Virus record (IMG/VR): IMGVR_UViG_3300037189_005284
Location: 1 to 40,931 of that record
From: a virus
Strand: one strand, 5' to 3'
Length of the DNA stretch: 40,931 nt
A program made the translations under genes and the position numbers. Below, in pieces: positions 1 through 40,931 of this stretch. How positions within the stretch are numbered: the first letter of the stretch is position 1; every line of letters starts with the position of its first letter. Under the pieces are notes generated by a model, which did no database searches, was not told where the DNA came from, and saw only the letters and a program-made list of their open reading frames with translations.

Positions 1-151
1 ATAGAGAATCGACCTCATTGAAACCTTCACGAGGAACATACCAGCAGTCATGGCCCATAATCTTGATAGACTCGACAATGTTATCTTCCATGAGACGCTG
101 CTCATTTGTAGATGCTGGTGAGAAGTTATTGAAATATACTGAAGTTGCCAT
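1..151 (-). CDS. 14: Neck protein gp14 (partial, 5' end only)
   Basis: Only the first 50 codons are in the window; the gene runs off the left edge. The N-terminus reads MATSVYFNNFSPASTNEQ and continues through VESIKIMGHDCWYVPRE, the pattern of the T4-like neck protein gp14 in marine T4-like phages. gp14 joins gp13 to close the filled head and form the site where the tail docks. The ATG lies 3 nt after the gp13 stop codon, and a ribosome-binding site (AGG) falls inside the last gp13 codons, so translation is probably coupled. The order gp13-gp14 is that of T4 and supports the call. Only the N-terminal quarter or less can be judged. Confidence 0.85.
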   Translation of the reverse strand, partial: MATSVYFNNFSPASTNEQRLMEDNIVESIKIMGHDCWYVPREGFNEVDSL

Positions 152-154
152 ATC

Positions 155-898
155 TTAACCTACCAGGAACATAGGTGGTTCTTCGTAGGTATCTCTTATC
201 AGTTGCTCTAGTTCTTTGATCTCATCCATCGCTTCGGTATAGATTTGCTGACCGTTCATGGTAATACCGCCTGGTAGCTGCATACCACCAAACTTCTTCA
301 TGTTATTACCCCACTGCTTTTTGATGTATGCTGTGGCCAATCTCTTGAGCATCAGGTCATTGTAGACCTTGGTGTATGTATTTGGATCTATGATGATGAA
401 GCACTCGATGACAATCCATTCACCTGGTGTCACGCCGCTGATCCAGTTCTGGTCAATATAAAGCTTGTTTGTATGACGATTGAAACGAACTGGTGTCTCA
501 CCAGAGAAAAGAAGGTCGAGTGTGCGAATATGTTGCTGTGTGAGAGCATACTGTACATATGAAGTAGAGGTGAAGTCATAAAGTTCGTGTAGACGCAACT
601 GATAGCGAAGATCAAACATGTTAACTGAAGCATTGGTGGAACCAATAGGAAAAATGCGATTGACACCAATGATAGAGTCAGGTATAGTGATATACTTGTT
701 TGTCATATCAGTAGAGGTAATTTCATGTGTTAGATACCAGCGTTCTACACCATCAAAGTGAAACTGCTGATAGTATTGAAGGGCCTGGTCAATTCTATCT
801 TCGACCTGGTCATCATCAACATTGATCTCAATAACAGGGAAACCTAGTTCTCTGAGGCACCAGTCTTTGAATTGCTCTCTTGTTGATGGAATTGACAT
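155..898 (-). CDS. 13: Neck protein gp13
   Basis: This 247-aa protein matches the T4-like neck protein gp13, which with gp14 forms the head-tail connector collar. Seen features are the N-terminal LGFPVIEINVDDDQVEDRI (about residues 18-36), then YYQQFHFDGVERWYL, the central RFNRHTNKLYIDQNW, and the C-terminal KKQWGNNMKKFGGMQLPGG followed by an acidic helix. T4 gp13 is longer (309 aa), but this length is usual in cyanophage-type relatives. An AAGG ribosome-binding site precedes the ATG. An imperfect late-promoter octamer (AATAAATA) lies 22 nt upstream. The gene sits directly after the fibre block, the position of gp13 after wac in T4. Confidence 0.9.
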   Translation of the reverse strand: MSIPSTREQFKDWCLRELGFPVIEINVDDDQVEDRIDQALQYYQQFHFDGVERWYLTHEITSTDMTNKYITIPDSIIGVNRIFPIGSTNASVNMFDLRYQLRLHELYDFTSTSYVQYALTQQHIRTLDLLFSGETPVRFNRHTNKLYIDQNWISGVTPGEWIVIECFIIIDPNTYTKVYNDLMLKRLATAYIKKQWGNNMKKFGGMQLPGGITMNGQQIYTEAMDEIKELEQLIRDTYEEPPMFLVG

Positions 899-920
899 TT
901 AACTACCTTCTGTTTTCTGG

Positions 921-928
921 TATTTATT
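921..928 (-). promoter_or_regulatory. Weak candidate late promoter before gp13
   Basis: The minus strand reads AATAAATA here, one mismatch from the T4 late octamer TATAAATA. It lies 22 nt upstream of the gp13 ATG and overlaps the stop codon of the preceding gene. It would separate the neck genes from the fibre block. With one mismatch in AT-rich DNA it could be chance. Confidence 0.3.
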
Positions 929-1238
929 GTACATCAGGTTTGGGAATGTTATCTTTAACATTCTGTATGTATTCTCTCCAACCTTCTATACCTTTGTCAA
1001 ATATGATGGCTAGTTGCTGATCGGCTGTAGGATAGTGTTTCGCTCTCTCTAGTCTATAGTCGTCAGATAGTTGTGCATATTTCCATGCAGTCTGAAGCTC
1101 TTCTTCTGTTGGTTTAGGATAGAAAAGGTCTTCCCAAATGATATCTTCATATTTCCAACCACCTTCAGGAACAGTATTACCAGACAGCTTCCATTTGGCC
1201 TGAGGTAGTATGAACATGATTGCTACGCCGTAATTCAT
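924..1238 (-). CDS. Tail fibre / tail assembly chaperone-like protein
   Basis: This 104-aa protein has the shape of small phage tail-assembly chaperones (Phage_tail_APC type). A tryptophan-rich N-terminal part (WKYEDIIWEDLFYPKPTEEE, about residues 28-47) is followed by the family-like tail YRLERAKHYPTADQQLAIIF and then WREYIQNVKDNIPKP. Such proteins usually help fold or trimerise the fibre encoded just upstream, here the glycine-rich 456-aa fibre that ends 11 nt before. The start at 1238 is supported by an AGAGGT ribosome-binding site; the internal Met at residue 8 has none. The family call rests on motif resemblance only, so the function is inferred. Confidence 0.75.
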   Translation of the reverse strand: MNYGVAIMFILPQAKWKLSGNTVPEGGWKYEDIIWEDLFYPKPTEEELQTAWKYAQLSDDYRLERAKHYPTADQQLAIIFDKGIEGWREYIQNVKDNIPKPDVQ

Positions 1239-1249
1239 TTTGACCTCTT

Positions 1250-2620
1250 TTAGTAATACAGGATTGCTAGACCATGACCACCTTGACCTGCCTCATCACC
1301 ACCTCTTGCATATTGATAGGTGTTATCTGTGGACAGGTCTGGATCTTGAAAAAATGGAGGCGTAAAAGAACTACCAGTATAAGTTTGACCCATCAAGACT
1401 GAAGAGTGTACATATCCTGAACCACCTCCGCCGCCGCCCATAGAACCATATGCACTACTATAGCAACCTGATCCTCCACCATACCAACCTCCGCCGCCGC
1501 CGCCGCCATAAGGAGAGCCAAATTGATGAGTCCCTCCTAAAAATGCAGCTCCGGCTTGCCCATTAGTGTAGTTTGCGGTTCCACCATCTCCACCAGCAGA
1601 TTGTGTCCCACCCCTACCATTACTCTCATTACGATTGTATAATGTTATGTTACCGATATGACCTACTGTTCCACCACCAGCGCCGCCACTATTTAAGTCA
1701 TAGCCGTTTACTGCACCCCCACCACCACCACCGCCAGCCACGAGAACCCAGCCGCGAGAAGGAACATTAATACTAGAAGAACCACCACCAGAAGCGCAAT
1801 ATCTATTGTCTGAAGTAGATGTTGCAGGTGCACCTCCATCAGGATATGATGTTATAGAATTTGCACGGGCCGAACCACCTTGACCGATTCTTATATTACA
1901 GGTTTCTCCAGGAACAACCTGTAATATACCCATGCTATATCCGCCAGCACCACCTAGAGAACCCTGTCGCCAACCACCATATGATCCGCCGCCACCACCT
2001 GCACCCCAAAGTTTGGTGAATATTCTTGTTATACCTGTCGGTACGACAAAAGATTGATCTGAACCTGTATATGTTATAACTGTACGAGTACCATAATTTA
2101 CGGGTGTGAGAATGCCATTGTCGTCCTTAAAATCAAATCCATATGCACTGAAGATATGTCTCTTGTTTGTTACGGCATCGAGTTTGATAGACACATTAGA
2201 ATCAGATGAAGATAGAGTATTCGTAAACACACGACCTGAGGTGAAGTAACCATTACCTGTATTGCTTCTTACATCAGTTTCAAATGTGGCATTACTAGTA
2301 ACTCTGAGATTACCTGCAACAACTAGGCTACCTTGAAGTGTGACATTGCTATTGGCCAGATATGATCCAATGTTGACGTTGGCAGCAAATGGTGCCCAAC
2401 CATTGATGATATAACCTTCAAATGCGTTGTTCGAAGTATTATAACGGATCATTCCACTTTCAGGTGCAGTTGGTTTCGTTGTATTATCGCCTACAGGGAT
2501 AAGAATGGCATCACCATTCAGTGTCATCACATTGCCAGTACCTCTATAGGTTATCTTGACAATCTCTGCGGTATCAAGCAGAATACCTTCTGCGCCTAGT
2601 GTATTAGCTGTTTGTGCCAT
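1250..2620 (-). CDS. Tail fibre with C-terminal glycine-rich (ALK/LTK-like) domain
   Basis: This 456-aa protein is a probable receptor-binding fibre tip. The N-terminal 200 residues look like a phage fibre shaft: an ESGMIRYNTSNNAFEGYI motif (about residues 54-71), then beta-repeat sequence (GSLVVAGNLRVTSNATFETD). From about residue 195 a domain begins with SFVVPTGITRIFTKLWGAGG and runs to the end as loops of poly-glycine (GGGGGGG, GGGGGWYGGGSGCY, GGGGGGSGYV) with three cysteines. This pattern resembles the glycine-rich domain of ALK/LTK receptors, also found in bacterial and phage surface proteins. The gene is followed by a tail-assembly chaperone. The ribosome-binding site is weak (GAGAT). 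Receptor binding is inferred. Confidence 0.8.
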   Translation of the reverse strand: MAQTANTLGAEGILLDTAEIVKITYRGTGNVMTLNGDAILIPVGDNTTKPTAPESGMIRYNTSNNAFEGYIINGWAPFAANVNIGSYLANSNVTLQGSLVVAGNLRVTSNATFETDVRSNTGNGYFTSGRVFTNTLSSSDSNVSIKLDAVTNKRHIFSAYGFDFKDDNGILTPVNYGTRTVITYTGSDQSFVVPTGITRIFTKLWGAGGGGGSYGGWRQGSLGGAGGYSMGILQVVPGETCNIRIGQGGSARANSITSYPDGGAPATSTSDNRYCASGGGSSSINVPSRGWVLVAGGGGGGGAVNGYDLNSGGAGGGTVGHIGNITLYNRNESNGRGGTQSAGGDGGTANYTNGQAGAAFLGGTHQFGSPYGGGGGGGWYGGGSGCYSSAYGSMGGGGGGSGYVHSSVLMGQTYTGSSFTPPFFQDPDLSTDNTYQYARGGDEAGQGGHGLAILYY

Positions 2621-2626
2621 AAAAAA

Positions 2627-5197
2627 TTATCTCGCTTTGAGTTCTTCAACTTCTCTTCTGAGTTCTTTGATGGCCTCAATTAATAGAGGTACGATACGGT
2701 CGTACTTTACGGCTAGCATACCATCTTGTCTTTCACCAACAACCTCAGGTAGAACTTCTCTTACCTCCTGAGCAATGACACCAACATCGTGCTTACGGAC
2801 AAAGTAACCATCTATCTCACCTTGATTTTTAAGATAGTCGTCCGTCCAATCGAACTCTACACCACTGATTAGATTTACTTTATCTAGTGAGTTTGTAATC
2901 GTAATGATATTTTCTTTGAGTCTTCTGTCTGAAGAATAGTAGGCAGTTACGTTATTGGCGGCTCTGATTTCACCAGTCACACCTGATGCAGGTGTACCTA
3001 TACCAAGTGAAGTGGTGATATAGGTATTACCTACGACATGTAAGTTTGCGGTAGGTGCTGTTGTGTTGATACCAAGATTACCGTTAGGATTTATAACTAG
3101 CCTTATGTTACCTACACCATCAGAAATTACTATGTTATTGTTACCTGTATTAGAAATGGGTGCAGTCGATCCTGTATATGCACCGATGACTACGTTATTA
3201 GCACCGGTTGTTATGCTTTGGCCGGCCTGATAACCTATGCCAATATTGTTTACACCTGTTGACAGACCGAAAAGTGCATAGTATCCTAATGCTATGTTAT
3301 ATGAACCTGTTGCCTGATACAGAGAATTATAACCAACAGAAGTACTACCTATACCCGATACGACTGTATTTAATGCGCCACCACCTAAAGCTGTATTATA
3401 TTGGCCACCGATGGCAGACTGAAGAGCACCTGAACCTACAGCCGTATTATATGTGGCTGTGGTATTATTATAAAGAGCATACATGCCCACGGCCACATTG
3501 TTAGAACCATTGGTGATTGCATATAATGATCCGTAACCAACTGCGGTATTGTTCGTACCTGAACCTGTGCCAGCACTCTGCAATGCGTAACTACCTACAG
3601 CAGTATTATAAGAACCTGTAATGTTGTTGGTTAGGGCATTGAGACCTACAGCCGTATTATGTATACCAATGGTATTATAGTATAGGGCTTGTGAACCAAC
3701 AGCAGTGTTATATACGCCTGTAGTGTTATTATACATTGCGGTGTGGCCAAGGGCCGTATTATTAGTACCAATAGTATTGCTAAGTAAGGCCTGAATACCA
3801 ACTGCTGTATTATAATTACCTGTTGTATTAAGTTGCAGAGCATAGTAACCCATTGCAGTGTTTTGTGTACCGACAGAGTTTGTATATAGAGCAAAATAAC
3901 CAACAGCAGTGTTATAGTTGCCAGTTGTATTGCTAAAGAGGGCTGCATAACCAACGGCTGTTACGTTGCTACCAATAGTATTGGTATAGAGAGCTTGATA
4001 TCCAATAGCAACATTAGCAAAAACGGTATTGTTATAAAGAGCTTGAAATCCAATAGCAACATTAGATATGCCTGTAGTATTAGCCCAAAGGCTACTCGAA
4101 CCAACAGCAGTATTTGAACCACCAGTAGTGTTGTTTCTTTGAGATAGGTTACCTATAGAAACATTATATTGAGCAATAGTACTGGCCTGAAGAGCATACC
4201 AACCGATAGCCACATTATCGGTACCAGTAGTGTTAGTATAGAGTGCATTCGAACCTATTGCGGTATTATTACCGCCAGTAGTGCTGCTATATAGGCTTTG
4301 CCATCCAATGGCGGTATTGTCGGTAGCTATACTAATACCACTCAGTGCTCCATAACCAACGGCAGTATTGTTTACACCTGTGGTATTTGAATAAAGAGCA
4401 TACATACCTACTGCTACATTACTTCCACCTGTGGTGTTAGAAAATAATGCTCGATGACCAACAGCAGTATTATATTGCCCAATTGTGTTAGCCTGAAGAG
4501 CATACATACCTACTGCTGTATTATTGACACCGGTAGTATTTGTGAAAAGGGCATTAGCACCGACAGCAGTATTTGAACCACCAGTAGTATTTGAATAAAG
4601 AGCATAGTAACCTACTGCTACATTGTTTTGACTAGTAGTATTGGTATAGAGAGCATAGTAACCTATTGCAGTATTTGAACCACCAGTAGTGTTGTTTTGT
4701 AGTGATGATGTACCGACGGCCGTATTTTGAACGCCACCAGCATTGAAATACATGCTTTGATAACCAATAGCAATGTTATAACCATCAGTGGTGCTAGACT
4801 GTAGCGCAGCATACCCTATGGCAATATTGTAATTTCCTGTAGTATTAGTATCGAGAGCACCATATCCTAAAGCAATATTACCTTGCCCAATTGTGTTAGC
4901 CTGAAGAGCATAGTAACCTACTGCTGTATTATTGACACCGGTAGTGTTGCTGTAAAGGGCACTAGCACCTACGGCTGTATTATATGAACCAGTTGTGTTG
5001 GCCTGAAGAGCGTTATTTCCAAAAGCTGAATTGACTTGACCAGTACTATTGCTGTAAAGGGCGGCAGCACCAACAGCAGTGTTTTGTATACCTGTAGTAT
5101 TTGAAAAAAGAGCATTCGATCCAACAGCAATGTTGGTGCTGGAAGAACCAGCACCATCGTATTGCAGAACTGTAACACCACTTATCTTAATTGCCAT
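2627..5197 (-). CDS. Repeat tail fibre with C-terminal S74 intramolecular chaperone
   Basis: This 856-aa fibre has three parts. A short N-terminus (residues 1-21) leads into about 39 tandem copies of a 17-residue repeat with consensus NTAVGYYALYSNTTGVN (residues about 22-690), related to the YadA-head left-handed beta-roll. A short beta region (VINPNGNLGINTTAPTANLH) follows. The C-terminal peptidase S74 (endosialidase chaperone) domain starts near residue 752 with YYSSDRRLKENI and includes HDVGVIAQEVREVLPEVVG and KYDRIVPLLIEAIKEL, ending in a coiled coil. S74 domains drive trimerisation and then cut themselves off at the conserved Ser of the SSD motif. An AAAGG ribosome-binding site precedes the ATG. 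The preceding gene is a glycosyltransferase. Confidence 0.88.
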   Translation of the reverse strand: MAIKISGVTVLQYDGAGSSSTNIAVGSNALFSNTTGIQNTAVGAAALYSNSTGQVNSAFGNNALQANTTGSYNTAVGASALYSNTTGVNNTAVGYYALQANTIGQGNIALGYGALDTNTTGNYNIAIGYAALQSSTTDGYNIAIGYQSMYFNAGGVQNTAVGTSSLQNNTTGGSNTAIGYYALYTNTTSQNNVAVGYYALYSNTTGGSNTAVGANALFTNTTGVNNTAVGMYALQANTIGQYNTAVGHRALFSNTTGGSNVAVGMYALYSNTTGVNNTAVGYGALSGISIATDNTAIGWQSLYSSTTGGNNTAIGSNALYTNTTGTDNVAIGWYALQASTIAQYNVSIGNLSQRNNTTGGSNTAVGSSSLWANTTGISNVAIGFQALYNNTVFANVAIGYQALYTNTIGSNVTAVGYAALFSNTTGNYNTAVGYFALYTNSVGTQNTAMGYYALQLNTTGNYNTAVGIQALLSNTIGTNNTALGHTAMYNNTTGVYNTAVGSQALYYNTIGIHNTAVGLNALTNNITGSYNTAVGSYALQSAGTGSGTNNTAVGYGSLYAITNGSNNVAVGMYALYNNTTATYNTAVGSGALQSAIGGQYNTALGGGALNTVVSGIGSTSVGYNSLYQATGSYNIALGYYALFGLSTGVNNIGIGYQAGQSITTGANNVVIGAYTGSTAPISNTGNNNIVISDGVGNIRLVINPNGNLGINTTAPTANLHVVGNTYITTSLGIGTPASGVTGEIRAANNVTAYYSSDRRLKENIITITNSLDKVNLISGVEFDWTDDYLKNQGEIDGYFVRKHDVGVIAQEVREVLPEVVGERQDGMLAVKYDRIVPLLIEAIKELRREVEELKAR
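3180..5134 (-). repeat. 51-nt tandem coding repeats (17-residue beta-roll units)
   Basis: About 39 in-frame copies of a 51-nt unit encode N-[TIV]-A-[VI]-G-x-x-A-L-x-x-N-T-T-G-x-x. Nearly all copies keep exactly 17 residues; one copy (NVAIGFQALYNNTVFA) has 16 and a few near the end have 16-18. The copies have drifted in sequence, strongly so at third codon positions, which suggests old expansion with selection on the protein. Confidence 0.9.
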
Positions 5198-5203
5198 CGG
5201 CGG

Positions 5204-5893
5204 TTACCTTTTATTGAACAGTTTTATCCATTCATAAAAATTACCAACCCAACGCTTTGGTCCGATGTGTGCTGCATTTACGAGAGGATCAAGGTAGATA
5301 GTACCACCAAGATCAGCCCACTTCTTGCAGAACACGATATCTTCTGACCACAATTCACCATCGACAATCTTAACTTCAAATACGGAGCGTGTTGGTCTCT
5401 CTTTATGAGGTTCTTTATATTCTTCCGATGCTTCCCAAATCTTGAGAAGAGCATCTTTACGGATACGCATCATGCCTGTACCAACACCATTGACGGCACA
5501 AAGGCCATTATCACCGACTTCGAATTTGTCGATGAGCTTGACATTGTACATCTCTATATCGGACTTCTTTGGTACAGGTGCACCGACGACTTCTACATCG
5601 TGTGACAACATTCTGAAAAAGTCTTGAGGATTCCAGTCTTGGTCTGTGTCAATGAAGAAAAGGTCATCAACCTCTGCTTCTACGGCCATCTGGAAGATAT
5701 CATTACGGGCCCTCTGAACGAGGGAGTCATAAGACATATAGATTGGAACGACATTAATTCCATTTGCAATACCGATCTTGCATGTTTCAGCAAGGGCAGC
5801 GGCATGCCATACTTCTAACCGACCATCGTGGGACGGAGAGGCTAGCATTACGACACGCATCTTCTGTTCTTCTACTGTAGTTTCTTCAGTCAT
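5204..5893 (-). CDS. GT-A-type glycosyltransferase (family 2-like)
   Basis: This 229-aa protein looks like a nucleotide-sugar glycosyltransferase. Visible motifs are SLVQRARNDI (residues 57-66), a metal-binding DxD (D82-T-D84 in FFIDTDQDW), a substrate-side segment AVNGVGTGMMRIRKDAL, and SEDIVFCKKWADLGG, where the Glu-Asp pair is the likely catalytic-base region, followed by a late His (AAHIG). Enzymes of this group transfer sugars in the cytoplasm to proteins, DNA or surface glycans. The target is not evident; because it lies between fibre genes it may modify fibre or receptor-binding proteins, or host glycan. A GGAG ribosome-binding site precedes the ATG. It is probably co-transcribed with the 105-aa gene upstream from a good late promoter. 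Confidence 0.82.
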   Translation of the reverse strand: MTEETTVEEQKMRVVMLASPSHDGRLEVWHAAALAETCKIGIANGINVVPIYMSYDSLVQRARNDIFQMAVEAEVDDLFFIDTDQDWNPQDFFRMLSHDVEVVGAPVPKKSDIEMYNVKLIDKFEVGDNGLCAVNGVGTGMMRIRKDALLKIWEASEEYKEPHKERPTRSVFEVKIVDGELWSEDIVFCKKWADLGGTIYLDPLVNAAHIGPKRWVGNFYEWIKLFNKR

Positions 5894-5918
5894 AACATAA
5901 CTCCATGATGTAAAAAGA

Positions 5919-6236
5919 TTAAGTCAAATCATTCAAGTTGAAATTAGAAACTTTTTCTTCGGTTGCAGGAAGATTGTGTGCTTCATAGTGGGCATCGAAG
6001 ATAACATCCATATTTGGATTCATGTATCCGATGAGTTCAGCCTTGGTGAATTGAGCTGCGGTCTTGTTGAGATATTCAACATCTTCTGTCGCAGGATAGG
6101 AGCGGGCCCATGTGGTGCCGTTATCGCGGGTGTGAGTATAGAGAACTTCAACTTCCCAAGATTTGACTACTTGGTCTGCGGTTCTTACTGTAGGGGTTGC
6201 TTTCTTTAATACTTTAGTTGTTGCGTACTTTGCCAT
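5919..6236 (-). CDS. Unknown 105-aa protein
   Basis: I do not recognise a family. The protein is soluble, with a basic N-terminus (MAKYATTKVLKKATPT) and a beta-strand-like middle (SWEVEVLYTHTRDNGTTWA), ending in NFNLNDLT. No signal peptide or membrane segment is visible. It has the strongest ribosome-binding site of the fibre block (AGGAGGT, 6 nt before the ATG) and a perfect late-promoter octamer 37 nt upstream, so it is probably made in large amounts late in infection. It lies just upstream of the glycosyltransferase gene, so it may act with that enzyme or be a small virion decoration; both ideas are inference. Confidence 0.75.
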   Translation of the reverse strand: MAKYATTKVLKKATPTVRTADQVVKSWEVEVLYTHTRDNGTTWARSYPATEDVEYLNKTAAQFTKAELIGYMNPNMDVIFDAHYEAHNLPATEEKVSNFNLNDLT

Positions 6237-6256
6237 CTTCGACCTCCTGTGGATTA

Positions 6257-7471
6257 CTAGGCATTCAGTCTTCTATTTATATCATCTATTTGTGCTTGTT
6301 GGTCTTTCAGTGCAGATATGAGTAAAGAAATAATCTGAACGTATGAGACTGTCTTAATATCGTCGTCTTTGGTATGGACAATTTCTGGTAGAATCTTTTC
6401 TACTTCTTGTGCTATCAACCCGAATGATTTGGTGCCGTCACTTTTCCATGTGAAACTGACAGGATTCAACTGGTTGAGGGTTATCATCGTATTGTGTAGC
6501 GGCTCTACATTTTCTTTCAATTTGATATCTGATACGTTATCAAAGTGAGTTGCAAATACTGTATTTCCTACTGACAAGCTTGATGAAATGTTTGCAGTAC
6601 CAATAACATGAAGATTTGAAGTTGGTGAGGTTGTACCAATACCTACGTTACCGCTATTGTCAATGCGGACCACTTCAACAGAAGCATTTGCAAACTGTGT
6701 ATTACCGCTACCTTTTACAACATTGAATCTATGGTCAGTAAATGCCGAATATAATAGTGACTGAGCTTGAGTTGGCATGGTTGGTGAACCAGAGGCTTGA
6801 ATCGTAGAAGACATCGTACTAGATAAATCAGAAGCTGTTGTTGTCCAGTTTATGACACCGTGAAATGTACCTGAACCCGCTGTTCTTGTAAACAAGATAT
6901 AAGGCGGTATACCACCAGTTCCAGTCTGTGTAAGATAAAATCTAGGTCCGTTAGTACCATGGCTGATTGTCATCTGGTTAGAAGATGGATTGAATGTTAA
7001 TCCATAACCAATATTGGCTTGAGCAAATGAACCTGAAGTATTACTCGACATAACAAGATATCTACTTGCAGAAACCGAATCGGTATATATTATAGCGCCG
7101 GCCCCGCCTGTATTAGCTTTATCAAAGGCGGCCGTGATATTACCGTTGGCTGTGTTTAATACCACACCATGCTGAGTGATGTTGGTATTGGCTGTAGTAA
7201 CCGCACCAGTAAGATTGGCTATGTTTGAAGTGATACCAGTGATGCTTGCATTTGCAGTAGTAACGGCACCAATGGCTGCGTTAGCTTGAGTGAAGGCTGC
7301 TACTGCTATGTTAGTGGTATTAGCTGAAAATGAAAGATTACCTGTACCGTCAGTGATAATCATATAGTCTGAAAGACCATTAGATGATGGTAGAGTAAGC
7401 GTTATCGTACCTGAGCTAGTAGATTTGATCGTTACGTTACCAGTAGCGGTATGGTCAAAATTTATAGCCAT
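6257..7471 (-). CDS. Tail fibre with S74 intramolecular chaperone
   Basis: This 404-aa fibre begins with a short beta module (FDHTATGNVTIKSTSSG, then TLPSSNGLSDYMIITDGTGN). A heptad-type coiled-coil stretch follows (about residues 52-125) with SNIANLTGAVTTANTNITQH, the same module used in the 1549-aa and 400-aa fibres. A globular region (about 130-275) includes YLVMSSNTSGSFAQANIGYG. The C-terminal S74 chaperone starts near residue 313 (SDIKLKENVEPLHNTM) and contains FGLIAQEVEKILPEIV and the final coiled coil. This S74 domain is clearly more divergent than those of the 856-aa and 400-aa proteins. The AUG follows a GGGG-containing leader. The role is host recognition, by inference from domain type and location. 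Confidence 0.85.
   Translation of the reverse strand: MAINFDHTATGNVTIKSTSSGTITLTLPSSNGLSDYMIITDGTGNLSFSANTTNIAVAAFTQANAAIGAVTTANASITGITSNIANLTGAVTTANTNITQHGVVLNTANGNITAAFDKANTGGAGAIIYTDSVSASRYLVMSSNTSGSFAQANIGYGLTFNPSSNQMTISHGTNGPRFYLTQTGTGGIPPYILFTRTAGSGTFHGVINWTTTASDLSSTMSSTIQASGSPTMPTQAQSLLYSAFTDHRFNVVKGSGNTQFANASVEVVRIDNSGNVGIGTTSPTSNLHVIGTANISSSLSVGNTVFATHFDNVSDIKLKENVEPLHNTMITLNQLNPVSFTWKSDGTKSFGLIAQEVEKILPEIVHTKDDDIKTVSYVQIISLLISALKDQQAQIDDINRRLNA
6274..6281 (-). promoter_or_regulatory. T4-type late promoter octamer
   Basis: The minus strand reads TATAAATA, a perfect match to the late-promoter element recognised by the gp55-type sigma factor in T4. It lies 37 nt upstream of the 105-aa gene, and the AGGAGGT ribosome-binding site falls between them. 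The spacing is normal, unlike at three other sites in this window. It sits inside the last codons of the upstream S74 fibre gene and would drive the 105-aa gene, the glycosyltransferase and the 856-aa fibre. Confidence 0.65.
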
Positions 7472-7771
7472 TTAAACCCCGATTGATCCTTGCATATCTT
7501 CTTGAGCCATTACCCAAGAATAGCATTTACTTAGAAAGTCTGCACCATCTCTTGATTCGATCTGATCTAATGGTGTATGATAACGGCGGAAATCTACTTC
7601 ACGGGTATCTGGACCAGGAGTAGGTGTACCATAACCAACAATGTCGATCATTACTGTAAACTTTGGATTATCACCACGCTGTCGTGAAATAGCAGCCGTT
7701 GCAATGCGAAAGTATGCACCACTGAAAGGTATACCAAATTGTGAAGTTGTTAAGTCTACTTGAATTGCCAT
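7472..7771 (-). CDS. Small virion protein of unknown function (99 aa)
   Basis: This 99-aa protein is probably a small beta-rich structural protein (GIPFSGAYFRIATAAISR, then PKFTVMIDIVGYGTP). Similar small proteins sit between fibre genes in other T4-like environmental phages, but I cannot name a family. An AAGGAG ribosome-binding site precedes the ATG, and its stop codon directly abuts the ATG of the next fibre gene. No signal peptide, membrane segment or catalytic motif is visible. A fibre accessory or tip protein is plausible. Confidence 0.72.
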   Translation of the reverse strand: MAIQVDLTTSQFGIPFSGAYFRIATAAISRQRGDNPKFTVMIDIVGYGTPTPGPDTREVDFRRYHTPLDQIESRDGADFLSKCYSWVMAQEDMQGSIGV

Positions 7772-7780
7772 AATTTCTCC

Positions 7781-9418
7781 TTATGCGTATGTTACTTCGC
7801 TTGTTTGTGCTGTTGCTACCCAACGTATATTAGTGGCCGCTGCGCCCGTCGCTGTGATAGCTAGACCACCATTGGTCGTATCCGCGCTGACTGCAATACC
7901 CCAACCTGGTACATTGCTGATAGTAGTTAAAATTGATGAGACTAATGTAGTGCTGGCTGCTGTGCCTTCTTGTCTTATTAAACCTTCAATTTTCCATGCG
8001 GCTGATTTTGTACCACCCGCCGCCGATTGTCGTGCAACAATCATTATACTGAAAGTGTATGCGGAGTTGTTAGGAAGGATAATTTGATTAGTTGCACTCG
8101 CAGAGGTCGAATAAGACAAAAGAACTGTTGCAGTTGCGTCAGTTGTGGCGGCTCGAAGAACCAAAGATGCCTGCTGACTATCGCCTGCTGCTGCAAACCT
8201 TCCACTAGAGCTTGCAAATTTTCCAGATACGGCAGAGCTTGCACCATATCCTAAAGCAACTGAATATCGTTGTGTGGCTACAACGCCATCTCCAATAACA
8301 ATTGAACCTTGCCCAGAAGCTGTAGGAGCGCCAAAATCTGAATTTGTTCCGATAGCAATCGAAGCTGTTCCTGATGCAACGGCTCCATAACCCGATAAGC
8401 AAACAGAGGACGTTCCAGTTGCCTGTGATAATTGACCGATAGCAACCGACTGGCCAGCAGTTGCTTTAGCTCTATCGCTCAATGCAATTGAGTTTGTTCC
8501 TTGCGCCCCATAGGTGCTGGTTATATTGGCAATCGAAGCCGCAAACGAGTCTGCTCCAGATGCGTAGGAGCCGCCGATGGCGGTTCCTCCATAACCAACA
8601 CCAGTAACCGTAGACCCATTGCCAGCAGAATTTAAGCCAATTGCTGTACCATTTGTAGTTGCACTTGTGCTTGCACCAAGAGCGAGTGCGTAAGTACCTG
8701 TAGTAGTTTGCGCCCCATAGCCTATTGAAACGCTATAATTAGTGGTTGAAGTAGCACCCACGCCAATTGCAACACTGCCTGCTCCAGTGGACTTTGCAGT
8801 ATTTCCGATAGCAATTGAGTTTGTTCCTTGCGCCCCATAGGTGCTGGTGTTGTTTCCAATTGCCGCCGCAAATGAGTCTTGACCAGATGCGTAAGAGCCG
8901 CCGAGGGCCATTGCACCGCCGCCAGTAACGGTTTGTGAACCACTACCACCTGAGTTTGTACCTATTGCGGCACTAAAACCTGCTGTTGCAGATGCCGCAT
9001 AACCTATTGCAAAACTGCCGGAACCAGTAGCAACTGCACGGGTACTATAACTTCCAGCGTTATCAAAAGCAAAACCGTTAGTATCACGCACAGATCCAAT
9101 CATCCAATTAAGACCATCACTGATTACTTGAACAGCATTACCTCTTGCAATACTAATAGATGCGGCGGCGCTTATTGTTCCAGATATAGGAGAAATAGTT
9201 AATAACCCTGTAGACTTATCAGACCAGATCCAAACATTAAATCCAACACCTACAGTAGCCGCAGGTGGTAAAGAGCATGTGATAGCTCCTGTAGAAGAAA
9301 ACTGTAAAATAGCTCCATAATCAGCACCTGTAACAGTATATGCCGCAGTAAGACTCTTTATCGTGTACCTCTGTGGTATCTGATTATTGAACGCTGAGAG
9401 CTGCTGCGGTGTACTCAC
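7781..9418 (-). CDS. YadA-head-like tail fibre / adhesin
   Basis: This 545-aa protein starts with a GTG codon directly after the preceding stop; a GGAG ribosome-binding site at the right distance supports it and there is no nearby ATG. Residues 15-110 form a beta module (YTVTGADYGAILQFSSTG, SDGLNWMIGS). Residues about 125-420 are YadA-head-like repeats (GSFAIGYAASATAG, GSVAIGVGATSTTN, YSVALGYGASSAV), expected to fold as a trimeric left-handed beta-roll. The last 120 residues form a separate domain (LVLRAATTDATATVLLSYS, YTFSIMIVARQSAAGG, NIRWVATAQTSEVTYA) of a type recurrent at the ends of cyanophage-like fibres. The domain order suggests shaft plus adhesin tip. It contains an internal duplication carrying a 38-nt identical repeat. 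Confidence 0.85.
   Translation of the reverse strand: MSTPQQLSAFNNQIPQRYTIKSLTAAYTVTGADYGAILQFSSTGAITCSLPPAATVGVGFNVWIWSDKSTGLLTISPISGTISAAASISIARGNAVQVISDGLNWMIGSVRDTNGFAFDNAGSYSTRAVATGSGSFAIGYAASATAGFSAAIGTNSGGSGSQTVTGGGAMALGGSYASGQDSFAAAIGNNTSTYGAQGTNSIAIGNTAKSTGAGSVAIGVGATSTTNYSVSIGYGAQTTTGTYALALGASTSATTNGTAIGLNSAGNGSTVTGVGYGGTAIGGSYASGADSFAASIANITSTYGAQGTNSIALSDRAKATAGQSVAIGQLSQATGTSSVCLSGYGAVASGTASIAIGTNSDFGAPTASGQGSIVIGDGVVATQRYSVALGYGASSAVSGKFASSSGRFAAAGDSQQASLVLRAATTDATATVLLSYSTSASATNQIILPNNSAYTFSIMIVARQSAAGGTKSAAWKIEGLIRQEGTAASTTLVSSILTTISNVPGWGIAVSADTTNGGLAITATGAAATNIRWVATAQTSEVTYA
8484..8521 (+). repeat. 38-nt direct repeat, copy 1
   Basis: This 38-nt stretch is identical to 8811-8848. 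The offset is 327 nt (109 codons), so the repeat is in frame within the YadA-like fibre gene. It encodes part of a conserved STYGAQGTNSIA segment. The flanks are similar but have diverged. Confidence 0.9.
8811..8848 (+). repeat. 38-nt direct repeat, copy 2
   Basis: Second identical copy of the 38-nt repeat at 8484-8521. The neighbouring protein segments GGSYASGQDSFAA and GGSYASGADSFAA show that the duplication covers a longer module, with the central 38 nt kept identical. Confidence 0.9.
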
Positions 9419-9901
9419 TTAGTAATCTCCACCAAGAGCATTTACTGCTATGGCAATGTTAGTGCCACCTGCTGCTACTGTTGTTCCCGCATAGATACGA
9501 TATGTTGCAGGAAGATTTAGACCACCAGGAGGAAGAGGTAGGTTGTATACTGTTAGTGCAGTTGTACCTAGTGCAGTCACCGCAGTTGCAGGCAAGGCCA
9601 CTTCACCTAAGAAGATGTTGTTAGTGGCGGTTGTATTGACAGAACCGTTGTTAATCCAGAAACGAGCCACCGTAGCGGCTGAGGTACCTGATGCGGTATT
9701 GCCGTTAGTAGATGCAAACCTACAGGTAATCTGATCGACACGAGAACCGTTAGAGCCAGCTGTATAGGCGAGAGCCATGGCTGTTCCAGTAGCCATTGTA
9801 CCATCAAATGCGGTCGTATTAGTCATTGCTGTAGAAAGAATTGCGTTCAATGCACCTACGTTGGGTACCTGTGCAAATATAGGTGTAGCTGTTACAGGCA
9901 T
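9419..9901 (-). CDS. Small beta-rich virion protein (160 aa)
   Basis: This 160-aa protein is rich in Thr, Ala and Gly with no charged clusters. It shows AYTAGSNGSRVDQITCRFAS (about residues 48-67), ARFWINNGS and LGEVALPATAV, ending in NALGGDY. This layout (a TAGANGSRV-type strand, a strand with W or F, then a C-terminal GGD) is shared by small phage virion proteins of unknown role that look like single beta-sandwich domains. The ATG abuts the stop of the 1549-aa fibre and its own stop abuts the GTG of the 545-aa fibre, so the three are probably translated together and may form one appendage. Confidence 0.75.
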   Translation of the reverse strand: MPVTATPIFAQVPNVGALNAILSTAMTNTTAFDGTMATGTAMALAYTAGSNGSRVDQITCRFASTNGNTASGTSAATVARFWINNGSVNTTATNNIFLGEVALPATAVTALGTTALTVYNLPLPPGGLNLPATYRIYAGTTVAAGGTNIAIAVNALGGDY

Positions 9902-12900
9902 TTAGAGACCTCCAAAATTGTATGCGAGATAGATATTGCTACCAGTAGAACTACCACCAGAACTACCCGTATTGGCCTTCGTAAATGCTGCGTTGATGTT
10001 ACCGTTGGCAGTATTCAATGCACCAACAAGGTTGGCAATATTTGAAGTTATAGCAGTTATGCTAGTATTTATGGTATTGGCCACATACAAACCAGAGTTG
10101 GCTTGGTTAAATGCTGAGGTAATGTTACCATTAGCGGTGGTTAGAACCACACCATGCTGAGTGATACCAGTATTGGCATTTGTCACCGCACCAGTTAAGT
10201 TGGCCACATTCGAATTGACTATTACGATGTTGCTATTGATGGTATTGGCTGCATATAAACCAGAGTTGGCTTGGTTAAATGCTGATGTAATATTACCGTT
10301 AGCAGTGGTTAGTACTACACCATGCTGCGTTATACCCGTATTGGCTGTGCTGACTGCACCAGTAAGATTAGCTATGTTTGAAGTTATACCAGTGATGTTT
10401 CCGTTAGCAGTAGTAACGGCACCAATGGCAAGATTGGCCTGACCAAAGGCGGATGTGATATTACCGTTAGCAGTGGTTAGTACTACACCATGCTGCGTTA
10501 TACCAGTATTAGCGTTGGTTATCGCACCAGTAAGATTGGCTATGTTAGATGTGATGCCTGTAATATTGGTGTTGGTTGTTCCTACTGCACCTATTGCAGC
10601 ATTGGCCTGTGCAAAAGCTGATGTGGCATATCCATTGGCCGTAGTAACTGCACCTATTGCAGCATTGGCCTGTGCAAAAGCTGATGTGTCATATCCATTG
10701 GCCGTAGTAACTGCACCACTTAAATTGGCTACATTTGAAGTGAAACCGGTGATGTTGGTATTGGCCGTGCTGACTGCACCAATGGCTGCATTGGCCTGAG
10801 CAAAGGCACCAGTAGCATATCCATTGGCCGTAGTAACTGCTCCGATAGCAGAATTGGCCTGATCGAAAGCGCTCGTTGCATAACCTCTTGCTATCGTATC
10901 GACAGTGCCTCCACCGCCGCCACCTGCCAGTAGGTCGGTTCCTACCGAAGCATTGGCTGTAGAAAGATCGATGAAGACGCCACGATTATTGCCTGTAGTT
11001 TCAAAAATTCTTATCTTGTTGAGATATATGTCGATGGCAATAGGGCCGTTCAGGTTACCAGTTGGTGCTGCTGCAAGGTTGAGTTGACCGCCTTCACCGC
11101 CGCTGGCCTGTAATGATTGGAGAACACCATACGAAATAAGATCATTTGTAGTAGATAATGTACCGTTGAAAAATGCTCCTGATGTGTTAGGAAGAGCATT
11201 GTTCGCTTTGTTGAATGAGGCGGTTATGTTACCATTGGCTGTAGTGATTGCACCACCAAGGTTGGTGATGTTAAGGTTGGCGGCAGATATTGCACCAATG
11301 GCTAAATTGGCTTGACCAAAGGCACCTGTTATCCATGTGACAACATTTTGACCGTTCAGTATGATGTTGTTGGATTTGATAGATGCGTTTAGTACATCGA
11401 TGGTGAAGTTGTTACCAACGGGATCAATATGATTTGTGTTATACAGTAGAGCATCATCATAGTATTCATTAAATAGATACCATTCTTTATTTGCAGAATC
11501 GCGGAAAAGACCAGTGTGAACAATCTTGCTTCCAGTATTCAAGTAGTGAGCTATGAAACCAACATCAACTATATCTGAAGTGATGTTGTTATTGGCTAAT
11601 ATGATGATAGGGTCATCGATAACGACGTTATTGCTTGAATAAACTGTTGAATTGCCAGTAAAACTCAAGTTACCTTGAATGATAACGTCACCAAATATAG
11701 TACCACCATTTGCAGAATATCGAGTGTTGGCATAGTTGAAGGCGGCCGTGATGTTTCCGTTTGCAGTGGTTAGTACTACACCATGCTGGGTAATATTGGT
11801 ATTTGCCGTAACAAGAGCACCAGTGAGATTGGCTATGTTAGAGGTGATGCCAGTGATGTTTCCGTTTGCTGTGCTGATGGCTCCAATGGCAGCATTGGCC
11901 TGAGCAAAGGCACCAGTAGCATATCCATTGGCCGTAGTAACTGCTCCGATAGCAGAATTGGCCTGAGCAAAGGCAGAGGTTGCATAACCATTGGCAGTTG
12001 TGATAGCACCACCAAGGTTGGCTATGTTCGAGCTTATGCCAGTGATATTACTATTTGCTGAGGTGACGGCTCCGATAGCAGCATTAGCCTGAGCGAAGGC
12101 ACTAGTAGCATATCCATTAGATGTGACCACTGCACCAGTAAGATTGGCTATGTTAGAGGTGACGCCAGTAATATCAGTATTGGCTGTGTTAATAGCACCC
12201 AAAGCCAGATTAGCTTGAGTGAATGCCGAGACGGCATAACCATTGGCCGTTAATACTGCGCCGATGGCTGCATTAGCCTGTGTAAAGGCGCCAGTAGCAT
12301 AACTATTAGATGTAGTAATTGCACCACCAAGGTTGGCTATGTTTGAACTGGCACCAGTGATATCAGTGTTTGCGGTATTAATAGCACCAATTGCCAGGTT
12401 GGCTTGAAAAAATGCTAAGTTGGCTTGACCAAATGTTTGAGCAAAGGCATTTGCAATATAACCATTGGCCGTGGCTATGGCACCACCAAGGTTGGCTGCG
12501 TTGTTATTGGCAGTATTAATAGCACCAATCGCAAGGTTAGCCTGAGCGAACGAGGCTGATATGTTGGCATTGGCTGAGACAATAGCACCAATGGCCAGGT
12601 TAGCCTGAGCAAAGGCTGAGGTTGCATATCCGTTGGCTGTAGTGATAGCAGCACCAAGATTATCGGCATATGTATTGGCCGTTACAATGGCACCAATGGC
12701 TGCATTAGCCTGAGCGAAGGCCGCAGATATATTAGCATTGGCTGAAACAATTGCTCCAATAGCTGCATTGGCCTGAGTAAATGAGGCTGATATGTTGGCA
12801 TTTGCAGAAACAATAGCTCCAATAGCTAGGTTAGCCTGTGCAAAGGCACTTGTGGCATATCCGTTGGCTGTAGTGATAGCTGCGCCGAGGTTTGCAGCAT

Positions 12901-14551
12901 ATGTGTTAGCTGTTACAATAGCTCCAATAGCTGCATTGGCCTGAGTAAATGAGGCTGCAATATTTGCGTTGGCTGAAACAATGGCACCAATAGCTAGGTT
13001 AGCCTGAGCGAAGGCACTTGTAGCATATCCATTGGCCGTAGTGATAGCAGCGCCGAGGTTTGCAGCATATGTATTGGCCGTTACAATGGCACCAATAGCT
13101 GCATTGGCCTGAGTAAATGATGCTGCAATATTGGCGTTAGCTGATACGATAGCACCAATGGCCAGGTTAGCTTGAGTAAAGGCTGAGGTTGCATAGCCAT
13201 TCGCTGTATTAATAGCACCACTATGATTTGTAATATTAGTATTGGCTGTAGTAACTGCACCAGTGAGATTGGCTATGTTAGAATTAACTATGACAATATT
13301 AGCATTGATGGTATTGGCAGCATATAACGCAGCATTGGCCTGAGCAAAGGCACTCGTAGCATAACCATTGGCTGTAGTGATGGCTGCACCAAGGTTGGCA
13401 CTATATGTGTTAGCTGTAACGATAGCACCAATGGCTGCATTAGCCTGAGCGAAGGCGGCTGTTGCATATCCGTTGCCTGTTACTACTGCACCAATGGCTG
13501 CGTTGGCCTGATTGTATGCGTTAGTAATCCAGGATATCGTATTCTGACCACCAAGAATAACATTACTTGTTCTCAAGGTCGCATTGAGAACTGAAATAGT
13601 AAAGTTGTTACCAGCAGGATCAATTATGTTGTTAATTGGCTCTTTGTTGTACTCTTGGAAAACATAGTACTCTTTGGTCGTAGAATCTCTGAATACACCA
13701 GTGTGTACATTATAGCCAGCTGAGTTGACGTAGTTACCTATGAAACCAATATCTACTAAGTCTGTCGCATAGTTATTTGCGGCCAGATAGATCAAAGGAT
13801 CGGTTACAGATAGCGTCTGCACACCGATGTAGGTTGTGTTACCAGTGATTGAAAGATTACCAGCAATTCCAACATCACCCTGAATTGTACCACCCCATGA
13901 ACGGAATACGGTACTATCGAGAGCGAAGTTTACATTGACACCTGGTGCTGTATCGACTACAGTTGTTACGATACCATTTGATGCTTGAATGAATGAGAGG
14001 GTTTCACCAACTTGAAGTATCGCCGAACCTGAATTGGCAGCAATACCTTGAGTGGTGTTGATAGCCACATTTGCAGCTCTCGTCAATCTACCTTTCGCAT
14101 CTACTGTGAAAGAAGGTATTTGATTAGCACCACCATAGGTACCAGAGGTGACACCTGTTACATTAAGAACGAGAGGAATGTTAGCGTTCGCACCACCGTT
14201 AACGGACACAACACCATTAGCATCACCTTCGACGCCAATTATTCTAGGTGTTGCCCATACACTAGCAGAATTAGCGACACCAGTAAGAACACCAGTGATA
14301 TTTGCTGTGATTGTATTTGCTGAGAAATTGCCTTGACTGTCTCTGAGTACGAGAGTGCTAGGATTATTTACATTATTAGCATCATCAATGATTTTAGTAT
14401 ATCGCCCACCACCAATTGTCAATGACGAACCGTTTGCAGAACCTACATAAAGTGTATTTGAGCTATATGAATATGCTGGTTCGCCAGCAGCAAGAGAGGT
14501 CGGTGCGGTATTGACAGAGGATCTCTTGATCTGAATTGTTGTATTTGCCAC
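9902..14551 (-). CDS. Giant heptad-repeat tail fibre (1549 aa)
   Basis: This is the longest fibre of the block. It starts with GTG one nt after the upstream stop. The N-terminus (TTIQIKRSSVNTAPTSLAAG) is a common phage-fibre attachment module. Most of the rest is heptad-periodic sequence of the AFAQANA-AIGAIVT-ANTYAAN type, expected to make a long trimeric coiled coil. Two related globular domains (about residues 218-345 and 945-1075; GNNFTISVLNA and GNNFTIDVLNA) interrupt it, and a third unrelated one lies at about 1117-1225. The C-terminus (GSNIYLAYNFGGL) has neither an S74 chaperone nor an obvious tip, so a tip may come from the abutting downstream genes. The role as a long side fibre is inferred. 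Confidence 0.85.
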   Translation of the reverse strand: MANTTIQIKRSSVNTAPTSLAAGEPAYSYSSNTLYVGSANGSSLTIGGGRYTKIIDDANNVNNPSTLVLRDSQGNFSANTITANITGVLTGVANSASVWATPRIIGVEGDANGVVSVNGGANANIPLVLNVTGVTSGTYGGANQIPSFTVDAKGRLTRAANVAINTTQGIAANSGSAILQVGETLSFIQASNGIVTTVVDTAPGVNVNFALDSTVFRSWGGTIQGDVGIAGNLSITGNTTYIGVQTLSVTDPLIYLAANNYATDLVDIGFIGNYVNSAGYNVHTGVFRDSTTKEYYVFQEYNKEPINNIIDPAGNNFTISVLNATLRTSNVILGGQNTISWITNAYNQANAAIGAVVTGNGYATAAFAQANAAIGAIVTANTYSANLGAAITTANGYATSAFAQANAALYAANTINANIVIVNSNIANLTGAVTTANTNITNHSGAINTANGYATSAFTQANLAIGAIVSANANIAASFTQANAAIGAIVTANTYAANLGAAITTANGYATSAFAQANLAIGAIVSANANIAASFTQANAAIGAIVTANTYAANLGAAITTANGYATSAFAQANLAIGAIVSANANISASFTQANAAIGAIVSANANISAAFAQANAAIGAIVTANTYADNLGAAITTANGYATSAFAQANLAIGAIVSANANISASFAQANLAIGAINTANNNAANLGGAIATANGYIANAFAQTFGQANLAFFQANLAIGAINTANTDITGASSNIANLGGAITTSNSYATGAFTQANAAIGAVLTANGYAVSAFTQANLALGAINTANTDITGVTSNIANLTGAVVTSNGYATSAFAQANAAIGAVTSANSNITGISSNIANLGGAITTANGYATSAFAQANSAIGAVTTANGYATGAFAQANAAIGAISTANGNITGITSNIANLTGALVTANTNITQHGVVLTTANGNITAAFNYANTRYSANGGTIFGDVIIQGNLSFTGNSTVYSSNNVVIDDPIIILANNNITSDIVDVGFIAHYLNTGSKIVHTGLFRDSANKEWYLFNEYYDDALLYNTNHIDPVGNNFTIDVLNASIKSNNIILNGQNVVTWITGAFGQANLAIGAISAANLNITNLGGAITTANGNITASFNKANNALPNTSGAFFNGTLSTTNDLISYGVLQSLQASGGEGGQLNLAAAPTGNLNGPIAIDIYLNKIRIFETTGNNRGVFIDLSTANASVGTDLLAGGGGGGTVDTIARGYATSAFDQANSAIGAVTTANGYATGAFAQANAAIGAVSTANTNITGFTSNVANLSGAVTTANGYDTSAFAQANAAIGAVTTANGYATSAFAQANAAIGAVGTTNTNITGITSNIANLTGAITNANTGITQHGVVLTTANGNITSAFGQANLAIGAVTTANGNITGITSNIANLTGAVSTANTGITQHGVVLTTANGNITSAFNQANSGLYAANTINSNIVIVNSNVANLTGAVTNANTGITQHGVVLTTANGNITSAFNQANSGLYVANTINTSITAITSNIANLVGALNTANGNINAAFTKANTGSSGGSSTGSNIYLAYNFGGL
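12590..13180 (-). repeat. 168-nt tandem repeats (eight heptads each)
   Basis: Within the 1549-aa fibre, a 56-residue unit encoding eight heptads recurs at exactly 168-nt spacing; equivalent bases fall at 13122, 12954 and 12786. Copies differ mainly at synonymous sites. Because 56 is a multiple of 7, expansion or contraction keeps the coiled-coil phase. Confidence 0.85.
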
Positions 14552-14552
14552 T

Positions 14553-14777
14553 TCAGAATGTTCCCCCGTCGATTACTGGTATGACTTTCACGACAAATTT
14601 GTCTGAGCCTGCATCATATATCACGGCTTCATTGTCAATCAAAGTGGTAGCATCAACGTCTGTCAAACCTCGTAGCTGCTTTGATGCAGCGGCTGGAGGC
14701 ATAGCAACTGTTCTAATGTTGTCTCTACTCTGTTTATTTATGCTAACTCGGATGCCAGTTTGCTGTACTACGGCCAT
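14553..14777 (-). CDS. Small conserved virion-associated protein (74 aa)
   Basis: This 74-aa protein reads VRVSINKQSRD-like in its first half (GIRVSINKQSRDNIRTVAMP), followed by a possible interaction segment GLTDVDATTLIDNEAVIYDA. The second half resembles the short modules found at fibre N-termini in T4-like phages, here present as a separate protein. An AAGG ribosome-binding site precedes the ATG. It lies between a 112-aa virion protein and the giant fibre, so a role in fibre attachment is plausible but not shown. Confidence 0.75.
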   Translation of the reverse strand: MAVVQQTGIRVSINKQSRDNIRTVAMPPAAASKQLRGLTDVDATTLIDNEAVIYDAGSDKFVVKVIPVIDGGTF

Positions 14778-14783
14778 ATCTTT

Positions 14784-15122
14784 TTACCTTGTGATACCAG
14801 GATTTACAGTAATGATACCTTCCAATACTCTAACCACAATACCAGTTGGATCTTCAGTTTCCAAATCAAAAAGATATCTACCCGCCTTAACATTAGAAGT
14901 ATTGGCAGCTGCCAAAGTTACAGTAATCTCACCATTGGCTGCGTTTGTTATGGCACACACAAGGTTTGCGGCAGCATTTGAAGAGTAGTATGAGCGGCGC
15001 ATCTGGCTCCTAACAATGTAATTGGCCACATTGATATAGTCATTCGTCAAGTCATCTGTGATATTGATGACATTGTTGAATGATGCACCTTGATCCATAT
15101 AGAGTTCTACATAAGCTGCCAT
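14784..15122 (-). CDS. Conserved small virion protein (112 aa)
   Basis: This 112-aa protein has a pattern common in small structural proteins of T4-like environmental phages: an N-terminal strand VELYMDQGASFNNVINITDD, then SQMRRSYYSSNAAANLVCAI, NGEITVTLAAANTSNVKAGR, YLFDLETEDPTGIVVRVLEG and ITVNPGITR. It looks like a single beta-sandwich domain similar in layout to baseplate or fibre accessory domains. An AAAAAGG ribosome-binding site precedes the ATG, and a late-promoter-like GATAAATA lies 26 nt upstream. The exact role is unknown. Confidence 0.78.
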   Translation of the reverse strand: MAAYVELYMDQGASFNNVINITDDLTNDYINVANYIVRSQMRRSYYSSNAAANLVCAITNAANGEITVTLAAANTSNVKAGRYLFDLETEDPTGIVVRVLEGIITVNPGITR

Positions 15123-15148
15123 GGTTCGACCTTTTTCAATCCTTTAGA

Positions 15149-15156
15149 TATTTATC
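15149..15156 (-). promoter_or_regulatory. Candidate late promoter (GATAAATA)
   Basis: The minus strand reads GATAAATA, one mismatch from the T4 late octamer, inside the 70-bp gap that is the largest on the minus strand. It lies 26 nt upstream of the 112-aa gene and would start a transcript covering the giant fibre. The location in a real gap makes it more credible than matches inside genes. Confidence 0.45.
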
Positions 15157-15181
15157 CATCTATATGGTTTGATATCCCTAC

Positions 15182-15197
15182 AATAGAGGCCTCTATT
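15182..15197. repeat. 16-bp perfect palindrome at a stop codon
   Basis: AATAGAGGCCTCTATT is a perfect inverted repeat that includes the stop codon of the 217-aa gene. As RNA it could form a 6-bp stem with a 4-nt loop. No U-run follows on either strand, so it does not look like an intrinsic terminator. A protein-binding or processing site is possible; chance is also possible. Confidence 0.5.
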
Positions 15198-15846
15198 TGT
15201 CACTTAACGCTGTAAGATTTATTTGATTCAATTCTAGTAATTTAGGAATATCTATTCTCTCTTCCTGGATGGTCTGAATAACTACTGACATAGGGTCACC
15301 CTTGCTGGCGATCCATCTGATCTTTTCTATGGCCGGTAGGATCTCATCGATAAACGCTGGGTGCATCCTCATCGTGACAAAGTGTTCCGTTGGAATGTTT
15401 CCATTAGTTAAAAGACTATTTTCAGCCCTGCTGATTAGCTCCATCTTCCACTCATCGTATTGAGCGGCTTCGTGTGCTTCTGGATCTGGCAGGTCTTTGA
15501 AGCGACGATGCGGCTGGATCTTTTCGATACACTTGTTGATAAACTCTAATTCTTTTTTTGCTGCTTCAATATTGCGTAAAGTAAAAGCTTTAGTATTTTT
15601 AGCTTCCATAAGAATAGATTTACCTTTTAATATGCTAACTTCGTCTCCGCTATCAATCATTCTTTGAGCTTTTAAGATTTTAGCTTGTTGTTTTAATTCT
15701 GAAGATTCAATCATAGCTAATGACATTTCTCTATCTTCTTGAAGATCCTTCAATAAACTATAAGCACCATCAGCTGTATGACAAGAACCAGCTAAAAAAT
15801 AAGCAATTTGAAAATCTTTGTTTAATCTATTATTTTTAGCGTGCAT
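15193..15846 (-). CDS. Conserved T4-like phage protein of unknown function (217 aa), chimeric composition
   Basis: This mostly helical soluble protein begins with NNRLNKDFQIAYFLAGSCHT, a start I associate with a protein family present in many T4-like environmental phages. The middle is a coiled coil (about residues 35-110), followed by IEKIQPHRRFKDLPDPEAHE and a C-terminal helical domain with FVTMRMHPAFIDEILPAIEK. No enzyme motif is visible. An AGGAG ribosome-binding site precedes the ATG. Base composition changes sharply near residue 102: I count about 29% GC over 15541-15840 and about 43% over 15181-15540. The gene sits between a Kelch-like protein and the 112-aa gene. Its function is not known to me. 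Confidence 0.78.
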   Translation of the reverse strand: MHAKNNRLNKDFQIAYFLAGSCHTADGAYSLLKDLQEDREMSLAMIESSELKQQAKILKAQRMIDSGDEVSILKGKSILMEAKNTKAFTLRNIEAAKKELEFINKCIEKIQPHRRFKDLPDPEAHEAAQYDEWKMELISRAENSLLTNGNIPTEHFVTMRMHPAFIDEILPAIEKIRWIASKGDPMSVVIQTIQEERIDIPKLLELNQINLTALSDK

Positions 15847-15869
15847 AATAAATCACTCCTATATTATTA

Positions 15870-16952
15870 TTAACCAATACCATTAGGTGCTGCTCCATGT
15901 CCGCTGCTTCTATATCTAGTTGTCGGAAGAGCCGTTACAGTTGCAGTAACATCTGATGAAAAAACATAGCTACTTGTTACAGCAGTAAGTACGCTTGCCG
16001 CATAACCACCGGCGCCGTATCCAGTAGTTTTTGAACATAATGCAGCACCCGATGATCTAGTAGTTCCTAAGTTTGTTCCACTTGCTACTGTGTCGTTCGA
16101 GAATGTATACTTGAAAACACTGTTGTAATGAACGGTGCTTTCATTAAAACCCCCCAATGTTACTCCAACAAGAGGAGTACCAGAATTGATCGAAGCTCCT
16201 CGCACTGAAGCCGTCAGTGAAGTGCCGGCTGCTGAAGTGTCAGCAGAAAATGTATATTTATCTACTGGCATGATGGCTGTACCTGCCTGAATAATACCAC
16301 TGGCACGATATCCAATTAATGTAGTCCCAAACCCAGTTCCGCAAGAACTGGTATATATTATGTAAGCGAGAGTGCCGCCAGCTACATAAGTATCATTTGA
16401 ATATGTAAGTTTTGAACTCGTTGAGTTATACGTTGCACCGCCTGTGCCACCAGTAAAAATACCTACCGTACTTATATTCGTCATACCATGTCCAAGACCA
16501 CGACTTGAAGGAGTAGCTGTAGCAAAGTTAGTAACGGCGTCGGACGAAAATACATATTTTTCAGTGGAAGCGATTGGATTTTGAAAATTGCCTCCTGTAA
16601 GACTTCCCCCATTGATATACATAATCGTTCCAGATGCAGTCGAAACTGAGGCGGTTCTGGCGCCAGAAACTAAAGCAGTTCCAGCTGTCCAAGCATCACT
16701 TGCGTATGTATATTTCGATTGACCTTGATTGGTTCCATTGTAGCCGCCAGACGATATACCAAACGCCAACGCACTACTCTTGCCGTACGCCGAATTAAAA
16801 CCGATGTCACCTGAAGCGAGACCAAGCAGCGTTCTAACAACTGCATCATTCATAGAAATTTGAGAGGTTGCTGAAAGACCCAATTCGAGGGCGATAGATT
16901 CACCTGTTACTGAACCACCAAGACTAATCGCTCCGGTACTATTAATTGCCAT
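15870..16952 (-). CDS. Kelch-like repeat tail protein
   Basis: This 360-aa protein has a two-part layout. Residues 1-60 form a phage tail N-terminal module (TGAISLGGSV, LELGLSATSQISMNDAVVRT, SAYGKSS) used to attach variable domains. The rest contains six Kelch-like repeats, each with a KYTFSxD-type strand: KYTYASD, KYVFSSD, KLTYSND, KYTFSAD, KYTFSND, SYVFSSD, with GG turns between. Six repeats suggest a six-bladed beta-propeller. Such propellers bind sugars or proteins, so it may be an adhesin tip; this is inference. An AGGT ribosome-binding site precedes the ATG. Confidence 0.8.
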   Translation of the reverse strand: MAINSTGAISLGGSVTGESIALELGLSATSQISMNDAVVRTLLGLASGDIGFNSAYGKSSALAFGISSGGYNGTNQGQSKYTYASDAWTAGTALVSGARTASVSTASGTIMYINGGSLTGGNFQNPIASTEKYVFSSDAVTNFATATPSSRGLGHGMTNISTVGIFTGGTGGATYNSTSSKLTYSNDTYVAGGTLAYIIYTSSCGTGFGTTLIGYRASGIIQAGTAIMPVDKYTFSADTSAAGTSLTASVRGASINSGTPLVGVTLGGFNESTVHYNSVFKYTFSNDTVASGTNLGTTRSSGAALCSKTTGYGAGGYAASVLTAVTSSYVFSSDVTATVTALPTTRYRSSGHGAAPNGIG

Positions 16953-16953
16953 A

Positions 16954-17481
16954 TTAGTTTACCTGTTTTTTACCAGAATCGTTGAAGTAGATGGCCTTCG
17001 ATCCTTTAGCGATTGTTATGTTTGCCGTCTTACCATTCAGAATACGAGCATACTGTTTTTCCGTTAGCATCTTGTCATTCACAGTCATGCTACCTGTCAC
17101 ACATATGATCGTTCTTTCTATCCCATCACCTACTATCGTTCTCGTATCATCTTCACCAAGCACTTCAAAATCATATATCTTGGTTGCAGGTAGAGGATTG
17201 ATACAGAACCATGAACCACCAATATTCTCAGGCGTTACGCATTTGTAACCTTTGCCATAAAATTGGCTTGCATCATATGAATCACCAGCAATACAATCAT
17301 CGACTAGATTATCTAGATGATCGTACAGTTTACATTCACCATATAAACCATAATTCACTTGACTAAAAGTGCCGTCTTTAATCGTATCTTCGGCTGTCAC
17401 AACGAAAGTATGGTCGGCTGATATGTGACCTATACAAAGAACAAATCCTCTGCATATGATCGGTGCTTCCATAAATCTCAT
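16954..17481 (-). CDS. Cupin-like protein of unknown function (175 aa)
   Basis: I do not recognise a named family. The start codon overlaps the upstream stop as ATGA (17478-17481), so translation is probably coupled; a second ATG lies three codons later. The N-terminal half holds several cysteines and a YGLYGECKLYDHL segment. The C-terminal half reads as a small beta-barrel (ERTIICVTGSMTVNDKML, ANITIAKGSKAIYF), a layout seen in cupin-like regulatory folds. No clear metal-binding His cluster is present, so catalysis is doubtful. Its place between the Kelch-like and glycine-rich fibre genes hints at an accessory or assembly role. Confidence 0.7.
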   Translation of the reverse strand: MRFMEAPIICRGFVLCIGHISADHTFVVTAEDTIKDGTFSQVNYGLYGECKLYDHLDNLVDDCIAGDSYDASQFYGKGYKCVTPENIGGSWFCINPLPATKIYDFEVLGEDDTRTIVGDGIERTIICVTGSMTVNDKMLTEKQYARILNGKTANITIAKGSKAIYFNDSGKKQVN

Positions 17482-17795
17482 ACACTGACTTCCAGACCAT
17501 TATCATCAGGCTTGTCGATGATATCAAACATGTTATATGTCTTCGATGTATTTATTAGAGATTTCAGGTCACTAACGATATCTTTTCTTTTTTTGAAATC
17601 TTCTCTGATCTTCTCTCTTTTGAGAGTATCTACTCCAACATATGCTATAGCTTTGAGCAATTCTTCGGTAGTTTTGTTTGGATAGTTGAAAGTTTGAAAA
17701 GACAGATTACTTGAACTATGTGTACCGTCAGTAAAACTCACAGTTAGAGAATGTGTAGACTCATCATAATTCACAATTTTTACAGTTATGTCCAT
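17478..17795 (-). CDS. Unknown 105-aa protein
   Basis: No family is recognised. The N-terminal half is beta-rich (DITVKIVNYDESTHSLTVSF, then DGTHSSSNLSFQTFNYPNKT), and the C-terminal half is helical and basic (KREKIREDFKKRKDIVSDLK). The N-terminal part resembles short domains that occur as fibre accessory proteins. An AGGA ribosome-binding site precedes the ATG, and the 3' end overlaps the 175-aa gene by 4 nt. No signal peptide or membrane segment is seen. A chaperone or adaptor for the glycine-rich protein encoded just upstream is possible but unproven. Confidence 0.7.
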   Translation of the reverse strand: MDITVKIVNYDESTHSLTVSFTDGTHSSSNLSFQTFNYPNKTTEELLKAIAYVGVDTLKREKIREDFKKRKDIVSDLKSLINTSKTYNMFDIIDKPDDNGLEVSV

Positions 17796-17800
17796 AATTT

Positions 17801-18631
17801 TTATCCTATTCGCCCTCGTACATCACCCGTAACTAGCCAATTGACGTTTGTGCTTCCAACAAGATAGTATCCGGCGGCTTTACCACCAGCTCCAGAAGCA
17901 CCACCATCACCACCAGATAAACCTGGCCCACCACCGTCACCACCTGCACCAGCAGTACCGCCAGGCGCTATGCCGGCGCCGCCGGCCCATTGGCCGCCGC
18001 CATTGCCTCCAGTACCACCGGCACCACCAACATATCCGGCGCCGCCGCCGCCAGCGCCACCGCCAACAAAAGCAGGGTATTTACTACCGTCGCCGCCATC
18101 AGCACCTCCGCCTCCACCGCCACCACCGCCCCAAATATAACCATTATTCGTTATTGAAGTTCTATATGTAGCGTTCAGTGCGTTCGTACCTTCAGTTCCT
18201 TCACCAGAACCGCCGTTACCACCAGTACCACCTTTACCACTTATATAACCATAGTTAACTAATTCCATTATATCGCCGGTGTTACCATTCAATGTCAGTG
18301 CAACTGTACCATCATCAGAACCTATTATAACGCCACTATTGATTGTCACTGTAGCCCATGTATTATTAGTCACATAGTTACCAGAAGCGCCGGCGATAGT
18401 CAAGATATTCTGCTTCAATGCCGTTGCAGAAACGGTGCGTGTTACTCTGGCCTTACCTCTAAGATTTGATAGTTTTACTGGTTGACCAGTTGACATACTT
18501 TGAGTGTTATTGAGCCCAGTATTGGCCAGTTTTCTTACCTCAGGATCATCCAGATCAAGAGGTGAGTTGCTACCTCTTCCTAATTCTGCTTTTATGAGTG
18601 TGAAACTAAGATTAGCCCCTGGTAGACTCAT
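17801..18631 (-). CDS. Poly-glycine-rich tail adhesin-like protein
   Basis: This 276-aa protein starts inside an ATGA overlap with the preceding fibre gene and has a GAGGAG ribosome-binding site within that gene. Residues 1-62 form a tail N-terminal module (LSFTLIKAELGRGSNSPLDL, VKLSNLRGKA) related to that of the Kelch-like protein. A beta domain follows (TVTINSGVIIGSDDGTVALT), then from about residue 130 long glycine runs (GGGGGGGGADGGDG, GGGAGGGGAGYVGGAGGTGG). The pattern resembles gp38-type receptor-binding adhesins with packed poly-glycine helices and other glycine-rich phage tips. Host-receptor recognition is inferred. No S74 domain is present. Confidence 0.78.
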   Translation of the reverse strand: MSLPGANLSFTLIKAELGRGSNSPLDLDDPEVRKLANTGLNNTQSMSTGQPVKLSNLRGKARVTRTVSATALKQNILTIAGASGNYVTNNTWATVTINSGVIIGSDDGTVALTLNGNTGDIMELVNYGYISGKGGTGGNGGSGEGTEGTNALNATYRTSITNNGYIWGGGGGGGGGADGGDGSKYPAFVGGGAGGGGAGYVGGAGGTGGNGGGQWAGGAGIAPGGTAGAGGDGGGPGLSGGDGGASGAGGKAAGYYLVGSTNVNWLVTGDVRGRIG

Positions 18632-19830
18632 CTTGCTTTAAGCTCCTCAATCTCTTGCTTGAGTTCTTTGATTGCTTCGATAAGTAAAGGCACAATACGG
18701 TCATACTTAACAGCCTTGATACCATCAGCCCTTGTGCCAACTACTTCAGGTAGAACTGCTTCAATCTCTTGTGCGATGACACCTACATCATGCCTACGTT
18801 TGAAATAGTCATCAGTGCCACCACTGTTCTCTAAGTGAGCATCAGTCCAATCAAATTCGACACCATTGATCTTCTGTACTTTTTCTACAGCATTGGTAAT
18901 ATTGGAGATGTTTGTCTTGAGTGTTCTGTCAGATGAATAGTAACCTGTGATATCACCATACACATAGAGACCTTTGTCAGAACCTTGAAATAAGGCCACA
19001 CTGGCATTTTTACCGTCAAAGATTCTTAGGTCTCTGAACTGAGTTGTGCCGAGATTATAACCTGAATAATTTACAGCCACCTCAGCAAGACCGTTAGTTG
19101 ATGTTGTGTTAATCTGATTTTGATAAATTACTACTCCACCAGTCGTTGATCCAACACCAAATGCGGCCGTAGCACCAAAAATATCAAATCTAGAGGTACT
19201 TGGATTAAATGTTAAACTTGTACTTACGTTAGCAGAATATGCTGAACCTGATGTGGCATTAGCAAAAACCATATATCTTGTGGCTGAAATCGAATCTGCA
19301 TACAATATCATACCAGAGTTGGCTTTTGCAAAAGCTGCCGCCACGCTGTTATTGGCTGTAGTAACCGCACCAGTCAAGTTAGTGATACCGGTATTGGCTG
19401 TATTAATAGCGCCACTATGATTCGTAATGTTAGTATTGGCTGTGGTTACTGCACCTGTCAGATTGGTGATACCAGTATTGGCTGTAGTGACTGCACCAGT
19501 CAAGTTGGTGATGCTAGTACTCAGATTCGTATTGTTCGTATTGGCTACACCATAGACAAATCGTGTAAGCTGTCTATTCGTATTGGCAATCTGAGTAGAG
19601 GCGATGTTGACACTAGAAACATCATCTGTATCAGTAGAAAGACTAACATCAATATAGAACTTACCACCTCGACCAACTACATTTGAACTAGGTGATATTC
19701 TTATTCCTGATGAATTAGAAGTCAAAGAGACCAGATTGGAGTCAGTTGCATTGAGCAAAACTACAATCTGGTTTGTTCTTGTTCTCCAAACGTCAAAAGT
19801 GTCTGTTAGGGCTACGTTAGCTAATGCCAT
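18628..19830 (-). CDS. Tail fibre with S74 intramolecular chaperone
   Basis: This 400-aa fibre starts with ALANVALTDTFDVWRTRTNQ, an N-terminal module frequent in T4-like fibre genes. A short coiled-coil stretch follows (about residues 95-170; TNLTGAV-type units shared with the 1549-aa fibre), then a globular region (GVVIYQNQINTTSTNGLAEV). The C-terminal S74 chaperone begins near residue 300 with YYSSDRTLKTNI and contains GVEFDWTDAHLENSGG, HDVGVIAQEIEAVLPEVVG and KYDRIVPLLIEAIKELKQ. This S74 domain is a close relative of that in the 856-aa fibre. The gene lies two nt after a 65-aa coiled-coil gene and shows an ATGA overlap with the next gene. Confidence 0.87.
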   Translation of the reverse strand: MALANVALTDTFDVWRTRTNQIVVLLNATDSNLVSLTSNSSGIRISPSSNVVGRGGKFYIDVSLSTDTDDVSSVNIASTQIANTNRQLTRFVYGVANTNNTNLSTSITNLTGAVTTANTGITNLTGAVTTANTNITNHSGAINTANTGITNLTGAVTTANNSVAAAFAKANSGMILYADSISATRYMVFANATSGSAYSANVSTSLTFNPSTSRFDIFGATAAFGVGSTTGGVVIYQNQINTTSTNGLAEVAVNYSGYNLGTTQFRDLRIFDGKNASVALFQGSDKGLYVYGDITGYYSSDRTLKTNISNITNAVEKVQKINGVEFDWTDAHLENSGGTDDYFKRRHDVGVIAQEIEAVLPEVVGTRADGIKAVKYDRIVPLLIEAIKELKQEIEELKAR

Positions 19831-19831
19831 C

Positions 19832-20029
19832 TTACTTTACCAATCCTCTGAGTAGTTCTTTAATTTCTTGCATGTCGCTCTTCAATCCTGATATTTCACT
19901 TTCTAACATATCAAGTTTACCTTCTCGTTGCTTCTTGATCTTATAGGCTCTGAGAGCCTCATTATCCTTATTTATCAAGGCACCATTAGGCGCCTTGTAA
20001 AATCCTTCAACTTCAGTTTTCTTGTCCAT
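19832..20029 (-). CDS. Small coiled-coil protein (65 aa)
   Basis: This 65-aa protein has an N-terminal segment GFYKAPNGALINKDNEALRA and a C-terminal amphipathic coiled coil (KLDMLESEISGLKSDMQEIK). A similar small protein sits after the large baseplate protein in related environmental T4-like phages. The ATG lies one nt after the stop of the DUF4815 gene. Its job is unknown; a trimerisation or tethering role at the baseplate-fibre junction would fit its position and shape. Confidence 0.78.
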   Translation of the reverse strand: MDKKTEVEGFYKAPNGALINKDNEALRAYKIKKQREGKLDMLESEISGLKSDMQEIKELLRGLVK

Positions 20030-20030
20030 A

Positions 20031-23000
20031 TTATACCTGCAATGCTATGACTCTGAGATCGGCCACTTTAGGAACAACAGCAGAGTTGTTTGCGAGCAGA
20101 CCAATCTTGACAGCAAACTGCTTGTATCCGTTGTATGTGATACCTGTGTCTGTCTTATATTGAACCACATTGCTTGCAGCATTAATTGTGGCAATCGTTG
20201 CTGATGTAGAACCAACTATAGATATATTTGCATTACCCTTGATGGTTACACCATCTGAGGTTCTGACGTTAGCCCAACCACCAGACTTACTATTTGCAAT
20301 GAAGCCTGTACCAGATACGGTCGCAATGTTTCCTTCAACGGCCAGTACGGTATAGTTAATAATGACGTTGTTGATTGTATTAGAAACGATCACATCACCA
20401 ACATTAATTGTTGCGCCTGAGCTGAGATCCTTCACGATCAGTCTATCATTCGGTGCTGATGGAAATTTGAATGAGTACTCAATAAAGTCTGAAGGATCGG
20501 CAATAGATGAGAATCTTGTCTGATCTACATATCCAAGTTCAACCCAAGGTTTCTGTCTTATTGTCTCAATATCTTCGTTGTTTACAATCTTGACCCAAAT
20601 CTTAATATTAGATGTTGGTGGTCTATAACCTGTGATGATAACTCTGATATCTTCAGCATCTTGACCTTCAGCAAGCGTCACGATCTTAGACACATACTTG
20701 TTGATGAGGGCCCCACCTGCAACTGTATTTTCGTTGTAGGTATTTGCGTTTATGATATTTCTCACATACACGCTATGTATTCTCGCAAGGTCGATGACAG
20801 GTGAGGTATAACCATTAGCTGAGGCTGACTTCAATGTTATGCGAACATTGTTTGTTGGTGCACCACCCACCATGGACGCTGAGTAGAGTGTCTGTTCAGC
20901 ACCAAAGGTGTAGTTATGATTGTTATTGATTTTGAAATAACTACCTGAACCTGCTTGCATTTCAAATACATATGTTGACTTATTGAAAGCCAAGAATGTA
21001 GGTTCAAAGTCAACGGTACTATAGGCTAGATTATCGACATTGGCTAGCTGGGCCCTCTTCTTGCTGACCATACCAATGAAGTTATTTCCAATAGTGAAGT
21101 TACCATTTGAACCACTAACAACAAGTGCTGCATTAGAACCGCTCACCTTATAGTTCAGAACGGTGCCACTCGCACTCGCCACCATAGTTGCAATTGTTGC
21201 CGTCAGACCAGTATCAGACCAGGTATAAGAATTGTATACGTTTACGGTTTCGCCGAGTATATAACCGGCATTGGCCATAACATATTTTCCGCCAACATTG
21301 GATAGTACTGCACCATTAGCGCCGCTGGTTCTTCCTAGAATAATGTCACTATTAGCAACCGTACCAGTTGAAAGTGTGAACTGGTCGAGTGATTTGATGG
21401 TCTCACCATAATAGTTAAATCCACTAGTTACGTTAGACAGTCTGAAGAACTCGAATGGATTATTTCCAAGAGTGAGTGTACCTGTCTTTGTAGTGTCGAA
21501 GACGGCTCTATAGAACGTGACCTTGAGGTCTGTATTTGGAACAATATCCCAGTTGAGATCGTTATTGGTCTGATATAGTGTTCCTGTCTGTGAACGGGAT
21601 GTGAACTGTGTACCACTTGTCACATCAGGTAGGCCAGTCTTTGCGACCCAGAAATACATATCAGGATTAGAACCATATGGGTGCATCAACAGTGCGTATT
21701 GTCTATCTGCATAAAGGAAAATAGGTACTTGGAACTTAATGTTCATTGCCTTAGAGGCATCATCAGATATGATAATACTGTTAGGATCAGAAATATTTAC
21801 TGAGCTTAGAGGTATAGCATTTCTAGTGATGCCGCCGCCCGCATCCATTTCACGGATTTCAATCCAGAAACCTAGTGTTGAGGATTTGCCTGCGATATAT
21901 AGATCAACGCTAGACAGGAACAAACCTTCTTCACCTTCTGGCGCTCTAACCAAGAATGAATAACCCATACAGCTAGAGCTACGAACAATACGATTGAAAT
22001 TTGTTATAGGTCTATCGGTATAACTATCTGGTACTTCTCTCTGTGCGCGAATGATAGTTCTTGTAGATAGAATATTTTGTTGTTTCTGTTGTACGAGACC
22101 TTGTGCGGAAAAATATCCTGTTGCAGAAGATGTGGCATCAGATTCATTTGTTGGGCTATCTGTGACAACAATCTGCTTTGTACCAGTGGTAAATCTAATA
22201 CCAGTCGTAGGTATTTGCATCTCTGCAAATAGTTGACCGTTTGCAGAAGAGACATTGATAGCAGTATTCACACCTACATATGCACCATTAGAAGTTAAAG
22301 GTCTTGTGTAACTGGTCATATTTCGACCATCGAAGAATGTATAAAACTTCGTATTGGCCTTCACACCATTAATGGTCAAAGTAAGTGTCTGTGGTCTGAT
22401 ATAGGTAATTTGATCCACATTCACAACTTGATTACCAAAATCAACCGATGCTGATATGGTTTTCAAATAGTGTTCAGTACCAGTTCTATCATATTTCGTG
22501 ACTGTTTCTAATTGAACGGATCCATATGCTTGTGCCAAGGCTTGTGCCTGGCTATTAACAGTCCAACGATCTTGATCTGCGCTGATAGTTGTCAGAACTC
22601 TACCTGAAGAATCATAGATATTATATCCTGTGATTGTAGTCTGCCAAGCGTTCCAATCAGTTGTGAGTGGTCCGCCATCATAGTTGTTTGATGTGATTTC
22701 GAGATTGTTCTTATCGAGCTGATCTAGGTCAACCCAAAAATCATTATCGGTACCAGAGGTGCTGGATCTAACATTCATCGTACCGTAATAACGATAGACG
22801 TTTGTTTCCATGTTTCTATATCCTGTGGCCACATTCTGTGTGAAACAAGATTGTTCAGTATATGGAAGCATGACATAATCACCGACAATGACGCAATCGG
22901 TATTTCCGCCTGTAGTTGTGCGATATGGTATAGAGAACATGTCGTAGATTGGTCGAATACTCTTTTCTTCAGAATCGACGGTTATGCGATACTCTGTACT

Positions 23001-26000
23001 TGTACTTGCGCCGAGTGAGTGGTCTGCAAATGTATCTGTGAAGATACCATTCTTAAATCTATCATTTCCAGCAGAATCAGGAATCTTCAAGTTCACAGCA
23101 GATTTTTCTAGTAGGTTGAGAGCCACATAATACTCAAGGTTCTCGATACGCTGCTTCATTGTCTGAAGGTCGCGCATTGTCAATCTCTGAGTGGCGAGTG
23201 TTCGAACGGTACAAGCCAAATCTTTTCTATTTACGATTTGACTATATGTTGGTGATAAAGAAGGATAAGGTGAGATATACAATGAAGATAGCACCATCGT
23301 ATTTTCAGGAGATACAGGCGTAACAGGTGCAACCGAAGGAACACCGCTCGTCACGACAAAATTACCGTCTTTGTCTACGGTGACAACATCTCTTCTTGGC
23401 ACATAATATGAGTAGTCGTACTGTAATTGCTGATTAGGCGCAGCAAGATACATCAGTCCAGCTTTCTTTACGAATGTAGTAGAAGCGGTTGCTGCACTTG
23501 CTGTTCCGGCTGTAGTTGCATCGGTTGCTGTGATATCTTTTACTGGTCTAAAGTCGAGACAGTTTCTCAGGTCATATCTGATACCCGTCACTGGTGAAGT
23601 GTATACAGGTATCTGAGAGGTCTTAATCTGTGATGATGTAGGATTCGTATCATTGATGATAGGTGTGTACGAATCGACAGAGAAGTAGCCTTGGCCCTGT
23701 GTGGTATCTGGATAGAAATAGTCTAGCTGGACAAGGAGAAAATCAGTTGGTCCAAGAGCTACACCATTTGGAGTAATATAACCGAGTTCATATAGCTCGT
23801 CTCTCTGACCGTTATCTACGGTAAAGTAGCTAGTCACATCTGTACCATCTGTAATAGATGATGGTAATGAACCAGTCTTCTTGATGATATAGTTGACCTT
23901 ATAGATATCAGAGAACCCAAGGCAGAAAGGACCAGATGTACCAACGCTTGCACAGTTTATTGACATATATCTGGCTGGGCGAAGTGTCTTAGCCATTTCT
24001 CTGGCTGTATTTTTTATGACGCGATATGAGATATATGCACTTCTAGAACTGGTCAAACCTTCTTTCAAATCGAAAGTAATTGTTTGGCCACCAGATCCTG
24101 TTACGACACTTCTTGTGGTGCCGGCATCAGAACCAACACCTGCGAGATCGATAATATCTCCTGCAAGATAGGCTTTGAAGAAAGTGTTAGAATCGATGTA
24201 TGGTACGGTTTTATCTAAAGTCAGTGTTGTGTTATTTGCAATACCTGTGATAATGAAATAACTGGTGTTCGTAGATAGTGTAAGCCTATCACCAACATTC
24301 AATCTATCGCGGAAAAATGTAGATAGACCGTTGAGTGTCGTACCACTACCTGATGTTATTGTACCAGACTGCTTGACATTGAAAGAATCTTTAGATGTGA
24401 GTGTGATATCATGCTTCTGTGTCGAAGTTAGTGTAGCACTATTACCATAAGGGAAGAAATCACCCGTGATGGTGATAGAACCTGTACCGCCTGCTGCAAT
24501 TGTCACGGCTTCAGATTTTTTATATGAATAAGACGTATCTACAGAAGTGCCATCAGTTGCGCGGACAGTCTTGATACCTATCGCACCAATGTCATAGATG
24601 AGTGATTGTGTGCTATCATAGAGTAGCGCATTGTTTGAGCTGGTCACAATGTCGGCAACGAAATCTGCATCCGCATTATCTTGATACACACTGCGAATAG
24701 ATGTAACGGAATTGCTACCTAGCATTTGAATATCTGTGAGATATAATCTAAATGTGGCACTAGGTGATGATGTATAACCACCATCATAATCTAAGCTCTT
24801 TAGTTTGGCTGTACCAATCTTATTACCTCCAGCCATCAAATAACCGCTACCTGTTGGGCTACCTGTAGATGTAGTCAAACGAAGCTGTGCAGTATTATAG
24901 AGGTCGATAGATGTACCAACGTCATGCTCTAGTCTACCAACCACTTCTTTTACGAGAAAATAATTACCTTCACTTGTTGCGCCGACCTGATTGTTTACGT
25001 TTGCAAAGGTTGTAGCCTTAGAAATTGAGATGCGGGTTGCTTTCAAAGAACCAACAGGATATCCTTTGACATAGGCCTCACCTGGATCGATGATAACGGA
25101 TAGATTACTTGAGCTTCCTGTTGAACTATAACCTAGATTTGTACCATCATCAAGGTCTTCTCTAATAGATGTAGTCAATCCGTTCACATAGTAGTCACCA
25201 GATTCGTCGAAAGTTCTCTTTGCGAAATACTCATTGATGATGGCATATTGTGATTTTTCATAGAGTGTTTCAACAATACCTTCATTGATAGAGAATAGAG
25301 CAACATAGTCTGGCGGTCCAACAACCTCTGTGTAGTTTATTTTATAGAGTATTGGTGATAATTTGAAACGGTCAGCACCTGGCGCAGAATAGTTGGATGA
25401 TCCTTGAGCTGGATCTAGCAAGCTCTGATCCTGTGTATAGCGAATGATATCTTCTGAGATATAGAATCCGACCTTACAGCTAGGATTTGTGCTATACTTT
25501 GAAAGGATGATAGATTGCTTAGAGAAATAGATGAAGTGTTCTTTGGCGTAGAATACACCATCGCTGATGGTGAACATAGAACCAAAACCTGTCGCTGCTG
25601 AAGGTTTTGTCTTTAGTGTCTTGCCTGATCCGTCTTGTGCTGTGAGTACTTCATTATCCAAGAAAGTCTTCGATGTGTTATTGTCACCAGAATTCTGATA
25701 GCTAACAAAGATGGTCTTAGATTCTGTAGCGTCGTCTGGCTCTGCTGTCATGAAGATGATGGCCACAACACCACTATCGGTACCTTTCACCGTAAGCCCA
25801 TCATAGTTTGCAATAGTTACGGTATTACCTGAGTTATCTATATCATTGACTTTGACATAGCTAATATCTTTGTCGATGTTGAAGTAACCTGGTAGAACGA
25901 TGCTACCTTCTTTGAAGACATGCTTACCAAAAGAACTGATCTGGTTCTGAAGGATTGATTGAATCTGCGTCAGCTCTCTAGCCTGAAGGGCGAAACCAGG

Positions 26001-26126
26001 ACGGAAAAGAATACGGTTATAGTTGCTGAACTTGTCAAAATCATCGTAGTAAGGATCTACGTTGAAGTTTGTGGTTAGCGTAGTTGTATTAGCTAGACCT
26101 GAATTTGCTGTGTTTGGTAACGCCAT
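20031..26126 (-). CDS. DUF4815 giant baseplate/tail protein (2031 aa)
   Basis: This is the largest gene of the window. The N-terminal DUF4815 hallmark lies at about residues 22-80 (NVDPYYDDFDKFSNYNRILF, ALQARELTQIQSILQNQIS, HVFKEGSIVLPG). Long beta-rich regions follow, with a conserved middle (MKQRIENLEYYVALNLLEKS) and a region near residue 1360 containing YSFLVRAPEGEEGLFLSSVD. The C-terminus (YNGYKQFAVKIGLLANNSAV) is also typical. In T4-like environmental phages such proteins take the place of gp9-gp11, between gp8 and the fibres. It probably forms the outer baseplate platform to which fibres attach; this role is inferred from position. An AAGGAAAAG ribosome-binding site precedes the ATG. 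Confidence 0.85.
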   Translation of the reverse strand: MALPNTANSGLANTTTLTTNFNVDPYYDDFDKFSNYNRILFRPGFALQARELTQIQSILQNQISSFGKHVFKEGSIVLPGYFNIDKDISYVKVNDIDNSGNTVTIANYDGLTVKGTDSGVVAIIFMTAEPDDATESKTIFVSYQNSGDNNTSKTFLDNEVLTAQDGSGKTLKTKPSAATGFGSMFTISDGVFYAKEHFIYFSKQSIILSKYSTNPSCKVGFYISEDIIRYTQDQSLLDPAQGSSNYSAPGADRFKLSPILYKINYTEVVGPPDYVALFSINEGIVETLYEKSQYAIINEYFAKRTFDESGDYYVNGLTTSIREDLDDGTNLGYSSTGSSSNLSVIIDPGEAYVKGYPVGSLKATRISISKATTFANVNNQVGATSEGNYFLVKEVVGRLEHDVGTSIDLYNTAQLRLTTSTGSPTGSGYLMAGGNKIGTAKLKSLDYDGGYTSSPSATFRLYLTDIQMLGSNSVTSIRSVYQDNADADFVADIVTSSNNALLYDSTQSLIYDIGAIGIKTVRATDGTSVDTSYSYKKSEAVTIAAGGTGSITITGDFFPYGNSATLTSTQKHDITLTSKDSFNVKQSGTITSGSGTTLNGLSTFFRDRLNVGDRLTLSTNTSYFIITGIANNTTLTLDKTVPYIDSNTFFKAYLAGDIIDLAGVGSDAGTTRSVVTGSGGQTITFDLKEGLTSSRSAYISYRVIKNTAREMAKTLRPARYMSINCASVGTSGPFCLGFSDIYKVNYIIKKTGSLPSSITDGTDVTSYFTVDNGQRDELYELGYITPNGVALGPTDFLLVQLDYFYPDTTQGQGYFSVDSYTPIINDTNPTSSQIKTSQIPVYTSPVTGIRYDLRNCLDFRPVKDITATDATTAGTASAATASTTFVKKAGLMYLAAPNQQLQYDYSYYVPRRDVVTVDKDGNFVVTSGVPSVAPVTPVSPENTMVLSSLYISPYPSLSPTYSQIVNRKDLACTVRTLATQRLTMRDLQTMKQRIENLEYYVALNLLEKSAVNLKIPDSAGNDRFKNGIFTDTFADHSLGASTSTEYRITVDSEEKSIRPIYDMFSIPYRTTTGGNTDCVIVGDYVMLPYTEQSCFTQNVATGYRNMETNVYRYYGTMNVRSSTSGTDNDFWVDLDQLDKNNLEITSNNYDGGPLTTDWNAWQTTITGYNIYDSSGRVLTTISADQDRWTVNSQAQALAQAYGSVQLETVTKYDRTGTEHYLKTISASVDFGNQVVNVDQITYIRPQTLTLTINGVKANTKFYTFFDGRNMTSYTRPLTSNGAYVGVNTAINVSSANGQLFAEMQIPTTGIRFTTGTKQIVVTDSPTNESDATSSATGYFSAQGLVQQKQQNILSTRTIIRAQREVPDSYTDRPITNFNRIVRSSSCMGYSFLVRAPEGEEGLFLSSVDLYIAGKSSTLGFWIEIREMDAGGGITRNAIPLSSVNISDPNSIIISDDASKAMNIKFQVPIFLYADRQYALLMHPYGSNPDMYFWVAKTGLPDVTSGTQFTSRSQTGTLYQTNNDLNWDIVPNTDLKVTFYRAVFDTTKTGTLTLGNNPFEFFRLSNVTSGFNYYGETIKSLDQFTLSTGTVANSDIILGRTSGANGAVLSNVGGKYVMANAGYILGETVNVYNSYTWSDTGLTATIATMVASASGTVLNYKVSGSNAALVVSGSNGNFTIGNNFIGMVSKKRAQLANVDNLAYSTVDFEPTFLAFNKSTYVFEMQAGSGSYFKINNNHNYTFGAEQTLYSASMVGGAPTNNVRITLKSASANGYTSPVIDLARIHSVYVRNIINANTYNENTVAGGALINKYVSKIVTLAEGQDAEDIRVIITGYRPPTSNIKIWVKIVNNEDIETIRQKPWVELGYVDQTRFSSIADPSDFIEYSFKFPSAPNDRLIVKDLSSGATINVGDVIVSNTINNVIINYTVLAVEGNIATVSGTGFIANSKSGGWANVRTSDGVTIKGNANISIVGSTSATIATINAASNVVQYKTDTGITYNGYKQFAVKIGLLANNSAVVPKVADLRVIALQV

Positions 26127-26142
26127 TTTAATTCTTTTCCTT

Positions 26143-27465
26143 TTAGAATTTCAGTACGATCTTGAAGTCTTCTGTTTGATCCGATGATCTAGTAATGTTC
26201 GTAAAGTTATCAACATACAGCACTTGACCAGTATATATTGTCAGGTCTCTTTGGGTGATCGTGCTGACGTATCGGCTAACGAATGAGTTGGCACCTATGA
26301 GAGCGGCTGATGTTGGTGTTCCAAGTGTATTTATTACAGTTGCAATACCATTTGACGAGTCCCATGAAAGAACTTGCCCTGAAAAAATTGAAGACGTTTG
26401 TGAACCACCCTGATATACAATTTCGTCTTGCACATAGTCACCGTTACCAATTGTCTTGAAGGCATAGGCCTGCGAGAAAGCAATATTAGAAAATACATTC
26501 GAACCGTCTCTAGCCAAAGGATCTTTCAGTATCGAAATCTGTCTGAAGTCGTTTGCGACCTGTAATACACCTTCTTCTGAACCTTTTAATTGTGGATTCA
26601 GAATGAGATTACATGCACCTAATTCATACAATGCACTCGTACCATGCCCTCCTGGTGGGCTGATGATGGCCTTTGCGGTTGCTCCTGTACCACCACCTCC
26701 AGATATGGTGACGGTTGCATAGGTATATCCGATACCATAGTCTGTCATACGAATACTATTCACTGTATTCGTCAAGGTATTGATATTAGCGGTAGCGGTT
26801 GCGCTTACACCATCACCTGCTATGGTGACAATTATGTTTGAAGTATTTGAATATCTAGTACCATTAGATGTCACTGCACAATATAGTATCGCACCATCAA
26901 TCGCCGAAGACTGCACAGTCCACTGTAGAGTGCCGTCGTCAGAAGGAACGCTTCTGACTGGTATATAAGAGTTCGTGGTGAATCTCAAAAGATCAGATGA
27001 TGCTACACTATACATATACTTCCATATATAACCATCAGATGTTTCTGTGACAGATGCAGGATTGATAGCTTTCGGTTCTACTATTGAGAATATACTATAG
27101 TTATTTGAAATACACTTATATACATCATAGTTGCTATTCATCACATAGAACTGAGTGCTTCCGTCAACCAAATTTGGATTCAAATGGTCATAAGCACAAT
27201 AATATGTTCCAGCGGTCCAGTTGTATCGAGGTATAGCATGGCAGATATCACTACCTAGAAGCTTCTTACCACCAATCATATTGTGCCAAACTTCATATTC
27301 AGTGGCCACAGAACTATTAGCCGAAGGAGGCGCAGCATCATTTGCCCAACCAGTTACTTTGCCGTATGTTAGATATAGTTTAGTGTTGGCAGGCTCAGAA
27401 ACAGATTCTTTGAACTGTTCTGCTGAGTTAACTCTCAACTTGATTAGTGTGGCTGATGTAGGCAT
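26143..27465 (-). CDS. 8: Baseplate wedge protein gp8
   Basis: This 440-aa protein matches T4 gp8, a wedge component that binds gp6, gp7 and gp10. Shared features are the N-terminal fold with LYLTYGKVTGW, the MIGGKKLLGSDICHAIPRYN segment (T4: MMGTVKVLPSMLDAVIPR), YVMNSNYDVYKCISN, ETSDGYIWKYMYS (T4: EPGDGYVWEYLFE), FRQISILKDPL, and the end SSDQTEDFKIVLKF (T4: MDQTEEINILFTF). It is about 105 residues longer than T4 gp8; the excess lies mainly at residues 195-275 and consists of a TNGTRYS/DYGIGYTYATVTISGG beta-repeat also found in gp6 and gp7. A GAGGA ribosome-binding site precedes the ATG. Confidence 0.92.
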   Translation of the reverse strand: MPTSATLIKLRVNSAEQFKESVSEPANTKLYLTYGKVTGWANDAAPPSANSSVATEYEVWHNMIGGKKLLGSDICHAIPRYNWTAGTYYCAYDHLNPNLVDGSTQFYVMNSNYDVYKCISNNYSIFSIVEPKAINPASVTETSDGYIWKYMYSVASSDLLRFTTNSYIPVRSVPSDDGTLQWTVQSSAIDGAILYCAVTSNGTRYSNTSNIIVTIAGDGVSATATANINTLTNTVNSIRMTDYGIGYTYATVTISGGGGTGATAKAIISPPGGHGTSALYELGACNLILNPQLKGSEEGVLQVANDFRQISILKDPLARDGSNVFSNIAFSQAYAFKTIGNGDYVQDEIVYQGGSQTSSIFSGQVLSWDSSNGIATVINTLGTPTSAALIGANSFVSRYVSTITQRDLTIYTGQVLYVDNFTNITRSSDQTEDFKIVLKF

Positions 27466-27489
27466 TTAGTCCTCGGGTTTGTAAAATAT

Positions 27490-30400
27490 TTAGGCTATTC
27501 CAAAGGTAACATTCACGGTACCGTTGATATTATTTGCATAATGAATGAGGTCGACAAAGAGTGTAGCTAGATAGGTAGCCGTCTTATCTACAGTAGCTGT
27601 AGGTCTTGTCGTATAGTATTTACCATAGTCAGAGATGGTGACAGACATGATCGCACCATTAGCGTTTGTCGTATAGGTTGCATTGGCGGCACCATAACCC
27701 TCGTTCGAGAAAGTTATGAAAGCATTTGCATTGCTATAACCTAGGCCAGGGTTGATGATGCGGACATTAGCAACTGCACTTCTAGGTTCTATGGCCTCAA
27801 AGTTATTGGCTGTGCCAGCTTTGGTCACTGTGTAGATTCCGTCAACTGTAGAATTTCCAGTAGTGGAAATGTTAGAGAATAAACCTGAATAGAAATAGCC
27901 ATTATTGGCTTGCTGTAAAGAAATCATCTGAGAAATTACATTACTCATAAATGATTGCATTGTAGCATTGGCCACATAATTTCCGCTATTAATGATATAA
28001 GTGAGATAGGCGGCGCTATCACCTGAGATAACAGCAGTACCTCGCGCTGCAACGTCAGCATAACTATTTGGATATCTAGGTGATGTATTGCTTGTACTAC
28101 CAGTTACGAAAAAATTGAATAGGTTCTTATCTAATTGAGATGAGAAAGATGCAGCAGTAGAGCCAGTCGCCATAGCCAAAATCATACCAGTAACACCATA
28201 ACTTCCACTAGTAACATTACTTTGAATATCTGAATTAGCGGTCAATATTATAGAAGAATTTGCAAAGCTGAGATATACCGTATTACCAACAGTCTGCCCG
28301 TGTGCAGGATAGTTGATATTGATGGTATTACCAGTCTTGACGTAGTTCTTCAGCTTTATTGAGCTTCTGAGGGAATCGGTCGCAGACAGCACACTATTAG
28401 CAGCATTAGAGGTGCTTTCTAGCATATATTGACCAAACAACTTCAGACCAGCAGGATGAGCCAGCTCTTTGATTGTCTTACGATACTTCTCGATTGATTG
28501 AGGTACACGAACAACATATGAGAAGTTCTGATAATAGTCAAGGTCTTGAAGGAAATTATATGAGCTAGGCATACCATCATCATTCAGATAACGGCCTGGA
28601 TATTCATAGACACCTTCCACGACCGAGATAGAAGCCTGTGCAGTGCCGTCACCTAGCGTAGTAAGATTGATGAATGTGTTACCATCTTCATAAGAAGACC
28701 CTCTGGTCAAGATTGATATCGTTTCGATACCACCAATCGTACTATTGGTAGAAATAAATGAACCACCTTCACCTAGAATACCTGTGACGGCAATGTTTGC
28801 ACCAACACCACTAGCTGATGTGACAGATGCAGTAGGTAAAGCATCGATAGAATATCCTGCACCACCAATGATATGCCCTTGTATACCTTTGAATTCAACA
28901 CCAGTAATTGCACCAGTAGCGTTGATAGACTTAACATTGCCTAATCCACCATAACCATAACCACCACTGACGTTTGTGATTACGATGGTGTCACCGTTTG
29001 CATAATTACTACCACCATTATAGATGGTCATACGACCAAGAATACCTAGTTCGCGCACTCTATTGTTTGCAAGAATAGAGATATCTGGTAGCTCAGAATA
29101 GTCTGCACCTGCGCTATTGATTCTGATTATACGAGCAGGTCCAGTGTTTGAATATGCAAAAAATGATAGTGAGTTCTGAATCCAGTTATTAGCAGGATCA
29201 CTGACAGAAAATACCAGATTAGCATAACTTGCACTACCAATAACCGTATTGGCCTCAAGATTGATGGTATGAAAACAGATGTTATATGAGTTTGGATGAG
29301 TTGAATTGTCAGCCAATACGAGAGTCAATTGACCGTTCGCACCTGAACCTGTTTTACCAGGAGCCACAGAAAATAGAAGATAGTCATTTGCTCTAAAACC
29401 TGCACCACCATCAATTACGGTGATAGATGAGATGTTACCGCCTGTGATTGCTGAAATCTGAATGTCACCACCGCTACCTGTACTACTGGTAATGGTAGGA
29501 TGGTCACCTAGACTATATCCTGTACCTGGATTGGTAATTGAAACTGAGTTGAGAATACCACTATAGATATTTGATGTGATGGTCTTAAGTGTGCTTTCGC
29601 CTTCGTAATTGAATACTGCTGTTACTTGCTCACCATTTCTAAATGTACCACGAATATTAGAAAGTGTGATCTCATCGATCTGTGTACCTTTTTCGTAGAA
29701 TCGGTCTACACTCTCGGCCGTAGCCACTGCACCAGAGGTAACACCAGTAATGATACGACGCACATAGCTTTGAATGCCATTGATATCATTATTGGCTACA
29801 CCATCAATTTTTGTATCATTGACGCGAAGTGTTCTCTGAATATACCACTTACCATCAGAGGCCTTGATGACATCGTTCTTAGGATAATAGATATCCACAT
29901 TCTCTTCACCGAACATGATTTTCATCAAAAACTTGATCGATCTCTCGGTACCTTTGGTCAGATAGAATTCTTTGGCATGTTTCAGCAACATAGCCTTGTC
30001 TATCTGCATATCTTTAGGGAAGGCCTTTAGATAGTTTGCATATAGCTTTTCTTTTATAATTGTTTCGAGTGCCGAAGGTCCATCTTGTGCTGACCATGTA
30101 GTAACGACATTATAGAAGAGATCATTTGAAAAGTACCCAGGATTATCTCTCTGAATATCTATCATTGGGCGAATGATACCATCAGCTTTTGTAGTTAATG
30201 TTGGTGTGCCTGTTCCATTTGGCAAATCATTGAAATAACCGTCCCATAATGATTGGTCGAGATTTGTTACACCAACACCTGTACCATTAAGATCGGCATA
30301 CGAACCGCTCAGATATGTGCCTGTACCACCCGTTGCCAGATAATCATAGAGATTTAGGTCGACGCCTGTGAAAGTGCTTCTTGGAATAGGAGTAGCCATG

Positions 30401-30747
30401 TAGGATACCATCCTAATAACACCTATTCGGCCAACAGTGTTATCATACTGATTATTGGTTATGTCATCATCATTGCTTCTTAGATATGGTCGATAATAGG
30501 TATCAGCTTCATAATATGGATTAGCAACAGGATAATAAAAGCTACCAGCATCAACAGCTTTCTTTCTGCTCACATAGTCAATATCACCATATGAAAGCAG
30601 GTTTTCTTTGATATCAAGAAGACCTTCGCTCTGTTCAAGGAATTCATAGTACTTCTGAATGAACGTGACAAATGTTTGGTGATCGTTCCTTACAAAGAAC
30701 GGTACCTGAGAATTAACTAGACCTGAGATTATGTTGTTAGCAGACAT
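27490..30747 (-). CDS. 7: Baseplate wedge protein gp7-like
   Basis: This 1085-aa protein lies between gp6 and gp8, as gp7 does in T4. The N-terminus (PFFVRNDHQTFVTFIQKYYE) and AKEFYLTKGTERSIKFLMKI (about residues 258-277) correspond to T4 gp7's C-terminal QDSNFEAFCEAYIQYLSD and YSTKGIEASYKFLFKVLY. ELAHPAGLKLFGQYML (about 763-778) corresponds to T4 VRFVHPVGFGFIAITLL. So it matches the C-terminal half of gp7, while the N-terminal half of T4 gp7 is missing. Residues about 400-700 and 995-1060 carry TNPGTGYS-type beta-repeats. It starts in a TAATG overlap with the gp6 stop. Confidence 0.85.
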   Translation of the reverse strand: MSANNIISGLVNSQVPFFVRNDHQTFVTFIQKYYEFLEQSEGLLDIKENLLSYGDIDYVSRKKAVDAGSFYYPVANPYYEADTYYRPYLRSNDDDITNNQYDNTVGRIGVIRMVSYMATPIPRSTFTGVDLNLYDYLATGGTGTYLSGSYADLNGTGVGVTNLDQSLWDGYFNDLPNGTGTPTLTTKADGIIRPMIDIQRDNPGYFSNDLFYNVVTTWSAQDGPSALETIIKEKLYANYLKAFPKDMQIDKAMLLKHAKEFYLTKGTERSIKFLMKIMFGEENVDIYYPKNDVIKASDGKWYIQRTLRVNDTKIDGVANNDINGIQSYVRRIITGVTSGAVATAESVDRFYEKGTQIDEITLSNIRGTFRNGEQVTAVFNYEGESTLKTITSNIYSGILNSVSITNPGTGYSLGDHPTITSSTGSGGDIQISAITGGNISSITVIDGGAGFRANDYLLFSVAPGKTGSGANGQLTLVLADNSTHPNSYNICFHTINLEANTVIGSASYANLVFSVSDPANNWIQNSLSFFAYSNTGPARIIRINSAGADYSELPDISILANNRVRELGILGRMTIYNGGSNYANGDTIVITNVSGGYGYGGLGNVKSINATGAITGVEFKGIQGHIIGGAGYSIDALPTASVTSASGVGANIAVTGILGEGGSFISTNSTIGGIETISILTRGSSYEDGNTFINLTTLGDGTAQASISVVEGVYEYPGRYLNDDGMPSSYNFLQDLDYYQNFSYVVRVPQSIEKYRKTIKELAHPAGLKLFGQYMLESTSNAANSVLSATDSLRSSIKLKNYVKTGNTININYPAHGQTVGNTVYLSFANSSIILTANSDIQSNVTSGSYGVTGMILAMATGSTAASFSSQLDKNLFNFFVTGSTSNTSPRYPNSYADVAARGTAVISGDSAAYLTYIINSGNYVANATMQSFMSNVISQMISLQQANNGYFYSGLFSNISTTGNSTVDGIYTVTKAGTANNFEAIEPRSAVANVRIINPGLGYSNANAFITFSNEGYGAANATYTTNANGAIMSVTISDYGKYYTTRPTATVDKTATYLATLFVDLIHYANNINGTVNVTFGIA

Positions 30748-32828
30748 TATTGTTCAGCAACCATCTGTACCTGGATACTCTTCGCATCATTGTCATCAAT
30801 TGTAAGGATTCTGTTTCTCTTTGGTGAGATCATATCTTTTTGAATAGGTGCAAAGAATGTCAGAACATCTGGGTCATAGAATTCATTATCGACCGCACCT
30901 GTGGTATATAGTGAGTTTATGGTCAACATTCCTGTCGCATAATTGATTGTGCCTGCATTACCAAGAATCTCAACCTTGTCACCAGCAGAACTGAAGTAAT
31001 ATGTTCTGATGGTGCCATAATTGCTTTCTAGCTGTGCTGTAGCCGTTGCTTCGCTACCATTACCACCAGATATGGTGACAGTTGCGCGGGTGTAATCAGA
31101 TCCTTTGTTTGTCGATGTGATGTTCACGATACGACCACCAATGATTGTGGCCACAGCAGTCGCACCATATCCGTCACCTTCAATGGTGATTGTAGGTGCT
31201 GTCGTATATCCATAACCTGGATTGGTGATATTATATGAATTGATACCGGTTGCAGAATCCAACACCTCTTCAAACAATATCTCTCTTTCAACATTAGAAG
31301 AATCATTCACATATATCTGAGGGAATGAATATAGTCGATAGAGGTAATTACCTTTTGCGATAGGCATATTGTAGTTGATTGTATAACCAGATGCCGCAGT
31401 TGTGGCCAGGTAGACCCTCTTTTGCATGAAGATTGTCAGGTCACTACCTGTAATTGCTTTGTCGGCGGCCTCGATATAGGCCTGAAGCTTAGACTTTCTG
31501 AAGGTTGAATTGAACGTCTTCAGTTCATTGTTGTTGTAGTCAAGGATAGCAGCCTCTACCAAAGCCAATAGCTGGTTAGGTTGAAGGGTCGTCAACGAAG
31601 AATTATAGGTAACGTCACCGATGATACGGATATAAGTATAGTCTGGATCTACAATCTCAGGCACAATGCTCAATATGTTTCTTGTTGCTATTAACTGATT
31701 CTTGATATAGTCTTTGTCTGCATTTGTCAGAGCATAATTCTGCTTTGGTTTGATAGACATATAGACCTTACCATATACCACAGGATCATTGTCTTCGCCA
31801 CCCCATACAGACACGGCATCAATATTGCTGAACTCATTTCTAAGAATATTCTGATAGTCGCTCGCAATTACTGCTCTGTTCTGTGTGGTATAGGCATAAG
31901 GGGCTCTGTATCGTATCTCTTCAATCGTTTCTTTATCAGATGCACCATATGAGGCTGTGGCTGTGGTGATGATTACATTGTCGCGGTATACACCACCAAT
32001 TCTATCTGTAGGTGCAAACTTTGATATGCTATTTGCTGGTGCACCTACAGTATCGATATAGGTACAGTTGATGATATTACCAACCCTTGGTTTCTTACCT
32101 ATCGTGTCATCACCAAAATAGAATGTGTATTGCGAACTCTCATTTTCTTCTACGAAAAAGACTGTAGAATTTGAGTCAAGGTCGATGATGTTGGTGTTGA
32201 TGGTATATGTGGTCTTGTATGTGTTAGAGCTAGATTCCTGGACATATATCGCAATCGTATCGATATCTACGTTGGCTGATGGTATAGAGAAACGTCTCTG
32301 TGTATTGGTTGCATCCATGAGATACTGGTTTGTCATCACCTCGCCTTGCTTAATGACAACATTACTGAATGTGAAAGATGAACCTGATTTGACTACCGTA
32401 TTAGAATTGTATGCTACGAATGGATAGTTTACGCCGTCTATGTCTTCGCCTAGGAATCTTGTGTATTTGGCCATTGTGAGTGATGTGGATACATTGCTTT
32501 CGGTTGATGATGGTGTCACCTGAATATTGACGAGAGCCTCTGCACCTACACGGCTGCGAGGTACATAACCAATAGCCTTGGCATGTGAGAGAACTGAATT
32601 ACGAATCTGAGCCGTATCAAGGAACATCTCATTGCTGACCATGTTTAAGTAATAACCCATATAGTGCGTATTATAGGCTAGAATATCGAGCAGCACAGAC
32701 ATACCAGAACCTTCGAAGTCGAAGTCTTGAAATTCTGTCTGACTTCTCAGAAAGTTCTTGAGGTTATTCTTGATGCCGTCAAAGTCTAACTCTGTGACTC
32801 TCAATGCGGTATTAGCTGTGGCTGCCAT
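30747..32828 (-). CDS. 6: Baseplate wedge protein gp6
   Basis: This 693-aa protein matches gp6 (T4: 660 aa), whose dimers form the continuous ring that holds the baseplate together. Conserved parts are the N-terminal FDGIKNNLKNFLRSQTEFQD and MSVLLDILAYNTHYMGYYLN (about residues 16-66), FLDTAQIRNSVLSHAKAIGY, FYFGDDTIGKKP, the baseplate-J-like core with TTQNRAVIASDYQNIL, and the C-terminal AGTINYATGMLTINSL and LTFFAPIQKDMISPKRNRIL. An extra beta-repeat (NITNPGYGYTTAPTITIEGD) is inserted at about residues 530-605. Order gp25-gp6-gp7-gp8 is that expected of a wedge operon. The ribosome-binding site is weak. Confidence 0.94.
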   Translation of the reverse strand: MAATANTALRVTELDFDGIKNNLKNFLRSQTEFQDFDFEGSGMSVLLDILAYNTHYMGYYLNMVSNEMFLDTAQIRNSVLSHAKAIGYVPRSRVGAEALVNIQVTPSSTESNVSTSLTMAKYTRFLGEDIDGVNYPFVAYNSNTVVKSGSSFTFSNVVIKQGEVMTNQYLMDATNTQRRFSIPSANVDIDTIAIYVQESSSNTYKTTYTINTNIIDLDSNSTVFFVEENESSQYTFYFGDDTIGKKPRVGNIINCTYIDTVGAPANSISKFAPTDRIGGVYRDNVIITTATASYGASDKETIEEIRYRAPYAYTTQNRAVIASDYQNILRNEFSNIDAVSVWGGEDNDPVVYGKVYMSIKPKQNYALTNADKDYIKNQLIATRNILSIVPEIVDPDYTYIRIIGDVTYNSSLTTLQPNQLLALVEAAILDYNNNELKTFNSTFRKSKLQAYIEAADKAITGSDLTIFMQKRVYLATTAASGYTINYNMPIAKGNYLYRLYSFPQIYVNDSSNVEREILFEEVLDSATGINSYNITNPGYGYTTAPTITIEGDGYGATAVATIIGGRIVNITSTNKGSDYTRATVTISGGNGSEATATAQLESNYGTIRTYYFSSAGDKVEILGNAGTINYATGMLTINSLYTTGAVDNEFYDPDVLTFFAPIQKDMISPKRNRILTIDDNDAKSIQVQMVAEQ

Positions 32829-32830
32829 AT

Positions 32831-33232
32831 CTATCTAATTCTTTCTAAGAAAATTGTTGATACAACTGGTTGTGCTGTATTCTTTATCGTATATCGAATC
32901 GTTGCATTATATCCGTTATGGTCATAATCAAAGTTCACATCGACATCAGTTACGGTAACTCTCGGCTCAAAGTTCGTGATGACCTGTAATATGGCATCTT
33001 TCAGTTGATTGGCCACCAATGAATTTGCTGGTTCGAATAGTAATTTGACCGCATTAGAACCAATATATGTTCTGAAAGGTCGATCATAGAAATTGGTCAA
33101 AACTAGATTGCGAACAGAACGCTTGATAGCATCGACACCAGTTTTTCTTACTACATCCTTTGTGGTCGGATGAGCAATAAAATCAAGGTCGAGGTCTGAG
33201 AAATCTGGGGTTCTTGTTACATTTACTGCCAT
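32831..33232 (-). CDS. 25: Baseplate wedge protein gp25
   Basis: This 133-aa protein is a clear gp25 (GPW_gp25 family; T4: 132 aa). It binds gp6 and gp53 at the centre of each wedge and starts sheath assembly. Conserved parts are DFSDLDLDFIAHPTTKDVVR, IKRSVRNLVLTNFYDRPFRT, LLFEPANSLVANQLKDAI and NFEPRVTVTDVDVNFD, which includes the EPR core motif. The start is fixed by the family length. A perfect TATAAATA ends 5 nt before the ATG, so a transcript from it would have almost no leader; an AAGG lies just before the octamer and could serve read-through mRNA. Confidence 0.95.
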   Translation of the reverse strand: MAVNVTRTPDFSDLDLDFIAHPTTKDVVRKTGVDAIKRSVRNLVLTNFYDRPFRTYIGSNAVKLLFEPANSLVANQLKDAILQVITNFEPRVTVTDVDVNFDYDHNGYNATIRYTIKNTAQPVVSTIFLERIR

Positions 33233-33237
33233 ATTGT

Positions 33238-33245
33238 TATTTATA
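33238..33245 (-). promoter_or_regulatory. T4-type late promoter octamer abutting gp25
   Basis: The minus strand reads TATAAATA in the 15-bp gap between the spike gene and gp25. Only 5 nt separate it from the gp25 ATG. With usual T4 late-promoter spacing, transcription would begin at or beside the start codon. An AAGG precedes the octamer, in the same layout as at gp4. Confidence 0.6.
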
Positions 33246-33247
33246 CC

Positions 33248-34312
33248 TTATGAGGATGGAGGTGGTACAGGTTTTGTTTGAATACGAGCCGCATCATCAG
33301 CGTCAGTAGTGACCATCTCACTGAACTGTGATGCACCAGCTGACATAGAAGGAGTATATTTTATTCCAGATCCATATAGGTGTAAAACTGAAGTGGCGGT
33401 CAGATATGCAAGACCACCGCTTTTAATACCAGTTGCAGAAGCACCATATATAGATGCTGTGTCGCCTGCACTAACTTTAATATTTTCTGTGGCCGATGCT
33501 GATATATTTTTACCTTGTAGCACCACCTCACTGGTCGCTGATAATGCTGAAAGTCTACCATATGATTTGAGCATTATCTTACCTAGATTTGACAAGACAG
33601 ACACATCATTCATACCTGCGAGCATTAGAGTATCACTCAATGATGCGGCAAGAAATGCGTATTTTGATTTTAACATCATTGCACCACCGACCGATTGAAT
33701 TGAAACCGAACCTTCAAATTTATCTGTCTTGCTCTTACCAATGGTATCAACTGCACCTCTAGCCGTTGTGTTAACATTGCGAGCCGTGATATTGAAATCT
33801 TCTTCTGCTGTCAGATTTACATTCTTGGCCTTAATATTATAATCTTGCTTGACTGTCAGAGAGGCTGCACCATCGACCGTGATATCTTGAGCACCAGAAA
33901 CATATATGCGGTTCTCACCGAAGGTGATCTGATACTGACCGTTCTGCGCTCTCAGGTGAACCACACCATCGGAACCCATCTGTATCATTGAACCAGTGCG
34001 GTGCTGTAGTGTTACACTCTCTGCACCTTTGGAGTCATCCATCATAAAGCTATGACCAGACCTGGTCTTATGGGTATAATAATTTGGGTATTTACCAGCG
34101 CCTTCTTTCTTACGAGCGTCTTCAGGACCATCCCATTTATTAGGTGTACTAGATGCAGATGCACCACCTTCAGCCTTACCAGCCGATTCAAATTTACCAT
34201 CAGCCGTATATGTGAATTTCTCTCCTGAACTACCAAAAGAAACGCTGTCACCAGCCACAAACTTCTGGTCTGGAAAGGCTGTCTTGATTGCTGCTGTAGG
34301 ATTATCTACCAT
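33248..34312 (-). CDS. Baseplate central spike, gp5 C-terminal beta-helix-like
   Basis: This 354-aa protein corresponds to the C-terminal part of T4 gp5, which forms the membrane-piercing beta-helix. Seen are HKTRSGHSFMMDDSKGAESV (about residues 77-96), typical of the spike entry of gp5 and VgrG proteins, then regular short beta-repeats (VDGAASLTVKQDYNIKAKNV, NLTAEEDFNITARNVNTTAR), and a glycine-rich distal part (HLYGSGIKYTPSMSAGASQF) ending in PVPPPSS. In T4 this part is joined to OB-fold and lysozyme domains and freed by cleavage; here it is its own gene, starting 5 nt after the OB-fold gene. A separate PAAR-type tip protein is not seen. Confidence 0.88.
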   Translation of the reverse strand: MVDNPTAAIKTAFPDQKFVAGDSVSFGSSGEKFTYTADGKFESAGKAEGGASASSTPNKWDGPEDARKKEGAGKYPNYYTHKTRSGHSFMMDDSKGAESVTLQHRTGSMIQMGSDGVVHLRAQNGQYQITFGENRIYVSGAQDITVDGAASLTVKQDYNIKAKNVNLTAEEDFNITARNVNTTARGAVDTIGKSKTDKFEGSVSIQSVGGAMMLKSKYAFLAASLSDTLMLAGMNDVSVLSNLGKIMLKSYGRLSALSATSEVVLQGKNISASATENIKVSAGDTASIYGASATGIKSGGLAYLTATSVLHLYGSGIKYTPSMSAGASQFSEMVTTDADDAARIQTKPVPPPSS

Positions 34313-34317
34313 TATTA

Positions 34318-35547
34318 TTACTCGAATATCTTTGTGAGAGGATTACCACCATTTACCACTTCTTTTATTCCATTCGACATTGCTGATGCGATACCAGACT
34401 GATTCAACAGAGTGCCGAGGGCGATAGCCTTTGCCATATCTCCAGCAGGTAATCTGTTAAACATCTTCATCATGGTGCCAGCCGAACCACCAAATAGATT
34501 AAGGCCTGGTATTGCACTAGGGAATCCACCCATTGCAGCACCAGCAAGCTTCTCTGCAACAGCCACGGCCGCGGGCGCGAGGGTCAGCATATCACCGCTG
34601 GTCGGATGAAAGCTCTGAAACTTAGTACCATACTGAGACTTCACAGGTATGATGGTTGATCCGTATGCGTCCATACCATGCAGACTACTATCGAATTGTA
34701 ATCTCTGAGAGGTGTGCATAACATCAGAAAGATTAGTGCATTGGACCAATAGATCAATTGCGTTGGCTGCGAATACATCTGGATTGACACGTCCTGATGG
34801 CATGAACCCTGCGCTCTCGCTATCCTCTACGGTCTGTAATAGCACCGACATACTGGTAAATGCAGCAAGCGCACCTGGATTCATTTTCTTATTGAGAATC
34901 TTCGCAAACTTTCTGGTGCCTGTGATGGTGTCGAATAGAGAACCAATTGATAATGCCACACCAGGCAGCTGGGCTAGTATGTCTGCACCAGGTATATTCA
35001 GTGTGCTTTCTATGGCTGTTGCGATACCTTTGACCTGTGGAATGATAGCTCCAGCCATTGGAAATAATGCTGCATGGGTTGGCAGACCTTTTGTCAGGTC
35101 ATGGCTATGTTCTTTCTGTTCGACAATCTTAAAGTTCTTGATACCGTCTTTAGATCCAGCCTGAATCTTAGGCGGAATCATTACACCAGTAGAGCGAGAG
35201 AATATGTGTGCGATGTTCTCTAATAGATCAGTAGCACCAGGTACCAGACTGTCGCGCTTATTCACATCATTGGCTAGGCCTACAATCTGGCATGAATTGG
35301 AGCCAGTATCTTTCATGCAGACAACCATCGAACCTGGATCTAATCCACCACTGAATGATTGCTGAGAATGTCTATCTGGTCCCATTAGTCTGGTGCTAAA
35401 GGCCAGATGTTTGATATCTACGTTCTTACCATGAATACCTGGGAAATATACTCTTACGTTACCACTCTGGTCGCCAGCAGGATCTTCCATGTCACCGCCG
35501 ACCACAATGCCATATACCATGCTACTCGCTGCTGAACCCTTAGGCAT
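34318..35547 (-). CDS. 5: Baseplate hub protein with gp5 OB-fold, no lysozyme
   Basis: This 409-aa protein has the gp5 N-terminal OB-fold at about residues 10-92 (VYGIVVGGDMEDPAGDQSGN, VRVYFPGIHGKNVDI, GLDPGSMVVCMKDTGSNSCQ, IVGLANDVNK). The remaining 300 residues are mostly helical and Gly/Ala-rich (MAGAIIPQVKGIATAIEST, ALAAFTSMSVLLQTVEDSES). I see no T4-lysozyme-type catalytic triad or other muramidase motif, unlike T4 gp5. The OB-fold should sit on the gp27-like trimer encoded just before it and carry the spike encoded just after. The function of the C-terminal part is unknown. Confidence 0.87.
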   Translation of the reverse strand: MPKGSAASSMVYGIVVGGDMEDPAGDQSGNVRVYFPGIHGKNVDIKHLAFSTRLMGPDRHSQQSFSGGLDPGSMVVCMKDTGSNSCQIVGLANDVNKRDSLVPGATDLLENIAHIFSRSTGVMIPPKIQAGSKDGIKNFKIVEQKEHSHDLTKGLPTHAALFPMAGAIIPQVKGIATAIESTLNIPGADILAQLPGVALSIGSLFDTITGTRKFAKILNKKMNPGALAAFTSMSVLLQTVEDSESAGFMPSGRVNPDVFAANAIDLLVQCTNLSDVMHTSQRLQFDSSLHGMDAYGSTIIPVKSQYGTKFQSFHPTSGDMLTLAPAAVAVAEKLAGAAMGGFPSAIPGLNLFGGSAGTMMKMFNRLPAGDMAKAIALGTLLNQSGIASAMSNGIKEVVNGGNPLTKIFE

Positions 35548-35549
35548 GA

Positions 35550-36776
35550 TTACACATCCTCCTTAGTAAATGTTCTCGCCACACAATCGATCTCAGTGGT
35601 AGAATATCCACCATTTAATATTCTATGATATAGATGGAGAATAAGATAATCACCACTGCCGTAATTTAATACTCTATAGCCACCCTTTGCGGCTTCTTTA
35701 TTGACAATCTCTGCTCTGATTACATTACCTGCATGAAGGGCCGGATTGAATGGTACTGTCATACGCAATGCGATTTTATCTTTTTCGAGCAGACCCATTC
35801 TGGCCTGACGCTTGAGTAGGTATTCTTTTGCATAGTCAGGGCAGCTATCTTGGTCTTTCGCACTGTTCTGATTTGATATAGCTGCCTTCATAACGGCTGA
35901 ACCATTACCACAACCACCCGCATCATCACCACCCATTAGACTGAATGTCTTATTGGCTGGATTGAATAGCATTATCGAATTGATGCTGTCACCTGCTCCA
36001 TTGATACCATTCAGAATATCAGAAAGAAGGTCGAAATCGCAAGGGAAAGAATATGAGAGTATTGAGTATGGATTGGCATAGGCATTATTCGATTCATTAA
36101 AGATGAACGTATATTTTGGTGACTGACGAGTGAGTGTGGCCAGTGAACGAAAATGATGGACGCCGCTGCTATTATTCAGGTATGTCATATAATGAAGGAA
36201 CGAAGGATCACTACCTCTAGCCAGAGCATAGCCAGCCTGTGCTGATACCACCTGAAACGGATGAACATTCTCTGCGATATAATCTCTGGCGGGATCAGAT
36301 TGTTCGATATCAGGGTTTTCAGCACCAACACATGAACCTAGCACATATTCTACAATCTCAGATGGTGGTACACATTTCCATGACTTACTGACCAGCGTCT
36401 TGGCATCTTCTAGCTGTGTGTCATGGCAGGCATGAATGATGAACTCTTCTGTGGTACCTCCAATTAATCTACGATTATCGATACGGTATATGGTCTGCGT
36501 GGTTATGAAATCTTCAGGTACACCTATCTGAGCCAAGACAGGCTTATTGATTTTAATTGTGATATCTTGTTCTTTATAGAGATTGAGATTCTTCACTGGT
36601 AGACCATGAAAATAACTATGCACCTTGACAGAGGTCTGAAGACCAGGTGTCAGAAGGCTTTCACCTAGCAGAACCTCACGAACTGTCAGGTCATAAGACT
36701 GGTCCGAAGTTATACCTTCAACATAGATGCCGATATTAGTGAGCGCATCAAATATTTCTGTTGATGTTTCTGACAT
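35550..36776 (-). CDS. 27: Baseplate hub protein, gp27-like
   Basis: This 408-aa protein (T4 gp27: 391 aa) lies between gp53 and the gp5 OB-fold gene and has the features of a hub trimer protein: LTVREVLLGESLLTPGLQTS near the N-terminus, then KEQDITIKINKP, CVPPSEIVEYVLGSC, FHYMTYLNN-type central strands, and the C-terminal MTVPFNPALHAGNVIRAEIV, GSGDYLILHLYHRILNGG, and TTEIDCVARTF. A longer reading frame opens at 36851, but the start at 36776 is preferred: it follows the gp53 stop by 1 nt and has a GAGGTG ribosome-binding site 9 nt upstream. Direct identity with T4 gp27 is low, so the name rests on position and domain style. Confidence 0.82.
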   Translation of the reverse strand: MSETSTEIFDALTNIGIYVEGITSDQSYDLTVREVLLGESLLTPGLQTSVKVHSYFHGLPVKNLNLYKEQDITIKINKPVLAQIGVPEDFITTQTIYRIDNRRLIGGTTEEFIIHACHDTQLEDAKTLVSKSWKCVPPSEIVEYVLGSCVGAENPDIEQSDPARDYIAENVHPFQVVSAQAGYALARGSDPSFLHYMTYLNNSSGVHHFRSLATLTRQSPKYTFIFNESNNAYANPYSILSYSFPCDFDLLSDILNGINGAGDSINSIMLFNPANKTFSLMGGDDAGGCGNGSAVMKAAISNQNSAKDQDSCPDYAKEYLLKRQARMGLLEKDKIALRMTVPFNPALHAGNVIRAEIVNKEAAKGGYRVLNYGSGDYLILHLYHRILNGGYSTTEIDCVARTFTKEDV

Positions 36777-36777
36777 A

Positions 36778-37458
36778 TTATAGTACACCTCTGATATATG
36801 GTATCTTAGAGGCGCCTGTATAATTATCAAACTGATTGAGAATATATCCATAATATTCTGGTTTGATAATCTTGATTTGTCTCTTTGCCTCGTTCACTTC
36901 AAGCTCGTAGTCGTAATTGCTGATAGCTGATTTCGTGATGGTTTCTTTGACAGACTTACCATTCACCACATATGTAGTCACGGTGCTAGATGCCATATCT
37001 GTATAGTTATCGTATGGTGTGGTCGTGGTTGCCTGAGAGGCGGCATCAATGATGATTCTCTGAATAGTTGTGGTCTGCGTCGCGTTATCTAGTCTGGTAA
37101 TTATCTTCTCATAGTGATGATAGGTGGTCTGAGATAGTGCAATCGAACCATACTTGTTAGCAACATAGTTATTGAAGTCATTATATCCTAGAGGCCATTG
37201 ACTCACTGGATCGATAATGTCATTCGCATAAAGGATCATCCAGTGTGCTTCAGGATCTTTATAGAGCTTCTCTGCAAGGATTTCTGGTTTGTCACCTTCG
37301 GTGATGAGGTACACGAAATAGGCGGATAAGTTGTTTAAAACCTCTCTAACCATTCTCATGCGTAGAAAGATATTGGTTACGGCCTGGTACTCAGAACTAT
37401 TCGGTACGCGATTGATATCGTATGGTATTTTAGGAAATTTACCAAAATAGTTTGACAT
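36778..37458 (-). CDS. 53: Baseplate wedge protein gp53
   Basis: This 226-aa protein matches gp53 (T4: 196 aa), the wedge component that joins wedges to the hub with gp25 and gp6. The N-terminal half carries the family pattern: FGKFPKIPYDINRVPNSSEY, NIFLRMRMVREVLNNLSAYF, EGDKPEILAEKLYKDPEAHW and MILYANDIIDPVSQWPLGYN. The C-terminal half is more variable and ends with ANEAKRQIKIIKPEY-like VNEAKRQIKIIKPEYYGYIL. An AGGGG ribosome-binding site precedes the ATG, 3 nt after the gp48 stop. Confidence 0.92.
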   Translation of the reverse strand: MSNYFGKFPKIPYDINRVPNSSEYQAVTNIFLRMRMVREVLNNLSAYFVYLITEGDKPEILAEKLYKDPEAHWMILYANDIIDPVSQWPLGYNDFNNYVANKYGSIALSQTTYHHYEKIITRLDNATQTTTIQRIIIDAASQATTTTPYDNYTDMASSTVTTYVVNGKSVKETITKSAISNYDYELEVNEAKRQIKIIKPEYYGYILNQFDNYTGASKIPYIRGVL

Positions 37459-37461
37459 GTA

Positions 37462-38529
37462 TTAGAACCCCTGTAGAACTCTGCGCTTGTGCAGAATCTC
37501 TGTTTCTCTGAAGGCCATGCTCAGTACTGTAGCCACAGGATAGCCATTAGTGAAAGTAGAATAGATACCGCCTGTAGGTGCATAATCGACAGCAATGCTT
37601 TCTAGCACACAGGTATTGATTCGTGGAATATTGGTATTCTCTTTACCTCTGGTGAAGAAGGTGATATCAAACTCTGATGGTGGTATGAATGTTGGAATAA
37701 ACCCTAGTAGCGTCTCAACCTCAGGTGCAGCATGGAATCTGAGCGTGTCAATAATTCTCTTAATTGCAAGCGATTCGGTCTGATTCTTAGGTGCCATCAG
37801 AAATTCAAATATGAACTGTCTCTGAGGTGTACCTGTATAGAGAACCTCCATTCTTGGATTGATAGGGAAACCTAGCAACGATGAGGCTTGACCAATTGTC
37901 TTGGCTGCACCACCTATCATACCAATTAGATTACCGATGGTCGCTGCGCCTCCTGCACTACCAGCTATCATACTACCACCAAAACCAACACCGATGGCAG
38001 CAGCCTTGGCACCAAATGCAGTGAGTGATACCTCATCATATTTATTTTCGTGAGTATATTTGGCCTGTGCAGGCATAAATAATGCGATTGATGCTGCTAT
38101 TCTTCTGGTGCTACGCTTTATGGATCCAAATTCTCTTAAATTTCCACGACTACTCGATACTGGCCCTGCGCCAGGACCACTAGATACTGGTTCTGCACCA
38201 GCATTGAATTTCAGATTGTCTACCTTAGAATATTCATTGGTCAAAACCTTGGTGCTCACATCAATATTGAGACCAGGTGCACCTTGCTGGCTAGCAGAAC
38301 TGTACGCACTTCTCGATTGACCTTTGTAAGTAGGTACATTGATATTGATGACTATATAATGTCCGTGATAGTCGGCTGAAAGGTCTTCTGGGAAAACATG
38401 CGAAGTGAAATTGTACTCACCTTGAGCCAAACCATTTCTATCTTGTGACGGATCATTACTCGTATCAATCGTTGTAGCAAGGTTTCCAATAAAACCTGTA
38501 AACTCATCCCATGTAGGAAAATCGGGCAT
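37462..38529 (-). CDS. 48: Baseplate tail-tube cap gp48
   Basis: This 355-aa protein (T4 gp48: 364 aa) is the tube cap protein that sits on the hub and starts tail-tube growth. Evidence is the C-terminal tail-tube-like fold with RQFIFEFLMAPKNQTESLAI, RFHAAPEVETLLGFIPTFIP, PSEFDITFFTRGKENTNIPR and CVLESIAVDYAPTGG, plus a central hydrophobic Gly/Ala-rich stretch (FGGSMIAGSAGGAATIGNLI, about residues 180-215). It is the first gene of the long minus-strand run. GGAG lies 11 nt before the ATG, and a perfect TATAAATA lies 30 nt before it. Confidence 0.9.
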   Translation of the reverse strand: MPDFPTWDEFTGFIGNLATTIDTSNDPSQDRNGLAQGEYNFTSHVFPEDLSADYHGHYIVININVPTYKGQSRSAYSSASQQGAPGLNIDVSTKVLTNEYSKVDNLKFNAGAEPVSSGPGAGPVSSSRGNLREFGSIKRSTRRIAASIALFMPAQAKYTHENKYDEVSLTAFGAKAAAIGVGFGGSMIAGSAGGAATIGNLIGMIGGAAKTIGQASSLLGFPINPRMEVLYTGTPQRQFIFEFLMAPKNQTESLAIKRIIDTLRFHAAPEVETLLGFIPTFIPPSEFDITFFTRGKENTNIPRINTCVLESIAVDYAPTGGIYSTFTNGYPVATVLSMAFRETEILHKRRVLQGF

Positions 38530-38553
38530 TTATTATTGAACTCCAAAATAAGG

Positions 38554-38561
38554 TATATATA
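38554..38561 (+). promoter_or_regulatory. Candidate plus-strand late promoter (TATATATA) before gp4
   Basis: TATATATA differs from the late octamer by one base and ends 5 nt before the gp4 ATG, with an AAGG just before it. This is the same layout as at gp25. It overlaps the minus-strand octamer by two bases, so the two promoters would exclude one another. Confidence 0.4.
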
Positions 38562-38567
38562 TTTATA
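38560..38567 (-). promoter_or_regulatory. T4-type late promoter octamer for the baseplate operon
   Basis: The minus strand reads TATAAATA, a perfect late-promoter match. Transcription would start near 38,554 and give a leader of about 25 nt with GGAG before the gp48 ATG. It overlaps the first base of the gp4 start codon on the other strand. It is the most likely entry point for the whole minus-strand structural run. Confidence 0.7.
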
Positions 38568-39007
38568 TGGCATACAAAGGCAAATTCTCACCTAAGAACC
38601 CCAGCAAATACAAAGGCGATCCAACGGGCATTATCTATCGCTCGCTATGGGAACGTAAACTCATGGTCTATTTAGACGAAAATATCAACGTGCTAGAATG
38701 GTCTTCGGAAGAAATGGCTATACCATATCGGTCACCAGTAGACAATAAAATTCACAGGTATTTCCCAGACTTCATTGCAAAGCTTAGAAACCCTGATGGT
38801 ACCGTAAAGACATTGATGCTAGAGGTCAAACCAAAGATCCAGACCAGAGAACCCAAGATACCTACCAATAAGAAGACCAAGAGATATATCACTGAGGTAA
38901 TGACATGGGGTGTCAATCAAGCCAAATGGAAATCAGCCACTGAATACTGTCTGGATAAGGGATGGGATTTCAAACTCATCACCGAAGATGAACTAGGTAT
39001 AAAGTAA
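38567..39007 (+). CDS. 4: Head completion protein gp4 with nuclease-like core
   Basis: This 146-aa protein (T4 gp4: 150 aa) completes the packaged head before tail joining. The N-terminus (FSPKNPSKYKGDPTGIIYRS) and LWERKLMVYLDENINVLEWS match the family. It has the layout of a PD-(D/E)xK nuclease fold similar to TnsA: E29 in the first helix, P67-D68 (HRYFPDF), then E86-V-K88 (LMLEVKPK). Whether it cuts DNA is not known from sequence alone; trimming or sensing the packaged DNA end is plausible. The gene leads the plus-strand group, and its only visible ribosome-binding site is an AAGG 13 nt before the ATG. Confidence 0.92.
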   Translation: MAYKGKFSPKNPSKYKGDPTGIIYRSLWERKLMVYLDENINVLEWSSEEMAIPYRSPVDNKIHRYFPDFIAKLRNPDGTVKTLMLEVKPKIQTREPKIPTNKKTKRYITEVMTWGVNQAKWKSATEYCLDKGWDFKLITEDELGIK

Positions 39008-39061
39008 TTCATATGATCGATGGCATACCTGTTATAGCACACTGGCAAGCCCTTGGCAACA

Positions 39062-39069
39062 TATAAATA
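39062..39069 (+). promoter_or_regulatory. T4-type late promoter octamer before the 168-aa gene
   Basis: TATAAATA on the plus strand, in the 67-bp gap after gp4, is a perfect late-promoter match. It ends 5 nt before the ATG of the 168-aa gene, so the transcript would start near that ATG. No good ribosome-binding site is seen between octamer and ATG. Confidence 0.6.
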
Positions 39070-39074
39070 GACTT

Positions 39075-39581
39075 ATGGTACTCATAGCAAACAAACAACA
39101 AGATTCGACTGATTGGTTCGTAGGTAAAGCCACCTCTGCGGCTGGCTACCGAAAGAAGCTCGTCTCTAATGAAGAACGTGGTCGTGATGGTGCAGTCATC
39201 GGCCGCATGTACTTCTTCTATTATGATCCAAAGCACAAGAAGACCTTACCCATGTACGACAGGTTCCCTTTGGTATTCCCAATTGAACCATACACTGATG
39301 GATTCTTAGGTCTCAACCTGCACTATATCTCACCAGGTGAACGAGCCTGGTTGATTAGCAAGCTATCTGAATTTCGCACCAGCAATAACATGTCAGATAA
39401 GACCAGACTCAGACTGACATATGACCTGTTGAGCAGCTCCAAGAAGCTGGCCAAGACCACAAGACCATGTGTCAAGCGATATCTATTCTCCCATGTACGC
39501 AGTAAATTCATAGAAATTGTTCCCAGTGAATGGCAGAAGGCTATCAATTTGCCTGTGGCCATGTTCGAACATAACGGATAA
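39075..39581 (+). CDS. Conserved T4-like virion protein, possibly DNA end protector gp2
   Basis: This 168-aa protein is basic and has the segments STDWFVGKATSAAGYRKKLV, MYFFYYDPKHKKTLPMYDRF (residues 45-64), PLVFPIEPYTDGFLGLNLHY and YLFSHVRSKFIEIVPSEWQK. The DPKHKKTLPxYDRFPLVFPI core is widespread in T4-like environmental phages, where I believe it is sometimes annotated as gp2, the DNA end protector; T4 gp2 is longer (274 aa), so the name is uncertain. Its place beside gp4 fits, since genes 2 and 4 are neighbours in T4. The start is set by the first ATG, 5 nt after a late-promoter octamer; the next Met (residue 45) would remove conserved sequence. Confidence 0.75.
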   Translation: MVLIANKQQDSTDWFVGKATSAAGYRKKLVSNEERGRDGAVIGRMYFFYYDPKHKKTLPMYDRFPLVFPIEPYTDGFLGLNLHYISPGERAWLISKLSEFRTSNNMSDKTRLRLTYDLLSSSKKLAKTTRPCVKRYLFSHVRSKFIEIVPSEWQKAINLPVAMFEHNG

Positions 39582-39585
39582 TAAA

Positions 39586-40302
39586 ATGGCAGATTTTCCA
39601 ATAAGTAACGCACCTGAAAATTTAGATATGATCGACTTCGAAAGTGTAAGTCGAGACTTCGGTGGATTAGCCAAGAGTTGTCGCTTCGCTGCGGTCATTC
39701 GACCACAAGGCAATGCTCTAAGGAAAGTAACTGGTAATGCAGGTATCGAAAGAGACCTGGTATACCTGTGTGAGGCGGCAGAGTTTCCAGGCAGAGGTCT
39801 TCAGGCCGTAGAACTGAGATACTATGGCCCTAACTTCAAGATGCCTTATCAGTCTGTGTATGAAGATATCAATATGACATTCTTATGCCGTAATGAAGGT
39901 ATCGAGAGACAGTTCTTCGATGACTGGATGGAAACTATCAATCCAACCAATACCTTTGACTTTGAATATCGTGACAACTATCGTGCGCGAATTGACATAT
40001 ACCACTATGATGAAGAAGGTGATGTGGATTTTCGAGGCAACGCATACATGATACCACAGTATGCTTTCACATTGAACGAGGCCTATCCAGTTCTGGTCAA
40101 TCCACAACCTGTCACATGGGCAGACGATCAGTTTCTTAGACTCGGTATCACCTTCACCTATTCATGGTGGAATAGACCTACTCGCGACGCATTGAATAAG
40201 AATTCGGCTGGCACAGACGCCACATTCAGTCTGGTGCCTAATGGCCAATCTGGTGGTACAACAAAGACACCTCTGTCCAGAATAGGTCTTACTGATATAT
40301 AA
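39586..40302 (+). CDS. 54: Tail-tube-fold protein, probably baseplate tube initiator gp54
   Basis: This 238-aa protein has the T4 gp19/gp54 tail-tube fold: YLCEAAEFPGRGLQAVELRY (a CEAAEFPG core), YYGPNFKMPYQSVYEDINMT, FLCRNEGIERQFFDDWMETI and ITFTYSWWNRPT near the C-terminus. T4 gp19 is 163 aa and gp54 is 320 aa; the extra C-terminal tail and the location among baseplate genes favour gp54, the protein on which tube and sheath polymerise. A longer frame opens upstream only with TTG inside the previous gene; the ATG at 39586, 4 nt after the previous stop, gives the expected N-terminus MADFPISNAPENLDM. Confidence 0.82.
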   Translation: MADFPISNAPENLDMIDFESVSRDFGGLAKSCRFAAVIRPQGNALRKVTGNAGIERDLVYLCEAAEFPGRGLQAVELRYYGPNFKMPYQSVYEDINMTFLCRNEGIERQFFDDWMETINPTNTFDFEYRDNYRARIDIYHYDEEGDVDFRGNAYMIPQYAFTLNEAYPVLVNPQPVTWADDQFLRLGITFTYSWWNRPTRDALNKNSAGTDATFSLVPNGQSGGTTKTPLSRIGLTDI

Positions 40303-40320
40303 CTTGAAAAGGAAAATATT

Positions 40321-40931
40321 ATGTCTTTACCAAAGATAGAATTACCTATCTATGAACTGAAACTACCATCGAACGGTCAAGAGGTGAGAGTACGACCATT
40401 CATCGTGAAAGAAGAAAAGCTTTTGCTGATGGCTGCTGAGTCAAATGATGATGATGAGATTATCAGAACGACAAAGCAAGTCATCGATAACTGTATGATA
40501 GATAAGATTGATCTTGATAGCCTACCATTCTTTGATATTGATTTCCTCTTCATTGCTCTGAGAGCCAAATCAATAGGTGAAGCAATCGATATGCAATTTA
40601 CCTGCAATATGGTATATGATGATGAGAAGTGTGGTAATGTATTCGAGGCTCCAATTGACATCTCGAATACCAAAGTCATCAAAGATGATACCATCCAAAA
40701 TACCATCACACTGAGCAATAACGTAACCGTGAAGATGAGATATCCAGGCTATTCGATTATGAAGACGCTGAATAATAATGAAGGTGTCTTTGACTCTAAG
40801 ATTAAGATCATTGCTCACTGTATCGATATGATTGTGGAAGGTGACAAAGTATTCTCTCGCAAAGATTATACCATGAAAGAGCTGGTCGATTTTGTCGAAG
40901 GCGTCTCTGAGGTGCAGTTTAAGAAGCTAGA
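40321..40931 (+). CDS. 26: Baseplate hub protein, gp26 family (3' end cut by window)
   Basis: The gene starts at ATG 40321 with an AAGGA ribosome-binding site and is open to the window edge (203 codons). The protein begins MSLPKIELPIYELKLPSNGQ and continues VRVRPFIVKEEKLLLMAAES, the start pattern of the T4 baseplate hub family (T4 gp26, 208 aa). Later parts include FDIDFLFIALRAKSIGEAID, a short Cys pair region (FTCNMVYDDEKCGNVFEAPI) like a reduced zinc ribbon, and EGVSEVQFKKL at the edge. gp26 acts in hub assembly in T4. By length it should end within a few dozen bases. Confidence 0.87.
   Translation, partial: MSLPKIELPIYELKLPSNGQEVRVRPFIVKEEKLLLMAAESNDDDEIIRTTKQVIDNCMIDKIDLDSLPFFDIDFLFIALRAKSIGEAIDMQFTCNMVYDDEKCGNVFEAPIDISNTKVIKDDTIQNTITLSNNVTVKMRYPGYSIMKTLNNNEGVFDSKIKIIAHCIDMIVEGDKVFSRKDYTMKELVDFVEGVSEVQFKKL

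Follow-up and report, generated by a model that had tools for sequence, protein, structure and literature searches.

The window, i.e., the whole 40,931-nucleotide stretch analysed here (IMG/VR virus record IMGVR_UViG_3300037189_005284), carries T4 core virion genes in the order of HTVC008M, and the nearest isolates by gp25 and gp6 were HTVC008M-like phages (Kyanoviridae) of the T4 type. The 168-aa gene was identified as gp2, the DNA end protector (phrog_429, 6e-46). The genes and putative late promoters considered in this study are as follows:

32831..33232 (-), gp25 baseplate wedge gene (phrog_261, 7e-41), predicted to be leaderless
33233..33237 (-), gp25 spacer ACAAT; the predicted +1, following T4 numbering, is the next base, the A of the ATG
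33238..33245 (-), late-promoter octamer TATAAATA for gp25, separated from the ATG (at 33232) by 5 nt
33246..33249 (-), AAGG before the gp25 octamer, sharing bases with the TAA stop of the preceding gene; not a conserved distant Shine-Dalgarno (SD) sequence
37462..38529 (-), gp48 tail-tube cap gene (phrog_230), the leadered contrast case
38541..38544 (-), GGAG, SD in the gp48 leader as read from the sequence
38550..38553 (+), AAGG before the gp4 octamer
38554..38561 (+), imperfect octamer TATATATA, followed by TTTAT and the gp4 ATG (38567); function doubtful
38560..38567 (-), perfect TATAAATA, putative leadered late promoter of the divergent gp48, overlapping the A of the gp4 ATG
38567..39007 (+), gp4 head-closure gene (phrog_218, 2e-59)
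39062..39069 (+), late-promoter octamer TATAAATA for gp2, separated from the ATG (39075) by 5 nt
39070..39074 (+), gp2 spacer GACTT; the predicted +1 is the A of the ATG
39075..39581 (+), gp2 DNA end protector gene (phrog_429), predicted to be leaderless
15149..15156 (-), GATAAATA, leadered, with 26 nt to the ATG of a 112-aa gene
6274..6281 (-), TATAAATA, leadered, with 37 nt to the ATG of a 105-aa gene that has the SD GGAGG
921..928 (-), AATAAATA, leadered, with 22 nt to the ATG of a 247-aa gene (155-898)

The initial annotation reported an octamer followed by exactly 5 nt and an ATG at gp25, gp4 and the 168-aa gene, and all of the coordinates were confirmed. The octamers of gp25 and gp2 are perfect, and that of gp4 has one mismatch. 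In a motif scan of the window, TATAWATA-N5-ATG matched at these three genes only, against a chance expectation of 0.12 on average, and none of 100 dinucleotide shuffles reached three matches. The octamer by itself was not enriched (4 seen versus 3.5 expected), implying that the enrichment lies in the placement of the octamer and not in the octamer.

We then turned to 160 related IMG/VR loci, which belong to uncultured T4-type phages akin to those infecting the ocean bacterium SAR11, measured the distance (k) between the octamer NATAAATA and the ATG that opens an ORF, and regarded sites with k of 4-6 as the leaderless class. The distances were bimodal, with a sharp peak at 5 nt and a wide leadered group at 18-35 nt; there were 13 sites at k=4, 80-91 at k=5, a single site at k=6 and 0-2 per position at k=7-12, although many of the loci counted are related, so that the sites are not independent events, and gp25 and gp2 dominate the counts. 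Four permuted octamers examined as a control (1930 sites) gave 5 sites at k=5 and no spike. Altogether, the 5-nt spacing singled out by the initial annotation was enriched in both the window and its relatives. The spacers at k=5 comprised 70 distinct sequences among 103 sites (31 at gp25 and 29 at gp2), suggesting that the length is held while the letters turn over. Their bases were mostly A and T (85 sites at k=5), providing the A/T-rich stretch downstream of the octamer.

The octamer was found on the coding strand upstream of late genes including gp25, gp2 and the leadered gp48. Among the related loci in which gp25 has an upstream octamer, it lay at 4-6 nt in 48 of 51 (48 leaderless and 2 leadered), and the corresponding figure for gp2 was 38 of 41 (38 leaderless and 1 leadered). 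The 5-nt spacing is not universal at gp25, as a Mosig-like group had k=8 and Melnitz had k=16. On the other hand, gp48 was leadered in 52 of 53 related loci (0 leaderless and 52 leadered), as were gp8 (0 and 12) and gp26 (0 and 6). On this comparison, the placement of the octamer is gene-specific, with gp25 and gp2 being leaderless and gp48, gp8 and gp26 being leadered.

The placement of the octamer is lineage-specific as well, separating HTVC008M from T4, Syn9 and S-PM2 in the genomes compared. Late transcription of T4 is a textbook system, in which the mRNAs have leaders with an SD. The T4 late promoter (TATAAATA, read with gp55/gp33/gp45) shares with the sites described here the octamer, the A/T-rich downstream stretch, the association with virion genes and the frequent opposition of promoters on both strands. 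However, no late-type octamer was found 4-6 nt from an ORF-opening ATG in T4, in contrast to 30 leadered ones, of which 26 had an SD and the leaders were at least 12 nt by this count. The late promoter NATAAATA of cyanophages S-PM2 and Syn9 (PMC2984593) has this relaxed form of the octamer and likewise precedes T4-type late genes, but mostly lies 15-39 nt from the ATG; leaderless versus leadered counts were 0/17 in Syn9 and 1/25 in S-PM2, and cyanophage gp25 was leaderless in none of 20 S-PM2-like loci and leadered in all 20. The same counts were 9/6 in HTVC008M, 6/21 in Mosig, 3/18 in Melnitz and 4/14 in RHph_I1_18. The Pelagibacter phage HTVC008M, to which Mosig and Melnitz are related, shares with the window the gene order gp25-gp6-gp7-gp8-VrlC-like. 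Mosig, like HTVC008M, was isolated on a host that is in culture. In HTVC008M, the octamers of gp25 and gp2 precede the deposited start codons by exactly 5 nt, and 7 of the 9 leaderless starts coincide with the depositors' CDS starts. HTVC008M differs from the window in that its gp25 is only 43% identical and in that the 5-nt arrangement also occurs at gp48, the tape-measure gene and csgF; the same arrangement was detected at gp3 of Mosig and at gp4 of several IMG/VR loci.

The sites of the leaderless class bear further hallmarks of leaderless mRNAs. At k=5, 85 of 86 ATGs opened an ORF of at least 60 aa, and the numbers for GTG and TTG were 0 and 1, respectively. Leaderless mRNAs prefer AUG (PMC9031893), which is the start codon in all 171 of those in S. 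meliloti (PMC3616915). No SD-like tetramer was found in the 5 nt before the start at any of 101 leaderless sites, and no in-frame downstream start with an SD was found in the 101 genes. As the octamer occupies positions -13 to -6, no SD fits at a working distance. The first 45 coding nucleotides of leaderless genes fold weakly (-2.0 versus -5.2 kcal/mol internally, p=1e-12), and leaderless gp25 differs from leadered cyanophage gp25 in a control within one gene (p=5e-5), with both p-values drawn from events that are not independent. Thus, the comparison of sequences established a fixed spacing, specificity for gene and lineage, an ATG-only start, the absence of an SD and an unstructured 5' coding end.

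We propose that the octamer of gp25 and gp2 is, with high probability, a leaderless form of the T4 late promoter peculiar to this lineage, from which transcription would start at the A of the ATG. In T4 numbering, the late octamer spans -13 to -6 (PMC2988020), which combined with k=5 places +1 at the A of the ATG. The octamer would be read by a gp55-like late sigma factor on the host RNA polymerase, its position would set the transcription start at the start codon, and ribosomes would engage the 5'-terminal AUG of the resulting mRNA directly without an SD. For other late genes, among them those for the high-copy head and tail proteins, the same genomes retain late promoters of the usual leadered kind, most of which come with an SD. 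A match to sigma-70 region 2, with a score like that of T4's own, was detected in HTVC008M, Mosig, Melnitz and the IMG/VR relatives G002 and G003. The same search returned no match in G001 or RHph_I1_18, and no sigma gene is visible in the window, itself a genome fragment. Phage-encoded bS21, found in HTVC008M, Mosig and Melnitz, was rejected as an enabling factor because G001, G003 and RHph_I1_18, in which it was not found, also possess promoters at 4-6 nt. A rule by which leaderless genes encode low-copy proteins was rejected too: no high-copy gene was leaderless in any genome examined, but the low-copy gp48 and gp8 have leaders in most cases, rendering the rule one-sided at best. The copy numbers used here are general knowledge of T4.

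The initial annotation predicted leaderless or nearly leaderless late mRNAs at all three genes; the conserved spacing of 4-6 nt lends good support to this for gp25 and gp2, while the case for gp4 is weak since the octamer there is mostly on the minus strand. The minus-strand TATAAATA at 38560-38567, unremarked in that annotation, sits 30 nt upstream of gp48. For gp4 only, it is rather probable that the plus-strand TATATATA is a by-product of this putative gp48 promoter overlapping the gp4 start. Of 74 distinct gp4 loci, 50 have a perfect minus-strand octamer (NATAAATA) within approximately 20 nt of the gp4 start, and only 8 have a plus-strand NATAAATA at 4-6 nt; no locus with the minus-strand octamer over the ATG has the latter. 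Relatives have TCTATATA, CATACATA, CAAATATA or CATATATA at the place of the plus-strand octamer of the window. TATATATA was also rejected as an independent octamer, as just 6 of 33 sites in related loci were at k=5; these six are probably gp4 starts, judging from the sequences of the relatives. Nevertheless, a separate AATAAATA-N5-ATG for gp4 in locus L005 and TATAAATA-N4/5-ATG at gp4 in another clade indicate that gp4 can bear such a promoter, and in T4 two late promoters face each other where gp4 and gp53 diverge. We regard a leaderless promoter of gp4 in the window as doubtful, and the conserved octamer there as probably serving gp48 on the other strand.

The AAGG noted directly before the octamer is indeed present at both gp25 and gp4 in the window. 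The suggestion built on it, that a leaderless late-promoter mRNA coexists with a read-through mRNA translated from this distant SD, appears improbable. Leaderless sites had SD-like tetramers within 12 nt before the octamer somewhat more often (17/101) than leadered (3/118) and other sites (9/149), but AAGG adjoined the octamer in only 1 of the 101, 83% had no such tetramer there, any such site would be at least 13 nt from the AUG, and the AAGG of gp25 is part of the upstream stop codon.

It is also quite unlikely that the A/T-rich octamer acts on upstream-started mRNAs as a translation enhancer or an unstructured region and not as a promoter. A gene on the same strand often ends shortly before gp25 and gp2, and unstructured starts without an SD are known in bacteria. 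Nevertheless, in the same genomes the identical octamer also precedes other late genes by 18-35 nt, hardly any sites fall between the two classes, and the permuted A/T octamers gave no spike. That the arrangement is a functionless junction frozen among close relatives, or chance, is highly improbable. In favour of this reading are the relatedness of the loci and the predominance of gp25 and gp2 in the counts, but the spacers vary widely at a fixed length and the arrangement recurs at the additional genes of HTVC008M, Mosig and IMG/VR loci named above.

The leaderless late promoter proposed for gp25 and gp2 resembles alphaproteobacterial leaderless mRNAs (375 in Caulobacter, PMC4117421; 171 in Sinorhizobium, PMC3616915) in the 5' AUG, the absence of an SD and the unstructured region moved into the coding sequence. 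Those mRNAs come from the bacteria's own genes and promoters and have mapped 5' ends, unlike the phage late promoter and predicted 5' ends described here. The leader of T4 gene e (PMC3014915) is another parallel, as late-promoter and read-through mRNAs of one gene differ in translatability, but it works by an inhibitory hairpin with the ribosome-binding site retained, and not by the loss of a leader. Leaderless late mRNAs of T4-type phages were not described in any paper found in the literature searched, although an earlier mention may exist. Others have tried without success to predict the late promoters of pelagimyophages (PMC7029224), and one possible reason is that some of these promoters may adjoin the ATG.

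As the octamer fills the SD position, we tentatively propose, with considerable doubt, that the promoter replaces the ribosome-binding site as the point of control, and that gp2 and gp25 would be translatable only from RNAs starting at their own late promoters. Firing of the T4 late promoter is coupled to DNA replication. If the proposal is true, late-promoter firing would also gate the translation of the assembly proteins gp2 and gp25, while the high-copy gp23, gp22, gp19 and gp18 keep leaders. The 5-nt pattern may offer a simple rule for calling start codons together with late promoters in uncultured T4-type phages, a group of which appears to make chosen late genes leaderless by fixing the spacing between promoter and AUG.

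In the window, a T4-type phage fragment of 40,931 bases from IMG/VR, the octamer, the 5-nt spacing and the ATG were found exactly as claimed in the initial annotation at all three genes, namely gp25, gp4 and the 168-aa gene, the last being gp2, the DNA end protector. TATAWATA-N5-ATG matched three times in the window vs 0.12 expected. The baseplate cluster runs gp48, gp53, ... gp5-like, gp25, gp6, gp7, gp8 and a 2031-aa gene, and the same gene order was found in the Pelagibacter phage HTVC008M, with a VrlC gene in the place of the 2031-aa gene. By gp25 and gp6, the closest isolates are the Melnitz phages, HTVC008M and Mosig (~38-47% identity).

We retrieved 160 IMG/VR loci surrounding gp4 and gp25. 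For each NATAAATA in them, k is the number of nt between its last base and the first ATG that opens a long ORF. The counts, which take in sequences related to each other, were bimodal: 91 at k=5, 13 at k=4 and 1 at k=6, followed by 2, 1, 0, 0, 0 and 0 at k=7-12 and a broad hump at 18-35. The spike at k=5 was absent with four permuted octamers, and the enrichment of this spacing, proposed as a check in the initial annotation, was borne out in the relatives. When the ORF condition was dropped, 85 of the 86 ATGs at k=5 opened an ORF, while GTG and TTG did so at 0 and 1 sites, respectively. As 70 different spacers occurred among 103 sites, the length of the spacer is kept, not its sequence. Gp4 and gp25 are over-represented because the loci were collected around them; whole-genome scans agree with the locus-based counts despite this. 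The first octamer base in L004-L163 was mostly C or A at leaderless sites (C39 A30 T21 G11) and mostly T at leadered sites (T75 A25 C11 G7).

The leaderless layout (k=4-6) was found in particular genes. In the related loci, leaderless vs leadered sites numbered 48 vs 2 for gp25 and 38 vs 1 for gp2, and 0 vs 52, 0 vs 12 and 0 vs 6 for gp48, gp8 and gp26, respectively. In larger genomes, the gp2 octamer of HTVC008M, Mosig, Melnitz and two IMG/VR contigs stands at k=5. By contrast, where an octamer was found at a major-capsid, scaffold, tube or sheath gene, that gene is leadered (k=20-38).

Reading at gp4 is complicated by the opposite strand, on which the window carries one candidate:

38560-38567, minus strand: predicted gp48 late promoter, whose octamer overlaps the ATG of the divergently transcribed gp4 (TATTTATATG)

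Of 74 distinct gp4 loci, 50 carry a minus-strand NATAAATA no more than ~20 nt from where gp4 starts. It frequently overlaps the ATG (TATTTATATG), and its position fits a leadered promoter of gp48. The plus-strand octamer varies (TCTATATA, TATATATA, CATATATA, CATACATA, CAAATATA), and gp4 has its own at 4-5 nt in locus L005 and another clade. The gp4 octamer of the window could be read either way, though it is more likely not a leaderless promoter. Most related loci keep a minus-strand octamer on or close to the start of gp4, and T4 bears face-to-face TATAAATA at its own gp4/gp53 divergence. In the clade of L039, L056, L062, L063, L077 and L079, CTAAATA replaces NATAAATA at the gp4/gp48 divergence, with copies mirrored on both strands, each at the start codon of the other gene (clearest in L062).

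By phage, promoters at k4-6 vs k12-45 number 0 vs 30 in T4 (SD on 26 of the 30), 0 vs 17 in Syn9 and 1 vs 25 in S-PM2. HTVC008M has 9 vs 6 (SD on 6/6 leadered), Mosig 6 vs 21, Melnitz 3 vs 18 and RHph_I1_18 4 vs 14. The hosts of HTVC008M, Mosig and RHph_I1_18 are alphaproteobacteria. Seven of the nine HTVC008M starts are deposited gene starts, the remaining 2 lying outside the annotated stretch compared. Across 80 S-PM2-like loci, gp25 is leadered in 20/20, whereas it is leaderless at 16/16 distinct sites of HTVC008M-like loci (>=73% identity). In a quick, rough gp25 tree, 51 of the 54 sequences in the window's clade are leaderless, and ~10 changes are needed to account for the trait overall. 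In Mosig and a sub-group of loci (L308, L309, L316, L319 and L332), gp25 is at k=7-9, implying a predicted leader of ~2-4 nt, nearly leaderless.

The first base of the octamer is numbered -13 in the T4 literature (PMC2988020); the octamer therefore occupies positions -13 to -6, which puts +1 six bases past its last base. With k=5, +1 would fall on the A of the ATG, and with k=6 on the last base before it. The octamer would be recognised by a gp55-type sigma, the mRNA 5' end is predicted at +1, and translation would be initiated in a leaderless manner. In the leaderless genes the promoter occupies the SD position, and an SD-led in-frame downstream start was found in none of them. Their first 45 nt are unusually unstructured, as reported for leaderless mRNAs of Caulobacter (PMC4117421), and 5' structure differs between leaderless gp25 and leadered cyanophage gp25 (cyanophage sequences, n=7 only). 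Leaderless mRNAs are common in two intensively studied alphaproteobacteria (PMC4117421, PMC3616915). Ribosomal protein bS21 is encoded by HTVC008M (91237-91392, plus), Mosig (9983-10132, minus) and Melnitz (35461-35619, plus), and was not found in T4, the cyanophages searched or the IMG/VR relatives G001 and G003; a link of phage bS21 to non-SD translation is possible, albeit not required. Translation of T4 gene 25 (L164, 45405-45803) likewise starts unusually, with a conserved stem at the initiation region (PMC3014915); gp25 is thus translationally odd in both lineages.

The initial annotation had also proposed two translation modes, with read-through mRNA using a distant AAGG. The AAGG is indeed present before the octamer at gp25 and gp4 but is not conserved, lying directly before the octamer at 1 of 101 leaderless sites. 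Judged from the layout, the reverse of two modes may, if anything, hold: read-through mRNA would lack a usable SD, so that translation of these genes may require their own late promoters or upstream coupling.
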